Program-made: the position numbers and the translations under genes | Notes under the pieces: generated by a model | Told to the model about the DNA's origin: nothing | The model's input: only the letters and a program-made list of their open reading frames with translations | Database searches by the model: none | From: Deminuibacter soli | GTDB lineage: Bacteria > Bacteroidota > Bacteroidia > Chitinophagales > Chitinophagaceae | Assembly (NCBI RefSeq): GCF_003412455.1 | Contig: NZ_QTJU01000001.1 | Coordinates: 1,302,001-1,366,000, forward strand | Reading direction: 5' to 3' | DNA length: 64,000 nucleotides | In this document: piece after piece, positions 1-64,000 of the stretch | Layout: each line of letters begins with the position of its first letter | Numbering within the stretch: the first letter of the stretch is position 1

Positions 1-497
1 TAAACGTAAAAGGCCCCAGCAAAAAATACCCGAACGCTGCACCCAGGAAAAAGAAGAAGGATACCCAGAATATGATAAAACGGGTGTTTTTCAGCTCTTT
101 CGGGCGAAGGGCAGGTTTAATAAAACGCCAGAACTCCCAGAATATATAGGGAAACGAAATAATGAAGCCGAGAATGAAGGCAATGGAGATACCACTGATA
201 AACTGACCGCCGAAGGTGGTGGTTTGCATGGTAATATGCACCGGCGGCATACACATGGCATCGCCCATATGCGCCCAGTGACTAAAATCGCACAATGCCT
301 TGTAACTGATAAAATCGGGGTTAATGGGGCCTGCGATAATGTTGGTGAAAATCCATTCGATGTTAATGAAAATCACTACTGCCATAACCAGGATGGCGAT
401 AACAGACCGTAAAATATGCCAGCGTAATGCTTCCAGGTGGTCTACAAAAGACATTTCGGCCGTCGCGTTCCTTCTGCTGAAAAAAGATTTTGCCATT
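1..497 (-). CDS. tatC: Sec-independent protein translocase TatC (3' end outside window)
   Basis: Polytopic inner membrane component of the twin-arginine translocase, which recognises Tat signal peptides with TatA/B partners. I translated the minus strand from the ATG at 497. After a short basic N-terminus the protein shows the TatC-typical cytoplasmic motif HLEALRWHILRS, a first membrane helix (AILVMAVVIFIN), a periplasmic stretch, a second helix, and the cytoplasmic segment FPYIFWEFWRFIKPALRPKE followed by a third helix. These match the family well. About 165 residues are present; the last helices lie beyond position 1. The frame starts inside TatC and runs off the edge with no stop. No neighbour in the window is obviously co-transcribed; the next gene on the same strand is about 120 bp upstream. 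Confidence 0.93.
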
Positions 498-617
498 GAT
501 GTATTGACTGTCGTGAGGGGGCAAAGTTAATCGGTAGCGGTATTCAACCCCCAACAAAATGATTTTATTCGGTGTGCTTTAACGATTTCCAATATACGGG
601 TGGAAAAACGGTGCGGT

Positions 618-1877
618 TTAGCGCAATACTTTCATCTTCACCATTTCAATGCGCGTGTCGCTTACGTTGAGCACATCAAACTCGAAACGGTCGATGATAA
701 TGCGCTCTTTGAGCTTGGGAATGGTTTCGTACTGGTTAATAATGTAACCTGAAAGTGTTTCTGATTCGTTTTCGGGGAAATCGAATCCGTATTTTTCGTT
801 GAGAAAGTCCAGTTCAAGCCTGCCGGAGAAGATATATTCGTTTTCGGCCAGCTGTTTTTCTACAAACTCCTCAGTATCATATTCATCTTGTATTTCGCCG
901 AATATCTCTTCCAGCACATCTTCCATGGTAACAATGCCGGCGGTACCGCCAAATTCGTCAATTACCCAGGCAATGCTTTTGCCCTCTTTGGAGAATTTGT
1001 TGATAAGGTCGGTGGCGCTCATGCTTTCGGGAACTGCCGGGATGGGCAGCATCACCGAACGGATGGTGGCGGGTTTTTTAAAGAAATCCAGCTGGTGTAT
1101 AAAACCAAGAATATTGTCGATGTTTTCCTCGTACACCACCAGCTTGCTCAGTTTGCTTTCCACGAAAATGCGCAGCACTTCATCTACCGATGATTCAATA
1201 TCAACGGCTTCAATCTCGGTACGGGGCACCAGGCACTGGCGTATTTTCACCATGGGCAGCGACAACGCGTTCTCGAACAGCTCGGTATTCAGTTCAGAAT
1301 TGTCTTCATCCTGCTCCTTGGTTTGCTGGAAAAAATGCTCCAGGTCAACCTTGGAGAAGGCCGCATTTGTCTCTTTTACGCGCACGTTGAAGATGTTTTT
1401 CAGTATCCATTCGGAAATAGACACGAAAATAGTGGCGATGGGATAGCATATTTTGTAGAAGAAGTTCGATACTCCGGCAAAAAAGTTCAGCAGTACATCG
1501 TTCTTGGCCCTGAAAATGGCTTTGGGAATAAACTCGCCCAGCAGCAACAGTATGGCAGAGCTGAGTACGGTATCGAACAGCAGTTTCAGGTATTCGTTGT
1601 GAATTTGCAGCGGGTTCCAGAGCGAGCGTTTCATGAGATCGCTGAACAGCAGGCCGTATACCACCATGCAGATATTGATACCTACCAGGCAGGTGCCGAT
1701 AAAGGTAGCCGGCTGCTCCATAAAGCGGGATAAGATACGGCCGCTGCGTTTCCCCTGTTTCTTCTTCAGTTCAATATTTAAACGGCTTGCGCTGACAAAC
1801 GCTATTTCTATACCGGCAAAAAAACCGATGAGGATGAGCGTACAACCAATCAGCAGAAAAGTGTATAAATTGGTCAT
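618..1877 (-). CDS. CNNM/CorC-HlyC family membrane protein (GldE-like)
   Basis: A 419-residue protein with the order DUF21/CNNM transmembrane domain (about residues 1-190, several hydrophobic helices), paired CBS domains (about 205-320, containing MLPIPAVPESM and the AWVIDEFGGTAGIVTMEDV signature), and a C-terminal CorC/HlyC domain. Family members are thought to handle Mg2+/Co2+ or to sense nucleotides through the CBS pair. Bacteroidota relatives include the gliding-associated GldE, which has the same length and order, but sequence alone does not separate GldE from other hemolysin-like paralogues. In this phylum a gene of this type often follows lptC. Here an aldo/keto reductase lies between the two, all on the same strand. 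Confidence 0.85.
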   Translation of the reverse strand: MTNLYTFLLIGCTLILIGFFAGIEIAFVSASRLNIELKKKQGKRSGRILSRFMEQPATFIGTCLVGINICMVVYGLLFSDLMKRSLWNPLQIHNEYLKLLFDTVLSSAILLLLGEFIPKAIFRAKNDVLLNFFAGVSNFFYKICYPIATIFVSISEWILKNIFNVRVKETNAAFSKVDLEHFFQQTKEQDEDNSELNTELFENALSLPMVKIRQCLVPRTEIEAVDIESSVDEVLRIFVESKLSKLVVYEENIDNILGFIHQLDFFKKPATIRSVMLPIPAVPESMSATDLINKFSKEGKSIAWVIDEFGGTAGIVTMEDVLEEIFGEIQDEYDTEEFVEKQLAENEYIFSGRLELDFLNEKYGFDFPENESETLSGYIINQYETIPKLKERIIIDRFEFDVLNVSDTRIEMVKMKVLR

Positions 1878-1971
1878 ATATCGAAAATAATATAAATCGG
1901 TAACCTGTGCAAATAACCTCTGCGTAGCAGGCGCTTACACAAACATACCGTTTGGTTGGGGGATGTATGTT

Positions 1972-2961
1972 TTAAAACTCGGGTAAAACGGGTTTGGTGC
2001 GTACAATACTGTCAATTTTCGCCTTTACTTCTGTTGATAAAAGCGGCAATACATTCAGCGAATTCAGGTTTTCTTCCAGCTGCTCGCCCTTGGTGGCGCC
2101 CAGTATGGCGGTGGTTACATGCGGGTTGCTGATAACCCAGGCAAGCGACAGGTTGGTGAGGCTTACGTTCAGTTCATCTGCCACATCCTGTAGGGAGCGC
2201 ACTTTGTCCAGCTTGTCCTGCTGTAATTTCTGGTCTTTCAGCCATTCAAAGCCCTGTATGGCCAGGCGGCTTTGTTCAGGTATGCCGTTATTGTATTTGC
2301 CGGTAAGCAGTCCGCTGGCAAGCGGGCTCCATACCGTAGTGCCAAGGCCAACCGTATTGAATAACTGCAAATAGTCGCATTCTATTTTCTGACGCTGGAA
2401 CAGGTTGTATTCAGGCTGCTCTACCGCCGGACCAATCAGGTGCAGCCGCTGTGCGTGCAGGTGGGCTTCCATAATTTCTGTGGCAGACCATTCGCTGGTG
2501 CCCCAGTACAGTATTTTACCCTGTTGTATCAGCAGGTTCATGCTCCATACCACTTCTTCGATGGGCACATTTTTATCGGGGCGGTGGCAGAAGAATATAT
2601 CAAGGTAACTGGTTTGCAGGCGTTGCAATGCCTCGTGGCAGGCTTCGGTAATGTGTTTGCGCGACAACCCGGTTTGGTTGGGCTTGTTTTGTTTGCCGCG
2701 CCAGCCGAAGAATACCTTGGAGGAGAGTACATACGAAGTACGGTCCCACTGTTTGCCGGCCAGCACGCGGCCCATCATTTTTTCGCTTTCGCCCAGTGCA
2801 TATACTTCGGCGTTGTCGAAAAAATTAACGCCATTGTCATAGGCAATACCCATGAGCGTATCGGCTGTATTGGTTTCTATCTGTTTGTGAAAAGTTACCC
2901 AGCTGCCAAAACTGAGCACGCTTAACTGCAAACCTGTTTTGCCCATGCGGCGGTATTCCAT
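1972..2961 (-). CDS. aldo/keto reductase, Kv-beta-like
   Basis: NADPH-dependent oxidoreductase of 329 residues with a TIM-barrel fold. The catalytic tetrad of the family is visible: Asp49 and Tyr54 in FFDNAEVY, Lys82 in SKVFF, and His126 in FFCHRPD. The opening MEYRRMGKTGLQLS, the GWRGK stretch and the general length resemble the AKR6 group (potassium-channel beta subunit-like and YghZ-like reductases). The substrate is unknown; carbonyl or aldehyde detoxification is the usual guess. It sits 94 bp downstream-side of the CorC-like gene and ends the lptC-coaX strand run, but there is no tight coupling. Confidence 0.9.
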   Translation of the reverse strand: MEYRRMGKTGLQLSVLSFGSWVTFHKQIETNTADTLMGIAYDNGVNFFDNAEVYALGESEKMMGRVLAGKQWDRTSYVLSSKVFFGWRGKQNKPNQTGLSRKHITEACHEALQRLQTSYLDIFFCHRPDKNVPIEEVVWSMNLLIQQGKILYWGTSEWSATEIMEAHLHAQRLHLIGPAVEQPEYNLFQRQKIECDYLQLFNTVGLGTTVWSPLASGLLTGKYNNGIPEQSRLAIQGFEWLKDQKLQQDKLDKVRSLQDVADELNVSLTNLSLAWVISNPHVTTAILGATKGEQLEENLNSLNVLPLLSTEVKAKIDSIVRTKPVLPEF

Positions 2962-3033
2962 AAAATTACTTTAGGTATAATGGGAATAAGATGATTGTAT
3001 AACCGGGCAACGAAAATTTTGTTTGAGCAGGCA

Positions 3034-3606
3034 TCAGGGCATGGTGCTGTCGGCAACGGTGCGTTTGGCCGAGGCGTTGAACAGTGTCCAGTGATTAAGG
3101 CTCTGGTCTGCTTCCATGCCATCCAGGCCATGCATGTAGTCGCTGCCGGGCTGGCGTATCATCACCTCTTTCTTGGTGTAAATGGTTTGTTTATTCTGAT
3201 CCCACCACAGCTCTTCGGTACGCAGGGTATCGCCATTGATATTAAATACCACCACACTGTCGCGCAGGTACACCTTTCGTTCTGATTCCAGGAAGCGGCC
3301 GTATTTGGCAAAAATCTGCGATTCTACTTGGGTGCTATCATTGTACATGTCAACGTGCAGCGTATGCGGAAACTCAATTTTCGGCGTGTCTGTCTGGTAG
3401 CGCAGCATTAATGGTGAGGTAAGTTTGGCGCGCATGGCCCCGCCCTGGCTTAGGTAGCTCTCCACATTTTTTATTTCGTCGATGCCGATCTTTTTTGTTG
3501 CAAGCGCCTGAACGGCCTTGTAGTCGTTTTCACAACCCAGCAGGCAAAAGCAGATTATCAGTGCCGGCAGGCAGTACAACCGGGTTATGTGTAAAAATGG
3601 GTTCAT
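3034..3606 (-). CDS. lptC: LPS export protein LptC
   Basis: Bitopic or lipid-anchored periplasmic component of the Lpt bridge that carries lipopolysaccharide from the inner membrane to LptA. The 190-residue product has an N-terminal hydrophobic segment ending in LLGCEN (Cys25, a lipobox) rather than the plain TM anchor of E. coli LptC, which is usual for Bacteroidota. The remainder fits the LptC/YrbK beta-jellyroll: alternating strands such as MLRYQTDTPKIEFPHTLHVD and a C-terminal TKKEVMIRQPGSDYMHGLDG, a typical LptC ending with the GxG-like turn. It lies 88 bp after coaX, with its own -7 box at 3633-3640. Confidence 0.85.
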   Translation of the reverse strand: MNPFLHITRLYCLPALIICFCLLGCENDYKAVQALATKKIGIDEIKNVESYLSQGGAMRAKLTSPLMLRYQTDTPKIEFPHTLHVDMYNDSTQVESQIFAKYGRFLESERKVYLRDSVVVFNINGDTLRTEELWWDQNKQTIYTKKEVMIRQPGSDYMHGLDGMEADQSLNHWTLFNASAKRTVADSTMP

Positions 3607-3632
3607 ATATTCATTAAGGCCAACGGGCGGCC

Positions 3633-3640
3633 CAAAGATA
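3633..3640 (-). promoter_or_regulatory. -7 box for lptC
   Basis: On the minus strand this reads TATCTTTG, an exact match to the Bacteroidota -7 consensus TAnnTTTG, 26 bp before the lptC ATG. I find no clear TTTG at the expected -33 distance. It would allow lptC to be transcribed separately from coaX. Confidence 0.45.
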
Positions 3641-3694
3641 ACCCGGTAAGCATTGTAAATGTGTGGTTACCCGATTATTAACATTTGGGCAAAG

Positions 3695-4420
3695 TTAGCG
3701 GTTTGCCTCGCTGATCGCATATAAACCTTTGTACATCAATCCCGCATCGGCGGTTATTTTTTTGCGGAGATGGGGGGTGAAAAACTGCATATCGCCACCG
3801 GTAAGCAATACGTTGAGGTTATTGTAACGCTCTTCATATGCTTCAATCATGCCGTCAATTTCTTTGCACATACCCAGGATGGTGCCGCTGAGCATATTGG
3901 TTTTGGTATCGTAACCCACCAGCGGGAAATTCCATTCTGCCTTTACCAGTGGTAGCTTGGCGGTATAATCGTGCATGGCTTTCAGGCGCATTTCCATACC
4001 GGGCGAAATGGCCCCGCCCAGGAATTGGTGAAACCTGTTAACGAAGTTGTAGGTAATGCACGAGCCCAGGCCTATTACCAGGTTGTGCTGGTTGGGAAAC
4101 AAATCAGTAGCCGCAGACACCAGCCCCAGCCTGTCGGCCCCAATGGTTTCGGGTTTGCCTACGGGTGTGGTTACCGGCAGTTTGCTGGTGTGATCCAGTT
4201 TGTGAAAATGAGATTGCTGCGCCAGCAGGGTTTCTATTTCCGGGTTGTGATTCACTACAGACGATAATAGCGTAAAAGCAGGCCGGTGCGTTTGCAGCAG
4301 CTGTGCAATGGTGCCCGTATCATCATTATCAAGTACCAGTACCGTTGACAGGGTGCGGTTATGAAAAACAGCGCATTTAAGGCGCGTGTTGCCGAAATCG
4401 AAACAAAGCGTGGTTTGCAT
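3695..4420 (-). CDS. coaX: type III pantothenate kinase
   Basis: Catalyses the first step of coenzyme A synthesis, ATP plus pantothenate to phosphopantothenate. The 241-residue protein has the ASKHA-fold motif DFGNTRLK (residues 8-15), the GADR motif (94-97, holding the catalytic-base Asp96) and the GGAISPGMEMR segment (135-145) of type III kinases. The second phosphate/cation-site motif, usually DxGTxxTxD in the family as I recall it, reads GLGSCITYN here (117-125), so both acidic positions differ. It begins 16 bp after the Lon N-domain gene, suggesting one transcript. Confidence 0.92.
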   Translation of the reverse strand: MQTTLCFDFGNTRLKCAVFHNRTLSTVLVLDNDDTGTIAQLLQTHRPAFTLLSSVVNHNPEIETLLAQQSHFHKLDHTSKLPVTTPVGKPETIGADRLGLVSAATDLFPNQHNLVIGLGSCITYNFVNRFHQFLGGAISPGMEMRLKAMHDYTAKLPLVKAEWNFPLVGYDTKTNMLSGTILGMCKEIDGMIEAYEERYNNLNVLLTGGDMQFFTPHLRKKITADAGLMYKGLYAISEANR

Positions 4421-4436
4421 ACTTGGTTAATATGGC

Positions 4437-5078
4437 TCAGAAATCCAGGTTAAATCCTTTCAGTTCCCTGAAATGACCGTTGAGTTGTATTCTTTCTTTT
4501 AATTCTTCCATCCCCGATACCACGGGCAGCACTTTGCCGAGATGCCTTTTCAGGTATTCAAGCCGCTGATTTTCCTGCAGCAGCTGCAGCAGCTCGTACT
4601 CTTCGTTCAGCGACAAGCCTACATGGTGCGCCAGGTCGTAACTGCGCAATGCTGTATCCGGTTTGCCAAAGTCTTTTGATACTTTCAGCAGCCGGTGCAG
4701 TTCACGTATATCAGTCAGCACTTTTTGCAGCAGTATTTTCTTCTGTTGCGTGGCATTGGCCGGGTAATCTACAATAGCGCCGCTATACAGTTTGTCTGGT
4801 ACTACCTGTATGGTTTCGAGCATGCGGAACACGCTTACACCACGTGTGGTAATATCCATTGAACCGCTGTCGTGTACCTGCACAATCTCAACCAGGTCAA
4901 CCAGTGTTCCCATTTCCTCGGGCTTGCCGTTTAACACGGTGGGAATACCAAAGGGTTTGTTCTCGGCCCTGCATTCATGGATGAGTTGTTTATAACGCTC
5001 CTCAAAAATGTGCAGGTTCAGCTTCTCGCCGGGATAAACCACAATGTTCAGTGGAAATATGGGAATAAAATTGATCAT
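4437..5078 (-). CDS. Lon N-terminal (LON) domain protein
   Basis: A 213-residue stand-alone LON substrate-binding domain without the AAA+ or protease parts of Lon. The start MINFIPIFPLNIVVYPGE and the following LHIFEERYKQLI are the signature of the domain; the TTRGVSVFRML motif follows. The C-terminal half is helical. Such proteins (COG2802) are widespread, and their role is not established; binding of unfolded protein is an inference from Lon. The gene is first in an apparent operon with coaX and lies divergent from the glycosyltransferase at 5238, with 159 bp between. Confidence 0.85.
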   Translation of the reverse strand: MINFIPIFPLNIVVYPGEKLNLHIFEERYKQLIHECRAENKPFGIPTVLNGKPEEMGTLVDLVEIVQVHDSGSMDITTRGVSVFRMLETIQVVPDKLYSGAIVDYPANATQQKKILLQKVLTDIRELHRLLKVSKDFGKPDTALRSYDLAHHVGLSLNEEYELLQLLQENQRLEYLKRHLGKVLPVVSGMEELKERIQLNGHFRELKGFNLDF

Positions 5079-5237
5079 AGTTTCAGTTCGGTACAGTCAT
5101 GCAATTTACTGCAAACGCAAATATCATGATTCCCGGTTTTGTGCCTCTGCAGAATTATGCCGCAAAAGACATTCGCAAGAGGGAACTTTGTACATTCGCG
5201 GGAAGCTGTTACAACAGCCTATTGTTAAATCATTTGT

Positions 5238-6134
5238 ATGAAGATCTCCGGTTTTTCCTATGTACGCAACGGTTTGTATTACGATTATCCTTTCCAGGAA
5301 GCGATACGTTCTGTGCTGCCTGTGTGCGACGAGTTTGTGGTGGCCGTGGGTGATTCAACAGATGGCACACGCGAAGCCGTACAGGCCCTCGATCCGCAGA
5401 AAATAAAAATTGTAGATACCGTATGGGATATGTCGCTGCGCGAAGGCGGTAAAATATTTGCCCTGCAGGCCAATGCAGCGCTCGATCATATTACGGGTGA
5501 CTGGGCTTTTCACATACAGGCCGATGAAGTGATTCATGAAAAAGACCTGCCTAAAATAACTGCTGCCCTTCAGCAATACGATGCAGACCCGCGTGTAGAA
5601 GGTTTTATACTGCCCTTCCTCCATTTCTGGGGAAGCTTTGATTATATCCGCAACACCCGTCGCGTACATGCACATGAAGTACGCCTGTTCCGCAACCTGC
5701 CAGGCATGCGCTCGTACCGCGATTCGCAGGGCTTCCGCAAATACAAAAGCCTGGAGCAATACAACCAGGATCAATCGCTTGGTGAAAAACTGCACGTGAA
5801 AAAAATTGATGCGCCGGTATATCATTACAACGGCGTACGCCCCGGCAAGGTAATGAGCAAACGCACACAGGCATTCACTTCGTTCTGGCAGCCCAACCAG
5901 GAGCAGAAAGAAACACAGGAGGAATTCGATTACCAGCGGGTTGACAGGTTGCAGCGTTTCACCGGCCCGCACCCGGCAGTAATGCAGCAACGCATACAGC
6001 AGCAGGACTGGAATTTTGTGTACGACCCCTCCAAAGCTGTATGGGCCAAACCGAAAGACAAATGGATACAACCCATTGAAGACATACTCGGGTTTAAGAT
6101 TGGCGAGTATAAAAACTACAAACTCATTAAATAG
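5238..6134 (+). CDS. glycosyltransferase, GT2-like
   Basis: A 298-residue soluble protein with a GT-A nucleotide-sugar fold: an early Asn-containing strand MKISGFSYVRNG, a DEFVVAVGDSTDGT motif (31-44) equivalent to the DDgSxDgT of GT2, and HIQADEV (92-98), an acidic metal site related to DxD. There are no membrane helices. The acceptor is unknown; cell-surface polysaccharide is the likely target given four further transferases nearby. The stop codon ends at 6134 and the stop of the convergent gene starts at 6135, so the two genes abut with no spacer. Confidence 0.8.
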   Translation: MKISGFSYVRNGLYYDYPFQEAIRSVLPVCDEFVVAVGDSTDGTREAVQALDPQKIKIVDTVWDMSLREGGKIFALQANAALDHITGDWAFHIQADEVIHEKDLPKITAALQQYDADPRVEGFILPFLHFWGSFDYIRNTRRVHAHEVRLFRNLPGMRSYRDSQGFRKYKSLEQYNQDQSLGEKLHVKKIDAPVYHYNGVRPGKVMSKRTQAFTSFWQPNQEQKETQEEFDYQRVDRLQRFTGPHPAVMQQRIQQQDWNFVYDPSKAVWAKPKDKWIQPIEDILGFKIGEYKNYKLIK

Positions 6135-6893
6135 TTAAGTGTGTTCTTTATTGGCGCTGGCTTCTTTAAGCAAAGCGTATTTCATAAAAGTGTAAAACGC
6201 ATTGCCCTTGGCTATGTACCATCCTTCCACGCCGTCTAAAAAGCCCAGCCTGAACACATAACCCTGCAAAAAATTAAATAAGGGAGAGAAATACATTTTA
6301 AGCGTACCGGCTTTTTTACCTGCCGCCGCATACTTGTTTGCACTGAGTTGCGCGTACGCGAGATTCTTTTGTATAAAGCTGTAAAAGTCTTTTGCCGTGT
6401 AGTGGTGAATATACTGCTGCAACAGGGTTACCTGCATGTTCTGCAGCTCAATATCTTCATGCACGGGTGCCTGGTTCCAGCCGGTGCTGTTGCGGTTGTA
6501 CAGGCGCAGTACCTGGTCGTTTTTCCATGCGCCGAAGCGTATTTTTTTCTGCCTGAAAAAGTTCTGCCGTTTTATTTTATACACCACATTGTTATCGTTG
6601 AGCGGCAGTTGTTTTATTTCCCGCGCCAGTTCCGGGCTAATGGTTTCATCTGCATCGAGCGATAATATCCAGGCGTATTTAGCTTGCGGCGCGCCCCAGT
6701 TGCGGGTGTTGCCATAACCCAGCCATGCGCTGTGTACCACCTTTGCGCCGGCAGTGGCGGCAAGGGCGGCCGTGTTATCGGTGCTGCCTGTATCAATCAC
6801 CAGAACATTGTCTGTTAACTGCAGCGCGCTGTTAATGCAACGCTCAATTGCGTGCGCTTCATTTTTGGCGATAATAACAACAGAAACGGCCAT
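6135..6893 (-). CDS. GT2 glycosyltransferase, WaaE/KdtX-like
   Basis: A 252-residue family 2 glycosyltransferase. Residues 1-15 (MAVSVVIIAKNEAHA), VIDTGSTDNT (32-41) and SLDADE (78-83) are the nucleotide-binding and DxD motifs. QAPVHEDIEL and the helical C-terminus with a short hydrophobic stretch (LQGYVFRLGFLDGVEGW) are characteristic of the WaaE/KdtX group, which adds glucose or heptose to the LPS inner core. It is the last of three minus-strand transferases (8797 to 6135), 71 bp after the preceding one, with a -7 box in that gap. Confidence 0.85.
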   Translation of the reverse strand: MAVSVVIIAKNEAHAIERCINSALQLTDNVLVIDTGSTDNTAALAATAGAKVVHSAWLGYGNTRNWGAPQAKYAWILSLDADETISPELAREIKQLPLNDNNVVYKIKRQNFFRQKKIRFGAWKNDQVLRLYNRNSTGWNQAPVHEDIELQNMQVTLLQQYIHHYTAKDFYSFIQKNLAYAQLSANKYAAAGKKAGTLKMYFSPLFNFLQGYVFRLGFLDGVEGWYIAKGNAFYTFMKYALLKEASANKEHT

Positions 6894-6909
6894 GAATAAA
6901 ATTATGCGG

Positions 6910-6917
6910 CAAATATA
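6910..6917 (-). promoter_or_regulatory. -7 box for the WaaE-like gene
   Basis: Minus strand TATATTTG, an exact TAnnTTTG match 16 bp before the ATG at 6893. No convincing -33 element is seen. Confidence 0.4.
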
Positions 6918-6964
6918 GGCAGTTAGTTTTTGCCCGCTATTTTGCGTGTATACTGCCGGTTGAA

Positions 6965-7912
6965 TTAAATAGAAATACCCTTACCCCTGAAACTGGTTTT
7001 GGCGTAACGCATGGCGTTTTTTACATGCGAAACAATGGGCAGCAGCCTGCGTTTGTGGCCGAATATCACCTGCCTGTTCTTCAGCAAAAAACGGAAGAAA
7101 CCGCAGTTAAATGGCGGGTGTGCCGAGCTGTTCTGCACGTCCAGGAACTGCAGCAGCTGGTGTATGTGCCGGTGTGTGCGCTCGTTCATGGCAGGTATGG
7201 TATCAAACAGGCGCAGGGTTTCATCGAGGTCCAGTTCTTTTTTCTTGGAAGCAGCACCGCTGCTAAAGAAATTATTGCTGCCGTGTATGCGGTGATGCAC
7301 CAAAAAGTCGGGAACAGCAGCAATATTGCCGTAGCAGGTAGCCACAACGGCAATCCACCAATCGTACGACATGCGTTCAGGTATAGGAACAATGTGTTGT
7401 ACCAGGCTTCTGCGAAACATGGCATCGTGCCCCATCATCTGGTTAAAGAACAGCAGCCTGCGGGTGTCGTTGCCGGAGAACTGGTGCTGCAGGCTTACTT
7501 TATGAAAGTCAAGCTTGCCGTTTTCGAGGCGCACCGAGCGGGAGTGCGCCAGTACGGTTTGTGCATCGTTGAAACACGGCACCAGTCGCTCCAGTTTTTC
7601 GGACAGCCATATATCATCCTGGTCGCTTAATGCAATGAGGTCGCCGGCAGCCAGCTGTATAGCGTATTCAAAGTTTTTATTGTAACCAAGGTTGTGTGCA
7701 TTGCGGTGCAGTTTAACCAGCGTCGATTGCTGTTGCCACTGCTGCAGTTTTTGCCAGGTGCTGTCTGTAGAGCAATCGTCTACAATAATCAGCTCCATGT
7801 TTTGCCAGGTTTGCTGTAAAATAGATTGTACCTGCTCGTCAATGAACTTTTCGCCATTGTAGGTACACATTACCACCGATATAAAAGGGGCATTGCTTGC
7901 TTGCATAAACAT
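6965..7912 (-). CDS. GT2 glycosyltransferase, rhamnosyltransferase-like
   Basis: A 315-residue glycosyltransferase (313 if the second Met at 7906 is used). It has SVVMCTYNG (12-20), IIVDDCSTDST (42-52) and ALSDQDDIW (94-102), the canonical GT2 and DxD motifs of O-antigen and rhamnan transferases, and a His/Trp-rich middle (YDWWIAVVATCYG) typical of the group. The C-terminal part is basic and helical, fitting membrane association. It starts only 3 bp after the stop of the DTDT transferase at 7916, so the two are almost certainly one transcript and may act in sequence on one glycan. Confidence 0.87.
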   Translation of the reverse strand: MFMQASNAPFISVVMCTYNGEKFIDEQVQSILQQTWQNMELIIVDDCSTDSTWQKLQQWQQQSTLVKLHRNAHNLGYNKNFEYAIQLAAGDLIALSDQDDIWLSEKLERLVPCFNDAQTVLAHSRSVRLENGKLDFHKVSLQHQFSGNDTRRLLFFNQMMGHDAMFRRSLVQHIVPIPERMSYDWWIAVVATCYGNIAAVPDFLVHHRIHGSNNFFSSGAASKKKELDLDETLRLFDTIPAMNERTHRHIHQLLQFLDVQNSSAHPPFNCGFFRFLLKNRQVIFGHKRRLLPIVSHVKNAMRYAKTSFRGKGISI

Positions 7913-7915
7913 TCA

Positions 7916-8797
7916 TTAAACAGTGTACCGGTCAATGGTCCAGGCCTTGCCGCCAATATTGCTGATCAGCTTTTGCAGGGTGTTGCGGTTATTGTACAGG
8001 CGTTTGTCGGTAACAATGGCTGCAGGCAATATATCTGCCGATTTTGCCGCAAGCGCGTCAACCGTATTGCCCGTGTATTTTTCAAAAAAGCGTTGCAGCA
8101 GGTCGCGGAACTCTTTGAGGTCCCAGTAATGAAACACCTGGTCTGCCGCTTCTTTAATGGCAATGCCTTTTTGCTGAAAGGAATAACAGAAAGAGAACTG
8201 TTCAACCGTATGCCTGGGGAACAGCGGGTACAATGCATCGGTAAGTGTCAATGCAGCTTCAACCACAGGCAGGTGTTCGGCCGATAAACCAATTAACCCG
8301 GCATTGTACATATGCGTATGCAATGCATTGGGCTCGCGGAGTGCTGCAATAGCATTGGTTTCAAGAAACTGTTTCCACTTGCGCATGTGCAGGTTCTGCG
8401 GCTGGTCAATACGGCCCTCATCTGCATGAAACAATACCTGGTTGGGCTGAATGGCATTAAACAGGTGCTCGCAGGTATCAAGACAGTATGTGTCTGTATC
8501 GAGGTAAATAACTTTACCGCCGCGCTGCTGCAGGCAATGTTTGATAATTTCGATCTTAACGCGGTGAACAAACTGTATATTGCCTTTCCACGCGGTAATG
8601 CCGGCTGCTGTAATGGTTTGTATATGCAGCGGCATTTTTTCCTTAAACGCGGCAAATGCTTCCGGCTGATCGGTATATACCACTACATCGGGAATAGGCT
8701 GGTTGCCATAAGTGGCCAGTAAACGCAGCAGCGAATACCTGCACTCGTTGATAATGCCTGCCTGCCCGTATGCCTGGTATAATAAGCTTTTAGTCAT
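7916..8797 (-). CDS. putative glycosyltransferase with DTDT motif
   Basis: A 293-residue protein from the ATG at 8797; a longer frame to 8830 exists, but MTKSLLYQAYGQ begins the conserved-looking fold. VIYLDTDTY (97-105) holds a DxD metal site and resembles GT8-type and related GT-A enzymes that carry YxDxD. No membrane helix or signal peptide is visible. The function is inferred only from this motif and from the immediate neighbourhood of three GT2 genes. It leads the minus-strand transferase run, and the next gene starts 3 bp after its stop. The substrate cannot be read from the sequence. Confidence 0.7.
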   Translation of the reverse strand: MTKSLLYQAYGQAGIINECRYSLLRLLATYGNQPIPDVVVYTDQPEAFAAFKEKMPLHIQTITAAGITAWKGNIQFVHRVKIEIIKHCLQQRGGKVIYLDTDTYCLDTCEHLFNAIQPNQVLFHADEGRIDQPQNLHMRKWKQFLETNAIAALREPNALHTHMYNAGLIGLSAEHLPVVEAALTLTDALYPLFPRHTVEQFSFCYSFQQKGIAIKEAADQVFHYWDLKEFRDLLQRFFEKYTGNTVDALAAKSADILPAAIVTDKRLYNNRNTLQKLISNIGGKAWTIDRYTV

Positions 8798-9074
8798 GTG
8801 CGGTAAAAATACAGTACCGGTATGGAACAATGCAAAAAATTGTGGCAGCGATGGCCTGCCAAACCGTATCTGGCAGTTGTTGTTCGTGTTACGGGTATTA
8901 CAGGCTGAATGCGGGCAGAATTGGCGTATCTGCTAGCGGCGTTACAATTTTTCCATTATTTTGCGGGAGAATATCCCTACCTCAAAACCACACTAAACAA
9001 TTGTTAAAAAGGCCCGGGCGTTTGTAAAAGAGCCTTTTCAGTGCGTATTGCACTGTAAACCCCTAATCGACTTT

Positions 9075-9953
9075 ATGAATCTTGCTGCAGTAGTGATATT
9101 ATACCATTTTGGTGAAGATGAGCTTGCCAACATCCAATCGTATTGCGACCTGGTCGATAAACTATATATATTCGATAATACAGAAGCGGTATCCCCTTTG
9201 GCAGAAAAGCTGATGGCTTTGCCTAAAGTGCATTTCGTTCATGATTTCCAGAATGCAGGTATTGCTGTAAGACTGAACCAGGGCGCTGAAATGGCCATCC
9301 GTGACGGGTTTACGTTATTACTGACCATGGACCAGGATTCATATTTCGAAGCAACCACCTGGCGTTATTACCTGCAGGGTATTGAAAGCTACGCAAGCAA
9401 AGAACAGGTGGCCATGTTTGGTACCACATATAACGACCGTGATCATGCTGTGGTATCTACCGAAACGCCTGAGCCGGTTGATGTGCGGGATGAAGGACTG
9501 ATTACTTCAGGCGCCATTTTAAACCTGGCACTCTTTAAACAGATCGGCGGTTTTGATGAAAACCTGTTTATTGATTCAGTGGATTATGACTATTGCTTGC
9601 GCGCGCATATACAGGGACTGAAGCTGGTACGTTTTCAGAATATTTTCCTGCATCATGCCATTGGCAACGAGGTGCGCAGGGCTTCCATTAAATCGTTGTT
9701 CCTGGTAAAAAAGCAGAAGTTTTTACATTCACCTTTGCGCTGCTATTACATGTACCGTAACCTGTTGTACATGGAGAAAAAGTTTGGTAAAATAGCACCG
9801 GCTTCGATGGTTACGTTACGGGAAGGTGTAATGACTTACCTGAAAAATTTCCTGTTATACGGTCGCCGTTCGCGGGCAATGTTCCGGTACCTGATTGCCG
9901 CAAGGCGCGATTTCAGGGAGAATCATATGGGGCGTATCAGGCAGGAATTATAA
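9075..9953 (+). CDS. GT2 glycosyltransferase, rhamnosyltransferase family
   Basis: A 292-residue enzyme starting at the ATG at 9075 (an upstream in-frame start at 9048 would add nine atypical residues). Motifs are VVILYHFGED near the start, YIFDNTE (31-37) and LLTMDQDS (82-89), followed by GGFDENLFIDSVDYDYCLRA, the acceptor-side motif of the RfbF/WbbL-like dTDP-rhamnosyl and galactofuranosyl transferase group. A basic C-terminus suggests peripheral membrane binding. It stands alone on the plus strand, and its 3' end overlaps the convergent small membrane protein gene by 6 bp. Confidence 0.87.
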   Translation: MNLAAVVILYHFGEDELANIQSYCDLVDKLYIFDNTEAVSPLAEKLMALPKVHFVHDFQNAGIAVRLNQGAEMAIRDGFTLLLTMDQDSYFEATTWRYYLQGIESYASKEQVAMFGTTYNDRDHAVVSTETPEPVDVRDEGLITSGAILNLALFKQIGGFDENLFIDSVDYDYCLRAHIQGLKLVRFQNIFLHHAIGNEVRRASIKSLFLVKKQKFLHSPLRCYYMYRNLLYMEKKFGKIAPASMVTLREGVMTYLKNFLLYGRRSRAMFRYLIAARRDFRENHMGRIRQEL

Positions 9954-10166
9954 CTGTCTTTCCCTGGCCCACCAGCGGTAACCGATAACGCCCATAATCC
10001 CGAGCGGAATCATCATCATGTACAGGATGCCGGCGTTTAAACCTTTGGCCGGCCCTTCTCCCAATTGTGAAGCGGTTTTGGTGCAAATAGAACACTGGGC
10101 CTGTGTAAGCACGGGAATCAACAGTACCAGTGCCACCAACAAAAAAATGCCTGCTCCTCTTTTCAT
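9948..10166 (-). CDS. small CxxC membrane protein, conserved in Bacteroidota
   Basis: A 72-residue protein from the ATG at 10166. MKRGAGIFLLVALVLLIPVL followed by TQAQ is a cleavable signal peptide or first TM helix. The mature part starts with QCSICTKTASQLGEGP, carrying a CxxC pair, then a second helix GILYMMMIPLGIMGVIGYRWW and a basic tail. Similar tiny CxxC proteins occur across the phylum without an assigned function; a redox or metal-binding role is only an inference from the CxxC. A -7 box (10185-10192) precedes it. The last 6 bp overlap the convergent glycosyltransferase. Confidence 0.75.
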   Translation of the reverse strand: MKRGAGIFLLVALVLLIPVLTQAQCSICTKTASQLGEGPAKGLNAGILYMMMIPLGIMGVIGYRWWARERQL

Positions 10167-10184
10167 AACAATGCCTGCTTTTTG

Positions 10185-10192
10185 CAAAGGTA
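10185..10192 (-). promoter_or_regulatory. -7 box for the CxxC membrane protein
   Basis: Minus strand TACCTTTG, an exact TAnnTTTG match, 18 bp before the ATG at 10166. The -33 half is not recognisable. Confidence 0.45.
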
Positions 10193-10203
10193 GGAGTTTT
10201 GGG

Positions 10204-10222
10204 GAATCGTGAGCCGTGAGCC
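10204..10222. repeat. GAATCGTGAGCCGTGAG word repeat
   Basis: The 17-base word starting at 10204 recurs with two C/G swaps at 19052-19068 (there with further CGTGAGT words to 19080). Both lie in intergenic DNA. Confidence 0.5.
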
Positions 10223-10284
10223 AAAAAGTCACCGACAGTTGGGATTATCTTAGCAAGTCCGGCGAGTGTCTCCTCACATCGCCC

Positions 10285-10350
10285 ACGGCTGTGTCCCCGC
10301 AGCCGTATCCGCAGCATGTACTGGCTGTGAGCACACAGCCAGTGGCAGAT
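10285..10350 (-). repeat. two-hairpin intergenic repeat, copy A
   Basis: Contains two inverted repeats: a 7-bp stem at 10285-10291/10300-10306, and a 10-bp perfect stem at 10320-10329/10334-10343 with loop AGCA. Read on the minus strand (10350 to 10287) it aligns with copy B (15232-15296): by hand count 55 of 65 positions match, with one gap. The stem bases of the longer hairpin are identical in both copies. Confidence 0.75.
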
Positions 10351-10402
10351 AATTCAAACAAGCTTGTAACCCGTAGCTTGCAGTTTATTAACCAACACTA
10401 CT

Positions 10403-10888
10403 ATGAACGACTTACAGATCATCCCTTTTACAAAAAAATACGGGGCGGCGGTAGCAACGCTTATTACGCATATTCAGCAAAACGAATTTAACGTGCCTGT
10501 TACGCTGGCCGACCAGCCAGATCTGCAGGATATACCCGGCTTTTACCAGCAGGGGCGAGGCAATTTCTGGTGCGCGGTAAACAGTAAGGATGAGGTGGTA
10601 GGTACCATTGCCCTGATTGATACCGGTACAGGGGTGGGAGCCATCCGCAAAATGTTTGTGCGGGCCGATTACCGTGGTGCTGGTGTGGCCCTGCAATTAT
10701 TGCAGCTGATGGAAGCGCACGCAGTGGCGGGCAAATTCACTGGCCTGTACCTGGGTACCGTACCGGTACTGCAGGCAGCCTTGCGGTTTTATGAAAAAAA
10801 TGGTTATGTCCCGGTTAAGGTAACGGACTTGCCTGAGGCTTTTCCACGTATGCCGGTTGATACGCTGTTCTATTGTAAGCAACTGTAA
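10403..10888 (+). CDS. GNAT family N-acetyltransferase
   Basis: A 161-residue acetyl-CoA-dependent acyltransferase. The N-terminal helices and strands are followed by GAIRKMFVRADYRGAGVALQ, the acetyl-CoA pyrophosphate loop (motif A, here R-G-A-G-V-A) with the preceding beta4 strand, and by YEKNGYVPV near the C-terminus (motif B). The substrate is unknown. The gene is monocistronic: an intergenic repeat lies upstream and a terminator hairpin follows 8 bp after the stop, shared with convergent typA. Confidence 0.88.
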   Translation: MNDLQIIPFTKKYGAAVATLITHIQQNEFNVPVTLADQPDLQDIPGFYQQGRGNFWCAVNSKDEVVGTIALIDTGTGVGAIRKMFVRADYRGAGVALQLLQLMEAHAVAGKFTGLYLGTVPVLQAALRFYEKNGYVPVKVTDLPEAFPRMPVDTLFYCKQL

Positions 10889-10896
10889 AGCATAAA

Positions 10897-10926
10897 AAAA
10901 GGCAGCAGGTTAACCGGCTGCCTTTT
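10897..10926. terminator. bidirectional terminator between GNAT and typA
   Basis: Perfect 10-bp stem AAAAGGCAGC/GCTGCCTTTT with a 10-base loop. It is flanked by seven A on the left, giving a U-run for typA on the minus strand, and by T's on the right for the GNAT gene. Confidence 0.85.
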
Positions 10927-10945
10927 AAGTATTGTGCAATAGCTA

Positions 10946-12757
10946 CTATGCTTCTTCACTTTTCATAGAACGTGATACGCGTTTACGTTCTTCCTCGTCC
11001 AGTATTACTTTACGCATACGGATGTTGTTAGGCGTAACCTCGATACACTCATCCTGCTGAATGTATTCCATACATTCTTCCAGGGTTAACAGTGTTTTAG
11101 GCGCAATATTGGTGGCAGCATCACTACCGCTTGCGCGCATGTTGGTGAGCTTTTTACCTTCAATAGCGTTTACAATCAGATCGCCTGGTTTAATGTGTTC
11201 AGCAATGATCTGACCTGCGTAAACTTCTTCTCCCGGATCTACAAAGAAAGTTCCGCGATCCTGCAGTTTATCGATTGAGTAACCTGTAGTGGTACCGGTT
11301 TGTTTAGCCAGCAGCACACCGTTGTTACGGCCGGGGATAATACCTTTCCAGGGTTTGTATTCGTTAAAGCGGTGCGCCATAACAGCTTCACCGGTTGTAG
11401 CAGTGAGCATTTGTGTACGCAGGCCAATCAAACCACGTGAAGGAATTTCAAATTCCAGGTGCTGCATGTCACCTTTGGTTTCCATTACATGCATTTCACC
11501 TTTACGGCGGGTAACCAGGTCAATTACTTTACTTGCAAATTCCTGCGGCACATCTACCACCAGGTTTTCGTAAGGTTCGCTTTTTTTACCGTCGATTGAT
11601 TTAACGATAACCTGTGGCTGACCCACGGTTAATTCGTAACCTTCGCGGCGCATGGTTTCTATCAGTACACCCAGGTGCAGGATACCGCGGCCATATACCA
11701 GGAAGGTATCACCGTTATCGGTATCTACCACGCGCAGGGCGAGGTTCTTTTCGGTTTCTTTCATCAGGCGGTCACGCAGGTGACGTGAGGTAACAAATTT
11801 ACCGTCGCGGCCAAAGAAAGGTGAGTTGTTGATGCTGAACGTCATGTTCATGGTAGGCTCATCTACACTGATGATAGGCAGTGCTTCAGGGTTTTCGGCA
11901 TCGGCAATGGTATCGCCAATGTTGAAATCTTCCAGGCCAACCACAGCACAAAGGTCACCGGCAATAACTTCGGTTACTTTTCTTTTGCCCATGCCTTCAA
12001 ACACGTACAGTTCACGCACACGGTTTTTCTTGATGCTGCCATCTGCCTGAACCAGCGCAATAGGCTGACCTTCCTTGATGCTGCCGCGGGTTACTTTACC
12101 AATGGCGATACGGCCGAGGAAAGAAGAATAGTCGAGTGAAGTGATCTGCAGCTGCAGGGTACCTTCAGATACCTTGGGCGCAGGAACATATTTCAGGATA
12201 CCATCCATTAAAGCGGTGATATCTTCTGTAGGTGTTAATGAATCATTGAACCAGCCGTTTTTACCGCTACCGTAGAAAGTAGGGAAGTCCAGCTGCTCTT
12301 CTGTAGCATCGAGGTTGAAGAACAGTTCAAATACCGCGTCGTGCACTTCGTCGGGGCGGCAGTTGGGTTTGTCCACCTTGTTGATTACTACAATAGGTTT
12401 CAGGTTCAGCTGCAGGGCTTTCTGCAGTACGAAACGGGTTTGAGGCATGGGGCCTTCAAACGCATCCACCAGCAGAATTACACCATCAGCCATTTTCAGT
12501 ACGCGTTCTACCTCGCCACCGAAGTCGGCGTGGCCCGGAGTATCGATTACGTTGATTTTTACATCTTTGTAAGTAACAGCGGCATTCTTGCTGAAGATGG
12601 TAATGCCACGCTCACGCTCCAGGTCGTTGCTGTCCATAATCAGTTCACCGGTTTCCTGGTTATCGCGGAAAACTTTGGTAGTCTGTAATATTCTGTCTAC
12701 CAGGGTTGTTTTGCCGTGGTCAACGTGCGCAATTATTGCGATGTTCCTTATATTCAT
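10946..12757 (-). CDS. typA: translational GTPase TypA/BipA
   Basis: Ribosome-associated GTPase involved in 50S assembly and stress adaptation. The 603-residue product starts at the ATG at 12757, giving [18 protein letters not shown] (G1 motif residues 10-17); the frame extends further upstream but without similarity. [11 protein letters not shown] (G2 region), [14 protein letters not shown] (G3) and NKVDKPNC (G4) follow, then EF-G-like domains II, III and V and the BipA-specific C-terminus with FNEYKPWKG and [13 protein letters not shown]. The length is normal for the family. It is monocistronic, with a -7 box upstream and a terminator downstream. Confidence 0.97.
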
Positions 12758-12823
12758 ACAAATTGAAATGTTGAGCGGCCTACTTTCCCGTGTTTTTGGC
12801 AAAGATCGGCCCAAAATTGGCCG

Positions 12824-12831
12824 CAAAGGTA
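12824..12831 (-). promoter_or_regulatory. -7 box for typA
   Basis: Minus strand TACCTTTG, an exact TAnnTTTG match, 66 bp before the typA ATG. The -33 position is not an exact TTTG. Confidence 0.45.
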
Positions 12832-13147
12832 AGCAAATACAATGGGGTGCCGAAATGATTTAAGCAATTACCCGGAATTTCACGTAAAATTAAAGGGCAC
12901 CGTCCGAAGCGGTGCCTCACAGGTTAGCAACCCCCATAATTCAAGCCGCAAATATCGCTTAACAATGGAAATATGTAACGTTACTCCCTATAATTTCGGT
13001 AGAATGCTGTTGACTTCCTACAAAATAGGGATGCGTTGAACCTGGCGACTGGGTTGCAGCGCTAATCTTAAACATAAGCGCCCGCATTATATAACCTTCA
13101 TTCCGGGTACGGCTGAGCTTAAATGCTTGTTAACAAAGCAGAAAAAC

Positions 13148-13177
13148 TTTGCCGGATAATTACTTATTGTACCTTTG
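13148..13177 (+). promoter_or_regulatory. Bacteroidota-type promoter for the lipid kinase gene
   Basis: TTTG at 13148-13151, an 18-bp spacer, then TACCTTTG at 13170-13177: complete -33 and -7 elements. Transcription would start near 13184, giving a leader of about 120 bases before the ATG at 13307. Confidence 0.7.
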
Positions 13178-13306
13178 ATTTACACGATTTGCTTGCGTTA
13201 ACAGGATGGTAAAATCTGTTATTTAACAACATTGCCGCAGGCATAGGTGTATTATTGCTTCATTGATTTATTTTGGTCCGCGGTCATTGGCAATGTGCGC
13301 GAGCGA

Positions 13307-14305
13307 ATGACCACTAATAACAGAAGAATGACTTACGGAACAGCGATTTCATCAAAGGCAGAAATAGTGGGTACGCAGCGTGATAAAAAGAAACCGGTAA
13401 CTGGTCGTAATATCGTTTACCTGGTTAATCCAATATCCGGAACCTCTAAAAAAGATTCACTGCTGAAAGTGATAGAAAGCATCAGCCGCCAGCAAAAGCT
13501 GCAATATGAAATTATCCCTACCAATGCGAGCGGCAATTACGATTTCTTAAAAGAGAAAATATACAGCGATCATATTACCGATGTCATCATCATCGGTGGC
13601 GACGGAACGGTAAACCAGGTAATTGAAGCCCTGCACAGCCAGCCCGTTAATTTTGGTATTATCCCTTTTGGCAGCGGAAACGGCCTGGCCCTGGCAGCAG
13701 GTATTCCCCGCAAACCCAGGCAGGCGTTTGAGCTGGTGCTGGAAGGCAAAGCCAGTGCGGTAGATGCATTTAAAATTAATGGCAGGTTCTCGTGCATGCT
13801 CAGCGGGCTCGGCTTCGATGCGCAGGTGGCGCATGATTTTGCTGCAAAGGCAAGTCGCGGACTGCTTACCTACACCCAGCAAAGCCTGATGAATTATTTT
13901 AAGGCGCAGCCGTACCAGTTCGAGATTTTGCTGGATGATTTTTCATTCTTTACAGATGCGTTTTTTATCAGTATTGCCAATGGCAACCAGTTTGGCAACA
14001 ATGTAACCATTGCACCCCAGGCCAGCCTGCAAGACGGGCTGCTGGATGTGGTAATAGTGCAAAAAATGAACAAGGCCAGGTTGCCCTTCGCCATTTTACG
14101 CCAGATTCGCGGCAATAACCAGCTGCAGCAACTGGTAGATGATATGTCGCAGAAAAACATCCTGTATTTTCAAACCCCGGGTTTAACCATACGCAACCCC
14201 AAACTCGCCCCCCTGCATGTGGATGGCGAACCAAGGGATACGGCGGCAGAACTGAAAATTGAGGTATTGCCCAATTGTTTCAGGCTTATTCGCCCGCAGG
14301 CATAA
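13307..14305 (+). CDS. YegS/DgkB-like lipid kinase (diacylglycerol kinase catalytic domain)
   Basis: A 332-residue protein of the DAGK_cat family, which phosphorylates diacylglycerol, sphingosine or similar lipids at the inner membrane. The domain begins with IVYLVNPISGTSKKDSL, followed by the nucleotide motif IIIGGDGTVNQVIEAL and FGIIPFGSGNGLA. The C-terminal beta-sandwich contains LDVVIVQKM and ends with PLHVDGEP, the acidic motif of the family. Two ATGs (13307 and 13328) are possible; both precede a basic low-conservation N-terminus. Monocistronic, with a complete promoter upstream. Confidence 0.9.
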   Translation: MTTNNRRMTYGTAISSKAEIVGTQRDKKKPVTGRNIVYLVNPISGTSKKDSLLKVIESISRQQKLQYEIIPTNASGNYDFLKEKIYSDHITDVIIIGGDGTVNQVIEALHSQPVNFGIIPFGSGNGLALAAGIPRKPRQAFELVLEGKASAVDAFKINGRFSCMLSGLGFDAQVAHDFAAKASRGLLTYTQQSLMNYFKAQPYQFEILLDDFSFFTDAFFISIANGNQFGNNVTIAPQASLQDGLLDVVIVQKMNKARLPFAILRQIRGNNQLQQLVDDMSQKNILYFQTPGLTIRNPKLAPLHVDGEPRDTAAELKIEVLPNCFRLIRPQA

Positions 14306-14331
14306 AAAAACTGGTGTTGTAAAATCTTTGT

Positions 14332-14339
14332 TACCTTTG
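14332..14339 (+). promoter_or_regulatory. -7 box for the DUF4290 gene
   Basis: TACCTTTG, an exact TAnnTTTG match, 40 bp before the ATG at 14380. No clear -33 TTTG at 17-23 bp. Confidence 0.45.
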
Positions 14340-14379
14340 TAACATCTCCCATTACATATTTTATTTATAAGTACATATA

Positions 14380-15141
14380 ATGCTTGACTTCAATTCATCC
14401 GAGTCCATGGAATACAACACGGCCCGGAATTACCTCACAATGCGCGAATACGGCCGTCACATCCAGAAAATGGTGGAATACCTGCTTTCTATTGATGACC
14501 GTGAAAAGCGCCAGCAGCAAACCAAGGTGGTGATAGAGCTGATGGGCTTTCTGAACCCCCACCTGAAGAACGTGGAAGACTTCAGGCACATGCTGTGGGA
14601 TCACCTTTTTTACATCAGCGATTTTAAGCTGGATGTGGATAGTCCCTATCCTATCCCCCAGAAAGAAACATACAAGGCCAAGCCCGATCCGCTGCCTTAT
14701 CCTAAACGCTATCCCCGTTATTCACACCTCGGTAAAAACCTCGAGATTGTGATTGACAAAGCGCTGAAAGAAGACGACGGCGAGAAAAAAGCAGGCTTTG
14801 CACACGCCATTGCCTATTACATGAAACTGGCATACAGCAACTGGCACAAAGAGCTGGTACACGACGATGCCATTCGCAGCGAGCTGGACAATATTACCGG
14901 CGGCGAGCTGGAATTCAGCAACACCCCTTACATCAAACACCGCAACCAGATGCAGGACCGGGACGATTACCGCAGCAACAACGGTCGCCGTCACCAGAAT
15001 TTCAAAGGCCGCAACAACCGCAGCAACAATGGCCGCGACAACCGTGGTGGCAACAATGGCAGCCGTGATAACCGCGGCAGCAACAACGGCGGCCGCGATA
15101 ACCGCGGAGGCCAGAACAATTTCAAGAAGCGATTCAAATAA
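14380..15141 (+). CDS. DUF4290 protein with Asn/Arg/Gly-rich tail
   Basis: A 253-residue protein. Residues 1 to about 195 match the Bacteroidota family DUF4290: MEYNTARNYLTMREYGRHIQ at 10-29, LWDHLFYISDF, PRYSHLGKN, and HAIAYYMKLAYSNWHKE. The family has no known function. After about residue 195 the protein changes into a low-complexity tail of repeated N-R-G/D-N-R-G units (for example GGRDNRGG) ending in KKRFK, resembling RGG-type RNA-binding tails. It lies directly upstream of murA, separated by a terminator and an intergenic repeat. RNA binding is inferred from composition only. Confidence 0.85.
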   Translation: MLDFNSSESMEYNTARNYLTMREYGRHIQKMVEYLLSIDDREKRQQQTKVVIELMGFLNPHLKNVEDFRHMLWDHLFYISDFKLDVDSPYPIPQKETYKAKPDPLPYPKRYPRYSHLGKNLEIVIDKALKEDDGEKKAGFAHAIAYYMKLAYSNWHKELVHDDAIRSELDNITGGELEFSNTPYIKHRNQMQDRDDYRSNNGRRHQNFKGRNNRSNNGRDNRGGNNGSRDNRGSNNGGRDNRGGQNNFKKRFK

Positions 15142-15155
15142 GATGTCAGCGCATC

Positions 15156-15191
15156 AAAAAGAGCCCCGTTTTACAGCGGGGCTCTTTTTTT
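15156..15191 (+). terminator. terminator after DUF4290
   Basis: Stem AAAAAGAGCCCCG/CGGGGCTCTTTTT with an 8-base loop and a run of T's: a strong intrinsic terminator 14 bp after the stop. Confidence 0.9.
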
Positions 15192-15230
15192 GTGCAAAGC
15201 TATTGGCTCAAGCTGCAAACTTGCTTACAG

Positions 15231-15296
15231 TATCTGCCACTGGCTGTGTCTTCACAGCCAGTGCATGTTTGGGGATGCAGCTGTGGGGACACAGCC
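15231..15296 (+). repeat. two-hairpin intergenic repeat, copy B
   Basis: Contains a perfect 11-bp stem (15238-15248/15253-15263, loop TCTT) and a second 6-bp stem (15280-15285/15290-15295). It aligns with copy A (10285-10350) in inverted orientation, 55 of 65 positions by hand. Upstream bases CAAGCTGCAAAC loosely resemble the flank of copy A, so the element may be longer. Confidence 0.75.
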
Positions 15297-15343
15297 GCCT
15301 CCGGCGCAGTTAGATCTTCGTGCTTCAGAACGATCAAAAACTG

Positions 15344-15391
15344 CGCTGCGCCCTTCGCGGGTTTTCTCTTTGCGTCTTTTGCGGTAAAAAA
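15344..15391. repeat. degenerate (T)TTGCG word repeat before murA
   Basis: Short words of the form CTTCGCGG, CTTTGCG, CTTTTGCGG recur at roughly 10-15 base spacing immediately before the murA leader. Non-coding; no other copy was seen in the window. Confidence 0.35.
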
Positions 15392-15443
15392 TATGAATCG
15401 CCTCAGATTTTCAAATTATTTTCGCGGCATTCAAAACAACAAA

Positions 15444-16748
15444 ATGGCTTCATTTGAAGTAAGAGGTGGCAACCGGCTGAAAGGCACCATCGTTCCCCAG
15501 GGCGCAAAAAATGAGGCCCTGCAGATTATTTCGGCGGTATTGCTGACTGCCGAACCGGTTACCATTTCCAATATCCCCGATATCCTGGATGTGAACCTGC
15601 TGATAGAGCTGATGTACGATATTGGTGTAAAAGTAAACCGTGTAACACGCGACACCTGCATTTTCCAGGCCGACGATGTAAACGTAGATTACCTGGCTAC
15701 CGATGCCTTCCATAAAAAAGGCGCCAAACTGCGTGGCAGTGTAATGATGGCCGGCCCTATGCTGGCCAGGTTTAAAAAAGCCTATATCCCCAAACCGGGT
15801 GGTGATAAAATAGGTCGCCGCCCCCTGGATACGCACATTATCGGTTTTGAAAAACTCGGCGCAAGGTTCGATTACGACGATGCGCAGGGGTATTTCCAGT
15901 TAAGCTCACCCAGGTTGCAGGGCACGTATATGCTGCTGGATGAACCTTCTGTTACCGGCACCGCCAATATTGTAATGGCAGCAGTAATGGCAGAAGGTAT
16001 TACCACCATATACAACGCGGCCTGTGAGCCCTATATACAGCAGTTGTGTAAAATGCTCAACCGCATGGGTGCTAAAATCAGCGGTGTTGGCAGCAACCTG
16101 CTTACCATTGAAGGCGTAACCAAACTGGGCGGTACCGAACACCGCATGCTGCCGGATATGATTGAAGTGGGCAGCTTTATTGGCCTTGCAGCCATGACGC
16201 AGAGTGAAATACTCATCCAGGGCGCAGGCGTTGAACACCTCGGCGTAATTCCCAATAAATTCAGGCAGCTGGGTATTCAGCTCGAAATAAGAGGCGACGA
16301 TATTTACATTCCTGCACAGGAAAAATATGAAGTGGCTACTTTTCTCGATGGCTCGGTACTCACCATTTACGATCATCCCTGGCCCGGTTTTACGCCAGAC
16401 CTTATCAGCATTATGCTGGTGGTGGCCACGCAGGCAGAGGGCAGCGTGCTGATTCACCAGAAGATGTTTGAAAGCCGCCTGTTCTTTGTAGACAAGCTGC
16501 TGGATATGCGCGCGCAGATTATTCTCTGCGATCCGCACCGCGCCACCGTAATTGGTCTTGGCCGCAAACACCCGCTGCGGGGTATTACCATGAGCAGCCC
16601 GGATATACGCGCAGGTCAGGCCCTGCTGATTGCCGCGCTGAGTGCAGAAGGCAAAAGCGTGATTCAGAACATCGAACAAATTGACCGCGGCTACCAGTAC
16701 ATAGACGAACGTTTACGCAAACTGGGCGCCGACATAAAAAGGGTATAA
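15444..16748 (+). CDS. murA: UDP-N-acetylglucosamine 1-carboxyvinyltransferase
   Basis: First committed step of peptidoglycan synthesis: transfer of enolpyruvate from PEP to UDP-GlcNAc. Start chosen at the ATG at 15444 (MASFEVRGGNRLKG), giving 434 residues; the open frame continues upstream through the repeat region without similarity. NRLKGTIVPQGAKNEAL (10-26, Lys22/Asn23 of the active site) and GPMLARF are canonical. At the loop where E. coli has catalytic Cys115, the sequence is PGGDKIGRRPLDTH, so Asp121 replaces Cys, a change known to give fosfomycin insensitivity. The nitroreductase gene follows 12 bp downstream and gmk after it. Confidence 0.97.
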   Translation: MASFEVRGGNRLKGTIVPQGAKNEALQIISAVLLTAEPVTISNIPDILDVNLLIELMYDIGVKVNRVTRDTCIFQADDVNVDYLATDAFHKKGAKLRGSVMMAGPMLARFKKAYIPKPGGDKIGRRPLDTHIIGFEKLGARFDYDDAQGYFQLSSPRLQGTYMLLDEPSVTGTANIVMAAVMAEGITTIYNAACEPYIQQLCKMLNRMGAKISGVGSNLLTIEGVTKLGGTEHRMLPDMIEVGSFIGLAAMTQSEILIQGAGVEHLGVIPNKFRQLGIQLEIRGDDIYIPAQEKYEVATFLDGSVLTIYDHPWPGFTPDLISIMLVVATQAEGSVLIHQKMFESRLFFVDKLLDMRAQIILCDPHRATVIGLGRKHPLRGITMSSPDIRAGQALLIAALSAEGKSVIQNIEQIDRGYQYIDERLRKLGADIKRV

Positions 16749-16760
16749 CAACAAACAAGT

Positions 16761-17336
16761 ATGAAACAACTGGAAGATATCATCCGTGACAGGCGCAGTG
16801 TTAGCCCTGGAAAACTGAATGGCAAAAAAATAGCCAACGAAACCATACAACAGCTGCTGCAGCTGGCCGACTGGGCGCCTACACATGGCCGCACCGAGCC
16901 CTGGCGCTTTGTAGTATATGCAGGCGGGGCAGCACAGCGTTTTTGCAACGATCACGCAGAACTGTACAAAGCCAACACACCTGAAGAAAAATATTTGCAG
17001 GCTACGTACGATAAATTCCTGCACATGGGCGACAATGCATCGCATATTATTGCCGTGTACAGCAAAAGAGGTGAAAACCCCAACATCCCCGTACTGGAAG
17101 AAATTGCAGCTACCGCATGCGCTGTGCAGAATATACTGCTGGGCGCAGAAGAACAGGGTATTGCCGTATTGTGGAGCACCGGCGGTATGACGCTGAAACC
17201 AGCCATGAAACAGTATTTCCAGCTGCGTGAAGAAGACACCATGATGGGCTTGCTGTACATGGGTTACAGCGACAATGTAGACAAAACAGGCAAACGCGCC
17301 GTTCCGCTCGAAGAAAAAGTGCAGTGGCACCAATAA
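16761..17336 (+). CDS. nitroreductase family protein
   Basis: A 191-residue flavin-dependent oxidoreductase domain. RDRRSVSPGKL (9-19) is the FMN-phosphate motif, WAPTHGRTEPWRFVV contains the family's conserved prolines and Trp, and GIAVLWSTGG and GLLYMGYSD are the C-terminal FMN/NAD(P)H-binding strands. It resembles the small YdjA-type nitroreductases. The substrate is unknown. It sits between murA (12 bp upstream) and gmk (10 bp downstream) on one apparent transcript, though a metabolic connection is not obvious. Confidence 0.88.
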   Translation: MKQLEDIIRDRRSVSPGKLNGKKIANETIQQLLQLADWAPTHGRTEPWRFVVYAGGAAQRFCNDHAELYKANTPEEKYLQATYDKFLHMGDNASHIIAVYSKRGENPNIPVLEEIAATACAVQNILLGAEEQGIAVLWSTGGMTLKPAMKQYFQLREEDTMMGLLYMGYSDNVDKTGKRAVPLEEKVQWHQ

Positions 17337-17346
17337 AAACAAGCTT

Positions 17347-17922
17347 ATGTCAGCAGCAAAAGGAAAAATCATCATCATCACCGCTCCATCCGGTGCCGGT
17401 AAAACTTCTATCACGCGTTACCTGTTGCATAAATACCCGCAACTGGCATTTTCCATTTCTGCGGCTACCAGGCAGGCACGTGGTACAGAGAAAAATGGTG
17501 TGGATTATTACTTCATGAGCGAACAGGAGTTTCAGCAGAAGATACAGGAAAATGCTTTTGTAGAATGGGAAATGGTGTACGAAGGCAAATACTACGGCAC
17601 GCTGAAAAGCGAGCTGGAACGCATCTGGAGCGAGAACAAAGTGCCGATGCTGGATATTGATGTAAAAGGTGCTATTCACGTGCAGCAGCAGTATCCCAGC
17701 CAGTCATTATCGGTATTTATTGAACCGCCTTCTGTAGATGAGCTGCGCAAGCGCCTGCAAAGCCGCGGCACCGAAACAGAAGAAAGCTTGCAGACAAGGG
17801 TAAACAAGGCAGCGTATGAAATCTCTTTCAAGCATCATTTCAATAGTGAAATTATCAATGATGATTTGCACAGGGCCTGCCAGGAAACCGAGAACGTGAT
17901 TAAAAAATTCCTGGGCTGGTAA
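17347..17922 (+). CDS. gmk: guanylate kinase
   Basis: Phosphorylates GMP to GDP with ATP, needed for nucleotide pools and (p)ppGpp-related metabolism. The 191-residue protein has the P-loop APSGAGKTS (13-21), SISAATRQARGTEKNGVDYYF (GMP-binding region with the Arg/Tyr pair), EWEMVYEGKYYGT and LDIDVKGAIHVQ. The length is normal. Preceded by the nitroreductase at 10 bp, followed by an SDR gene at 41 bp; all are on the plus strand, so murA-nitroreductase-gmk-SDR could be one operon. Confidence 0.96.
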   Translation: MSAAKGKIIIITAPSGAGKTSITRYLLHKYPQLAFSISAATRQARGTEKNGVDYYFMSEQEFQQKIQENAFVEWEMVYEGKYYGTLKSELERIWSENKVPMLDIDVKGAIHVQQQYPSQSLSVFIEPPSVDELRKRLQSRGTETEESLQTRVNKAAYEISFKHHFNSEIINDDLHRACQETENVIKKFLGW

Positions 17923-17963
17923 AACGCTTTGCTGTAAATTGAAGTGAACCATACGCTTGTTAT

Positions 17964-18782
17964 ATGTCATTTCAGCAACAAACCGTTTTTATTACAGGCG
18001 CCAGCAGGGGCATTGGTAAAGCCATTGCACTAAAACTGGCAGCAGCAGGAGCCAATATAGTTATTGCCGCCAAAAGCGTGGAAGAAGACCCGCGCCTTGG
18101 CGGCACTATTTTTTCAGCAGCAGCAGAAGTAGAAGCAGCAGGCGGAAAGGCGCTCGCCGTGCAAACCGATATACGTGACGAAGAACAGATTGCCGCTGCC
18201 GTGCAAAAAGCAGCAGACCGCTTTGGCGGTATCGATATTGTGATCAACAATGCCAGCGCCATTCAGCTTACCGGCACACCCCAAACCACCCTCAAGCGAT
18301 TTAACCTAATGTACGACATCAATGTGCGCGGTACCTTCCTGGTGGTGCAGCATTGCCTGCCGTATTTGCTGAAGGGGCATAACCCGCATATTCTTACCTT
18401 ATCACCTCCCATCAGCCTGCAGCAAAAATGGTTGTCGCCCCATGTGGCTTATACTATGAGCAAATTCAACATGAGTATGCTAACACTTGGCTGGGCAGGT
18501 GAATTTAAAGAAGCGGGTATTGCCGCCAATGCCCTGTGGCCGCGAACCACCATTGCCACTGCCGCAGTGAAAAACCTGCTGGGCGGCGATGCACTCATTA
18601 AAATGAGCCGTACGCCCGATATTATTGCAGATGCCGCTTACTTTATTCTCAGCAAAACCAACCTCGCTTACACAGGCCGTACGTTTATAGATGAAGAAGT
18701 ACTGGCTGCCGAAGGCATTACCGACCTTGCGAAGTATGCCGTAGAACCGGGTGGGCAACTGTATCCTGATTTATTTATCTAA
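17964..18782 (+). CDS. short-chain dehydrogenase/reductase, HSDL2-like
   Basis: A 272-residue NAD(P)-dependent oxidoreductase with a Rossmann fold. TGASRGIGKA (11-20) is the cofactor loop and INNAS a structural motif; the catalytic Ser lies in LTLSPP and Tyr/Lys in YTMSK. The long loop after the first strands (EEDPRLGGTIFSAAAEVEAAGG) and NALWPRTTIATAAVKNL match the HSDL2/peroxisomal-type SDR group, whose substrate is not known. A hairpin (18800-18819) follows at 17 bp. Confidence 0.87.
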   Translation: MSFQQQTVFITGASRGIGKAIALKLAAAGANIVIAAKSVEEDPRLGGTIFSAAAEVEAAGGKALAVQTDIRDEEQIAAAVQKAADRFGGIDIVINNASAIQLTGTPQTTLKRFNLMYDINVRGTFLVVQHCLPYLLKGHNPHILTLSPPISLQQKWLSPHVAYTMSKFNMSMLTLGWAGEFKEAGIAANALWPRTTIATAAVKNLLGGDALIKMSRTPDIIADAAYFILSKTNLAYTGRTFIDEEVLAAEGITDLAKYAVEPGGQLYPDLFI

Positions 18783-18799
18783 TGATAGTACATAAAAAA

Positions 18800-18819
18800 G
18801 CAGGCTCAAATGAGCCTGC
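18800..18819. terminator. hairpin after the SDR gene
   Basis: Palindrome GCAGGCTCA-AA-TGAGCCTGC. The right side has no T-run, but the left has six A's, so it is a textbook intrinsic terminator only for minus-strand transcription; for the SDR gene it may act as an RNA 3' end stabiliser. Confidence 0.5.
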
Positions 18820-19051
18820 ATACAAATACATGGGGGTTCAGCTATATCTTATCAGCTGTTCACACTGTGAAACAGTTTGTGTAATCGGGAAGTACTAATA
18901 CAGGAAATAAAACAACGGCAGAAACACCGGTAAAATGCGCGTAGCGAGGGCCGCGTTTTAGCATAGATCAGTAATTAAAAATTAAGATAATACTAACAAT
19001 CCGCATTTGCAATAGGTTAAAGAAAAAATCATGGGAAGTTGGTATTGGCGT

Positions 19052-19080
19052 GAATCGTCAGCCGTCAGTCGTGAGTGACC
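19052..19080. repeat. GAATCGTCAGCCGTCAG word repeat, second copy
   Basis: Shares GAATCGT(S)AGCCGT(S)AG with 10204-10220 and continues with further CGTGAGT units. Intergenic. Confidence 0.5.
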
Positions 19081-19166
19081 TGAGCGAGTATTAAACCTAT
19101 CGCCGGAGGTGATTTAGGGCAAACAGGCTCGCAGCCTGAAGCTCGTGGCTGTTCTCCTGTCGTGAT

Positions 19167-19206
19167 AAAAAAATGCCCCGGTAGCAATAAAGCTGCCGGG
19201 GCATTT
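19167..19206 (-). terminator. terminator after lysS
   Basis: 15-bp stem (one G-U) AAATGCCCCGGTAGC/GCTGCCGGGGCATTT, 6-base loop, preceded on the left by A's that give a U-run on the minus strand. Confidence 0.88.
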
Positions 19207-19227
19207 GTATCGGTTAAACTGAAGCAG

Positions 19228-20775
19228 TTATTCTTCCGTTTTTGTTGTTTGTGGTTCGTTGGTTTTCTCGGGGCGCATTTGCGGGAACAGCAGTACGTCC
19301 TGGATGGAAGGCTGGTTGGTTAACAGCATTACCAAACGGTCGATACCGATACCGATGCCCGATGTTGGCGGCATGCCGTATTCCAGTGCACGCAAAAAGT
19401 CGTAGTCGATGTACATGGCTTCGTCATCACCGCGTTCCATCAGTTTTACCTGGTCTTCGAAGCGTTCGCGCTGGTCAATGGGATCGTTCAGCTCGGTATA
19501 GGCATTGGCCAGTTCCTTGCCGTTAATCATCAGCTCAAAACGTTCTACCAGTCCGGGTTTGCTGCGATGTTTTTTGGTGAGCGGGCTCATTTCAACCGGG
19601 TAATCGATAATGAAAGTCGGTTGTATGTAAGTGTGCTCGCTGGTATTGCCAAACAGTTCATCAATCAGTTTGCCTTTGCCCATGCTCGGCGTTACGCCAA
19701 TATGCAGCTGTTTGCAGGTAGCACGCAGCTGGTCTTCATCCATGGCGCTTACGTCAATGCCGGTATTTTCTTTAATGGCATCGTGTATGGATATGCGCTT
19801 GAACGGCGCTTTAAAGCTGATAATTTTATCACCAACAGGCACATCGGTAGTACCATGTACCGCAATAGCCAGGCGCTCGAACAGCTGCTCGGTTACTTCC
19901 ATCATCCACAGGTAATCTTTGTATGCAGTATACCATTCCAGCACGGTAAACTCGGGGTTGTGCGTTCTGTCCATACCCTCGTTACGGAAATTGCGGCTGA
20001 ACTCGTATACCCAGTCAAACCCTGCAACAATCAGTCTTTTCAGGTACAATTCATTGGCAATACGCAGGTACAGCGGAATGTCCAGCGCATTGTGGTGTGT
20101 GGTAAACGGACGTGCAGCGGCACCGCCGGGGATAGACTGCAATACGGGCGTATCTACTTCCAGGGCACCCTGTTGGTTCAGGAAGTCGCGGATGGTATTG
20201 ATGATACGGGTACGTTTTACAAACGTGTCACGTACTTCGGGATTCACAATCAGGTCTGCATAACGCTGGCGGTAGCGGAATTCAGGATCGGTTACTGCAT
20301 CAAACACATTGCCTTCTGCATCCCTTTTCACCACCGGTAATGGCTTCAGTGATTTGGTAAGCAGGGTAAATGTTTGCGCATGAACCGAGGTTTCGCCGGT
20401 GCGGGTAATAAATACAAAACCGCTCACGCCAATGATGTCACCCAGGTCCAGGTGTTTCACCACTTTGTCAAATAAGGTCTTGTCTTCACCAGGGCAGATA
20501 TCGTCTTTCTTCACATACAGCTGAATCTGTCCCTTACTGTCCTGTATTTTGATAAAGAACACCTTGCCCTTATCGTTGATGGTCATAACACGACCTGCAA
20601 CGGTAACGCTGGCAAACTGATCTTTGTTTTCTTCTGTAAACTGCGCCTTGATATCGCCGGAGTAGTGGCTCACGGGGAACAAGGGTGCCGGGTACGCATC
20701 GATACCCAGTTGCGTAAGCTCCTGGAGTTTTTCCCTGCGTATTATTTCCTGCTCAGACAAATGCTGGTAACTCAT
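19228..20775 (-). CDS. lysS: lysyl-tRNA synthetase, class II
   Basis: Charges tRNA-Lys. The 515-residue protein has the N-terminal OB-fold anticodon-binding domain (about 55-160, with VTVAGRVMTINDKGKVFFIK) and a class II catalytic core. Motif 1 is near FVKRTRIINTIRDFLNQQG, motif 2 is EFSRNFRNEGMDRTHNPEFT, and motif 3 near the end is GIGIGIDRLVMLLTNQPSI. The length matches bacterial LysRS. The C-terminal extension is Glu/Thr-rich and short. The gene stands alone with a -7 box 20 bp upstream and its own terminator. Confidence 0.97.
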   Translation of the reverse strand: MSYQHLSEQEIIRREKLQELTQLGIDAYPAPLFPVSHYSGDIKAQFTEENKDQFASVTVAGRVMTINDKGKVFFIKIQDSKGQIQLYVKKDDICPGEDKTLFDKVVKHLDLGDIIGVSGFVFITRTGETSVHAQTFTLLTKSLKPLPVVKRDAEGNVFDAVTDPEFRYRQRYADLIVNPEVRDTFVKRTRIINTIRDFLNQQGALEVDTPVLQSIPGGAAARPFTTHHNALDIPLYLRIANELYLKRLIVAGFDWVYEFSRNFRNEGMDRTHNPEFTVLEWYTAYKDYLWMMEVTEQLFERLAIAVHGTTDVPVGDKIISFKAPFKRISIHDAIKENTGIDVSAMDEDQLRATCKQLHIGVTPSMGKGKLIDELFGNTSEHTYIQPTFIIDYPVEMSPLTKKHRSKPGLVERFELMINGKELANAYTELNDPIDQRERFEDQVKLMERGDDEAMYIDYDFLRALEYGMPPTSGIGIGIDRLVMLLTNQPSIQDVLLFPQMRPEKTNEPQTTKTEE

Positions 20776-20795
20776 ATTCCTGTTTTAAAGGACTG

Positions 20796-20803
20796 CAAAA
20801 GTA
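20796..20803 (-). promoter_or_regulatory. -7 box for lysS
   Basis: Minus strand TACTTTTG, an exact TAnnTTTG match 20 bp before the lysS ATG; -33 not clear. Confidence 0.45.
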
Positions 20804-20916
20804 GCTGATGCAGGGCGAAGTTGTATGTTTTACGCCAAGAAAGTAATGTGTTTGCGGTTATCAACCTGTTTTGGATCAAGCATTTTGACTTCTTTATCCC
20901 TCAAACCGGTTGGGAG

Positions 20917-21065
20917 GGTTCAAGGGGTTTCAAAGTTCAAGCGTTCAATGAAGCGGTTGGTTTCCAAGCAAAAATGTCGGTTAAATTGAACTTTTGAACA
21001 ATTTGAACATTTGAACCGCTCTTGTACCATAACCAACGTTAAACCTGAAACTTTAAACATTGAAA
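20917..21065. repeat. degenerate GTTCAA/TTGAAC word array upstream of the DUF885 gene
   Basis: Words such as GGTTCAAGG, AAAGTTCAAGCGTTCAA, TTTTGAACAATTTGAAC and TTTGAACC, ending in TTTAAACATTGAAAC, recur about every 10-15 bases over 150 bp. A second tract lies at 22928-23012, on the other side of the same gene. It fills most of the 378-bp gap between lysS and the DUF885 gene. Confidence 0.55.
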
Positions 21066-21153
21066 CGCATCTCCCCACCTGCTCCGCAGGAGTTGTAAGA
21101 CCCAACATTAATCCCGCCTTTTTTCTATCTTCCGGCAAAATTGAACGTACAGC

Positions 21154-22926
21154 ATGAAAAAATTACTGATGGTATTACTGGCCGGGGCCGCAGCGGCTGG
21201 CTGCCATACGGGTACCAATACTGCCAAAACACCCAATACTGCATTGGCAAACCTGTTTAACAGCTACTATGAAGATCGCATGCAGCTGTTTCCGCTGGAA
21301 GCCACTTTCAACGGCGACAACCGTTACAACGACCAGCTGCCGGTTGATTTTACCGACAGCTACCGCGCTAAACTCAAAACCTTTTTTCAACGTTACCAGG
21401 ATTCTATCGGCCAGTACAAACGTGACGAGCTGAGTGAGAACGACCAGGTTAGCTACGATATTTTCACCTATGAAATGAAAACCAGCCTGGACGGGCTGCA
21501 GTTTCACGACAACTACATGCCTGCCAACCAGTTCTGGGGTCTTACGCTCACACTGGGCCAGCTGGGCAGCGGCGAAGGCGCACAGCCTTTTAAAACCGTG
21601 CAGGATTATGATATGTGGCTGAAGCGTGCCGCAGGTTTCAGTGCCTGGACTGACAGTGCTATTGCGTATTTCGGCAAAGGTATTGCCGACAGCACGGTAC
21701 TGCCCCGTACACTGGTGGTAAAAGTGATTCCGCAAATGGATGCCATGGTTACACCGGATGCCACCAAAAGTATTTTTTACGGTCCCATTGCAAAAATGCC
21801 CGCTACATTCAGTGATGCAGATAAAAAACGCCTGACCGATGCCTATGTGCAGCTGATTAAAACACAGTTAGTGCCCGCCTATCTTAAGCTAGGCACTTAC
21901 CTTAAAACACAATACCTGCCACATGCGCGCAGCACCAGCGGCATCAGCGCCATACCCAATGGCGACAAATACTACGCTTACCTGGCGCATTACTGGACAA
22001 CCACCAATAAACAACCGGAAGACATTTACAATACCGGTTTAAGCGAAGTAAAACGCATCCGTGGATTGATGGACAGCGTAAAAACGGCCGTACATTTCAA
22101 CGGCAGCCTGGATTCGTTTTTCCAGTACATGAAAACAAACCCGCTGTTTACCCCATACAAAACACCGAAAGAAGTGCTGGATGCCTTTCATTCCATTCAC
22201 GCACGCATGACGCCCAACCTGGCAAAGATGTTTGGCCGCACACCCAAAACACCGTTTGAAATACGGCAGACAGAAGCCTTCCGCGCGGCCAGTGCCAGCG
22301 CAGAATACAACCAGGGCTCGCCTGACGGTACAAGACCAGGCATTTTCTATGTGCCGATTGTAGACGCCACCAAATTCAATACCACCAGCGGCATGGAAAG
22401 CCTGTTTTTGCACGAAGCCATACCGGGGCATCATTACCAGATAAGTCTTACCCAGGAAAACAACGACCTGCCTAAATTCAGGCGCTTCCTTGGCTACGGT
22501 GCTTACCAGGAAGGCTGGGCTTTGTATTGCGAAAGCCTGGGCAAAGAGCTGGGATTATATACCGACCCCTACCAGTACATGGGCGCACTGGGCGATGAAA
22601 TGCACCGTGCCGTTCGCCTGGTAGTAGATGTGGCAATACACACCAAGGGTATGACACGCGAAGAAGCCATTAAATACATGATGGAAAACGAGCCGATCAG
22701 TGAAGACGGCGCTACTGCCGAAATTGAGCGTTATATGGCCATCCCCGGCCAGGCGCTGAGCTATAAAATCGGTGCACTGAAAATACGCGAGCTGCGCAAT
22801 AAATACGAGCAGCAGCTGGGCGCCAAATTCAAGCTGTCAGCCTTTCACGATGAATTCCTGAAAGACGGCGCCATGCCACTCGACGTGATCGAGAAAAAAA
22901 TGGACGCCTGGGCTGCGAAGCAGTAG
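21154..22926 (+). CDS. DUF885 lipoprotein, putative metallopeptidase
   Basis: A 590-residue exported lipoprotein: MKKLLMVLLAGAAAAGC is a signal peptide with the lipobox AAGC (Cys17). The body matches DUF885 over its length, with FPLEATFNGD near the start and the zinc-binding motif HEAIPGHHYQ (His420, Glu421, His427), followed by GYGAYQEGWALYCESLGKE, supplying the third ligand region, and a helical C-terminus. The family is related to M2/M32-type gluzincins and is presumed to be a periplasmic or surface peptidase; the substrate is unknown. It is monocistronic and bordered on both sides by GTTCAA-type repeats. Confidence 0.88.
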   Translation: MKKLLMVLLAGAAAAGCHTGTNTAKTPNTALANLFNSYYEDRMQLFPLEATFNGDNRYNDQLPVDFTDSYRAKLKTFFQRYQDSIGQYKRDELSENDQVSYDIFTYEMKTSLDGLQFHDNYMPANQFWGLTLTLGQLGSGEGAQPFKTVQDYDMWLKRAAGFSAWTDSAIAYFGKGIADSTVLPRTLVVKVIPQMDAMVTPDATKSIFYGPIAKMPATFSDADKKRLTDAYVQLIKTQLVPAYLKLGTYLKTQYLPHARSTSGISAIPNGDKYYAYLAHYWTTTNKQPEDIYNTGLSEVKRIRGLMDSVKTAVHFNGSLDSFFQYMKTNPLFTPYKTPKEVLDAFHSIHARMTPNLAKMFGRTPKTPFEIRQTEAFRAASASAEYNQGSPDGTRPGIFYVPIVDATKFNTTSGMESLFLHEAIPGHHYQISLTQENNDLPKFRRFLGYGAYQEGWALYCESLGKELGLYTDPYQYMGALGDEMHRAVRLVVDVAIHTKGMTREEAIKYMMENEPISEDGATAEIERYMAIPGQALSYKIGALKIRELRNKYEQQLGAKFKLSAFHDEFLKDGAMPLDVIEKKMDAWAAKQ

Positions 22927-22927
22927 A

Positions 22928-23012
22928 AATGTTCAAAAAGTTTAAGAGTTCAAAGGTTCAATTGGGGTATAGGTGCACGGATAATTGAACATCAGAACGC
23001 CGGAACCTCTTG
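22928..23012. repeat. degenerate GTTCAA word array downstream of the DUF885 gene
   Basis: Contains ATGTTCAAAAAG, GAGTTCAAAGGTTCAATT and ATTGAACATC. Same kind of words as 20917-21065. Confidence 0.5.
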
Positions 23013-23015
23013 AAC

Positions 23016-23060
23016 AAGAAGACTAAAGGCGCGCCCGCAGGGCGCGCCTTTAGTCTTCTT
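23016..23060 (+). terminator. 20-bp perfect-stem terminator overlapping the XRE gene end
   Basis: Perfect 20-bp inverted repeat (23016-23035/23041-23060, loop CGCAG). The right arm includes the last codons of the minus-strand regulator gene (stop at 23050-23052), so this hairpin serves both converging genes and half of it is coding. Confidence 0.8.
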
Positions 23061-23256
23061 TGTACTCCAGTATATCTGCAGGCTGGCAATCCAGCACTTT
23101 ACAAATGGCTTCAAGGGTGCTGAAGCGTATTGCTTTTGCCTTACCTGTTTTGAGAATAGAAAGGTTGGATAGGGTTAGACCTACCTTTTCAGACAATTCA
23201 TTCAGCGACATTTTCCGCTTGGCCATCATTACATCAAGGTTTACAATAATCGGCAT
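23050..23256 (-). CDS. small XRE-family transcriptional regulator
   Basis: A 68-residue Cro/C1-type DNA-binding protein made almost only of the helix-turn-helix: MSLNELSEKVGLTLSNLSIL (16-35) with recognition helix TLSNLSILKTG, followed by FSTLEAICKVLDCQPADILEY, the fourth and fifth helices typical of the YozG-like group. It begins 3 bp after the DUF2975 gene, an arrangement common in Firmicutes and Bacteroidota where the regulator controls the pair; this control is inferred. Its 3' end lies inside the terminator stem. Confidence 0.88.
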   Translation of the reverse strand: MPIIVNLDVMMAKRKMSLNELSEKVGLTLSNLSILKTGKAKAIRFSTLEAICKVLDCQPADILEYKED

Positions 23257-23259
23257 GGC

Positions 23260-23811
23260 TTATACAGTTAATTCGTTTTCTGATTGAATTTCAATTCCTC
23301 TTTTAAAAATCTGCGCGATGATAAATAGCACAACCGCCATAAACAGCCATACATCGGCCCCGCCCAGGCGCAGGTATTGTGTATCGGGCATTTTAATGCC
23401 TTTTCCCACCAGCCATTCGGTATACTTAACGCCATACCAGCAAAACAAGCCGATAACCAGCGTGATATAAGACGAAAGGAAAAGAAATCGCCGCACCTTA
23501 TCGCTGAAAGGCAGGGCCATATCCAGGTCTTTCTTGTACAGCATTTTTACGATCAGGAAAAACAACCAGGCCTTCATCACCGCAACAATGCTCAATAGCA
23601 GGGTTACTACAAAAAAATACCCGTGATCGTGCTGGAAAAGCGCCGATAAGTCAACCTGCTGCCAGAGATGCGTAACAATACCCGGGTTGGCAATGGCAAA
23701 AATGGCGTTCGCAATAAAACCGCCGGCTTCTATACACAGACCTGTAAATAAGAGCCATGAAAGAACAAGCAGTACGTTCAGCGTTTGCCTGATAGTGATT
23801 TTAATTTCCAT
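23260..23811 (-). CDS. DUF2975 membrane protein
   Basis: A 183-residue protein starting at the ATG at 23811 (an extended frame to 23862 adds non-conserved residues). Four hydrophobic helices are visible: LNVLLVLSWLLFTGLCI, FFVVTLLLSIVAVMKAWLFFLI, FLFLSSYITLVIGLFCWYG and VWLFMAVVLFIIAQIF, ending in the motif FKRGIEIQSENELTV, diagnostic for DUF2975 (RGxxLqeEnDlTV). The function is unknown. It is co-transcribed with the XRE regulator. Confidence 0.88.
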   Translation of the reverse strand: MEIKITIRQTLNVLLVLSWLLFTGLCIEAGGFIANAIFAIANPGIVTHLWQQVDLSALFQHDHGYFFVVTLLLSIVAVMKAWLFFLIVKMLYKKDLDMALPFSDKVRRFLFLSSYITLVIGLFCWYGVKYTEWLVGKGIKMPDTQYLRLGGADVWLFMAVVLFIIAQIFKRGIEIQSENELTV

Positions 23812-23984
23812 GATGACTGTTTTGGTATGAGGCAAAAGTAATGAATATTTATTGATAAACAATAAAAATAGATCAAAATTTGATAAATAACCCGCTTACT
23901 GCATCATACATGCCATAATTTGCTGAACAATAAATATTTAATTAAAGTATTCACTCCCCAGCGTCACCTGCATTGTTTTTGAAT

Positions 23985-24035
23985 AATTAAATCATTGAAC
24001 AATTGACACTTCATCAATTAAACAATCAAACCATT
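23985..24035. repeat. AT-rich ATTGAACAATTGACA word tract
   Basis: Degenerate words (ATCATTGAACAATTGACA, CATCAATTAAACAATCAAACC) similar in style to the GTTCAA arrays, within the 259-bp gap before the GT4 gene. No promoter or RNA gene was recognised in the rest of the gap. Confidence 0.35.
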
Positions 24036-24070
24036 TATTACAATCTGACCATCTTCCCGATCTTTGCGAA

Positions 24071-25180
24071 ATGCGCATTGTTATCAAAACCAATCCATCG
24101 TTTACGGTTCCGCAAACGGCAGCGGGTATTTATGTTCATGAGCTGGTTTCACGCTGGATTCTGCAGGATAGTGTGAGTGAATTTACCTGCATCACCGACG
24201 GCGACCCGGTTGCCGGTAACGGACTTTGTTCGCGTACCCTGGCTGTAACACCGGCCATTAAGGGCGAAATATCTGCGCGTTTCTGGTACGACGTGAAACT
24301 GCCGGGTGTGCTGAAAAAGGAAAAAACCGGTTTGTTTATCGGTGCAGAAAGTTATGGCAGTTTAACGGCAGGCACCCGCCAGCTATTGCTGGTACCACAC
24401 CTGGCTTTTCTGCAGCAGCGCAAAATGTTTTTGCCACACGAAAAAATTGCCTGGCTGGGTAAAATGGTGCGCAAGGCTACGCATGTAGTGGTGCCGTCTG
24501 CCTTTGCCAAGGCGCAGCTGGAAAAACACACGCAGCTGCCTGCCGACAAAATAACGGTGCTACACGCAGCCGCAGGCCCGCACTATGAGCCGGTAAGCTG
24601 GGCGCAGCGCGAGCAAACCAAGGTAACCTATGCCGGTGCCTGCGAATACTTTTTATGCTATGGCACCCTGTATCAATACCGCAACATCGGTTTACTGCTG
24701 AAAGCCTTTTCTGTGTTTAAAAAATGGCAGAAAAGCAACATGAAACTGGTGATTGTGGGCGATACCCCGGGTAAGTATGCGGCAGAGCTGGACATGCTGG
24801 ATACCTATAAATACCGCAGTGATGTAGAAATGCTCGATCCGCAAAACACGCAAACCATGGCGCAGCTGGTGGCAGGCGCTTATGCTGTAGTGCACCCCTC
24901 TTCATATGAAGATATTGGCATGCAGGCGCTGGAAGCCATGGCCAGCGGGGTTCCGGTGATTGCTGCCGACGCAGGTGCCATACCCGAGCTGTGCGGCGAT
25001 GCGGCGCTATATGCACCCGCAGGTGATGTTGAGGCGCTGGGCCAGCAAATGATTAAGGTATATAAAGACGAATCGCTGCGGGAGCAGGCCATTGAAAAGG
25101 GAAAACAACGCGCCACCCAATACAGCTGGAATAACCAGGCCGCCCAACTGGCTGCCCTTGCAGCCCGATTACACGGTTAA
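24071..25180 (+). CDS. GT4 family glycosyltransferase
   Basis: A 369-residue retaining glycosyltransferase with a GT-B fold. The N-terminal half shows the early strand MRIVIKTN and THVVVPSAFAKAQLEKH, the family's PS-F-K motif. The C-terminal half has FLCYGTLYQYRNIGLLLKAF, MKLVIVGDTPG, and the EX7E motif in EDIGMQALEAMASGVPVIAA followed by GAIPELCGDAALY. No membrane segment. The acceptor is unknown; a surface glycan is likely. The gene is not near the 5-10 kb cluster and stands alone before gldC. Confidence 0.9.
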   Translation: MRIVIKTNPSFTVPQTAAGIYVHELVSRWILQDSVSEFTCITDGDPVAGNGLCSRTLAVTPAIKGEISARFWYDVKLPGVLKKEKTGLFIGAESYGSLTAGTRQLLLVPHLAFLQQRKMFLPHEKIAWLGKMVRKATHVVVPSAFAKAQLEKHTQLPADKITVLHAAAGPHYEPVSWAQREQTKVTYAGACEYFLCYGTLYQYRNIGLLLKAFSVFKKWQKSNMKLVIVGDTPGKYAAELDMLDTYKYRSDVEMLDPQNTQTMAQLVAGAYAVVHPSSYEDIGMQALEAMASGVPVIAADAGAIPELCGDAALYAPAGDVEALGQQMIKVYKDESLREQAIEKGKQRATQYSWNNQAAQLAALAARLHG

Positions 25181-25192
25181 ATTGCGATATTG

Positions 25193-25200
25193 TACTTTTG
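25193..25200 (+). promoter_or_regulatory. -7 box for gldC
   Basis: TACTTTTG, exact TAnnTTTG, 19 bp before the gldC ATG. No -33 TTTG at the usual distance. Confidence 0.4.
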
Positions 25201-25219
25201 TGCTTCTTAAAAAAGTGAT

Positions 25220-25564
25220 ATGCATACTTCAACCATTAAGATTAATGTAGAACTGGATAAAGATAAAGTACCCGAAAATATTACCTGGCAGGCAAGCGAT
25301 ACCACCACCGATGAGGCGCAGAAAGCCAGGGCCATGATGATTGCCTTTTGGGATGGTGCTGATAAAAGTGCCCTGCGCATTGACCTGTGGACCAAAGAAA
25401 TGATGGTAGATGAAATGGCCGATTTCTTTTACCAAACCATGATGAGCATGGCCGATACCTACGACCGTGCCACCCATCAGCAGGAACTGGTGAAAGACAT
25501 GAAGGCATTTGCCCAGGCCTTCTACAAAAAATTCAGGGCACTGCAGGAAAAAGAAAACAAATAA
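25220..25564 (+). CDS. gldC: gliding motility protein GldC
   Basis: A 114-residue cytoplasmic protein matching GldC along its length: STIKINVELDKDKVPENITW, then EAQKARAMMIAFWD, LRIDLWTKEMMVDEMADFF and a Lys-rich C-terminal helix. GldC is a Bacteroidota-specific accessory protein found with the gliding and type IX secretion machinery; its biochemical role is not known. Together with the PorG homologue at 29324 it implies T9SS or gliding genes elsewhere in this genome. yqeY follows 39 bp downstream. Confidence 0.92.
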   Translation: MHTSTIKINVELDKDKVPENITWQASDTTTDEAQKARAMMIAFWDGADKSALRIDLWTKEMMVDEMADFFYQTMMSMADTYDRATHQQELVKDMKAFAQAFYKKFRALQEKENK

Positions 25565-25603
25565 ATTTACGATTTGCGGGAGTTGCCGCTAAATGATAAC
25601 CAT

Positions 25604-26056
25604 ATGAGTTTAGAACAGAACATAATGGCGCAAATGAAAGACGCCATGAAAGCAAAAGACGAAGCCGGGTTGCGCGCATTGCGTGCTATCAAGGCTGCGA
25701 TTATTCTTGCCAAAACCGAAGCAGGTGCTTCAGGTGAACTGACAGAAGAAAGCGAAGTGAAAATGCTGCAGAAGCTGGTGAAACAGCGCAAAGATTCACT
25801 GGAGATATTCCAGCAGCAGAACAGGACCGATCTTGCTGAAAAAGAACAGCAGGAAATAAATGTGATTGAAAAGTTTTTACCTGTACAGCTGGGTGAGGCA
25901 GAACTAAAAGCCGAGTTGCAGCAGATTATTGCCGCTACAGGCGCAAGCGCTCCTGCCGATATGGGCAAGGTAATGGGCGTGGCTTCCAAACAGCTGGCAG
26001 GCCGTGCAGATGGCAAAACCATTTCTGCCGCGCTGAAAGAACTGCTGGCTAAATAA
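25604..26056 (+). CDS. yqeY: GatB/YqeY domain protein
   Basis: A 150-residue protein from the ATG at 25604; the frame opens 10 codons earlier without similarity. MSLEQNIMAQMKDAMKAKDE begins the domain, LRALRAIKAAIILAKTE follows, and the C-terminal tRNA-binding helical bundle contains EKFLPVQLGEAEL and MGKVMGVASKQLAGRADGK. It resembles the C-terminal tail of GatB and is thought to bind tRNA or aid amidotransferase function, but its role is unproven. Neighbours gldC and cvpA lie on the same strand with short gaps. Confidence 0.93.
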   Translation: MSLEQNIMAQMKDAMKAKDEAGLRALRAIKAAIILAKTEAGASGELTEESEVKMLQKLVKQRKDSLEIFQQQNRTDLAEKEQQEINVIEKFLPVQLGEAELKAELQQIIAATGASAPADMGKVMGVASKQLAGRADGKTISAALKELLAK

Positions 26057-26115
26057 TATTTTCGATGCATTACATCCGGTTTGCCTTTTGGTGCCCGGAT
26101 GTTTAGTTATGATCT

Positions 26116-26649
26116 ATGGCTATTGACCTGGTTTGTCTGATACTAATTGTACTGGCCCTGGTTAAAGGTTTTACCAAAGGACTGGTGCTTGCGGTATTTT
26201 CTTTTCTGGCTGTTGTAATAGGGCTTGCGGCTGCGCTGAAATTATCGGTAGTGGTGGCAGGCTGGTTGCAGGGTAACACGCATATCGCAACAAAATGGCT
26301 GCCGTTTATTTCCTTTATTATTGTGCTGCTGGGCGTAATATTACTGGTGCGCTGGTGTGCGGCATTAATACAGGCAGGAATGGATGTGGCTATGCTGGGG
26401 TGGATCAATAAACTGGGAGGTATTTGTTTTTACCTTGCCTTGTACCTCATGGTGTTCAGTATACTGTTGTTTTTTGCGAAACAAACCGGGGTGCTGAAAA
26501 ATGAAACAATCAGTCAATCCATCTGTTACAACTGGATAGAACCATGGGGTCCTGTTGTTATGAACGGATTTGGCAAGGTAGTGCCGGTTTGCCGGGATAT
26601 GTTTACTCAATTGGAAAAATTTTTCGGAACAATGGCCGAAAAAGCATGA
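26116..26649 (+). CDS. CvpA family membrane protein
   Basis: A 177-residue integral membrane protein with four predicted helices: DLVCLILIVLALVKGFTKGL (the CvpA signature including the Gly/Lys loop), AVFSFLAVVIGLAAALKLSV, WLPFISFIIVLLGVILLVRW and the GGICFYLALYLMVFSILLFF segment. The C-terminus is cytoplasmic or periplasmic and short. CvpA is required for colicin V production in E. coli and for bile or envelope stress survival in enterics; its mechanism is unknown. The gene is 59 bp after yqeY. Confidence 0.9.
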   Translation: MAIDLVCLILIVLALVKGFTKGLVLAVFSFLAVVIGLAAALKLSVVVAGWLQGNTHIATKWLPFISFIIVLLGVILLVRWCAALIQAGMDVAMLGWINKLGGICFYLALYLMVFSILLFFAKQTGVLKNETISQSICYNWIEPWGPVVMNGFGKVVPVCRDMFTQLEKFFGTMAEKA

Positions 26650-26807
26650 TTCCGCATACTTAAGCATTTATTAACGTAAAACAAGTACTTTAGTAAGTGA
26701 GTTTGCAGTAATTCACGCAATTAAACGGGACCGGTTTGGGTTTTAAGCCGAAATTCTGTTTATTTGTAATCATTGAACAGGCTGTTGCCCTTAAGAAAGA
26801 TAGAGTG

Positions 26808-27587
26808 ATGAACTACGAGATAAAACAATACGATAAATTCAGATTTCTGGAAGAAGGCGAAGGAGAACCGCTGCTGCTGCTGCATGGATTGTTTGGTGCT
26901 TTGAGTAATTTTAGCGACCTGGTTGAACACTTCCGCAAGCAGTACAAAGTAATTGTGCCACTGTTGCCGTTATTCGATCTCGATATTTTTCATACCACGG
27001 TCGGTGGTTTTGAAAAATACATTCAACGGTTTATCGAGGTACGTGAGTATGACCAGATTCACCTGCTGGGCAATTCGCTTGGCGGGCATGTGGCATTGCT
27101 GCATGTATTAAAGCATCCCGAACGTATCAAGTCCCTTATCTTAACCGGCAGCTCGGGCCTGTTTGAAAATGGTATGGGTGATACCTATCCCAAAAGAGGT
27201 GACTATGAGTATATCCGCAAAAAATCGGAGCTTACTTTTTACGATCCTGCCAAGGCTACCAAAGAACTGGTGGACGAGGTGTTTGAAATAACCAACAATC
27301 GCCTGAAGGTGATCAAGATTATTTCTCTTGCCAAAAGCGCCATCCGCAATAACCTGGGTGAAGAAGTAAGCCAGATTAAGCAGCCAACCCTGCTTATCTG
27401 GGGAAATAATGATACTATTACGCCGCCGTTCGTGGCCAAAGAGTTTAACAGGCTTATTCCCAACAGCGAGTTGTATTTTATAGATAAATGCGGTCATGCC
27501 CCTATGATGGAAGTGCCCGGTGAGTTTAACAAAATACTCGAATCGTTTTTGACGAAGCTGAAACAGCCGGCTGCAACTGTGGTGTAA
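26808..27587 (+). CDS. alpha/beta hydrolase
   Basis: A 259-residue serine hydrolase from the ATG at 26808. LLLLHGLFGA (22-31, oxyanion hole), the nucleophile elbow GNSLGGH with Ser90, the acid in LLIWGNNDTITP and the base His in KCGHAPMMEVP form the complete catalytic triad. A cap domain lies between roughly residues 120 and 180. Related enzymes include MenH, esterases and haloalkane dehalogenases; the substrate cannot be chosen from sequence. It sits 36 bp upstream of the CBS protein in the run leading to nadK. Confidence 0.9.
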   Translation: MNYEIKQYDKFRFLEEGEGEPLLLLHGLFGALSNFSDLVEHFRKQYKVIVPLLPLFDLDIFHTTVGGFEKYIQRFIEVREYDQIHLLGNSLGGHVALLHVLKHPERIKSLILTGSSGLFENGMGDTYPKRGDYEYIRKKSELTFYDPAKATKELVDEVFEITNNRLKVIKIISLAKSAIRNNLGEEVSQIKQPTLLIWGNNDTITPPFVAKEFNRLIPNSELYFIDKCGHAPMMEVPGEFNKILESFLTKLKQPAATVV

Positions 27588-27623
27588 GTTTTGCTGCACA
27601 AACAATGAAAGGAGGGCCTGTAC

Positions 27624-28286
27624 ATGTTAGCTTCACAACTTGTTGTTACCAATTATCCGTCTGTCAGTCCGGTTGACAAAGTGGCCCTTGCCCTGCAGTT
27701 AATGGATGATTATGATATTGCCCACCTGGCCGTGGTGAGCGACCTGAAATATATGGGCCTTGTTGCCAAAAGCGACCTGCTCGATGCTGATGATAACAAT
27801 ACCATCGCCATGCTCGAGCACCAATGGCAGGGCCCGTCAGTATTAATGACCGATCACTTTTTAACAGCACTTAAAACGGCTGCTTCTTTCGATATATCAT
27901 TGGTGCCTGTAGTTAATGGTGAAACAAAGGAATTGCAGGGCGTAATTCCACAGATGGAACTGATTCATGCCGCCAGCAAATTCACCGGTGCCGAAGAACC
28001 CGGCGGACTGATTGTGATGGAAATGGAAAAGCGCAATTTTTCCTTCAGCGAAATCAGCCGGCTGGTAGAAACCAATGATGCCTATATTACCCAGGTAAAT
28101 ACCGCCGTAGATGCTGCCACTGGTATGCTGCTGATCAGCATCAAGATCAATAAATTCGAGGTATCTGATATTGTGGCTACGTTTCAGCGTTACGATTACA
28201 TCATTCGCTATTACTTCGGCGAAGAATCGTACGAGAACGAGCTGAAAGAGAATTATGATCTGCTGATGACCTATCTCAAAATGTAA
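27624..28286 (+). CDS. CBS domain protein, AcuB-like
   Basis: A 220-residue protein with two CBS motifs in residues 1 to about 130 (LVVTNYPSVSPVDKVALALQ, IAHLAVVSDLKYMGLVAKSDL; ALKTAASFDISLVPVVNGE) and an ACT-like C-terminal part (GGLIVMEMEKRNFSFSEISRL), which is how AcuB-type proteins are built. Such modules bind adenine nucleotides and regulate partner enzymes; the partner is unknown. In this phylum the gene often precedes nadK and the bamA cluster, as here. Confidence 0.85.
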   Translation: MLASQLVVTNYPSVSPVDKVALALQLMDDYDIAHLAVVSDLKYMGLVAKSDLLDADDNNTIAMLEHQWQGPSVLMTDHFLTALKTAASFDISLVPVVNGETKELQGVIPQMELIHAASKFTGAEEPGGLIVMEMEKRNFSFSEISRLVETNDAYITQVNTAVDAATGMLLISIKINKFEVSDIVATFQRYDYIIRYYFGEESYENELKENYDLLMTYLKM

Positions 28287-28332
28287 ACACTCCCCCCTCA
28301 GGCACTGCACCCGGGAGGCCAAAAAATAAATC

Positions 28333-28362
28333 TTTGCATCTTGGTTTTGAACGCTAGTTTTG
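28333..28362 (+). promoter_or_regulatory. Bacteroidota-type promoter for nadK
   Basis: TTTG at 28333-28336, an 18-bp spacer and TAGTTTTG at 28355-28362, 22 bp before the ATG. Same spacer length as the promoter at 13148-13177; the predicted leader is about 16 bases. Confidence 0.7.
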
Positions 28363-28384
28363 CCATTGCTGCAATAAGAATACA

Positions 28385-29263
28385 ATGAAAGTTGCAATAT
28401 ACAGCCGGGGATTAGACGCGGAACAACATCAACAATTACTGATTTTGGTTCAGGAGCTGCAGCGGTACAAAATATCCGTGATGTTGCATGAAACCATGCA
28501 TGCCGCCTATGGCGATGTGCTGAATATTGACAGGGAGTGCTGCCTGTTTAAAGATCATCACGACCTTGATACTTCGGTGGATTGCCTGATAAGCCTCGGC
28601 GGCGACGGCACCATACTCGATACGGTTACCCTGGTGCGCGACAAACTGGTACCGATACTCGGTATCAACTTCGGCAGGCTTGGTTTTTTGGCCAGCCTGG
28701 GTAAGGAAGAACTCAGCAGCGCAGTTGATGCACTGGCCAACGGTACCTATGTGGTAGACAACCGTACACTTATTCACCTCGATGCCAATGTGCCTTTGTT
28801 TGGCGACGACCCATTTGCCCTGAACGAGTTCTCGATCCTGAAACGCGATAACTCATCGATGATAAAAATTCATACCTACCTTAACGGAGAATTTTTAAAC
28901 AGCTACTGGGCCGATGGCCTGATTGTTTCAACACCAACCGGCAGCACCGGCTATAACCTTAGCTGCAACGGCCCTATTGTATTCCCCGATTCTGCCAGCT
29001 TTCTCATTACCCCCATTGCCCCCCATAACCTGAACGTACGCCCTATTGTGGTGCCTGACGGGAATATTATTTCCTTTGAAGTGGAAGGTCGTACCGACCA
29101 GTTTATCTGTGCACTTGATTCGCGCAGGGAAATAGTCGACAAAGACGTACAGCTGGCCGTTAAAAAAGAAAAATTCGGCCTGAATTTGGTGCGTTTAAAC
29201 GAAAACAGTTTTCTTTCAACGCTGCGTAACAAGCTCACCTGGGGGCTCGATAAAAGAAATTAA
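28385..29263 (+). CDS. nadK: NAD kinase
   Basis: Phosphorylates NAD to NADP, the sole route to NADP in bacteria. The 292-residue protein has the ATP-binding GGDGTILD (72-79), NFGRLGFLAS, and the NAD site WADGLIVSTPTGSTGYNLS followed by FLITPIAPHNLNVRPIV. The length is typical. It has its own promoter and heads the conserved Bacteroidota run nadK-porG-uppS-bamA. The next gene starts 60 bp downstream. Confidence 0.97.
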   Translation: MKVAIYSRGLDAEQHQQLLILVQELQRYKISVMLHETMHAAYGDVLNIDRECCLFKDHHDLDTSVDCLISLGGDGTILDTVTLVRDKLVPILGINFGRLGFLASLGKEELSSAVDALANGTYVVDNRTLIHLDANVPLFGDDPFALNEFSILKRDNSSMIKIHTYLNGEFLNSYWADGLIVSTPTGSTGYNLSCNGPIVFPDSASFLITPIAPHNLNVRPIVVPDGNIISFEVEGRTDQFICALDSRREIVDKDVQLAVKKEKFGLNLVRLNENSFLSTLRNKLTWGLDKRN

Positions 29264-29323
29264 TTAACGGAAACAAGAAACGTTCGGGTTTTTCGTTATT
29301 GTAACATTCCTTATTTTGCGTTT

Positions 29324-30154
29324 ATGTTTAAGAAATTCGTACTACTTGTATTTATCGCCGTTACGGCATTCCAGGCACAGGCTCAGTATACCGACAGCTA
29401 TGTGCAGGAAGGCGAAATTGGAGGAGCGCTGGGCCTGGCCCATTATTTTGGCGACCTCAATACCCGCGCCGCCATTAACAGGCCTAAATTCTCAGGTGGT
29501 ATTTTCTTCCGCAAACAGCTTAACAATTACATCGCACTTAAACTGGCCGGCAACTATGCTCTGGTTGGTTATTCTGATATTTACAGCAAAAACGAAGTAC
29601 AGCGCCGCCGCAACCTCAGCTTCAACAGCAATATCTGGGAACTGGCACTGAGCGGTGAGTTCAACTTTTTCCGTTTTATACCCGGTGTGGAAGGCTACAA
29701 CTATACGCCTTATGTATCACTGGGCCTGGGCTTGTTTTCTTACGATCCCTATACTTATCTCGACGGCAACAAATACTATCTCCGCTCCATTGGCACCGAA
29801 GGCCAGGGCAGCACTGCCTACCCCGGCAGGAAACCGTACGGCTCAACTGCCATGTGTATTCCGCTGGCCGTTGGTTTTAAATACGCAGTTAACCCGAGCT
29901 TTAATGTGTTTGCCGAACTGGGTTACCGTTTTACCACTACCGATTACCTCGACGATGTAAGCAGCACCTACGCGCCTGATGCTTTTGTAGCAGGCTCTAT
30001 CCCTTACCTGCTGCAGGACAGGAGTTATGAAACCGGCACACCGGTAGGCATAAAAGGCCGCCAGCGTGGTAACAGCTCGCAGAAAGATGCGTATGTTATT
30101 TTCCAGGTGGGTTTCTCTTTCAACTTGTCGTCTTACCGTTGCCCCACACCATAA
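29324..30154 (+). CDS. porG: DUF6089 outer membrane protein, PorG homologue
   Basis: A 276-residue protein. MFKKFVLLVFIAVTAFQAQAQ is a signal peptide. The mature protein is an eight-strand-like beta-barrel with GGALGLAHYFGDLN at its start, a Cys-containing PYGSTAMCIPLAVGFKYA motif, the FNVFAELGYRFTTTDYLDDVS strand typical of DUF6089, and a C-terminal aromatic strand QVGFSFNLSSYRCP. PorG is an outer membrane component of the type IX secretion system, linked to the PorK/PorN ring. Identification rests on these motifs and on the conserved position between nadK and uppS-bamA, as in Porphyromonas. Confidence 0.82.
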   Translation: MFKKFVLLVFIAVTAFQAQAQYTDSYVQEGEIGGALGLAHYFGDLNTRAAINRPKFSGGIFFRKQLNNYIALKLAGNYALVGYSDIYSKNEVQRRRNLSFNSNIWELALSGEFNFFRFIPGVEGYNYTPYVSLGLGLFSYDPYTYLDGNKYYLRSIGTEGQGSTAYPGRKPYGSTAMCIPLAVGFKYAVNPSFNVFAELGYRFTTTDYLDDVSSTYAPDAFVAGSIPYLLQDRSYETGTPVGIKGRQRGNSSQKDAYVIFQVGFSFNLSSYRCPTP

Positions 30155-30353
30155 TGCGTATCGGCCGTAATATGCCGAGCGGGCACGAAATGTGCCCCAT
30201 ATGTATAGAAACAATAAATATTTGTCTGTTTTTACGCAGTTTTTAAGTGAATTAATTCACAATACTCCTGCATGAAACAAAATATTGGCCTATCTTTCCC
30301 ACGGTAAAATCTTTTTAAAAGCCGAACACAAAGCGGTTAGCCGCTACATTTCG

Positions 30354-30361
30354 TAAATTTG
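30354..30361 (+). promoter_or_regulatory. -7 box for uppS
   Basis: TAAATTTG, an exact TAnnTTTG match, 14 bp before the ATG at 30376. A small hairpin (AGCGG TTAG CCGCT, 30332-30345) occupies the place of the -33 element. Confidence 0.4.
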
Positions 30362-30375
30362 CCAGCCTCATTTTA

Positions 30376-31149
30376 ATGCAGGGGTTTATGCAGGAACTGA
30401 TGGAAAAAATAGATAAAAATCGTTTACCCAGACACATCGCCATTATCATGGATGGTAATGGCCGCTGGGCCCAGGAAAAAGGGCAGGACAGACTGTACGG
30501 CCATTTTCATGGTGTTGAAAGTGTGCGTGATATTGTGGAAGGCTGCGCCGAGCTGGGCATTGAATACCTTACCCTGTATGCCTTCAGCACCGAAAACTGG
30601 GACAGGCCCCAGTACGAAGTGTCTGGCCTGATGGAACTGCTGGTAGATACCATCCGCAAAGAAGTACCTATACTTAACAGGAATAATATACGCATGCACG
30701 TAATTGGCGATATAGGCATGCTGCCGGCCAATGCTGCACGCGAACTGCAGGAAGCACTGGAAGAAACCAGTCACAATACCGGTTTAAACCTGGTAATGGC
30801 ACTCAGCTACAGCAGCCGCTGGGAGCTGGTGAATGCAGTTAAACACATTGCCGCCGACGTAAAAAGCGGCAAAGTTGACCCAGATACCATTTCACAGGAT
30901 ACCCTGCAGCAATACCTTGCCACCAGTGCATTTCCCGACCCCGAGCTGATGATCAGAACAAGTGGCGAATACCGCATCAGTAACTTTTTGTTGTACCAGT
31001 TAGCATATGCCGAACTCTATTTTACCGATACCCGTTGGCCCGATTTCAGAAAAGAAAACCTTTACCAGGCTATCATCAATTTCCAGGGAAGAGAACGCCG
31101 TTTCGGCAAAACCAGCGACCAATTACAACAAACCGCTGCGATTCATTAG
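30376..31149 (+). CDS. uppS: undecaprenyl diphosphate synthase
   Basis: Cis-prenyltransferase that makes the C55 lipid carrier for peptidoglycan and O-antigen. The 257-residue protein has the signature HIAIIMDGNGRWA (20-32) with catalytic Asp26, then YGHFHGVESVRDIVE, TLYAFSTENWDRP and the C-terminal ELMIRTSGEYRISNFLLYQ with AELYFTDTRWPDF. Three ATGs (30376, 30388, 30400) are possible; the first is closest to the -7 box. It is followed by bamA 134 bp downstream. Confidence 0.97.
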   Translation: MQGFMQELMEKIDKNRLPRHIAIIMDGNGRWAQEKGQDRLYGHFHGVESVRDIVEGCAELGIEYLTLYAFSTENWDRPQYEVSGLMELLVDTIRKEVPILNRNNIRMHVIGDIGMLPANAARELQEALEETSHNTGLNLVMALSYSSRWELVNAVKHIAADVKSGKVDPDTISQDTLQQYLATSAFPDPELMIRTSGEYRISNFLLYQLAYAELYFTDTRWPDFRKENLYQAIINFQGRERRFGKTSDQLQQTAAIH

Positions 31150-31283
31150 TTTTTCTCGTCTTTAGTGGCCCGATTTAACAAACACTTTTAATAATTCCCG
31201 TTAATTTGCCGCCACTTATCCCAGAACCAACTGCTGATAGAGTGCGCTCGCTCAGTACGGTTTCAAACAAACAGCAATATTGG

Positions 31284-34055
31284 ATGCATAACGCTTGTAA
31301 ATCTCTTATTCTGGCAATCTTGGTCTGCTTGGGCAGTCATATAGCCATAGCCCAGGTGCCAGTAACAAAACCTGCTGACAGCACAGATAAGGTCACATCT
31401 ATTGATGCAGACCTCATCAACCTGTTTAATCAGAAAACTCCCAAAAAATACAAGATCGCATCTGTTAAAGTAACCGGTAACAAGGTTTTTGATGAAGCAT
31501 TGCTGCTTTCTCTTACCGGCCTTAATAAAGGAGATGAAATTACCATCCCCGGTGGCGACCAGTTTGCGCATGCCATCACCAAACTGTGGGCACAGAATTA
31601 TTTCAGCGATGTAGAAGTATACATCACCAAACTTGAAGGCAATAATATTGATGTTGAAATTGCTGTAACAGAACGTCCCAAATTATCCAAACACTATTTC
31701 AAAGGCATACGCAAAGGCGAAGCTGATGACCTGAACGCCAAAACAGGACTGGTGCCCAGCCACGTGATTACCGAGAACATGAAGATCACTGCAACAGATG
31801 CCATCAAAAAATACTTCTTTGAAAAAGGCTACCGCAGGGTAAAGGTTTCTATCACAGAAACAAAAGATCCTACTTCTGAAAACTACATGTTCCTCACCTT
31901 TTATATTACCAAAGGTGTGAAGGTTAAAATCAACAACATTGATTTTGCCGGTAACGATAATGTGGAAGACAGCCGTTTGAAAAAACAGATGAAAGGCACG
32001 CATGAAATGACGCGCCTGACTTTCTTCCCAACCAATGATACCGGTGGTTTCATTAATCCAAGGCACTATACATTTAAAGAATACCTGAACGATAAAGGAT
32101 TTTTGACTTACAGCAAAACCAAACGTGTGCTGGATCCTTATGTGCGTTTGAAACTGTTTACTTCTGCCAAGTTCGACGATAAAAAATACGAAGAAGACAA
32201 AGACAATATCGTTACCTATTATAACTCGCTCGGTTACCGTGATGCCTCTATCGTGCGCAGCCTGCCGTTTTACAACAGCAAGGGCAACATGAACATCAAC
32301 ATCCAGGTGAGTGAAGGTCACAAATATTATTTCGGTAATGTAACCTGGCGCGGTAACACCAAATTCTCCGATTCTATTCTTACCGTAATTCTTGGCATCA
32401 AGAAAGGGGATATTTATAATGCAGACATCCTGCACAAAAAACTCAGTGCCGCTTCACCCGAAGGTGGCGATATCAGTGGCCTGTACATGGATGATGGTTA
32501 CCTGTTTTTCCAGGCAGACCCTACTGAAACGGCGGTATATAATGATACCATCGATTTTGAAATCCGCTTGAGAGAAGGTCCGCAGGCGACTATCAAAAAC
32601 GTACGCATCACCGGTAACGATAAAACGAAAGAACACGTTATCCGCCGTGAGCTGCGCACCATACCCGGTGATAAATTCAGCCGCACACTGCTGATTCGTT
32701 CACAGCGCGAAATTGCCAACCTTGGTTATTTCAACCAGGAAAAAGTTGCACCGAACGTTGTGCCTAATCCCGACGATGGTACGGTTGACATTACCTGGAA
32801 CGTGGAAGAAAAATCGAGCGACCAGCTGGAGCTGAGTGCAGGTTTTGGTGGCGGTATCGGTTTAACCGGTACAGTGGGTGTATCATTTAATAACTTCTCG
32901 ATTAAAAATATTTTCAGCAAAAAGGCGTGGGATCCTTTGCCAACAGGTGATGGGCAAAAGTTAAGTCTGCGTGTGCAGAGTAACGGACGTGCATACCGCT
33001 CGTATAATATATCATTTACCGAACCCTGGCTTGGCGGCAAAAAACGTAATGCGTTTTCTGTAAGCCTGTACGATACCAAGTTTTCGAATGCATATAATTA
33101 TGCAACGGGACGCTATGAAAAAGCGCTGGGCGATAACTCGTTCTTCCGCACCACCGGTGTGTCAGTTGGTTTGGCCAAACAAATTAAATGGCCGGATGAC
33201 TATTTCAACTTAGGCTTTACGCTGAGCTATGCGCGCTACCGTTTGAAGAACTATACGATTGATGCGTATAACCTGCCCAATTTCAATAATGGTTATTCCA
33301 ATAACCTGAACCTGAAAATTGCGTTGCAGCGCAACTCGGTTAACCAGCCGATATTCCCGACTTCGGGTTCTAACTTTTTGCTGAGCGTGCAGGCTACACC
33401 TCCGTTCTCGTACATTGACCCGAGTTTGGTGGATGATGCCAAAAACGATCCCAACAAAGCATACAAATGGATCGAGTACCATAAGTGGCGCTTTACCGAT
33501 GAATATTATATTCCTATCGGCAAGCCGCATGGTGAAGACCGCAACAAACAGTTTGTGCTGAAAGCTTCAGCCAAATACGGTTTCATTGGCCGTTACAACC
33601 CGAAACTGGAGATTTCTCCGTTCGAGCGTTTCCAGGTGGGTGATGCCGGTTTAAGTAATACCTATGCCCTGTTGGGTTATGATATCATTTCGCAGAGAGG
33701 TTATCCTGTATATGAAACTTCCAATGTAAATGTGAATCCCGACCAGAGCGGTGCATCGCGCTACTTTACCCTGTTTAACAAGTATACGCTTGAAATGCGT
33801 TACCCACTGAGCCTCAACCCGAGCAGTACCATTTATGGCCTGGGCTTCTTTGAAGCTGCGAACGGCTGGTACAATTTCAGGGAGTACAATCCATTCCAGC
33901 TGCGCCGTTCGGTTGGTTTAGGTATGCGCTTCTTCCTGCCGATGTTCGGTTTGCTTGGGTTTGACTATGGTATCGGTCTTGACAGAACGCAGCCGGGCCA
34001 GGGCCTGAAAGGTGCCGGCAGGTTTACGTTCATGCTGGGCTTTGAACCGGAATAG
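31284..34055 (+). CDS. bamA: outer membrane protein assembly factor BamA
   Basis: Inserts beta-barrel proteins into the outer membrane. The start at the ATG at 31284 gives a 923-residue product with a signal peptide (MHNACKSLILAILVCLGSHI ending in AIAQ); the open frame to 31206 would begin with TTG and no signal sequence. POTRA repeats cover about residues 60-450 (for example KIASVKVTGNKVFDEALLLS, INNIDFAGNDNVEDSRLKKQ, IKNVRITGNDKTKEHVIRRE). The barrel includes LSAGFGGGIGLTGTVGVSFN and the conserved loop SFTEPWLGGKKRN. The C-terminus LGFEPE lacks the final Phe typical of Proteobacteria. Confidence 0.96.
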   Translation: MHNACKSLILAILVCLGSHIAIAQVPVTKPADSTDKVTSIDADLINLFNQKTPKKYKIASVKVTGNKVFDEALLLSLTGLNKGDEITIPGGDQFAHAITKLWAQNYFSDVEVYITKLEGNNIDVEIAVTERPKLSKHYFKGIRKGEADDLNAKTGLVPSHVITENMKITATDAIKKYFFEKGYRRVKVSITETKDPTSENYMFLTFYITKGVKVKINNIDFAGNDNVEDSRLKKQMKGTHEMTRLTFFPTNDTGGFINPRHYTFKEYLNDKGFLTYSKTKRVLDPYVRLKLFTSAKFDDKKYEEDKDNIVTYYNSLGYRDASIVRSLPFYNSKGNMNINIQVSEGHKYYFGNVTWRGNTKFSDSILTVILGIKKGDIYNADILHKKLSAASPEGGDISGLYMDDGYLFFQADPTETAVYNDTIDFEIRLREGPQATIKNVRITGNDKTKEHVIRRELRTIPGDKFSRTLLIRSQREIANLGYFNQEKVAPNVVPNPDDGTVDITWNVEEKSSDQLELSAGFGGGIGLTGTVGVSFNNFSIKNIFSKKAWDPLPTGDGQKLSLRVQSNGRAYRSYNISFTEPWLGGKKRNAFSVSLYDTKFSNAYNYATGRYEKALGDNSFFRTTGVSVGLAKQIKWPDDYFNLGFTLSYARYRLKNYTIDAYNLPNFNNGYSNNLNLKIALQRNSVNQPIFPTSGSNFLLSVQATPPFSYIDPSLVDDAKNDPNKAYKWIEYHKWRFTDEYYIPIGKPHGEDRNKQFVLKASAKYGFIGRYNPKLEISPFERFQVGDAGLSNTYALLGYDIISQRGYPVYETSNVNVNPDQSGASRYFTLFNKYTLEMRYPLSLNPSSTIYGLGFFEAANGWYNFREYNPFQLRRSVGLGMRFFLPMFGLLGFDYGIGLDRTQPGQGLKGAGRFTFMLGFEPE

Positions 34056-34167
34056 TGGTATAAAACCGGCGTCCGATTGTTAACACCGGGGCAAATTTGA
34101 AGGGCGGTTATGCCTTTCAGTTGCCAGTAATAGTATATTGCAACCAGAATCACCAAACTCCTGATGT

Positions 34168-34683
34168 ATGAAAAAAGTTTTCCTGGCCGCCTTAGTGCTG
34201 CTGATAGGTATTGCAGGTGCAAAGGCACAGCGTTATGCCATTATCGATACCAAGTACATCCTCGATAAAATGCCGGAGTACAAGGATGCAGCGGGTAAGT
34301 TGCAGCAGACCAGCGATTTCTGGCAAAAAGAAATTGATGGCAAACAGGCAGATCTTGATAAAATGTACAAGAATTACGATGCAGAAAAAGTAATGCTGAG
34401 TGCAGAATTGCAGAAGAAAAGGGAAGACGAGCTGTTTAACAAAGAAAAGGAAGTACGCGATCTGCAGAAGAAACGCTTTGGTTATGAAGGAGATTTGTTC
34501 AAAGAAAGGCAGAAACTCGTAAAACCCATACAGGACAAGGTTTACAACGCAGTGCAGAAAATGGCAGTAGCCCGTGGATACGATTTTATATTGGACAAAA
34601 GTGAGGGAATTACTGTTATATTTGCCGACCCCAAACTGGATAAAAGCGACGATATTTTACGTGATCTGGGGATAAAAGGATAG
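34168..34683 (+). CDS. OmpH/Skp family periplasmic chaperone (first copy)
   Basis: A 171-residue protein with signal peptide MKKVFLAALVLLIGIAGAKAQ. The mature N-terminus RYAIIDTKYILDKMPEYKDA is the beta-strand/helix start of Skp. A long charged coiled-coil follows (residues about 45-130: KEIDGKQADLDKMYKNYD..., rich in Lys/Glu). The C-terminal strand VARGYDFILDKSEGITVIFAD closes the body. Skp holds unfolded outer membrane proteins for BamA. The close spacing to bamA (112 bp) and a second copy (99 bp) fit an assembly module. Confidence 0.92.
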   Translation: MKKVFLAALVLLIGIAGAKAQRYAIIDTKYILDKMPEYKDAAGKLQQTSDFWQKEIDGKQADLDKMYKNYDAEKVMLSAELQKKREDELFNKEKEVRDLQKKRFGYEGDLFKERQKLVKPIQDKVYNAVQKMAVARGYDFILDKSEGITVIFADPKLDKSDDILRDLGIKG

Positions 34684-34782
34684 AATTTATTATAAAACCC
34701 ATAATAATTAAATAACAACAGCCAGCAACACAGTTTTTATACTCTGGTTGTTCTTATTCAAACAAAAACAAAAAACAACAAG

Positions 34783-35409
34783 ATGAAAAAGGTTCTCTTC
34801 TCGTTGCTGGCAGTGGTAGGATTGTTGTTAGCCGCTAACAACACGCAGGCGCAGGCACAGCAATTAAAAATTGGTGTATTTGATATTGATCTGATGGTTC
34901 AGAACATGCCCGGCTACAGGAATGTAGACAGCCTGCTGGAAATTTACCAGCGAGATTCCCTGGCTGCTGAATACGAATTCATCACTTCAGAATTGAAACG
35001 TGTTGACAGCACTTACAAAGCTGATTCAGCTGCCAATAAGGCCAAAACTGTTCTTGACATGGAGAAAAACCAGCGTCAGCAGTTCATGATGCAGGTTGTA
35101 TACTGGCAAAACTATGCACAGCAGAAAGCCGAATACAAAAGAGGCATGCTGGCGCAGCCGCTGTATGAGAAAGTGGTAGATGCTTATAAAAAAGTACTCG
35201 ATACTAAAAAATACACCCTGGTTCTGAAACCCGGTACTATTGAAAGAGGTTCGAGCAATGCTGTTATCGGCAACATTTTTGAAGATGTGGCGAAAGAGCT
35301 GAAAATGCCTTTGCCGGCTGAACTCGGCGGCGGACAGGATGATGAGCCGCAACAGCAGGCTCCTGCCAAACCTGCAACAGGTGCAGCCAAACCTGCCACC
35401 AAAAAATAA
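34783..35409 (+). CDS. OmpH/Skp family periplasmic chaperone (second copy)
   Basis: A 208-residue paralogue of the preceding gene. Signal peptide with ANNTQAQAQ cleavage region; QQLKIGVFDIDLMVQNMPGY begins the Skp fold. The coiled-coil tentacle spans about residues 45-130, and VLDTKKYTLVLKPGTIERGS ends the body. Unlike the first copy it has a Pro/Ala/Gln/Lys-rich tail (about 185-208, PQQQAPAKPATGAAKPATKK), probably flexible. Its client preference relative to copy one is unknown. Followed by a strong terminator. Confidence 0.92.
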   Translation: MKKVLFSLLAVVGLLLAANNTQAQAQQLKIGVFDIDLMVQNMPGYRNVDSLLEIYQRDSLAAEYEFITSELKRVDSTYKADSAANKAKTVLDMEKNQRQQFMMQVVYWQNYAQQKAEYKRGMLAQPLYEKVVDAYKKVLDTKKYTLVLKPGTIERGSSNAVIGNIFEDVAKELKMPLPAELGGGQDDEPQQQAPAKPATGAAKPATKK

Positions 35410-35444
35410 ACGAACGCTGTTACACCCGTAACAACAACGATACA

Positions 35445-35480
35445 AAACAAAGGCTGTCTCGCAGGAGGCAGCCTTTGTTT
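35445..35480 (+). terminator. terminator after the second skp gene
   Basis: 16-bp stem with one G-U pair and loop GCAG (AAACAAAGGCTG arm), followed by TGTTT. It likely ends the envelope-assembly operon. Confidence 0.85.
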
Positions 35481-35563
35481 GTTTAAGCAGGCAATGTCCC
35501 AGCTGCGGCTTATTTTTATACTGCGTAAACAGCGCTTTATTGGATACACATTAAATCATCCAT

Positions 35564-36382
35564 ATGCAACAGATCGGCGTTTTTGATTCAGGTTATGGCG
35601 GGCTTGCGGTGTTAAAAGAAATTGTGGCCAGGCTGCCGCAGTACGACTACCTGTACCTGGGCGATAATGCCCGTGCGCCTTACGGCAACCGCTCTTTTGA
35701 AACCGTATACCAGTACACGCTGCAATGTGTGCGCTGGTTTTTTGACCAGGGCTGCCCGCTGGTTATACTGGCCTGTAATACCGCCTCGGCCAAGGCGCTG
35801 CGCACCATTCAGCAGGCAGATTTGCCGCAGATAGCTCCCGGTAACCGGGTGCTGGGCATTATACGGCCCACAGCTGAAGTAATTGGGCAATACACGCAAT
35901 CGAAACACGTGGGGGTGCTCGCTACGCGCGGTACCGTTTTGTCTGGCTCGTATGAAATTGAAATCAGCAAAGCCTTTCCCGGTGTGGCCGTAACGCAACT
36001 GGCCTGCCCCATGTGGGTGCCGCTGGTAGAGAACAACGAACATGAAAGCGCCGGCGCCGATTATTTTGTACAACAGAAAATAGAAGAAGTATTGCAGAAA
36101 GACCCTGCAATAGATGCCCTGCTGCTGGCCTGTACCCATTACCCGCTGCTGCTGCCTAAAATACGGCAATTTGTGCCTGCAGGAGTGCAGGTGATAGCGC
36201 AGGGCGAAATTGTAGCTGCCAGCCTGGAAAACTACTTAAAACGCCATCCTGAAATGGAGGTGAAATTAAACAGGCAAGGCAGGCGCAGTTTTTATACAAC
36301 AGATGATGCGGCAGACTTTGCCACGCATGCAAGCATCTTTTTTGGTGCGGCTGTTACAGCACAGCATGTGACCTTGCCTTAG
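35564..36382 (+). CDS. murI: glutamate racemase
   Basis: Makes D-glutamate for peptidoglycan. The 272-residue protein has IGVFDSGYGGLAVLKEI (4-20), YLGDNARAPYG, the first catalytic Cys71 in LACNTASAKALR, and the second Cys190 in LACTHYPLLLP; both are required for racemisation. The length is normal. It sits 154 bp after the terminator of the bamA-skp unit, so it has its own transcript, though its position after two skp genes is common in this phylum. Confidence 0.97.
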   Translation: MQQIGVFDSGYGGLAVLKEIVARLPQYDYLYLGDNARAPYGNRSFETVYQYTLQCVRWFFDQGCPLVILACNTASAKALRTIQQADLPQIAPGNRVLGIIRPTAEVIGQYTQSKHVGVLATRGTVLSGSYEIEISKAFPGVAVTQLACPMWVPLVENNEHESAGADYFVQQKIEEVLQKDPAIDALLLACTHYPLLLPKIRQFVPAGVQVIAQGEIVAASLENYLKRHPEMEVKLNRQGRRSFYTTDDAADFATHASIFFGAAVTAQHVTLP

Positions 36383-36409
36383 CAGGCTGTGCCGGATGGC
36401 GCAAAATAC

Positions 36410-36445
36410 AAAAGCCCCCGGCAATTTATTTGCCGGGGGCTTTTT
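36410..36445. terminator. bidirectional terminator between murI and the DUF4907 gene
   Basis: 15-bp stem AAAAGCCCCCGGCAA/TTGCCGGGGGCTTTT, loop TTTAT, with A's before and T's after. Confidence 0.92.
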
Positions 36446-36475
36446 GTTATAAAGAGAAAGATGAAAGTAATCCTG

Positions 36476-36817
36476 TTATTTTGGAATAGTGATCTGTAAG
36501 CTATCCAATTCCCGCTCTGTTACCACGGGTAATGTTTCTCCCTTCACCATTTTGCTCATCATGAGGTTACCAACCTTCAGGGCGTCTTCCTTACTCGCAA
36601 AAGCATTCGATCCCTGGAGCATTGGAATATGTTGCTGCACAATGTAAGGCTTATGGTTAACAGAGATAATAAACCCCCAGCCATTGTTCAATTGCGTGTC
36701 CCGTACATCAACAGGCACCTGGCCTTCGTGATTTTTGTGCTTGCCACCACCTGAACAGGCAATGATAAGCAGGGACAACATACAACCACCCAAAGCGGCA
36801 ACAGCAGCCTTAGTCAT
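36476..36817 (-). CDS. DUF4907 lipoprotein
   Basis: A 113-residue lipoprotein: hydrophobic N-terminus ending LLIIAC at Cys21. The mature part matches DUF4907: GWGFIISVNHKPYIVQQHIP, then FASKEDALKVGNLMMSKMVKG and a C-terminal ELDSLQI. The function is unknown. It overlaps the upstream Kelch gene by 8 bp, so the two are translationally coupled; in Bacteroidota this pairing with a Kelch protein is recurrent as I recall, suggesting the two products work together in the periplasm or at the surface. Confidence 0.82.
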   Translation of the reverse strand: MTKAAVAALGGCMLSLLIIACSGGGKHKNHEGQVPVDVRDTQLNNGWGFIISVNHKPYIVQQHIPMLQGSNAFASKEDALKVGNLMMSKMVKGETLPVVTERELDSLQITIPK

Positions 36818-37862
36818 TGGTATCTTCGGTTACGTTTGGCTGGAACTCAACGATATCATCGAGCTGCTGGCTTGATGAAGCAGAACCCAGGCCAATGAAA
36901 CCGCGACCAGAGAAGCTGAAACCGATAGCACCGGTTCTTGCCTGTTTTTCAAAAGGCGTTCTTCTTGTCCACTGGTCGTTTTTGATATCGTACAACCATG
37001 TTTTAGTGAAAGGTGTGCCACCCGGCGTTTGTGCACCTGTGCTCAGGTAAGCGTTTGAACCGATAACGAAAATTGCAGCCTGTGTGCGTTTGATATCAGA
37101 ATAATCGTCATCGTACGAATCTGAGCTTTTGTTAAAGATAGGGCGCAGTGAATGCCAGTGACCATCAGCAGGTTTGTAATACGCGAAATCTGTGTTCAGC
37201 GCATTGCTGCCGGTATTGGCACCTGCTACTACATAACCTGCAGTATCAGCAGAAATGAAGGCAGAGCTGCCGCTTCTTTTATCGCCGGGGCAGGATTCGA
37301 TTTGTGTCCAGCTGTTTGCATTGGCATCGTATTTATAAAAATCCCTGTAAGAACCGCCGGGGTTAGAACCTGTACCAACATAGCCGGTATCTTTAATACC
37401 AAAGGCTACAGCCTGATAACGGCCATCAGTAGCGGGGAACGGCGCAATGGCAGTCCATGTGTTGCCGGTAGGATCGTACTGGTAAAAATCGTTCATAGCG
37501 TGGCTCAGGGAATCGTTGCCCAGGCCAATATAACCTTTGCCTGAGGCTGAAAAACCTACGGCACCGCTGCGGCCATAACCTGGCACGGCTGCCATTAATT
37601 CCCACTGGCCAATATTGGGCTGGTATCTCCAGAAATCTCTGTATGCTATAGCGCCATTTAATTCGGCATAGTTAAAACCGGTACCTACATAAACAACATC
37701 ACCGATGTTGAAAGTGGCTGCAAAACCACGGGGTTTGCCGTCGAAGGCAGAGCGTGAAACCCAGTTACCGGTAGTTTCATCGCTGTCACCTGAACTTTTT
37801 GAACAGGATACAGCCATCAGGGTAATAGCTGCAGTAGAAAGAACAACAAGGGATTTTTTCAT
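36810..37862 (-). CDS. Kelch-repeat lipoprotein, six-bladed propeller
   Basis: A 350-residue exported protein from the ATG at 37862 (MKKSLVVLSTAAITLMAVSC, lipobox with Cys20; an upstream in-frame Met adds three residues). Six Kelch repeats can be read, each with a Gly-rich strand and a DxWxY/YDPxxNxW ending: for instance GYIGLGND ... FYQYDPTGNTW, GYVGTGSN ... FYKYDANANSW and GFIGLGSA at the end. Six repeats make a closed beta-propeller. No catalytic residues of galactose oxidase are seen; a binding or structural role is more likely. The 3' end overlaps the DUF4907 gene. Confidence 0.87.
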   Translation of the reverse strand: MKKSLVVLSTAAITLMAVSCSKSSGDSDETTGNWVSRSAFDGKPRGFAATFNIGDVVYVGTGFNYAELNGAIAYRDFWRYQPNIGQWELMAAVPGYGRSGAVGFSASGKGYIGLGNDSLSHAMNDFYQYDPTGNTWTAIAPFPATDGRYQAVAFGIKDTGYVGTGSNPGGSYRDFYKYDANANSWTQIESCPGDKRSGSSAFISADTAGYVVAGANTGSNALNTDFAYYKPADGHWHSLRPIFNKSSDSYDDDYSDIKRTQAAIFVIGSNAYLSTGAQTPGGTPFTKTWLYDIKNDQWTRRTPFEKQARTGAIGFSFSGRGFIGLGSASSSQQLDDIVEFQPNVTEDTND

Positions 37863-38011
37863 CCGAATCATACAATTTTACAATTTGGCGCCCAAATTAT
37901 CTGATACAAACTGCTTTTAATCGTTAAAATGGATTTTTAACAGTTATTTTCAGATATACGGCAGTTATTTATCTGCTAAAGTAATGTTTTATCTTACTAC
38001 CGGCAGACAAT

Positions 38012-38725
38012 TCACGAATTTTTATGAATTATTTCCTGTATATTATTCTTGAATCCTATACTTATAGGAATATCGGTTTGACCAATCACTACGCGGTTTT
38101 TACAGATCACATTAATCTTGTTAACCGATACAATATAAGAACGGTGAATACGCGTAAACTGCTCGGGCGGAAATTTTGCTTCGAACGATTTCAGGTTCTG
38201 TAAGGTAAAAATGGGCTTGGGATTATCTTTCAGATAAATTTTGGAATAGTCTTTCAAACCTTCGATATACAGGATATCATCCAGCTCAATCTTCACAATT
38301 TTATACTCTGTTTTAATGAAGATGAATTTCTTTGCGGCTGGTTCTTCCCTGCGGCCACCTTTCAGTGCGCTTACATACTCATGCGCCCTGGTAACCGCGC
38401 TCAGAAAGCGGTTGAAGGGAATGGGCTTCAGCAGGTAATCGAGCACATTCAGATTATAGCTTTCCAGTGCATACTCCTGGTAGGCAGTGGTAAAAATCAC
38501 TGCAGCGGGCTTTTGCTGCAGGCTGCGCACAAAATCAATTCCCGAAATATCGGGCATCCGGATGTCGAGAAACAGGAGGTCTGTTTCTTTGTCATTTACA
38601 TGCTGCAGGGCTTCCAGCGCATTGGTATACGTTGATTTTAACCGTATAAAAGGAACTTTTTCAATAAAGTCCTTGATAACCTCTACAGCCAGCGGCTCAT
38701 CGTCAATGATGGTACAGTTAAGCAT
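38012..38725 (-). CDS. LytTR-type response regulator
   Basis: A 237-residue response regulator from the ATG at 38725. The receiver domain has acidic residues IIDDEP (7-12), the phosphoacceptor Asp54 in LLFLDIRMPD, Thr in IFTTAY and Lys in LLKPI. A LytTR DNA-binding domain follows (about 130-235; IKTEYKIVKIELDDILYIEG, FTRIHRSYIVSVNKI). Partner of the histidine kinase whose gene overlaps by 8 bp. Targets are unknown; LytTR regulators of this type often control local envelope or transport genes. Confidence 0.95.
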   Translation of the reverse strand: MLNCTIIDDEPLAVEVIKDFIEKVPFIRLKSTYTNALEALQHVNDKETDLLFLDIRMPDISGIDFVRSLQQKPAAVIFTTAYQEYALESYNLNVLDYLLKPIPFNRFLSAVTRAHEYVSALKGGRREEPAAKKFIFIKTEYKIVKIELDDILYIEGLKDYSKIYLKDNPKPIFTLQNLKSFEAKFPPEQFTRIHRSYIVSVNKINVICKNRVVIGQTDIPISIGFKNNIQEIIHKNS

Positions 38726-39902
38726 ATGCACTGTTTTTTAAGAGAACGGAAAGAGATGTTGTGTAATAATTGTTTTCTTCGGTTACCTGCAGCCGGTGTG
38801 TACCCGGGTACAGCAGCTGTAAGCGCTTCTGTACATTTTCGAGCCCTATGCCACCCGGTTCTGGGGTTTCCTTTTTAAACACTTTATTGGATACCAGTAA
38901 GTGCAGTTCGTGCTGCCCGGAAATTGTTATGACTATCTTAATATCGCATTGCTCGGCATAGCTAATGCCATGTTTAAAGGCATTTTCTATGAAAGGAATA
39001 AGCAGCATGGGTTCAATACTGGCGCCTGCAATATTACCCTGTACCGTGTAATGGATATGTATATTAGGTGTAAGGCGCAGTTTTTTAAGGTAGATATAAT
39101 TCTGCAGGTACTCCAGTTCTTTCTCCAGCGGCACCTGGCTGGTATTGCTTTCATAAATCATGTACCGCATCATTTGCGAGAGTTGCAGAATGGCTTCCTG
39201 CGTGGCATCGGCATTGCGGTGGGCCAGTGAATAAATGCTGTTAAGCGAGTTAAACAGGAAGTGCGGGTTTACCTGCGATTTTAAAAAACCGAGTTCAGCC
39301 TCCAGTTTTTCTTTTTCCAGTTCGGCGCGTTTGCGCTCTGTTTTAAACAACTCCAGCGCAATGCGTATAAAACCGCCGGCCAGTAAAATAAGCAGGGCAG
39401 AAGAAAGCGCTTTGCGCAGCGTTAAGAAAAACAAATGTGCAGGCAGCTGCAGAATTTTTCCTTCATGCTCCATACCGCCCGCACCAAAGCCACCGAATCC
39501 ACCACCCATCCAGGGCTGCCGCGGCAGGCGCATAAGGGCCATGGCACTGTCTGCCGCCTCACGCGTTGGCCAGGTATGCGGCATAATTACAGGGCGACGG
39601 TGCGCGGCTGAAATGTATTTAAAAGTAGTGTACTCTACCAGGTGCTGTTCAATGGCAATAAAACAAATGGCCAGCAACACAAAACCTGCATATGCCCAAA
39701 TCCTGTTGCGTACAAAATAACGGGGTATTAAAATATTCATGTGCAGGTAAAAAAGCGCAACAAGAAAAACATTGTTGATGCATTCCTTGAAATAAAAATG
39801 CGGGTCCAGCACCCTTACATTGTAAGAGAAAAGCGGGAAAAGAAAAATGATAAGCCAGATGCAAAACTGAAATGCAATGCTCCGGAAGGCTGCTTTAAAC
39901 AT
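38718..39902 (-). CDS. LytS/YehU-type sensor histidine kinase
   Basis: A 394-residue kinase from the ATG at 39902 (an in-frame ATG at 39944 would add 14 residues). Helices AFQFCIWLIIFLFPLF, VFLVALFYLHMNILI, YAGFVLLAICFIAI and one near the middle of the sensor form a membrane sensor with a Gly-rich periplasmic segment (WMGGGFGGFGAGGMEHEG). The His_kinase domain has the phospho-His motif QVNPHFLFNSLNSIYSLAH, preceded by a coiled coil rich in Lys/Glu (ERKRAELEKEKLEAELGFLK), and the ATP-binding N-box PFIENAFKHGI with GGIGLENVQKRLQLLY. Overlaps its regulator gene. Confidence 0.95.
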   Translation of the reverse strand: MFKAAFRSIAFQFCIWLIIFLFPLFSYNVRVLDPHFYFKECINNVFLVALFYLHMNILIPRYFVRNRIWAYAGFVLLAICFIAIEQHLVEYTTFKYISAAHRRPVIMPHTWPTREAADSAMALMRLPRQPWMGGGFGGFGAGGMEHEGKILQLPAHLFFLTLRKALSSALLILLAGGFIRIALELFKTERKRAELEKEKLEAELGFLKSQVNPHFLFNSLNSIYSLAHRNADATQEAILQLSQMMRYMIYESNTSQVPLEKELEYLQNYIYLKKLRLTPNIHIHYTVQGNIAGASIEPMLLIPFIENAFKHGISYAEQCDIKIVITISGQHELHLLVSNKVFKKETPEPGGIGLENVQKRLQLLYPGTHRLQVTEENNYYTTSLSVLLKNSAYA

Positions 39903-40208
39903 GGGTACATGATAGAATGTAAAAATATCAGAAGGTTCATGCAAGATGTTAACTTTATCAATACCTTAACGCCCGTTTCATTGAAAATAGCGATAAAATG
40001 CAGTTTTTTGGCGGTAAATAAGCTATTTTTAAGCCGTTCAGTGTTGGATGGCTTATTTTTCAATATAATGGAGCGTAGGCGGACATGGTTGATTCATCGT
40101 ACAAAAGCGTTGAATCATCGGTAACAAGTGATACTTGATATATAGTAACAATTCACTAACACCATAGCCGTCTATTATTGCTCTCCTTTTAACCAGGCGC
40201 AAACAATT
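39903..40208. other. intergenic region before the DUF4270 gene
   Basis: About 300 bp between the divergent kinase and DUF4270 genes. It is AT-rich, with an imperfect hairpin (TAAGCC/GGCTTA, 40031-40062) and an imperfect inverted repeat around GATTCATCG/GAATCATCG near 40091-40120. No gene or exact promoter match was found. Confidence 0.45.
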
Positions 40209-41537
40209 ATGATATCGAAACGCGTTATTAATTCCCTTTTGTTCTCAACGGGCACTGCTTTGTTACTTATAGCGTCTTGTAAAAAAGCTGACATCAATTA
40301 TGGTTCTCAATACGTCGATAGCAAAACCAATGTGGTGCGTATCGATACTTTTGCTCCGGTTGTTTCCACTGTTTTTGTAGATTCATTCGCCACTGCCGCA
40401 ACAGGTACCGCACTAATTGGTAAATACACCGACAGTTACCTGGGCAAAGTTGCTGCTGAATCGTATTTTGAATTAACCACCCCATCAGGCACTGCGCCTA
40501 CACTGAAGGCTTCCTATGATTCACTGATACTGGTCATTAAACCCAACAGATCGTACTACGGCGATACTACGCAGAATATTCAGCTCAACGTAACACAGCT
40601 GAATGAGATTATCGGCCTGAAAAATACGGCTACTACCTTTTACAACACTACTTCGTTCCAGAAAGGGGCGGTAATTGGCCAGGCGAATTTCACCCTGCGC
40701 CCGCGTTTTACCGATACCGTGAGCATCAGGCTGAACGACAACCTGGGCGCCACCCTGTTTGCAATGCTGCGCGATAAAACGACAGAAGTGCAGAACAGCG
40801 AAAACTTTATCAACTATTTTAAAGGACTGGTTATTTCGGCCACAGGCAATACGTCATCGGTGTTTGGTATTAAAGACAGCATTACCATGCGTCTCTGTTA
40901 CCGCGAGCCAACATCTGACTTTACCAATGAACGGCAGCTGAGCTTTACGCTTAACAACAACAGCCACCAGTTTAACCATATTGATGTTGACCGCAGCGGC
41001 ACCAAACTGGGTGATGTGCATTTCGGTTTTACCAACAGGGATGCCAGTTCTTACACAACCGGCAACATGGCGTTTACGCAGTACCTTACCGGCAGCATGA
41101 TTAAAATACGCTTCCCGTCTATCAGGCAGATTGCCGTGATACCGGGTTTTGTAAAAATACTCAATGCACAACTGGTGGTGCGGCCCATTAAAGGCAGTTT
41201 TGCCAACGACAGCCTGCCTGCACAGGTTACACTTGCCGCAACCGATGTAACCAATACCATTGGTGTACCGCTTACCATCTCTGCAGGCTCGTCTGCTGCA
41301 ACACAGTACGGCAACCTGGTGTATGATTTCCAGAACAGCAATACCAATTATTCATACGATTTAACTACTTACTTACAAGGACAGCTGGGAACGGCTTATG
41401 ACAATAATCTGGGTTTATTACTGGTACCGCCAACACCGGCGCGCACAACAACCTTCAACAGGATTGTTGCTGCCGACAGCAAGCTGGGCGCGGATAGCAG
41501 GATGCAATTGATCGTGTATTATTTGTCTATTTACTAA
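40209..41537 (+). CDS. DUF4270 family lipoprotein
   Basis: A 442-residue surface or periplasmic lipoprotein: MISKRVINSLLFSTGTALLL precedes IASC with Cys24. The mature protein is rich in Thr/Ser/Asn and beta-strands; the segment VVRIDTFAPVVSTVFVDSFA, GTALIGKYTDSYLGKVAAES and the C-terminal LIVYYLSIY are recognisable features of DUF4270, a Bacteroidota family of unknown function. It starts about 300 bp from the divergent kinase gene. An outer membrane FadL-like protein gene follows 17 bp after its stop, so the two form an operon. Confidence 0.82.
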   Translation: MISKRVINSLLFSTGTALLLIASCKKADINYGSQYVDSKTNVVRIDTFAPVVSTVFVDSFATAATGTALIGKYTDSYLGKVAAESYFELTTPSGTAPTLKASYDSLILVIKPNRSYYGDTTQNIQLNVTQLNEIIGLKNTATTFYNTTSFQKGAVIGQANFTLRPRFTDTVSIRLNDNLGATLFAMLRDKTTEVQNSENFINYFKGLVISATGNTSSVFGIKDSITMRLCYREPTSDFTNERQLSFTLNNNSHQFNHIDVDRSGTKLGDVHFGFTNRDASSYTTGNMAFTQYLTGSMIKIRFPSIRQIAVIPGFVKILNAQLVVRPIKGSFANDSLPAQVTLAATDVTNTIGVPLTISAGSSAATQYGNLVYDFQNSNTNYSYDLTTYLQGQLGTAYDNNLGLLLVPPTPARTTTFNRIVAADSKLGADSRMQLIVYYLSIY

Positions 41538-41554
41538 ACTTACTATCTACTGCA

Positions 41555-42805
41555 ATGAAATATTTTTATACGATCATCCTCTTATTGGTTCTTGGAGAAA
41601 CGGCATCTGCCCAAACAAATGCGTCGCCGTATTCTATTATAGGTATTGGTGATATTGAATCCAGTTATTTCGACCGCGGCTCGGGCATGGCTGATGCGAG
41701 CATTTCGCTGATTGCCGGCAAATTTCAATACAATGCCAACCCTGCCTCTTATGCGCGTATGGACGACCATTTTTTCTCTGTTGAATTATCAGGCAAGTTT
41801 AAAAATGTAGGATACACCGGCGCTAACATTCAGGGTACAGCACACTCCAACGATTTCCAGATTGAACGCCTGGCCCTTGCTATAAAAATTAAGCATTGGT
41901 GGGGTATTGGCTTTGGCCTGTTGCCTTTCAGCAGCAGCAACTATTCGTTCACTGCTCCTAAAAATATTATCGGTACAGGCCAGTATGTAAATACCACCTA
42001 TACCGGTACAGGCGGTTTGCACAAAGCCTATCTCGCCAACTCATTCATGCCCATCAAAAACCTTACGCTCGGTGTTGAAACGCAATACCTGTGGGGTAAC
42101 CTGCAGCAGGAGCAGGTGATGAGCACCAGCAGTGTTGCCGGTGGTACGCTCGATGCGGTGCAAAACAATTACCTGAGCAAGGTGGCTTTCAAATTCGGTG
42201 CTTTATATAATGGTAAAATCGCGAAGAAATGGGCCATTGGTTTGGGCGCAACTGCATCTAACAAAACCAAGCTCAATACAGATAATACCATTACGGTAAC
42301 CGATGCAGGTCAGCCGATTGTTACCGATTCATCTTATAACTATGGCATATTTACCCTGCCGGTGATGTATGCATTCGGCGGACACCTTACCTATAATGGC
42401 AAGTACACCCTGGCAGCCAATTACCAGTTTCAGAACTGGGCCGATCTGAAACAGAAAGGCCTGGGTTATTCACTGGTAAATGCCGACCGTTTATCTGTGG
42501 GCTTTGAATATGCCGGCCTGGTAAACAACCTGTACGAGAAATATTACCTGCAGGCAGGTGGCTATTATGGCCATACTTACCTGAATGTGAACGGCAACCC
42601 GCAGAAAGATTACGGTTTAACACTGGGTGTTGGCTTAAACACCACCTCGCGTGTTCCCGGTGCCGGTTTAATGAGCTACCAGCTGAACCTGGGCCTCGGA
42701 AACAGGGGCAGCACCAACAACGGCGGCATCAAAGAAACCTATACTACCGTTGGTTTCTCCGTGATTTTCAGGGATCTGTGGGGTGTTAAACAGCGCTACG
42801 AATAA
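41555..42805 (+). CDS. outer membrane beta-barrel protein, FadL/TodX-like
   Basis: A 416-residue exported protein with signal peptide MKYFYTIILLLVLGETASAQ. The mature start NASPYSIIGIGDIESSYF and FQYNANPASYARMDDHFF resemble the N-terminal plug region of FadL-type barrels in Bacteroidota, and alternating amphipathic strands (for example FSVELSGKFKNVGYTGA) run to the aromatic C-terminus. It probably forms a pore for hydrophobic compounds, but the ligand is unknown. Co-transcribed with the DUF4270 gene (17-bp gap). No terminator was seen before rpmH. Confidence 0.75.
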   Translation: MKYFYTIILLLVLGETASAQTNASPYSIIGIGDIESSYFDRGSGMADASISLIAGKFQYNANPASYARMDDHFFSVELSGKFKNVGYTGANIQGTAHSNDFQIERLALAIKIKHWWGIGFGLLPFSSSNYSFTAPKNIIGTGQYVNTTYTGTGGLHKAYLANSFMPIKNLTLGVETQYLWGNLQQEQVMSTSSVAGGTLDAVQNNYLSKVAFKFGALYNGKIAKKWAIGLGATASNKTKLNTDNTITVTDAGQPIVTDSSYNYGIFTLPVMYAFGGHLTYNGKYTLAANYQFQNWADLKQKGLGYSLVNADRLSVGFEYAGLVNNLYEKYYLQAGGYYGHTYLNVNGNPQKDYGLTLGVGLNTTSRVPGAGLMSYQLNLGLGNRGSTNNGGIKETYTTVGFSVIFRDLWGVKQRYE

Positions 42806-42826
42806 TTTAGCGGTTCAGGGAAGATT

Positions 42827-42862
42827 TTTGAGCTAAAAATTAAAATTCTTTTCTTACCTTTG
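42827..42862 (+). promoter_or_regulatory. possible promoter for rpmH
   Basis: TTTG at 42827-42830, then a 24-bp gap and TACCTTTG at 42855-42862. The -7 box is exact; the spacer is slightly long. The ATG of rpmH lies 82 bp downstream. Confidence 0.5.
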
Positions 42863-42944
42863 CCGTCCTTTCACAGGGTGGCAGTATGGTGACTGTTACC
42901 TGTTCGTTGAAATTAATTATTTGGGTTAGTAAAAAATATTTGCA

Positions 42945-43100
42945 ATGAAACGTACATTTCAACCACACACGCGTCGTCGTAAAACCGTTCACGGTTTCCG
43001 CAAACGCATGCAAACTGCCAATGGCCGTAAAGTGTTGGCCAGCCGCCGTGCGAAAGGCCGTAAGAAACTCACAGTTTCTGACGAAAGAAAATTAAAATAG
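42945..43100 (+). CDS. rpmH: 50S ribosomal protein L34
   Basis: A 51-residue basic protein too short for most gene finders. [20 protein letters not shown], then [17 protein letters not shown] and [11 protein letters not shown], are L34 from end to end; the first 44 residues are nearly universal. It lies in the classic order rpmH-rnpA-yidD. A stem followed by a T-rich run (43139-43172) separates it from rnpA, so read-through would be needed for the second gene. Confidence 0.98.
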
Positions 43101-43138
43101 TGTTGACCGGCACGGGCCGGGAATAGCGACTATATTCA

Positions 43139-43172
43139 GCCTCATCCTAACCGGTGGGGCTTTTTCTTTTTT
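43139..43172 (+). terminator. attenuator-like terminator between rpmH and rnpA
   Basis: 8-bp stem GCCTCATC/GGTGGGGC with G-U pairs, a 6-base loop and TTTTTCTTTTTT. It probably lowers rnpA expression relative to rpmH. Confidence 0.6.
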
Positions 43173-43181
43173 AAATTCCAG

Positions 43182-43595
43182 ATTATCGCAGCATCATTTT
43201 CATATGGTAAAATAGAAAAACTGAAAAGCCGCAAGCTGCTTGAACAGTTGTTTCGTGAAGGCAAATCGTTCCTGGTTTTCCCGGTGAAGGTTATTTACCT
43301 GCAGCCTGTCGAGCCAATGGATTTCCCGGTGAAAGTAGCGGTGGGTGCCAGTGGCAGGCATTTTAAAAAAGCCGTTCACCGCAACCGTGTAAAACGCCTG
43401 ATGCGCGAGGCCTACCGTTTGAACAAGGCGCCGCTGCACCAGCTGGTGACCTCGCAACAAAAACAGGTTGCCGTATTTTTGCTGTACATCGATAAGGTGC
43501 TGCCGCCCAATGGCGACCTGCTGCAGCAAAAAATGCCGGTGCTTATAAACAAACTGGTAAAAGAACTGAATGAAAACATTACTCCGCATACTTAG
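43182..43595 (+). CDS. rnpA: ribonuclease P protein component (start codon unusual)
   Basis: Protein subunit of RNase P, which matures tRNA 5' ends. The reading frame encodes the conserved N-terminal segment [20 protein letters not shown], then the basic helix [20 protein letters not shown] (RNR motif) and a Lys-rich tail. In this frame there is no ATG, GTG or TTG between the stop at 43104 and a TTG at 43248; starting at 43248 would remove the conserved first helix. I mark the frame from the ATT at 43182 as one candidate (ATC 43185, ATA 43212, CTG 43221 are others). It overlaps yidD by 26 bp. Confidence 0.88.
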
Positions 43596-43800
43596 CTTTC
43601 CCCTGATTGCGGTGATACGTATTTACCAGTACGTAATATCGCCTGCCATGGGGCCCAAGTGCAGGTTTACCCCCACCTGCTCGCAGTATGCCGTGGAAGC
43701 ATTGAAAAAATACGGCCCTTTCAAAGGGCTGGCACTCGCGCTGAAACGTATTGCGCGCTGCCACCCCGGCGGCGGAAGCGGCTACGACCCGGTGCCGTGA
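43570..43800 (+). CDS. yidD: membrane protein insertion efficiency factor YidD
   Basis: A 76-residue amphipathic membrane-associated protein that assists YidC-dependent insertion. [21 protein letters not shown]-type start (residues 7-27), then [20 protein letters not shown] with the conserved cysteines, [17 protein letters not shown] and the ending GYDPVP are diagnostic. The start overlaps rnpA by 26 bp in another frame, suggesting coupled translation. Position after rnpA is the usual one. Intergenic repeat DNA follows directly. Confidence 0.96.
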
Positions 43801-43840
43801 GAATAACGGACAAGGAACAGGAAATATTGAATGAAGGAAC
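43801..43840 (+). repeat. GAACAAGGAACA-type intergenic repeat, copy C
   Basis: GAATAACGGACAAGGAACAG and the following bases align with the minus strand of 47003-47034 (GAATATCGAACAAGGAACAA...). Starts on the base after the yidD stop. Confidence 0.55.
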
Positions 43841-44044
43841 GGCTACCGGCTTCGCCGGAGGGCCGGGATCGGGTGAATACTGAATAGTCAATTGTGAATT
43901 TGGGGGCGGGTATGGAATGAAACACAGTGATGTTAATGAAGAGCTTCCCCCCGGTGGAGCTTATTTTGTTCTGAAGCAATCCTTTGAACAGAAGCTTCGC
44001 GAAGCATGTCGCGAGAGGGCGTAAGATCAACGGTTCATGATAAT
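43841..44044. other. hairpin-rich intergenic stretch
   Basis: No gene. Contains CCGGC-TTC-GCCGG (around 43849-43861), and the 12-base palindrome GCTTCGCGAAGC around 43993-44004, with no T-runs. Purpose unknown. Confidence 0.45.
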
Positions 44045-44074
44045 AAAAAGGCTCCCGTTTTCGGAAGCCTTTTT
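44045..44074. terminator. terminator for the lipoprotein gene at 44079
   Basis: 13-bp stem with one mismatch (AAAAAGGCTCCCG/CGGAAGCCTTTTT, loop TTTT), A's on the left and T's on the right: works in both directions. Confidence 0.8.
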
Positions 44075-44078
44075 GCAT

Positions 44079-44672
44079 TTAGTGCGTCATTTTTTCCAGG
44101 TTGTTAATCAGGTCTGTGAATTCGGCACCGGAATAGAATTTATAAATTTCAGGGGCCTTTCCATCTTCACCGGGTTCAAGCGCAGCGGGTATTTTATGGT
44201 AGGGGCCGTACAATCTTGCTTTGGGGTTTTCGCTTATTTTAACCAGGGCGCCGGGTGCGGCCAGGTAGTTTTGGTTCGCGGCTGATACATTAAGGCCATG
44301 CGACAATTGTTTGAGGCTGTCGATTTTTACCTTCAGTTCCTGCTGGGAAATCATTTTGTTGCTGCTGAGGTCTTTACCCAGTTCCAGCTTGCTGCCTACC
44401 ACTGAATCAACACGCAGGTTAAGGATATATGCACCTGCTGCAGGTACATCAACGGTAGTAGTATTGCTGCCGTTTTTTACTGTAAGGGTGGTTTTTTCAC
44501 TGCCTGATAATTCCAGTTCTTTTTCGGCATAACCAGTGCCTTCTTTAACAGTAATGTTGTTGCCTTCCGCAGTTACACTGCCTTTGGCCATAACAAGAAC
44601 TTTTTTTCCGGGACCGCTGGAGCATGCGGCAAATGTTGCTGCAGCCGCAAAAGCCAGTAAAAATTTTTTCAT
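44079..44672 (-). CDS. uncharacterised lipoprotein
   Basis: A 197-residue lipoprotein: signal MKKFLLAFAAAATFAACSSG with Cys17 in FAAC. The mature protein has a Ser/Gly/Lys linker, then a region of short beta-strands (SVTAEGNNITVKEGTG, TLTVKNGSNTTTVDVPAAG) and a helical or mixed C-terminal half ending in FYSGAEFTDLINNLEKMTH. I do not recognise a family. It lies downstream of sod but a strong terminator separates them, so it is probably transcribed alone. Confidence 0.75.
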   Translation of the reverse strand: MKKFLLAFAAAATFAACSSGPGKKVLVMAKGSVTAEGNNITVKEGTGYAEKELELSGSEKTTLTVKNGSNTTTVDVPAAGAYILNLRVDSVVGSKLELGKDLSSNKMISQQELKVKIDSLKQLSHGLNVSAANQNYLAAPGALVKISENPKARLYGPYHKIPAALEPGEDGKAPEIYKFYSGAEFTDLINNLEKMTH

Positions 44673-44696
44673 GGTTGTTAATAATGGTTAGAGAAT

Positions 44697-44724
44697 AAAA
44701 AAGTCCGGCAATATTGCCGGACTT
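44697..44724 (-). terminator. terminator after sod
   Basis: 24-base palindrome AAGTCCGGCAAT-ATTGCCGGACTT with A's on the left giving a U-run on the minus strand. Confidence 0.85.
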
Positions 44725-44758
44725 CCAAAGTAAACCTATTTGGTGTGGGAGCCAATTT

Positions 44759-45364
44759 TTATTTTTTATTGAAACGTTCACCCACTTTTTCCCAGTTTAC
44801 CACGTTCCAGAAAGCACCCAGGTATTCGGGGCGGCGGTTCTGGTACTTGAGGTAGTAAGCGTGTTCCCAAACGTCGACACCCAATAATGGTGTGCCTTTT
44901 ACTTCGGCAACGTCCATCAGGGGATTGTCCTGGTTAGGGGTAGAAGTGATTTCGAGCTTGCCGTCTTTAATAATCAACCAGGCCCAGCCGCTACCGAAAC
45001 GGGTAGTTGCTGCTGCATTGAATTTTTCCTTGAAAGCATCGAATGAACCGAAAGTGCTGTTGATGGCATCGGCCAGCGCACCTGCAGGTGCAGTGGTTTC
45101 GGGGTTTGGCGCCAGGCTTTCCCAGAAGAAGCTGTGGTTCCAGTGACCGCCACCGTTGTTACGTACAGCAGGTGAAATGCTGCCTGCTGCCTGTACCAGC
45201 TCTTCGAGGCTCTTGTTTTCGTTTTCAGTGCCTGCAATGGCTTTATTCAGGTTGTCTACATAAGCCTGGTGGTGTTTACCATGATGTATCTGCATGGTAG
45301 TAGTGTCGATATGCGGTTCCAGCGCATCGTGTGCATATGGAAGGGCAGGTAACGTAAATGCCAT
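44759..45364 (-). CDS. Fe/Mn superoxide dismutase
   Basis: A 201-residue cytoplasmic enzyme from the ATG at 45364 ([20 protein letters not shown]); three more in-frame codons precede it. Metal ligands by comparison with E. coli SodA are His27 (IHHGKHH), His77 ([10 protein letters not shown]), Asp164 and His168 ([19 protein letters not shown]). The GGGHWNHS context and Gln145 in the NQDNPLM loop are on the Mn-enzyme pattern rather than the Fe pattern, though many Bacteroidota enzymes accept either metal. It removes superoxide. A promoter lies at 45413-45445. Confidence 0.96.
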
Positions 45365-45412
45365 AACTATCAATTTAATTTAATGATCAAATCTGATTCA
45401 GGTATAGAGTAA

Positions 45413-45445
45413 CAAAAGTATTATCAGTTGGTTGAATATGCCAAA
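45413..45445 (-). promoter_or_regulatory. Bacteroidota-type promoter for sod
   Basis: Minus strand TTTG (45442-45445), a 21-bp spacer and TACTTTTG (45413-45420), 48 bp before the ATG. Confidence 0.6.
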
Positions 45446-45453
45446 TCACCTTT

Positions 45454-46149
45454 TTATAAAATATTTTCCAGCGCCTTTAAATCGTGCACCACATAGGTTG
45501 CCTGCACATGCGGATCAATACCCAGGTGGTTCACAAATATGGTGTCCATGCCTGCATTGATACCTCCCTGTATGTCGGCATCCAGGTTATCACCAATCAT
45601 TATACTGGTTGCGGCAGTGGCACCGGTAAGCGCCATGGCATAATCAAAAATTTCCTTGTTGGGTTTCAGGCTGTTCGATTTTTCTGAAGTAACCACTTCC
45701 CCGAAGAAACTTTTGATACCGCTGTGCTCGAGCTTGCAGTGCTGCACGCTATCAAACCCATTGGTTACCAGGTGCAGGGCATAGCCTTTTTGCTGCAGGT
45801 ACTGCAGTATTTCCATGGTGTAGGGAAACAGGTTTTTGCGGTAAGGCAGGTGGTCGAGAAACCTGGCAGACAGTTCCCGGGCCAGCGGCTCATCTGCTAT
45901 TTTAAAATCGAGCAGCGTAAGCCATTGTCTTTTCCATCGCAGCTCATCCTGCTTAATGTAACCCTTGGTATAACGATCCCACAGGCGGTTGTTGTGAAAA
46001 TTATACCGCTCAAAAAACAGCTCAAAATCATGAACGCCTCTTTCCGCCAGCGCATGCTGCTGGTACAGCGTTGAAAGTGTTTCGCGTGCATTGGTTTCAA
46101 AATCCCACAACGTATGATCGAGATCGAAAAATAAATGTTTGTATTTCAT
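45454..46149 (-). CDS. HAD family hydrolase, YjjG-type nucleotidase
   Basis: A 231-residue haloacid dehalogenase-like phosphatase. HLFFDLDHTLWDF (5-17) gives the nucleophile Asp9 and Asp11, LVTNG holds the second-motif Thr, the Lys is in SNSLKPNKEIFDYA and IMIGDNLDADIQGG is motif IV. The helical cap is of the YjjG type (LWDRYTKGYIKQDELRWKR), pointing to a house-cleaning pyrimidine nucleotidase for non-canonical nucleotides. Divergent from the SDR at 46234. Confidence 0.9.
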   Translation of the reverse strand: MKYKHLFFDLDHTLWDFETNARETLSTLYQQHALAERGVHDFELFFERYNFHNNRLWDRYTKGYIKQDELRWKRQWLTLLDFKIADEPLARELSARFLDHLPYRKNLFPYTMEILQYLQQKGYALHLVTNGFDSVQHCKLEHSGIKSFFGEVVTSEKSNSLKPNKEIFDYAMALTGATAATSIMIGDNLDADIQGGINAGMDTIFVNHLGIDPHVQATYVVHDLKALENIL

Positions 46150-46179
46150 TCAGATAAAGTCTTTCGGCACTGTACATAA

Positions 46180-46207
46180 CAAAGCTAGTCTATCCCGGCA
46201 ACAACAA
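46180..46207 (-). promoter_or_regulatory. Bacteroidota-type promoter for the YjjG-like gene
   Basis: Minus strand TTG (46205-46207), a 17-bp spacer and TAGCTTTG (46180-46187), 30 bp before the ATG at 46149. Confidence 0.5.
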
Positions 46208-46233
46208 TTGTCGAAATGAAATATTTTCGTTGT

Positions 46234-46941
46234 ATGAATATTGTTATCACCGGTGCTTCCAAAGGATTGGGCAAGGCCATTTCCGAAAAATTTGCCGCAG
46301 ACAAACAGGGTCACAGTTTTTTCCTGTGTGCCCGCAATGCTGAAACTTTAAAGGCTTTTGCCACGGAATTGCAGGCCCGTTTTCCGCGAACGACGGTAAA
46401 TTTTTATGCCTGTGATATGGGCGTGAAAGCTGAAGCCGAAGCATTTGCCAACTGGGTGTTGGGTTTTAACAAACCGGTAGATATACTGGTGAATAATGCC
46501 GGCCAGTTTGTACCCGGCAGTATTTCGAATGAGCCGGAAGGCGTGCTGGAGCAAATGATACAGGTAAACCTGTACAGCGCTTACTACTTAACCCGTGTGC
46601 TGCTGCCGCATATGATACAGGCGCGGCAGGGGCATATTTTTAATATGTGTTCCATTGCATCGCTGAAAGCATATGATAATGGCGGGGCTTACAGCATTAG
46701 CAAGTATGCGCTGGCAGGTTTTTCGCGCAACCTGCGGGAAGAATTGAAACCACACCAGGTAAAAGTAACAGCAGTGTATCCCGGTGCAGCCTATACTGAT
46801 TCGTGGAGCGGATCGGGCGTTGACCCGCAGCGTTTGATGGACGCCGGCGATATTGCAGAAATGGTGTATGCCACGGCACACCTGTCGCCCAGGGCCTGCG
46901 TGGAAGATATCATTCTGCGGCCGCAGCTGGGAGACCTGTAG
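46234..46941 (+). CDS. short-chain dehydrogenase/reductase
   Basis: A 235-residue classical SDR from the ATG at 46234. MNIVITGASKGLGKAISEKF has the TGxxxGxG cofactor loop, DILVNNAGQF the NNAG motif, the catalytic Ser in NMCSIAS, and YSISKYALAG the YxxxK pair. PGAAYTDSW follows. It most likely uses NADP(H); the substrate is unknown. Isolated between a divergent nucleotidase gene and pheS. A tail of repeat-like words (TTTAACGTTTAACG) follows its stop. Confidence 0.88.
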   Translation: MNIVITGASKGLGKAISEKFAADKQGHSFFLCARNAETLKAFATELQARFPRTTVNFYACDMGVKAEAEAFANWVLGFNKPVDILVNNAGQFVPGSISNEPEGVLEQMIQVNLYSAYYLTRVLLPHMIQARQGHIFNMCSIASLKAYDNGGAYSISKYALAGFSRNLREELKPHQVKVTAVYPGAAYTDSWSGSGVDPQRLMDAGDIAEMVYATAHLSPRACVEDIILRPQLGDL

Positions 46942-46945
46942 TTGT

Positions 46946-47034
46946 TTAAAGTTGGAAGTTTAACGTTTAACGTTCGTGTTTTTACCCGGTTTTGAATTCG
47001 GTATTCATCATTCCTTGTTCCTTGTTCGATATTC
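46946..47034. repeat. word repeats and GAACAAGGAACA-type repeat, copy D
   Basis: TTTAAAGTTGG...TTTAACGTTTAACG words, then (minus strand of 47003-47034) GAATATCGAACAAGGAACAAGG, which resembles copy C at 43801. Sits immediately before the pheS ATG, so it must also form the pheS leader. Confidence 0.5.
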
Positions 47035-47047
47035 GTATCTTCGCCGC

Positions 47048-48079
47048 ATGGAACAACTGTTGCAACAGATAGAACAGGTAAAGCAGGAAATCAATACGTT
47101 TGAAGGCTATAACGGCGAGGCCGCTGAAACATTCCGTATCAAATACCTGGGCACCAAGGGTATTATAAAAGGCCTGATGGGCGGTATGAAAGATGTACCC
47201 AATGACCAGAAAAGGGAATTTGGCCAGGTAATGAATGCACTGAAGCAACTGGCTGAAGAAAAATGGGAAGCATTGAAACTGGCAGGCGGCGATGGTGCTG
47301 CAGCCGGTGGATCAACCATTGACTGGAGCCTGCCCGGCACCCAGCAGCAGGTAGGCAGCCGCCACCCTATCAGCATTGTGCGTAACGAAATTATTTCAAT
47401 ATACCACCGCCTCGGCTTTGCTATTGCAGAAGGTCCCGAGGTGGAAGATGACTGGCACAACTTTACCGCATTAAACCTGCCCGAGAATCACCCGGCGCGC
47501 GACATGCAGGATACGTTTTACATAAACCAGAACCCCGACTGGCTGCTGCGCACGCACACCAGCAGTGTTCAGGCACGTACCATGGAAACGCAGAAGCCCC
47601 CCATCCGCATTATATGCCCGGGCCGCGTGTACCGCAATGAAACCATCAGCGCACGTGCACACTGCTTTTTTCACCAGGTAGAAGGTTTGTATGTAGATGA
47701 AAATGTAAGTTTCGCTGACCTTAAGCAAACCCTGTATTTCTTTGTGCAGGAAATGTTTGGCAAGGAGGTGAAAGTACGTTTCCGCCCTTCTTATTTCCCC
47801 TTTACCGAGCCAAGTGCTGAAATGGACATCAGCTGTACCGTTTGCGGTGGCGCCGGTTGTTCATTGTGCAAACATACCGGCTGGGTAGAAATACTGGGTT
47901 GCGGTATGGTGCATCCTAAAATGCTCGACAACTTTGGCATCGATTCCAACAAATACACCGGCTTTGCCTTTGGTATGGGTATGGAGCGTATTTGCCAGCT
48001 GAAATACGTGGTAAACGACCTGCGCCTGTACTCACAGAATGATGTGCGGTTTTTACAGCAATTTACGAGTTCTGTATAA
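47048..48079 (+). CDS. pheS: phenylalanyl-tRNA synthetase alpha subunit
   Basis: The alpha chain of the (alpha-beta)2 enzyme that charges tRNA-Phe. The ATG at 47048 gives 343 residues (MEQLLQQIEQVKQEINTFEG coiled-coil start); an extended frame begins in the repeat. FRIKYLGTKGIIKGLMGGMK, HPISIVRNEIISIYHRLGF, FHQVEGLYVDENVSFADLK, RPSYFPFTEPSAEMDISC and FAFGMGMERICQLKY are class II motifs 1-3. pheT is not in the window. Followed by a strong terminator. Confidence 0.97.
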   Translation: MEQLLQQIEQVKQEINTFEGYNGEAAETFRIKYLGTKGIIKGLMGGMKDVPNDQKREFGQVMNALKQLAEEKWEALKLAGGDGAAAGGSTIDWSLPGTQQQVGSRHPISIVRNEIISIYHRLGFAIAEGPEVEDDWHNFTALNLPENHPARDMQDTFYINQNPDWLLRTHTSSVQARTMETQKPPIRIICPGRVYRNETISARAHCFFHQVEGLYVDENVSFADLKQTLYFFVQEMFGKEVKVRFRPSYFPFTEPSAEMDISCTVCGGAGCSLCKHTGWVEILGCGMVHPKMLDNFGIDSNKYTGFAFGMGMERICQLKYVVNDLRLYSQNDVRFLQQFTSSV

Positions 48080-48118
48080 CGGTTTCAAAAGTGTTTTTAC
48101 ATCATTCAACGATAAGAG

Positions 48119-48154
48119 AAAGCCCCGCGATAATACTTCGCGGGGCTTTTTTTT
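48119..48154 (+). terminator. terminator after pheS
   Basis: 12-bp perfect stem AAAGCCCCGCGA/TCGCGGGGCTTT, 7-base loop and a T-run. Confidence 0.9.
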
Positions 48155-48342
48155 GTGCAATGCCTTTCAAAATGACAGGCTTTTTTCAAATCGGAAGGGA
48201 AAACTGGGTAACAGACTATGCCATTCAGGAACAGGAAACGGCTACACTGCGCGCGGCTGCTGTGTTTGCGACGACTAGGCGATACATGTCATGAAAATGG
48301 AATGTGTTTTGGCATATAACGTACTTAGTAAACACAAAGAAC

Positions 48343-48915
48343 ATGGATCCCGAGGTCATTATCAGGATAGCAAAGGACGGCGATGTAAAATATGCCTTGG
48401 CTATCGTTACAGAAATGGAATCTTCTGCCAAAGCAAGGGGTACGGGTATTGCCCGCAGAACCCCGGAAATGATTGGTGAAAAAATAAAAAACGGCAACGC
48501 GGTTATTGCCGTAACCCGCACCGGCGAATGGGTTGGGTTCTCTTACATTGAGCCCTGGAGCAATGGCACATTCGTTTCTAACTGTGGTTTAATTGTATCA
48601 CCTGCGTTCAGGCATTTGGGTGTAGCCACAGGTATTAAAAAAAGAATATTCGAGCTGTCGCGTATGAAATACCCGCTGGCCAAAATATTCAGCATCACAA
48701 CCGGTATGGCGATTATGAAAATTAACCACGACCTGGGTTTTAAACCGGTTACTTTCTCAGCCGTAACACAGGATGATGCCTTCTGGGATGGTTGCCGCTC
48801 GTGCGTAAACTATTCTATTCTGGAGGGTAAATGCAGGCAGAACTGTTTGTGTACTGCCATGCTGTACGACCCGGCCGAACACATCAGCTGCAGCGATGAG
48901 GCGCTGGTGTACTAA
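48343..48915 (+). CDS. GNAT acetyltransferase with Cys-rich C-terminus
   Basis: A 190-residue protein from the ATG at 48343; the frame extends to a GTG at 48304 without conserved residues. The GNAT core runs IRIAKDGDVKYALAIVTEME to LIVSPAFRHLGVATGIKKRI, which contains the acetyl-CoA loop (R-H-L-G-V-A). The C-terminal 40 residues hold five Cys, GCRSCVNYSILEGKCRQNCLC, a possible metal site. A very similar Cys-ended GNAT lies next to argG in many Bacteroidota (recollection, not checked), so an N-acetylglutamate-synthase-like role is possible. A terminator follows. Confidence 0.85.
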   Translation: MDPEVIIRIAKDGDVKYALAIVTEMESSAKARGTGIARRTPEMIGEKIKNGNAVIAVTRTGEWVGFSYIEPWSNGTFVSNCGLIVSPAFRHLGVATGIKKRIFELSRMKYPLAKIFSITTGMAIMKINHDLGFKPVTFSAVTQDDAFWDGCRSCVNYSILEGKCRQNCLCTAMLYDPAEHISCSDEALVY

Positions 48916-48957
48916 CAATGGGTGTTCATTCCAGGGAATATGCATGTAAAAATGACA

Positions 48958-48990
48958 AAGGTGATACGGACTGTATCACCTTGTCTTTTT
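48958..48990 (+). terminator. terminator after the Cys-rich GNAT
   Basis: 10-bp stem AAGGTGATAC/GTATCACCTT with loop GGACT, then GTCTTTTT. Confidence 0.85.
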
Positions 48991-49009
48991 ATACAACTAT
49001 GTAATAAAC

Positions 49010-50074
49010 TTATTGTTGTTTTACCATTTTCTCGGCGTTCTCTGCTACCTGCAATGCCTCGATAAATTCATCAATATCACCATTGATAACCGCATCAAGA
49101 TTGTAAGAAGTAACACCTACACGGTGATCGGTAACACGGCCCTGTGGCCAGTTATAAGTGCGTATTTTGGCGCTGCGGTCACCGGTGCTGACCAGGGTTT
49201 TACGTTGGCGGGCAATTTCTTCTTCCTGCTTGCGCACCTGTTCTTCGTACAGGCGGGTACGCAGCATGGTCATGGCTTTTTCACGGTTGCCCAGCTGGGT
49301 ACGTTCTGTTTGGCAAATAACAACGGTGCCTGTAGGTATGTGTGTTAACATTACCTTGGTTTCTACCTTGTTCACGTTTTGTCCGCCCGCACCACCGCTT
49401 CGTGCGGTTTCCATTTTCACATCACTGTCTTTCAGTTCAAAGTCTACTTCTTCGGCTTCGGGCATTACTGCAACAGTGGCGGCCGATGTATGTACGCGGC
49501 CCTGTGTTTCAGTGGCCGGTACGCGCTGTACGCGGTGCACACCACTTTCAAATTTCAGGGTACCGTATACATCTTCACCGGTTACTTCTACCATCACCTC
49601 TTTGTAGCCACCGGCAGTACCTTCGCTTTCGCTTACAATGGCGGTTTTCCAGCCTTTTTTAGCACAGTAGCGCAGGTACATATTAAGCAGGTCGCCGGCA
49701 AAAAGCGAGGCTTCATCACCACCGGTACCGGCGCGTATTTCAAGTACTGCATTTTTATCATCCTGCGGATCTTTGGGAATCAGCAGTTTGGTGAGGTCTT
49801 TTTCAAGCTGTGTTTTCTTTTCTTCCAGTTCGGGCAGCTCCATTTTGGCAAGCTCGCGCATGTCTTCATCAGAGCCGTTCAGTGCTTCTTTGCTGAAATC
49901 ATAATCGGCCATTACCCTTTTGTACAATTCAAATGGCTGTACAATTTTTTCGAGTGAGCGATATTCTTTGCTAAGCCTGCCAAACTCCTTCTGGTTATTG
50001 ATAATTTCAGGATTCGTCAGCGCCACGCCTATCTGCTCAAAACGGGCTTTTATGGCTTCCAGTTGATCTAACAT
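49010..50074 (-). CDS. prfA: peptide chain release factor 1
   Basis: Recognises UAA and UAG and releases the finished protein. The 354-residue product has the helical domain 1, the codon-reading PxT-type motif region ([20 protein letters not shown]), and the catalytic [17 protein letters not shown] with the universal GGQ. The C-terminal domain with RIRTYN-like [20 protein letters not shown] is diagnostic of RF1. Length normal. No prmC next to it. Divergent from the amidohydrolase gene; -7 box at 50156-50163. Confidence 0.97.
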
Positions 50075-50155
50075 AATTTCTCTTTTTTACTCCGGGTGTT
50101 TACCCGGCTGCAGCATTTATTACAGTCAACCAGTGGTTGGGTAATAAAGTGGCGG

Positions 50156-50163
50156 CAAAATTA
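50156..50163 (-). promoter_or_regulatory. -7 box for prfA
   Basis: Minus strand TAATTTTG, exact TAnnTTTG, 81 bp before the prfA ATG. Confidence 0.4.
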
Positions 50164-50206
50164 CAGGTTTTCGGCGGCATCCGCTTATCACACTTACCTT
50201 TACCGC

Positions 50207-51382
50207 ATGGCAAATTTGAAATTCAGGGCAGATGTTTTGTTTACAGGCCGGGAATTACGCGATGATCAGTCGGTTCTGGTGCTGGATGATGACAAAAAAG
50301 TGGTGGATATTATTGCACTTGCCGACGCCGGCGATGATGTGCAGTACCACCCGGGCTGGCTGCTGCCCGGATTGATTAATTGCCATTGCCACCTGGAATT
50401 GAGCCATTTGCACAAACTGGTTCCGGAACAAACAGGGTTGGTTGATTTTGTAATGACCGTAATGAAACAGCGGCATTTTCCCGAAGCTGAAATACAGCAG
50501 GCCAGCGAAGCAGCAGAGCAGCAAATGCTGCGGCAAGGCATAGTGGCAGTGGGTGATATCTGCAATACGGCGCATACCTTGCCCGTTAAACAGGCAGGCC
50601 GCATGCAGTACCGCAACTTTGTGGAAGTAAGTGGTTTTGTTCCGCAAACGGCTGCCATGCGTTTTCAGCAGGCCGAAGCAGTATACAACCAGTTTGCACA
50701 GGCAGGTATGGAACAGCAAACAGCTATTGTGCCGCACGCACCCTATTCTGTTTCTGGAGCATTGTTTGGTTTAATCAATGCGCATAGTGCAGGCAAACGT
50801 ATTACCATGCACAACCAGGAAACACTGGCAGAGGAACGTTTTTTTGTAGACGGGCAAAGCGATTTCAGGAGATTATATACCGGCTTTGGTATTGATATTT
50901 CCTTTTACCAGGCACCCGGCAAAAGCAGCCTGCAGGCGTGTTTGCCGTTATTGAACCAGACGGGCGGCATTGTGCTGGTGCACAATACCTTTACCTCCGA
51001 GGCTGATATTGCTTTTGCCTTGCAAACAGGCGAGCCGGTGTATTGGGCCTTATGCCCCAATGCCAACCGGTACATTGAAAACCGCATGCCGCCTGTGCCT
51101 ATGCTGCTGAAAAACGAAGTGAACATTGTACTGGGAACAGATAGCCTGGCCAGTAATCACCAACTGAGTATATTGAGCGAAATACAAACCATCAGCCGCC
51201 ATTATCCTGAAGTGCCGTTGCATACCATGCTGCAATGGGCTACACTGAATGGTGCGCAGGCATTGGGGTTAGATGCCCTGCTCGGCAGTTTTGACCCCGG
51301 CAAACAACCCGGTGTTGTAAACATTACCGGCGTTGAAAACAATGTACTGCAAGCCAATGCTGCGGTACAGCGCATTGTTTAA
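50207..51382 (+). CDS. amidohydrolase/deaminase family protein
   Basis: A 391-residue metal-dependent hydrolase with the cytosine-deaminase-like (COG0402) fold; start at the ATG at 50207. Metal and catalytic residues are H60-C-H62 with the following LELSH (Glu64), His in IVPHAPYSVSG, His in TMHNQET, and Asp in LGTDSLASN. The HxHLELS type is seen in S-adenosylhomocysteine/aminodeoxyfutalosine deaminase-like groups; the exact substrate is not decided here. The gene stands alone, divergent from prfA and convergent with recO (33-bp gap). Confidence 0.87.
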   Translation: MANLKFRADVLFTGRELRDDQSVLVLDDDKKVVDIIALADAGDDVQYHPGWLLPGLINCHCHLELSHLHKLVPEQTGLVDFVMTVMKQRHFPEAEIQQASEAAEQQMLRQGIVAVGDICNTAHTLPVKQAGRMQYRNFVEVSGFVPQTAAMRFQQAEAVYNQFAQAGMEQQTAIVPHAPYSVSGALFGLINAHSAGKRITMHNQETLAEERFFVDGQSDFRRLYTGFGIDISFYQAPGKSSLQACLPLLNQTGGIVLVHNTFTSEADIAFALQTGEPVYWALCPNANRYIENRMPPVPMLLKNEVNIVLGTDSLASNHQLSILSEIQTISRHYPEVPLHTMLQWATLNGAQALGLDALLGSFDPGKQPGVVNITGVENNVLQANAAVQRIV

Positions 51383-51415
51383 GCAGCATTGGTTGTGCGC
51401 CATACACTTTAGCGT

Positions 51416-52153
51416 TTAACCCAGTACCTCCTGCAATACCTGCAGGGTACGCATTTGCCCGAAGTCTGCAATGTGCAGGGCTACATATTGCTGCAGCGCC
51501 TCAATAAGTTCGCGGCGCATAAGGCGGTTCATGGGAATGTTTTCGAGATCGTTGTAAAACTGGATATTGTGAATGCGTGAGGTTAGGCTGGCAGGTTCGC
51601 CGCTGATATAGTGCGGATGCAAAGGAGATTCTGCAATAAACTGTCCTTCCTGCAAATCCAATACAGGTGTTTGTTTGCTGAATTCACCCTGCAGCTGAAA
51701 ACCCAGTTCGGTACCCAGGTGCAGGGTGAAGTATAATGGCAGGTTGGCAACCAGTGTGTCGTTGCCGCGGTCGAGCTGTTTCAGGGTATCTTCTATCAGG
51801 TAAAATAATTCAGGGTTAGCTTCGGGTTGTTTTAAGCTGTGTTGCACCAGCTCTACCACGTACATGGCAACAGCATTGCGTATTACGTTAAAAAACACCT
51901 GCTGGTAAATATAGCCCCACTGGTAGTCTTTAATAAACTGCAGGTTCTTGAGATCGTTATGGTACACTTCCATTTCCAGTACCGCGCCTGGCTGAAAGTA
52001 AGCTGCCTTGCCTGCAGAGCGTTTGGTGGTTTGCCGCACGCCTTTTACCATGTAGTTCTGCACGCCGAACAGCTCGGTGTAAATGGTGCTGATTACACTG
52101 GTTTCACCGTACCTGATGGTGCGCAATACAATGCCTTTGGTTTTATGCGTCAT
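51416..52153 (-). CDS. recO: DNA repair protein RecO
   Basis: A 245-residue recombination mediator that loads RecA with RecR. The N-terminal OB-fold has KGIVLRTIRYGETSVISTIYT and GVQNYMVKGVRQ; the C-terminal helical domain has FFNVIRNAVAMYVVELVQHS and LFYLIEDTLKQLD. The zinc cysteines found in Deinococcus-type RecO are absent, as in other Bacteroidota. It starts inside the 3' end of the preceding large gene (4-bp ATGA overlap), so translation is probably coupled. Confidence 0.93.
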   Translation of the reverse strand: MTHKTKGIVLRTIRYGETSVISTIYTELFGVQNYMVKGVRQTTKRSAGKAAYFQPGAVLEMEVYHNDLKNLQFIKDYQWGYIYQQVFFNVIRNAVAMYVVELVQHSLKQPEANPELFYLIEDTLKQLDRGNDTLVANLPLYFTLHLGTELGFQLQGEFSKQTPVLDLQEGQFIAESPLHPHYISGEPASLTSRIHNIQFYNDLENIPMNRLMRRELIEALQQYVALHIADFGQMRTLQVLQEVLG

Positions 52154-55100
52154 GAAACGTGCGCGGGAATTTCTTTTACATTACCCGTACGTTTTAATAC
52201 ACCCCAATGCTGCAGCTCACCTTTAATGGCGCGCTTAAACGAACGGAACAATACCACAATCATCAGCCAACGGTACACAAGTCGCTGCGGAATCATCCAT
52301 ACCAGCTTGGCTGGTTTCTCTTTTTCCAGTCCAAAGGCCAGTAGCGCAATGGCTGCGTCTACAATCATGAATACGAGGTAATAGGTAAATATTTTACCGC
52401 GGTTATCGGTCATTAAACCGAGTATCATAATAATATCTGCCAGTGGTGTAAACAGCGGTATAATGTATTTGAACAACAGTATATCGGGCAATGCGAGCCA
52501 GCCAAGTGATGTATACTTGTGGTTGAAAACAGCATCGTTGTTTTTCCAGAAGGTTTGCATTACACCAAAGCTCCAGCGGAAACGCTGTTTGAAAAACTGT
52601 TTCAGCGTTTCGGGCGCTTCAGTAAAGGCCAGTGCTTTTGATTCGTTGGCTACTATGTAACCGCAGCGCAGAATACGGATGGTGATGTCACAATCTTCTG
52701 CAAGGGTATCGGTGGTAAAGCCGCCTGCCGCTTCAATGGCTTCTTTGCGGAAGGCCCCGATGGCACCGGGTACAACCGTGATGGCATTTACATAGGCAAA
52801 GGCTTTGCGGTCGAAGTTCTGGCTGGTAATGTACTCAATACTTTGCCAGCGGGTAAGCAGGTTTCTTTCGTTGCCTACTTTTACAGTGCCTGCCACTGCA
52901 CCTATTTTTTCATTTACAAACGAACGCACCAGCATACGCACTGCATCCGGGCGCAGTTTGGTGTCTGCATCTATACAAACCACGTAGTCTGCACTGGATT
53001 GCGCAATGCCGTAGTTGAGTGCAGAAGCCTTGCCTCCATTGGGTTTGGTAAATACACGCACCAGCGGGTGATCTTTAAATGCTTCGTACACTACCTCGTA
53101 TGTGCGATCGCTGCTGCCATCGTTTACGAAGATGATTTCGAAGTTGGGATAGTCGCAGGCCAGCAGGTTTTGCATGGAGCTTACGGCATTCACTTCTTCG
53201 TTAAAGGCAGGCACAATAATGCTTACCAGCGGGTTGCCGGGCAAGCCGCTCAGGTGCGCCAGTTTTTTTTCTTTTCTTTTCTGCAATACAGCCAGCACGC
53301 CGATAATGGCCAGGCGTATCATGCTGATGGTTAAGAAAGACAGGAACAATATTTCAAGAATATGCCCGAGATAATATCCACCCTGGGCGAGTATCATGTT
53401 CATTTGAATAAAACCATAACCACTGTCTTTGGGTATGGGCGGCATCAGTTCTTCTTTTGATTTGCCCAGCAAATCGGCAATGGTGGTAAAGCGGTAGCCC
53501 TGGCTTTGAAAGTATTTGATAATGCGGGGCAAGGCTTTAATCGTGGCTTCACGCGGACCGCCTGCATCGTGCAGCAGTATAATGTTGCCGCGGTTTTGCT
53601 CACGTACTATGCGGTTGAAAATAGTGTCGGCATTGTAGGTGGGGTCAATAGATGCCTGCCAGTCTTCCGGGTCAATGCTCTCGCCAATGGTTAAATAATT
53701 GCGCGAGCGGCTAAGGGCAACCGGTATAATCTCTTCTGCTTTTTCAGGCTCACTATCCGCATTAAACGGCGCACGGAACAGGATGGTGCTGCGACCGATA
53801 ATACATTCAATCAGCAGCCTGGTGGCATCCATTTCAAGCAATGCACGCTTTTTACTGATGTTGGCAATATTGGGATGTGTAAAGGTGTGGTTGCCTATTT
53901 CATAGCCCTCGTTGTAAATTCTTTTTACCAGCGGTATGTAGTTTTCGGCCTGTATGCCTACTATAAAAAATGCTGCCGGTACTTTGTACTTGGCCAGGGT
54001 ATCGAGAATTTGTTTGGTGTACACCGGGTCTGGACCATCATCAAAGGTGAGTACCATTTTTTTGTCTTTCGGTGCGCCCCATTTTTTTACCACGTAGTTG
54101 GATGGCAGTGAATCATAATGTTCCTCGGCAATCAGGTATTCTGTGCTGTCGAGTTGTATGCTGATATGGCCGTTGGCGGGCGTGCTTTGCACATCGAGTA
54201 CCTCACCTTCGCCAATATAATCCACATCGTTGGTGCCGAGAATGCTGCTGAAATCTTCGTAATTGAACGAGGTTAAAGCGGCCTTGGTCATGGGCAAATC
54301 ATAGAAGTCCCACAAGCGGCTGTCTTCATTACCCAGGCGCCACATGGCTGTGCCTGCCAGTCCGTATTCTGTGGCAAAACGGATAGTATTGAAATTAGTG
54401 GCAGCATCGGCAAAGTGTACCTGGTGCGCTACATTGTTGTCGTCGGTATAGCTGAACTTGGCGTTGTATGTGTTATTGTCAAAGTCAATCGTGGCATCAT
54501 TGTCACGTGCCAGTGTAAGTGCCTCCTGGAAAGAAACGGTTTGCACGGTATCCTTCGACCAGTCGTACCCGTAACCCGCAATGTTAAGTACAATCTTTTT
54601 CGACGGTACTTTCTTCGCAACCTGGTCTACCGCCGCTTCAATCCATTTCTGGCTCGATATAGGTCCGGGGCCGGTATCATCCGAATGTTCGTCGTATGCC
54701 ATCAAAAACAGGTAATCATTGTAGTTGCTCAGTGCTTCGTAGTCGTAGTCTTCATTAAAAGCCGCAACGTTTTGGGTTACCAGGTAACCATTGCTGTGCA
54801 GGCGTTCGTACAGTTCTTTTAAAAAGGTAGTGAGGTATTCGTTCTGGTCTTCCTTTAAATCTTCAAAGTCCACATTCAATCCTGCAAAATCGTACTGTTT
54901 AAAAATGTGCAGCAGCGATTGAATCAGTCTTTCTTTTTTAGCGGGATCATGCAATATGCGGTGAACAGCTTCGCCCTGCCATTTGCCTTTGGCATAGTTG
55001 GAAAGCATGGGCATTATTTTAACGCCTGCTTTCTGAATTACGTCGAGTGCACGGGTATCGATATTGGTGTAAACAGTATCTGCTTTGGGATCGATAAACA

Positions 55101-55545
55101 GCCATTCGGGAATAACCAGGTTAAGCTTCGATACGTTTTTGCGCAGCGAGATGAGTGATTGCAAGTCCCAGTCAACATAAAACGCGGCACGAATGCCAAG
55201 GCTGTCGCTGAAAAGTGATGAGTTGGAAAGGTTAAGGGTTTTGTTTTTCTGGCCCTGCCCTTTACCGGCAGCCCATTTGGCGTTGATAGCGCTGCGGAAA
55301 CCCTTGTATTTTTTGCTGAGCGGACTTGTGGCGAAAATGGGTTTATCATCCTGCAGGGCGCTTTTCATGGCTGCACCCAGTTTGGGTAGCGAGGGGGTAT
55401 ACACGTTGCGGATGGCGAAATAAACCACTACTCCTGCGAGCAGCAGCAGGAAAAGCAATATGCGGCCTACCCATTTAAAGCGTTGCCACCGGGTAGGTGT
55501 GGCTGTTTGAAATATTTGTTTGGCAGGGGTTTGAATTGTGCTCAT
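52150..55545 (-). CDS. trimodular GH18-deacetylase-glycosyltransferase membrane protein
   Basis: A 1131-residue protein from the ATG at 55545. Order: basic N-terminus, TM helix (about 30-45), a GH18-type hydrolase domain (about 115-420) with GLNVDFEDL (Asp226, Glu228), and GTAMWRLG; then a NodB deacetylase domain (about 495-690) with TFDDGPDP (Asp501/502), NHTFTH (His553, His557), RAPFN and LLHDAGG; a TM region (about 725-755); a processive GT2 domain with VPAFNEE, VNDGSSDRT (804-812), IDADT (858-862), LAEDCD and QRFRW (987-991); and C-terminal TM helices. All catalytic motifs of the three domains are intact. It is coupled to recO by ATGA and lies downstream of carB. Confidence 0.93.
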   Translation of the reverse strand: MSTIQTPAKQIFQTATPTRWQRFKWVGRILLFLLLLAGVVVYFAIRNVYTPSLPKLGAAMKSALQDDKPIFATSPLSKKYKGFRSAINAKWAAGKGQGQKNKTLNLSNSSLFSDSLGIRAAFYVDWDLQSLISLRKNVSKLNLVIPEWLFIDPKADTVYTNIDTRALDVIQKAGVKIMPMLSNYAKGKWQGEAVHRILHDPAKKERLIQSLLHIFKQYDFAGLNVDFEDLKEDQNEYLTTFLKELYERLHSNGYLVTQNVAAFNEDYDYEALSNYNDYLFLMAYDEHSDDTGPGPISSQKWIEAAVDQVAKKVPSKKIVLNIAGYGYDWSKDTVQTVSFQEALTLARDNDATIDFDNNTYNAKFSYTDDNNVAHQVHFADAATNFNTIRFATEYGLAGTAMWRLGNEDSRLWDFYDLPMTKAALTSFNYEDFSSILGTNDVDYIGEGEVLDVQSTPANGHISIQLDSTEYLIAEEHYDSLPSNYVVKKWGAPKDKKMVLTFDDGPDPVYTKQILDTLAKYKVPAAFFIVGIQAENYIPLVKRIYNEGYEIGNHTFTHPNIANISKKRALLEMDATRLLIECIIGRSTILFRAPFNADSEPEKAEEIIPVALSRSRNYLTIGESIDPEDWQASIDPTYNADTIFNRIVREQNRGNIILLHDAGGPREATIKALPRIIKYFQSQGYRFTTIADLLGKSKEELMPPIPKDSGYGFIQMNMILAQGGYYLGHILEILFLSFLTISMIRLAIIGVLAVLQKRKEKKLAHLSGLPGNPLVSIIVPAFNEEVNAVSSMQNLLACDYPNFEIIFVNDGSSDRTYEVVYEAFKDHPLVRVFTKPNGGKASALNYGIAQSSADYVVCIDADTKLRPDAVRMLVRSFVNEKIGAVAGTVKVGNERNLLTRWQSIEYITSQNFDRKAFAYVNAITVVPGAIGAFRKEAIEAAGGFTTDTLAEDCDITIRILRCGYIVANESKALAFTEAPETLKQFFKQRFRWSFGVMQTFWKNNDAVFNHKYTSLGWLALPDILLFKYIIPLFTPLADIIMILGLMTDNRGKIFTYYLVFMIVDAAIALLAFGLEKEKPAKLVWMIPQRLVYRWLMIVVLFRSFKRAIKGELQHWGVLKRTGNVKEIPAHVS

Positions 55546-55677
55546 GGCTGCGCAAGCTACATATGATGTTTGGAATGGGTGCAAAAACCGCGCTGAATTT
55601 CAACAACGCAGACTGAATTTAACGATTAAAACCGCCGGGTATTATTTTTTTACACAAATACTAACAATTGGCAAATG

Positions 55678-55722
55678 AAAAACGGTTTTCTGCATTACAC
55701 GGGGTAAACAGAAAACCGTTTT
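55678..55722. terminator. terminator after carB
   Basis: 14-bp stem AAAACGGTTTTCTG/CAGAAAACCGTTTT with a 16-base loop, 21 bp after the carB stop. It separates carB from the trimodular gene. Confidence 0.75.
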
Positions 55723-55742
55723 GTTATAGTGAGGCGGATTAA

Positions 55743-57389
55743 TTATCCTTCAAAGCTGCTGTAGAAGTACGGTGTTTTGGCTTCAAATTCTGCGCTGCAG
55801 GTATCTACCATTTTAAACACGCGCGTAATGCCAAGGGCCTTGCGTTTTTCGTATACTTCCTCGTCGGTGGTATTGCTGTGCAGTATGCGGGCAATCTGCT
55901 CGTCGCTGAAGCCTTTTTTCTTGGCATCTTTCAGCAGTTCAACAGGCAGGGAATCGAGGGTATATTTCGCGATTTCCTTTTCTATATTGCAGATATCCTG
56001 TATCTGGTAAATAAACCAGCGGTCAATACCTGTTGCTTCCACAATGGTTTTAACACGCACACCCTGCATCAGCGCATCTTTGATACGGAAAATGCGGTCC
56101 CATTTCGGTACCTTGATGTATTCTACCAGGTCTTCGCTTTTCATCATGCTTTTGCCATAGTAACCCAGGCCAACTGCCTCGTTTTCCAGGCTCTGGCAGG
56201 CTTTCTGGATAGCTTCGGTAAAGCTGCGGCCGATGGCCATTACTTCTCCCACGCTTTTCATTTGCAAACCCAGCGTGTCGTTAGCGCCTTTAAACTTGTC
56301 GAAGTTCCAGCGGGGCACTTTTACAATTACGTAGTCCAGTGCAGGTTCAAAATAAGCCGAAGTGGTTTTCGTGATCTGGTTTTTCAGCTCATCCAGGTTG
56401 TAACCAATGGCCAGTTTGGCGGCAATTTTGGCAATGGGGTAACCGGTTGCTTTAGATGCCAGCGCAGAAGAACGGCTAACGCGGGGGTTAATTTCGATGG
56501 CAATCAGTTCTTCTGTTTCAGGATTCAGGGAGAACTGCACGTTACAGCCGCCGGCGAAATTGCCGAGGTCGCGCATAATCTGGATGGCAGTATTGCGCAT
56601 CAGCTGAAATGCGGTATCGCTGAGGGTCATTGCCGGCGCCACGGTAATGGAATCGCCGGTATGGATACCCATGGGGTCAAAGTTTTCTACGGTACAGATG
56701 ATTACTACGTTGTCGGCAGAATCGCGCAGCAATTCCAGCTCAAACTCTTTCCAGCCCAGCACGGCTTTTTCTACCAGTACTTCGTGAATGGGTGAAGCAG
56801 ACAAACCGCGGTTCAGCGCTTCGTCAAGGTCGGCTTTTGTGTGCACAAAACCACCGCCTGTACCACCAAGGGTAAAGGATGGGCGGATAACCAGCGGGAA
56901 GCCGATTTCCTGTGCAAACTCCTTGCCTTCCAAAAAGCTGTTGGCTGTTTTGGCAGGGGCAACGGGAACGCCGAGCTGAATCATCCACTGGCGGAATTTC
57001 TCCCTGTCTTCTGCTTTGTCGATGGCTTTAATATCTACACCAATCAAACGCACATTGTATTTTTCCCAGATCCCAAGCTCTTCAGCTTCTTTCGCCAGGT
57101 TCAACGCAGTTTGTCCGCCCATGGTAGGCAGTACGGCGTCAATTTCGTTTTCCTGGAGAATCTGTTCAATGCTGTCTACAGTAAGCGGTAACAGGTACAC
57201 CCTGTCGGCCATCATGGGGTCGGTCATAATGGTAGCCGGGTTGCTGTTAATAAGAATAACTTTAATTCCTTCTTCGCGCAAGCTGCGGGCGCTCTGCGAT
57301 CCGGAATAATCAAACTCACATGCCTGGCCTATTACAATAGGACCAGAACCGATAATAAGGACAGTTTTGATAGATGTGTCTCTGGGCAT
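55743..57389 (-). CDS. carB: carbamoyl-phosphate synthase large subunit, N-terminal half only
   Basis: 548 residues covering the carboxyphosphate half of CarB: preATP-grasp ([20 protein letters not shown]), ATP-grasp ([33 protein letters not shown] with the metal ligands, [20 protein letters not shown]) and the helical oligomerisation domain ([33 protein letters not shown]). It ends at YSSFEG, where E. coli CarB (1073 residues) reads YSTYEEE at the junction to its second half. The carbamate-phosphate half is not in the window. A genuine split gene, as in some Aquificota and archaea, fits better than decay because the sequence is intact to a domain boundary. Confidence 0.93.
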
Positions 57390-57483
57390 GGTACTTGCTA
57401 AAAATGCGGTTATATTTACAAATGCCTTTACCCGGTTGGCGTTTACTGGTTACCAGGTGACCGTTTTGGCCGGATAAATTGCG

Positions 57484-57491
57484 CAAAAGTA
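57484..57491 (-). promoter_or_regulatory. -7 box for carB
   Basis: Minus strand TACTTTTG, exact TAnnTTTG, 94 bp before the carB ATG. Confidence 0.4.
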
Positions 57492-57558
57492 AGATTCATC
57501 GGCGAAATGGCCTTGCTAATTTTAAATTGATTGTTGTTTATTTGCTCAAAGCTTAAGT

Positions 57559-59382
57559 ATGAAGCAGTTGCTGAAGCAGTATTTGTTTTTTTCAGGATGT
57601 GTTTTAGGTTTACTAACAGTTGTTACAGCCCAGGCCCAGGTTCCGCCACCTGCTATCGCCAATAGTTATTTCCGCGACCCGCTGGGTATACCCATTTCGC
57701 TTGCTGCCAATTTCGGCGAAATACGCAAAGGGCACTACCACATGGGGCTCGACATTCGCACCCAGCAAAAAGAAAACCTGCCTGTATATGCTGCAGCAGC
57801 TGGCTATATAAGCCGCATTTCCATAGAAAAAGGCGGTTTCGGCAAAGCCATTTACATTACCCACCCCGCAGGTTACACCACCGTGTACGTGCATCTCAAT
57901 AAATTTTACGATTCGCTCGACCGCTATGTGCAGGCCAAACAGTATACAGATAAAAGCTGGGAACAGGATTGCGATATACCTGCCGGCTTATTCCCTGTTG
58001 CCAAAGGCCAGTTTATTGCCTGGAGCGGCAATACCGGCGCTTCGCAGGGCCCACACCTGCATTTCGAGATCCGCGACAACAAAACTGGTAATAATCTAAA
58101 CCCCTTGTTGTTTCCTTCCCTCGGTGTGGAAGATGCAACACCACCGGCTATTTATGGTTTGTACTGGTACAACCGGAATTACAGCACCTACCAAACCGAG
58201 CCCAAACGCATTTTGCTGAAACGCCAGGGCGGCGATTATGTTAGCACGCAACAGGTGGTAAAAGTTGGCTCGCAGCGCATTAGCCTGGGCATACGGGCAG
58301 AAGATAAAACTTCCTCTTCTTCGTTTATGTTCGGCATATACCAAGCCTCTGTACTGCTGGACGACAGCCTGCAGAGCAGTTTTGCATTGAACGGTTTCTC
58401 ATACAACGATACCCGCTATATAAATGCCTGCGTGGATTATACAACCTGGGTTACCAAAGGCACGCCCATTCAGCATTTGTCGCGCCTGCCGGGCAATGAA
58501 CTGCCGGTGTTTACCACGAATGAAGAAGGCGGTATGCTGCAGCTGAAAGACAGCCTGCCGCACCAGGTAAACATTGAAGTAAAAGATGCAGCAGGCAATA
58601 CCTCACGCGTGCATTTTACCGTACAGTACGATCCTGCCCTGCAGGAGAACCTGTTCTTTACCATGAACGGCATACCCCTGCAGCCCAATACCGCCGGCAA
58701 TGTCACCAGCGAAAACGTAAAAGTGCATTTTGGTGAGTTTTGCCTGTACGATGCGGTAAACTTTGTACTGGCCGAAACACCAAACAAAGGCTGGCCTTAT
58801 GCTTCGGTACAGGCGCAGCTGCACAATTACAAAGTGCCGGTGCACGAGCCTTACACGGTATCATTAAAGCTGAGCAGGCCAGAGCTGGCGCAGTATGCCG
58901 ATAAAATTGTGATGGTACAGCAAAGCCCGGTAGCACGCGCTGCTATTAAACCTATTCGCGAGGGCGACTGGTTTACCGGCTCGTTTAAAAGCCTGGGCAG
59001 TGTACAATTGGTGATAGATAATGAGCCGCCTTCCGCACAACCAACTAACTTTGCCAACGGAACGCATGTGGGCTTAAACAGCACACTGCACCTGCGTTGC
59101 GGCGATAATATTGATGTGAAAAAAGTAGCCGTAACCGTTGATGGCAACTGGTTGTTGTTTACGCACAGCTACGGCGATTATGTATATGCCATGGATGATC
59201 ATTTCCCGCTGGGCGAACACACCGTACGGGTTACTGTGACCGACCTGGCCGGCAATGTTACCGTGAAAGAATACACGCTCACCAAAGAAGACAGGAATAT
59301 CGCCGCGCCGGTAAAAAGAAGTAAAAAACATAGTTCAGGTAAAAAGAAATCAAATGGAAGCAGCAGTAAACGAAGGAAGTAA
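57559..59382 (+). CDS. M23 family metallopeptidase
   Basis: A 607-residue exported protein (MKQLLKQYLFFSGCVLGLLT, cleavage near AQAQ). The LytM/M23 domain lies at about 40-190 with zinc ligands in HYHMGLD (His61, Asp65) and HLHFE (His166, His168), the latter after GNTGASQGP. The remaining 400 residues are beta-rich, probably Ig-like or substrate-binding repeats (LRCGDNIDVKKVAVTVDGNW), and end in a Lys/Ser tail KRSKKHSSGKKKSNGSSSKR. It likely cuts peptidoglycan cross-bridges. Its last 29 bp overlap the start of bcp in another frame. Confidence 0.9.
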   Translation: MKQLLKQYLFFSGCVLGLLTVVTAQAQVPPPAIANSYFRDPLGIPISLAANFGEIRKGHYHMGLDIRTQQKENLPVYAAAAGYISRISIEKGGFGKAIYITHPAGYTTVYVHLNKFYDSLDRYVQAKQYTDKSWEQDCDIPAGLFPVAKGQFIAWSGNTGASQGPHLHFEIRDNKTGNNLNPLLFPSLGVEDATPPAIYGLYWYNRNYSTYQTEPKRILLKRQGGDYVSTQQVVKVGSQRISLGIRAEDKTSSSSFMFGIYQASVLLDDSLQSSFALNGFSYNDTRYINACVDYTTWVTKGTPIQHLSRLPGNELPVFTTNEEGGMLQLKDSLPHQVNIEVKDAAGNTSRVHFTVQYDPALQENLFFTMNGIPLQPNTAGNVTSENVKVHFGEFCLYDAVNFVLAETPNKGWPYASVQAQLHNYKVPVHEPYTVSLKLSRPELAQYADKIVMVQQSPVARAAIKPIREGDWFTGSFKSLGSVQLVIDNEPPSAQPTNFANGTHVGLNSTLHLRCGDNIDVKKVAVTVDGNWLLFTHSYGDYVYAMDDHFPLGEHTVRVTVTDLAGNVTVKEYTLTKEDRNIAAPVKRSKKHSSGKKKSNGSSSKRRK

Positions 59383-59824
59383 AGCACCCGTGTTTAAAGG
59401 GGTTGACCAGGATGGCAATGTAATTTCACTGGCAGATTTTAAAGGGAAGAAAGTGGTATTGTATTTCTATCCCAAAGACAATACACCCGGCTGCACCGCA
59501 CAGGCCTGCAACCTGCGTGATAACTACACCGAGTTGCTGGAGCAGGGTTTCCAGGTAGTGGGTGTTAGTGCAGACAGCATTAAAAGCCACAAGAAGTTTG
59601 AAGACAAGTTTCAGCTGCCATTTCCCTTGCTGGCAGATGAGGACAAGAAAATTGTGGAGCAATACGGCGTGTGGGGCGAAAAGAAGTTTATGGGCAAAAC
59701 CTATATGGGCATCAGCCGCACTACTTTTTTAATAGATGAAGCAGGTGTGATCCGTAAAATCATTACTAAGGTTGACACACAGGATCATACAGCCCAGGTG
59801 CTCGGGGCATGGAATGAGGCGTAA
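59354..59824 (+). CDS. bcp: thioredoxin-dependent thiol peroxidase (Bcp/PrxQ)
   Basis: A 156-residue peroxiredoxin reducing hydrogen and organic peroxides. The peroxidatic Cys47 is in DNTPGCTAQAC, and Cys52 is the resolving cysteine five residues later (PrxQ arrangement). KVVLYFYPKD precedes it and VWGEKKFMGKTYMGISRTTF is diagnostic. The ATG lies inside the peptidase gene (29-bp overlap), suggesting coupling. The gene is convergent with birA, 17 bp apart. Confidence 0.95.
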   Translation: MEAAVNEGSKAPVFKGVDQDGNVISLADFKGKKVVLYFYPKDNTPGCTAQACNLRDNYTELLEQGFQVVGVSADSIKSHKKFEDKFQLPFPLLADEDKKIVEQYGVWGEKKFMGKTYMGISRTTFLIDEAGVIRKIITKVDTQDHTAQVLGAWNEA

Positions 59825-59841
59825 GCGGGCCGGCATCTGCA

Positions 59842-60606
59842 TCAGGAGGCCAGGTCCCAGCGCACCTCGCCAAACTCAACGTAAGGATAAATGCTGTCGC
59901 GCAGCCACAGGCGGCCCATTTCGTCAACATGGTCAATGATGCATTCGAAAGCAATAGCGTCTTTGTGCAGTTTTACTTTTTCGCCGCGCTTAAAGAGGCG
60001 TTCGTTGTAAGCCTGCAGTAATGCATCAGTATCATTTTCGTGCAGTTGCTGAAAGCGTTGTTCCAGAAACGAACACAGTTCCTGCGCAAGTGCCGGAGTA
60101 TCAAAATTTTTACCGGTAATTTGTTTTAGTGAAACAGGGTTTTTAATGGCAGCATCAAATACAACCTGGTTAATATTTATGCCCATGCCGGCTACCGCCC
60201 ACTGCCAAATATTACCTTTCAGCACATTCTCGATGAGGATGCCCCCTGCCTTTCTGTCACGCCAGTAAATATCATTGGGCCATTTAATACGTGTATCGTC
60301 AAGGGCATATTTGCTGTAAAAATCATGTACGGCAAGGGCTACAGCCATGCTGAGCCTGAATTGCGCGGAAACTGCTAAACGGCTGGTATCCAGCAGTACA
60401 GATAAAATGATGTTTTGACCGGGTTCTGTTTTCCAGGTCTTGCCGCGTTGGCCTTTACCGGCGGTTTGTTCCAGTGCAAACCAGGCAGCACCATGCATAG
60501 CCATGCCGTTTTGTGCCAGGGCCATGGCATAGTTGTTGGTGCTATCCACGCGGATTAATTGTGTGAAAGGATATCCAATTATCGGTTTATGTTGGGGAGT
60601 AGGCAA
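59842..60606 (-). CDS. birA: biotin-[acetyl-CoA carboxylase] ligase
   Basis: Attaches biotin to BCCP. About 254 residues from the TTG at 60606; no ATG exists before the conserved region, and another in-frame TTG at 60672 would add 22 residues of unlikely sequence. RVDSTNNYAMALAQ, FALEQTAGKGQRGKTW (biotin/ATP loop), RIKWPNDIYWRDRKAGGIL and the short C-terminal SH3-like domain are all present. The N-terminal DNA-binding domain of E. coli BirA is absent, so this is a class I ligase without repressor function. Confidence 0.93.
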   Translation of the reverse strand: MPTPQHKPIIGYPFTQLIRVDSTNNYAMALAQNGMAMHGAAWFALEQTAGKGQRGKTWKTEPGQNIILSVLLDTSRLAVSAQFRLSMAVALAVHDFYSKYALDDTRIKWPNDIYWRDRKAGGILIENVLKGNIWQWAVAGMGININQVVFDAAIKNPVSLKQITGKNFDTPALAQELCSFLEQRFQQLHENDTDALLQAYNERLFKRGEKVKLHKDAIAFECIIDHVDEMGRLWLRDSIYPYVEFGEVRWDLAS

Positions 60607-60736
60607 AAGAATGCTTATTTTTGACGAAGCGAAACTACAGGATGAAAGGATATGTTCGAAACATCCCGCCAATTAGTTTGCAGTATTAGCGACAATCCTG
60701 CAAGGGCTTGTCAGAAACAACAATCATTATTCATTT

Positions 60737-60744
60737 TAAATTTG
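60737..60744 (+). promoter_or_regulatory. -7 box for rsfS
   Basis: TAAATTTG, an exact TAnnTTTG match, only 8 bp before the TTG at 60753; transcription would start almost at the initiation codon. Confidence 0.4.
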
Positions 60745-60752
60745 TTTGATTA

Positions 60753-61157
60753 TTGGCACCTTTATCCGTCTTATCTACACGTACCAAAAGCAGCACTACT
60801 TCGCTTACCCGGAATTCCAAACTTTTTAAGACAATCATCAAGGCCATCCAGGATAAAAAGGGTGAAAACATTATTTCACTCGATTTAAAAAACATCCCGG
60901 AAGCTGTTGCAGATTTTTTTATTATCTGTGAGGCAACAAGTACAACGCAGGTAAAGGCGATTAGTGACTATATTGAGGTGCTGGTAAAAGATGAACTGGG
61001 CGAAACCCCTTATAAACACGAGGGTTTTCAGGCATTACAATGGGTGTTGATAGATTATGTGAACATCGTAATTCATGTAATGCAGCCTGATACAAGGAAA
61101 TTTTACAGGCTTGAAGACATGTGGAGTGATGCTCAGGTTCAGGGGCACACGGATTAA
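60753..61157 (+). CDS. rsfS: ribosome silencing factor RsfS
   Basis: A 134-residue Iojap-family protein that binds L14 and blocks 30S joining in starved cells. KLFKTIIKAIQDKKGENIIS, the DLKNIPEAVADFFIICEATS segment, HEGFQALQWVLIDYVNIVIH and FYRLEDMWSDAQ are conserved. No ATG is available before the core; the start is TTG at 60753, giving a basic Ser/Thr-rich leader sequence. ftsH follows 81 bp downstream. Confidence 0.92.
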   Translation: MAPLSVLSTRTKSSTTSLTRNSKLFKTIIKAIQDKKGENIISLDLKNIPEAVADFFIICEATSTTQVKAISDYIEVLVKDELGETPYKHEGFQALQWVLIDYVNIVIHVMQPDTRKFYRLEDMWSDAQVQGHTD

Positions 61158-61238
61158 ATAAATTTTTTATTCACCAATCTTTTTTTGAACTTTTCGGCAA
61201 TTCAACTCTTATAATACAATTTGTGAGGCACAGAACGT

Positions 61239-63293
61239 ATGGCACAAGATGATAAAAAAATAAAACCCAATTTCATGGACAGGGGTGGGGATGACAAAGG
61301 ACAAAGACGTGGCCCCAGATTCAGTATCTACTGGATTTACGCCATCATTGCCGTTATTCTTATCGGTTACAACTTTCTGAGCCTGGGTGGCGATGTTCAG
61401 CGTACCAATGAACAGGAATTTAAACAAAGGATGCTGGCCGCCGGCGATGTAGAGAAACTTGATTTAATCCGTAACAAAGATCTCATAAGGGTTTACATTA
61501 AAAAAGACAGCCTGGAGAAACCTTTTTACAAAGAGAAATTCAACCGCAGGCCTGTTCAGGACAATACCAAACCGCTTTTTGAATTCCGCGTAGCCGATTG
61601 GAAAAGCTTCCAGGATAACCTGAATACTTTTTACAAATCAAACGGCATGACCGAAGTACCCACCTACGTTACCGACGAGGGTGAGTGGTTTGGGCCTGTT
61701 GCCAATACGCTGGTTACTATTTTACTGATGATAGGCCTTTGGGTGCTGCTGATGCGCAAGGTAGGTGGTCCTGCCGGCGGTGGCGGGCCCGGTGGTATTT
61801 TCAACATCGGTAAATCCAAAGCCCAGCTGTTTGAAAAAGGTACCCGCGTAAACATTACTTTCTCTGATGTGGCCGGTCTCGACGAAGCCAAGCAGGAAGT
61901 AATGGAAATCGTAGACTTCCTCAAAAATCCCAAGAAATATACAGCCCTCGGCGGTAAAATACCGAAGGGTGCCCTGCTGGTAGGCCCTCCCGGTACAGGT
62001 AAAACCCTGCTGGCAAAAGCCATGGCAGGTGAAGCACAGGTGCCTTTCTTCAGCATGAGCGGTTCCGATTTCGTTGAACTGTTTGTGGGTGTGGGTGCAA
62101 GCCGTGTGCGTGACCTGTTTAAGCAGGCCCGCGAAAAAGCGCCTTGTGTAATCTTCATCGATGAAATTGACGCCATTGGCCGTGCACGTGGACGCAATGC
62201 CATTATGAGCAACGACGAAAGGGAAAACACCCTGAACCAGTTGCTGGTAGAAATGGATGGTTTTGGAACAGACAGCGGTATCATTATCCTGGCTGCCACC
62301 AACCGCCCCGATGTACTCGATTCTGCATTGCTGCGTCCCGGCCGTTTCGATCGCCAGATCAGCATCGACCGTCCTGACGTAAAAGGCCGTGAAGCGATTT
62401 TTAAAGTGCACCTGAAACCCATCAAAATCTCTCAAACACTCGATATTCATAAACTGGCTGAGCAAACCCCAGGTTTTGCAGGTGCCGATATCGCCAACGT
62501 TTGTAACGAAGCAGCCCTGATCGCTGCCCGTAAAGGCAAAGAAGCGGTAGACATGAGTGATTTCCAGGATGCCATTGACCGTGTGATCGGCGGCCTGGAG
62601 AAAAAGAACAAAATCATTCTGCCCGAAGAAAAGGAAATCATCGCCTACCACGAAGCCGGTCACGCCATTTGCGGCTGGTTCCTGGAACATGCCTATCCTT
62701 TGCTGAAAGTAACCATTGTGCCCCGCGGTACCGCAGCACTGGGTTATGCACAGTACACGCCGAAAGAGCAGTATTTATACAATACCGATCAGCTGATGGA
62801 CCAGATTTGCATGACCCTTGGCGGCCGTGCTTCTGAAGAAATTTTCTTCGGTAAAATATCTACAGGCGCTTCAAACGACCTGCAGCAGATTACCAAAATC
62901 GCTTATTCGATGATCACCGTGTACGGTATGAACGATAAAGTGGGTAATGTAAGCTATTACGATCCGCAGGCAGAAAATACGTTTACCAAACCTTACAGTG
63001 AGGAAACAGGAAAGATCATTGATGCAGAAGTTCGCAAATTGATAGAGATTGCTTATGTACGCACCAAAGAGCTGCTGACACAGAAAAAACAACAGGTAGA
63101 AATCCTGGCGAAAGAGCTGCTTACCAAAGAAGTACTGTTCCAGAGCGATGTGGAAATGCTGATTGGCAAACGCCCTTACGAGGATAAAAAACCTTTGGAG
63201 ATTGACCCTGAAACTGCGCACAACGAAAAAAGCGGTGCCATCAGTGAAGGTGTTCCGCCTTATGATAGCGGTGTAAGCGCTCCTCCTTATTAA
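61239..63293 (+). CDS. ftsH: ATP-dependent zinc metalloprotease FtsH
   Basis: Membrane-anchored AAA+ protease that degrades misplaced membrane proteins and regulators such as LpxC. The 684-residue protein has a first TM helix ([20 protein letters not shown]), a periplasmic FtsH_ext domain, a second TM ([17 protein letters not shown]), Walker A GPPGTGKT (249-256), Walker [11 protein letters not shown], the second region of homology ([18 protein letters not shown]) and the zinc site HEAGH (His471, Glu472, His475). The tail is Pro/Ser/Tyr-rich. Length is normal. Confidence 0.98.
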
Positions 63294-63312
63294 TCGCATT
63301 TGAAATATAGCA

Positions 63313-63942
63313 ATGAGTTCTGCAAAAGAGAACATTTTGAAAAAGATACGACAGGCACTGATTAACCCGGTGCCTGTTCCTTTTCCACTCAGTGAAGGAA
63401 CTGATAGTGTGTTTAAGCCGGCCAAACAGGAAGCGGAAGTAGAGTTTGCTGAAAACTTTACCAAACTGCAGGGCCGTTTTGTATTTTGTGTAAACGAAAC
63501 CGAACTGGCGCAACAGCTCGATGCCCTGGCCAAAAGCCGTAACTGGCAAAAAGTATACTGCCAGGAGCCGGAGTTGCGCAGCATGCTGCAACAGCACGGC
63601 TACGATCAGCTGAATGCGCCCGATGTGCATACCTGTGATGCGGCCATTACCGGCTGCGAATGGCTGGTAGCACGTACCGGCAGCATATTGATGAGCAGCG
63701 CCCAGCCAAGCGGCCGTATTACCAGCGTATATGGCCAGGTGCATATTTGTATTGCCTATACCGATCAGCTGCTATACGATATCAAGGAAGCCCTGCAGCA
63801 GGTAAAGGATAAATACGAACAACTGCCTTCGCTGGTTACACTGGCCACAGGGCCCAGCCGTACGGCAGATATCGAGAAAACACTCGTGGTTGGTGTGCAT
63901 GGCCCCAAAGAAGTATTCTGCTTCCTGGTAGAGCGCAGCTAA
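63313..63942 (+). CDS. LUD domain protein (LutC/YkgG-like)
   Basis: A 209-residue protein of the LUD family: SSAKENILKKIRQALINPVP at the start, TCDAAITGCEWLVARTGSIL and the Ser/Gly-rich loop SSAQPSGRITS, and the C-terminal TLATGPSRTADIEKTLVVGV with HGPKEV. LutC is part of the LutABC L-lactate oxidation complex, but stand-alone homologues in Bacteroidota often follow ftsH, and their role is unknown. No lutA or lutB genes are in the window. The next gene starts 21 bp downstream. Confidence 0.9.
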   Translation: MSSAKENILKKIRQALINPVPVPFPLSEGTDSVFKPAKQEAEVEFAENFTKLQGRFVFCVNETELAQQLDALAKSRNWQKVYCQEPELRSMLQQHGYDQLNAPDVHTCDAAITGCEWLVARTGSILMSSAQPSGRITSVYGQVHICIAYTDQLLYDIKEALQQVKDKYEQLPSLVTLATGPSRTADIEKTLVVGVHGPKEVFCFLVERS

Positions 63943-63963
63943 CTACTGAAACCGTTTGACTAC

Positions 63964-64000
63964 ATGGAACTACAGCCCGGTAAAAAAATATACTTTCTCT
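63964..64000 (+). CDS. start of an LpxH-like phosphoesterase (runs off the window)
   Basis: ATG at 63964 followed by LQPGKKIYFLS to the window edge. This matches the first strand of the UDP-2,3-diacylglucosamine pyrophosphatase family in Bacteroidota, but only 12 residues are visible. Identification is tentative. Confidence 0.5.
   Translation, partial: MELQPGKKIYFL

Follow-up and report, generated by a model that had tools for sequence, protein, structure and literature searches.

In Escherichia coli, the deacetylase and hydrolase PgaB and the polysaccharide synthase PgaC are separate proteins, and the hydrolase of PgaB does not belong to GH18, a group of enzymes known for acting on beta-1,4 linkages. 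Rhizobial NodB and NodC are likewise separate enzymes, with chito-oligosaccharides as their product and no GH18 component. The outer membrane is the predicted site of PgaB action, and divergent Gram-negative PgaB clades have been described in which the deacetylase is fused to a glycosyltransferase and pgaA and pgaD are undetectable; going by that description, these fusions carry no hydrolase, and GH18 is not mentioned in the main text of the study (PMC7112194). In Streptomyces, MatB holds a CE4 domain outside and a GT2 domain inside on one chain, with a TM helix between them, and makes PNAG together with MatA; its GT2 domain is nearest to PgaC and its CE4 domain to PgdA (PMC5972031, available part). 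Finally, the accessible part of a survey reports GT2 and deacetylase domains joined to cellulose-, xylan- or chitin-type hydrolases (PMC4928363), and its supplement may include the GH18-CE4-GT2 architecture considered below.

Here we describe a protein of Deminuibacter soli in which the three activities of PgaB and PgaC lie on one chain. It is encoded in the window (the whole 64,000-nucleotide stretch of DNA that was analysed) by an intact open reading frame on the minus strand, 52150..55545, with 1131 codons from ATG followed by a stop. The preliminary description had proposed a GH18 hydrolase, a NodB deacetylase and a GT2 synthase on one 1131-residue membrane protein with intact catalytic motifs, and this was borne out by the signature residues and by a Pfam scan in which all three domains scored far above their cut-offs. 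The combination, introduced there as one of domains that usually sit in separate proteins, is not rare: relatives were found in 65 of the 147 genomes of its family (in one piece of more than 1000 residues in 59 of them), in 22 of 395 genomes of its class and on 21 plasmid records from other groups, with Alphaproteobacteria and Deinococcus among the carriers outside Bacteroidota. Among the matches listed from the open-licence literature we found no characterisation of the fusion, and the protein is apparently common and conserved in Bacteroidota and uncharacterised. Judging from its sequence, it probably works as a self-contained synthase whose product is a partly de-N-acetylated GlcNAc polymer, and by analogy it is best read as being, in kind, MatB plus a GH18.

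Relatives were compared in an alignment of 88 non-redundant proteins, which counts the window protein itself and has 72 rows from Bacteroidota. Two rows are shortened (L039, cut by a contig start, and L087 from Limimaricola, which ends about 80 residues early). Left out were L041, whose frame is broken into two ORFs, the identical or near-identical rows L038, L106, L107 and L115, and nine of the 65 carriers (G314, G322, G332, G347, G362, G365, G377, G407 and G420), six of which have the protein short or in pieces. Because the 88 proteins align from end to end, the fusion is no assembly join and is beyond chance. Mean pairwise identity among the 72 Bacteroidota rows was 0.67 for GT2, 0.62 for NodB, 0.49 for GH18 and 0.48 for the GH18-CE4 linker. 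Three groups (f3, f5, and f4 with G238 and Prevotella) came back in each of the three domain trees, so the unit has been inherited whole in those groups. Four long second GT2 hits in Bacteroidota were set aside by Pfam, three as GT2-sulfatase proteins of another architecture and the fourth as a GT2 alone. Outside Bacteroidota, the Pfam scan of full-length rows covered L084 from Deinococcus, which passes for GH18 (38.5 bits), and L086 from Sulfitobacter, which gave no GH18 match at 1e-5 and whose GH18 region is recognised solely from its likeness to the window protein (23%, E 1e-17).

The GT2 synthase domain (residues 771-1005; 52531..53235, minus strand, as are all features of the protein) matched Pfam Glycos_transf_2 at residues 775-938 with 112.3 bits against a cut-off of 23.3. 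Residues D809, D859, D861, E950, D951, Q987, R990 and W991 are kept in 88/88 rows and supply the D, DxD, ED and QxxRW motifs of processive GT2 enzymes; QxxRW and the flanking TM helices suggest a processive synthase. The domain is 36% identical to E. coli PgaC (147 bits) and 30% to NodC of the rhizobium Sinorhizobium numidicum (93 bits). Its best NCBIfam match is TIGR03937 (PgaC/IcaA), at 209.3 bits about half of the equivalog cut-off of 422.3. In the GT2 tree, the branches leading to E. coli PgaC and to NodC are very long (8-10), so that the tree leaves the closest kin unsettled.

Hydropathy places TM helix 1, with the N-terminus inside, at residues 27-45 (55411..55467; peak 2.47), TM helix 2 at residues 732-750 (53296..53352; peak 2.32) and a C-terminal membrane region at about residues 1012-1107 (52225..52512), with spans at 1014-1046 and 1050-1075. 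Structure prediction of the full-length protein was poor (pLDDT 49.2, pTM 0.31), and a third C-terminal helix, 1079-1107, shows only in that low-confidence model. Positive charges mark the inner side: residues 1-26, before TM1, hold four K/R and no D/E, and residues 753-772, after TM2, five K/R versus one D/E. Judged by hydropathy only, this layout agrees with the topology first proposed, in which GT2 is cytoplasmic and GH18 and CE4 are periplasmic. In E. coli PgaC the first TM lies at 5-23 and the second within 29-52, and the fusion, with its pair at 27-45 and 732-750, is best read as a PgaC-like synthase with the deacetylase and hydrolase inserted between its first two membrane helices. The hydropathy topology also reproduces the arrangement of MatB. 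In place of MatB itself we compared L088, a Streptomyces plasmid protein of the same kind, which aligns at 40% over GT2 and 35% over CE4 and shows no GH18 in Pfam. As described in the available source, MatB differs from the fusion in having no GH18 domain, in needing MatA and in its monoderm host.

The CE4/NodB deacetylase domain (residues 491-700; 53446..54075) matched Polysacc_deac_1 (PF01522) at residues 492-595 with 101.1 bits against a cut-off of 23.1. It carries the D-D/H-xxx-H metal triad and the catalytic motifs, with D502, D503, H553, H557, R591, D628 and H659 kept in 88/88 rows. The domain belongs on the NodB/PgdA side, being 35% identical to NodB of S. numidicum, and BLAST gave no significant match to PgaB. 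As the preliminary description proposed, a GH18 takes the place of the PgaB hydrolase. A linker (residues 437-490; 54076..54237) joins CE4 to GH18 and is recognisable in the full-length rows inspected, those from Sulfitobacter and Deinococcus among them.

The GH18 domain (residues 113-436; 54238..55209) matched Glyco_hydro_18 (PF00704) at residues 170-406 with 85.4 bits against a cut-off of 29.6, the match beginning only at profile position 60. A predicted structure of residues 100-440 (pLDDT 80.6, pTM 0.84) has the TIM-barrel fold and matches whole GH18 barrels, with Z 33.2 across 307 residues for SleL (4s3j) and Z 32.7 across 301 residues for 5jh8, and hence the boundaries of 115-420 given earlier are about right. 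The catalytic motif GLNVDFE (residues 222-228; 54862..54882) had been taken for a changed form, but it is ordinary in its subgroup (GINVDFE in 5jh8, GINLDFE in 4q6t), and Asn224 is present in 72/72 Bacteroidota rows. The D-x-E motif and the tyrosine of MxYD are in place: D226, E228 (which by GH18 precedent we take to be the general acid) and Y284 are intact in the window protein and in 79/88 rows. The site is altered in the remaining 9/88, including each of the six from genus g27 and the two from Rhodobacterales, and the altered rows still have intact CE4 and GT2 sites. Trimming is therefore not essential family-wide, which qualifies the suggestion that a single chain polymerises, deacetylates and trims, although this is still the best fit. 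These altered sites could also mean that the protein is a conserved chimera with at least one dead domain, the GH18 serving, for instance, only as a binding platform; we regard this as highly improbable, as the GH18 residues are intact in the window protein and most rows and every CE4 and GT2 residue tested is kept. The best explanation of the alignment is that CE4 and GT2 would form an indispensable core and GH18 an accessory that has decayed in some lineages.

The closest solved structures bear on a further alternative. Those of GH18 include the spore cortex-lytic SleL and YdhD, and those of CE4 include peptidoglycan deacetylases, as would be expected if the hydrolase and deacetylase acted on peptidoglycan and their fusion to GT2 served localisation or regulation. 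We consider this improbable: the CE4 of MatB likewise resembles PgdA, yet the product is PNAG (PMC5972031, available part), and the CE4 and GT2 sites are jointly invariant in 88/88 rows, whereas in certain lineages the GH18 has decayed.

For synthesis of a GlcNAc polymer, the arrangement suggests the following course. The cytoplasmic, PgaC-like GT2 would add GlcNAc from UDP-GlcNAc, presumably processively, and the chain would leave through the protein's own membrane helices. CE4 and GH18, in the periplasmic loop between the helices that in a separate PgaC would be TM1 and TM2, would be positioned at the chain exit, where CE4 would strip N-acetyl groups to give a cationic chain and GH18 may then cut it and fix its length. 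As to linkage, the MatB precedent would favour a PNAG-like beta-1,6 polymer and the GH18 partner a chitosan-like beta-1,4 polymer; the beta-1,4 habit of GH18 enzymes fits poorly with a PgaC-like beta-1,6 synthase. A PgaA-like porin, proposed as a possible partner, went undetected in the window's genome (15 weak matches, the best 27 bits against a cut-off of 366.65), as did PgaB (TIGR03938, no match at E 0.01) and PgaD (PF13994, no match at E 0.1). This is accordingly not a pga system, and the missing partners, which leave no known outer-membrane route, count against this reading. If a deacetylated GlcNAc polymer is made without Pga partners, one gene would suffice as a minimal route to material like PNAG or chitosan, which enzyme engineering could use, and the question would arise how, or whether, the polymer gets across the outer membrane.

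In some relatives, the neighbouring genes hint that the protein may help to make the cell envelope positively charged. Sphingomonads and some Bacteroidota encode it together with the lysyl-phosphatidylglycerol gene mprF. In all four sphingomonad records examined (of 11 plasmid records that reach 80% cover or more), mprF lies near the trifunctional gene and acvB/virJ is also found in the flanks, with four different arrangements; the Sphingobium gene overlaps virJ, and mprF and a two-component system come next. MprF was found in 21 of 77 Bacteroidota carriers examined, and mprF lies within 5 kb in three of the 21 (G285, G403 and G385); without G285, the source of the idea, this is 2/20 versus 0.077 expected (Poisson P 0.003, for a 5-kb limit set afterwards and genomes that are not independent). 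The product might then be a cationic glycan of the envelope, or a glucosaminyl glycolipid, that works with lysyl-phosphatidylglycerol turnover, not an exported biofilm polymer, a reading we hold to be possible though unlikely. GT2 would extend a lipid or short chain with GlcNAc, CE4 would expose the amine, and MprF/AcvB would tune lipid charge. There is precedent in HexSDF of Clostridioides difficile, a glycosyltransferase, polysaccharide deacetylase and MprF-like flippase that make an aminohexosyl glycolipid (PMC10128005, available part), and an archaeal MprF-type flippase likewise neighbours a deacetylase and a glycosyltransferase (PMC5898192, available part); the lack of a detectable PgaA also fits. 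HexSDF differs, in its available description, in being encoded by separate genes, in its glycolipid product and in that HexS is annotated as a monogalactosyldiacylglycerol synthase, not a GT2, whereas QxxRW and the TM layout here suggest a processive synthase. Moreover, the window's genome (G000) has no MprF-like partner of the HexSDF type by PF09924 (0 matches) and no VirJ match, and 56/77 carriers show no MprF. By tblastn (E 1e-5, sphingomonad and G285 references), neither MprF nor VirJ was found in the window, in 21 of 22 other Bacteroidota flanks, or in the examined flanks of Prevotella, Deinococcus, Sulfitobacter, Limimaricola, Streptomyces and Kocuria.

A related and rather doubtful idea is that this one-protein machine makes a short cationic glucosamine glycan retained in the diderm envelope, a carbohydrate counterpart of lysyl-phosphatidylglycerol, for which a porin would be unneeded and which GH18 would keep short. 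Such a retained glycan, if real, would add a third kind of system to those of exported PNAG and the secreted Nod factor, and the link to mprF/acvB suggests that some bacteria may control the charge of glycan and lipid in one programme.

No export partner is conserved beside the gene, in that no such neighbour cluster occurs among 32 loci. DUF3131, encoded downstream in Rhodobacterales, had no solved relative at E 0.01, and a Kocuria neighbour annotated as 'chitinase' was set aside as evidence of a split partner, having no Pfam match at 1e-5. In the window, the ATG of a minus-strand neighbour (51416..52153), presumably recO-like, overlaps the stop of the trifunctional gene (ATGA). A functional meaning of the recO and carB neighbours was rejected, since they recur only beside relatives from its own family or order. 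A 14-bp inverted repeat followed by T's, read by eye after the carB-like gene (55679..55722, minus strand), is likely a terminator, and the trifunctional gene thus probably has its own promoter. An in-frame TTG is also present 39 nt upstream of its ATG. The biggest common neighbour cluster, at 10/32 loci, resembles two-component regulators when judged by eye and from annotation, and is loosely linked.

The open reading frame at window positions 52150-55545 (minus strand) runs from an ATG start without an internal stop and encodes the single 1131-residue chain proposed in the preliminary description. The claim that three catalytic domains are joined in it was likewise borne out by Pfam, where GH18 (residues 170-406), CE4/NodB (492-595) and GT2 (775-938) all reached at least 2.8 times the bit cut-off. 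Because the GH18 match starts partway into the profile, residues 100-440 were modelled separately (pLDDT 80.6, pTM 0.84). Its best structural matches were SleL (4s3j; Z 33.2, 2.8 A over 307 residues) and chitinases from Chromobacterium (5jh8; Z 32.7) and Pseudomonas (class V; 4q6t; Z 32.2), so the GH18 barrel is complete. For the whole chain the model was poor (pLDDT 49), and no conclusion was built on it. Hydropathy placed TM segments at 27-45 and 732-750, with a further membrane region towards the C-terminus (from residue 1014), upholding the suggested layout of a cytoplasmic GT2 and two periplasmic domains, and the presumed cytoplasmic flanks of the first two segments are richer in positive charge. 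In E. coli PgaC the first two TM segments lie within 5-23 and 29-52. The simplest description is a PgaC-like synthase whose TM1-TM2 loop holds periplasmic enzymes, about 680 residues in all; this would locate these enzymes where the chain should emerge. One chain would act as synthase, deacetylase and cutter of a GlcNAc polymer, the best-supported mechanism and, in our judgement, a probable one.

The GT2 domain is closer to E. coli PgaC (36%, 147 bits) than to rhizobial NodC (30%, 93 bits). The CE4 domain matches rhizobial NodB (35%, 118 bits), and is also near solved peptidoglycan deacetylases; its score against PgaB (30 bits, E 3.2) was not significant. PMC5972031 describes the same mixed affinity for the Streptomyces CE4-GT2 protein MatB and, with an antibody and dispersin B, identifies the MatAB product as PNAG. 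The window protein can be regarded as a variant of the MatB/PgaBC kind, and it is not part of a pga system. Searches of its genome, which is 99.83% complete, found nothing above noise for PgaA (27 bits against a cut-off of 366.65) and no match to PgaB or PgaD; in each search one of 14 control genomes, presumably E. coli, exceeded the cut-off. Gram-negative glycosyltransferase-deacetylase fusions lacking pgaA and pgaD have been reported, with other export modes suggested, in PMC7112194. The genome holds five NodB and two GH18 matches, the window protein being counted in both; a second NodB-type match (G000:C11:1293682-1293912) lies about 8 kb ahead of the window's start.

The GH18-CE4-GT2 protein is a family, not an accident. 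A search of 296 genomes spread over the phylum produced 17 matches of 1040 residues or more, near full length; this count includes the own genome, and every match fell in the window's class. Matches at 1e-150 occurred in 22/395 genomes of that class, and matches at E 1e-100 in 65 of the 147 of its own family, 59 of them as a single piece of more than 1000 residues. Named relatives spanning the whole protein in the genome scan were Chitinophagaceae, Chitinophagales or unplaced Bacteroidota MAGs. Occurrence beyond Bacteroidota was drawn from plasmid records. Of 1199 that matched, 21 cover at least 80% of the protein: Prevotella (1; 48% identity) and, at 31-36%, Sphingobium (8), Novosphingobium (2), Sphingomonas (1), Sulfitobacter (7), Limimaricola (1) and Deinococcus (1). 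Streptomyces and Kocuria plasmid records matched solely across CE4-GT2; Pfam found no GH18 in the Streptomyces ORF, and the Kocuria protein is named 'bifunctional polysaccharide deacetylase/glycosyltransferase family 2' at NCBI. Among the papers listed, no characterisation of a GH18-CE4-GT2 protein was found in the open-licence literature. The Bacteroidota trees of GT2, NodB and GH18, whose deep order is not resolved, all recover the f3, f5 and f4+G238+Prevotella groups, and the GH18-CE4 linker is recognisable in alignment across Bacteroidota, Deinococcus and Sulfitobacter; both observations fit one fusion passed on as a unit. In one genome (G347:C313:23034-26374) GH18-CE4 and GT2 are adjacent ORFs (728- and 486-aa frames), a natural split or a draft error. 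Another Bacteroidota fusion, of an N-terminal GT2 with a sulfatase-type PF00884 domain (1144-1259 aa), was seen at L064 (G012), L065 (G150) and L066 (G021).

In an alignment of 88 non-redundant proteins including the window's own (81 Bacteroidota, seven others; two shortened at one end), seven CE4 residues and eight in GT2 do not vary in any row, in keeping with the intact motifs described for these domains. GH18 residues D226, E228 and Y284 are all kept in 79/88. The set is altered in L042 (Phe for Tyr), in genus g27 (L018-L020, L153-L155; Ile for Tyr in 6/6, with Glu altered in four rows and Asp in one) and in the two Rhodobacterales rows (L086, Sulfitobacter; L087, Limimaricola; Ser for Glu); the sister genus g26 keeps the site in 4/4 rows. 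The altered sites in g27 and Rhodobacterales mean that GH18 is decaying in at least two separate lineages, with the synthase-deacetylase core retained. The g27 proteins, with CE4 and GT2 intact, form a naturally occurring range of hydrolase domains in decay. The first domain of Sulfitobacter no longer matches the Pfam GH18 profile and is identifiable solely through similarity to the window protein. A DUF3131 gene lies 3' in both Rhodobacterales records (L086 12000-14537, 4-nt overlap; L087 8961-11450); that it substitutes for the lost hydrolase is speculation. In L087 an in-frame stop near 8715 removes about 80 last residues, and coding sequence goes on in the same frame.

In most Bacteroidota loci examined no shared envelope partner was found near the gene, and flanking genes varied; the largest shared neighbour cluster, two-component-like regulators, occurred at 10/32 loci. 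In sphingomonads MprF and VirJ/AcvB lie near the gene in 4/4 records examined, in four arrangements: in Sphingobium it overlaps the VirJ/AcvB gene, after which come MprF and a two-component system; in Sphingomonas MprF is downstream and VirJ/AcvB divergently oriented; in Novosphingobium MprF and VirJ are upstream in one record and downstream in the other. According to PMC13197417, AcvB of Agrobacterium hydrolyses lysyl-phosphatidylglycerol and shares an operon with the synthase. Since MprF also adjoins the gene in G285, a Bacteroidota genome of another family (f5), other carriers were checked: 19/68 plus 2/9 Bacteroidota carriers have MprF, and it lies within 5 kb of the gene in G285, G403 and G385, with VirJ beside it in the latter two. 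Leaving out G285, MprF was nearby in 2/20 against 0.077 expected (Poisson P 0.003), for carriers that are related and a 5-kb limit picked afterwards. Such linkage speaks for the main rival, a cationic envelope glycan or glycolipid linked to lipid charge control, for which HexSDF (PMC10128005) offers a functional parallel; PMC5898192 notes a similar gene neighbourhood in an archaeon. MprF was not found in most carriers, the window's genome included, or in the flanks searched from Deinococcus, Prevotella, Rhodobacterales and actinobacteria. We consider the rival rather unlikely beside single-chain synthesis, deacetylation and cutting of a GlcNAc polymer.

The window gene has on one side a carB-like gene, followed by a likely terminator, and on the other a recO-like gene, whose start overlaps the stop of the window gene (ATGA, 52150-52153). 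As a recO-like gene also follows the homologue in G309 (L149 11472-12212, by eye), some members of the family may co-transcribe the two genes. The gene at 55743-57389 (minus strand), which we take to be carB-like, encodes 548 aa, half of the usual large subunit. The length is likewise 548 aa at L037 and L040 (85% identical) and L149, which suggests that a split carB-like gene is characteristic of the group.
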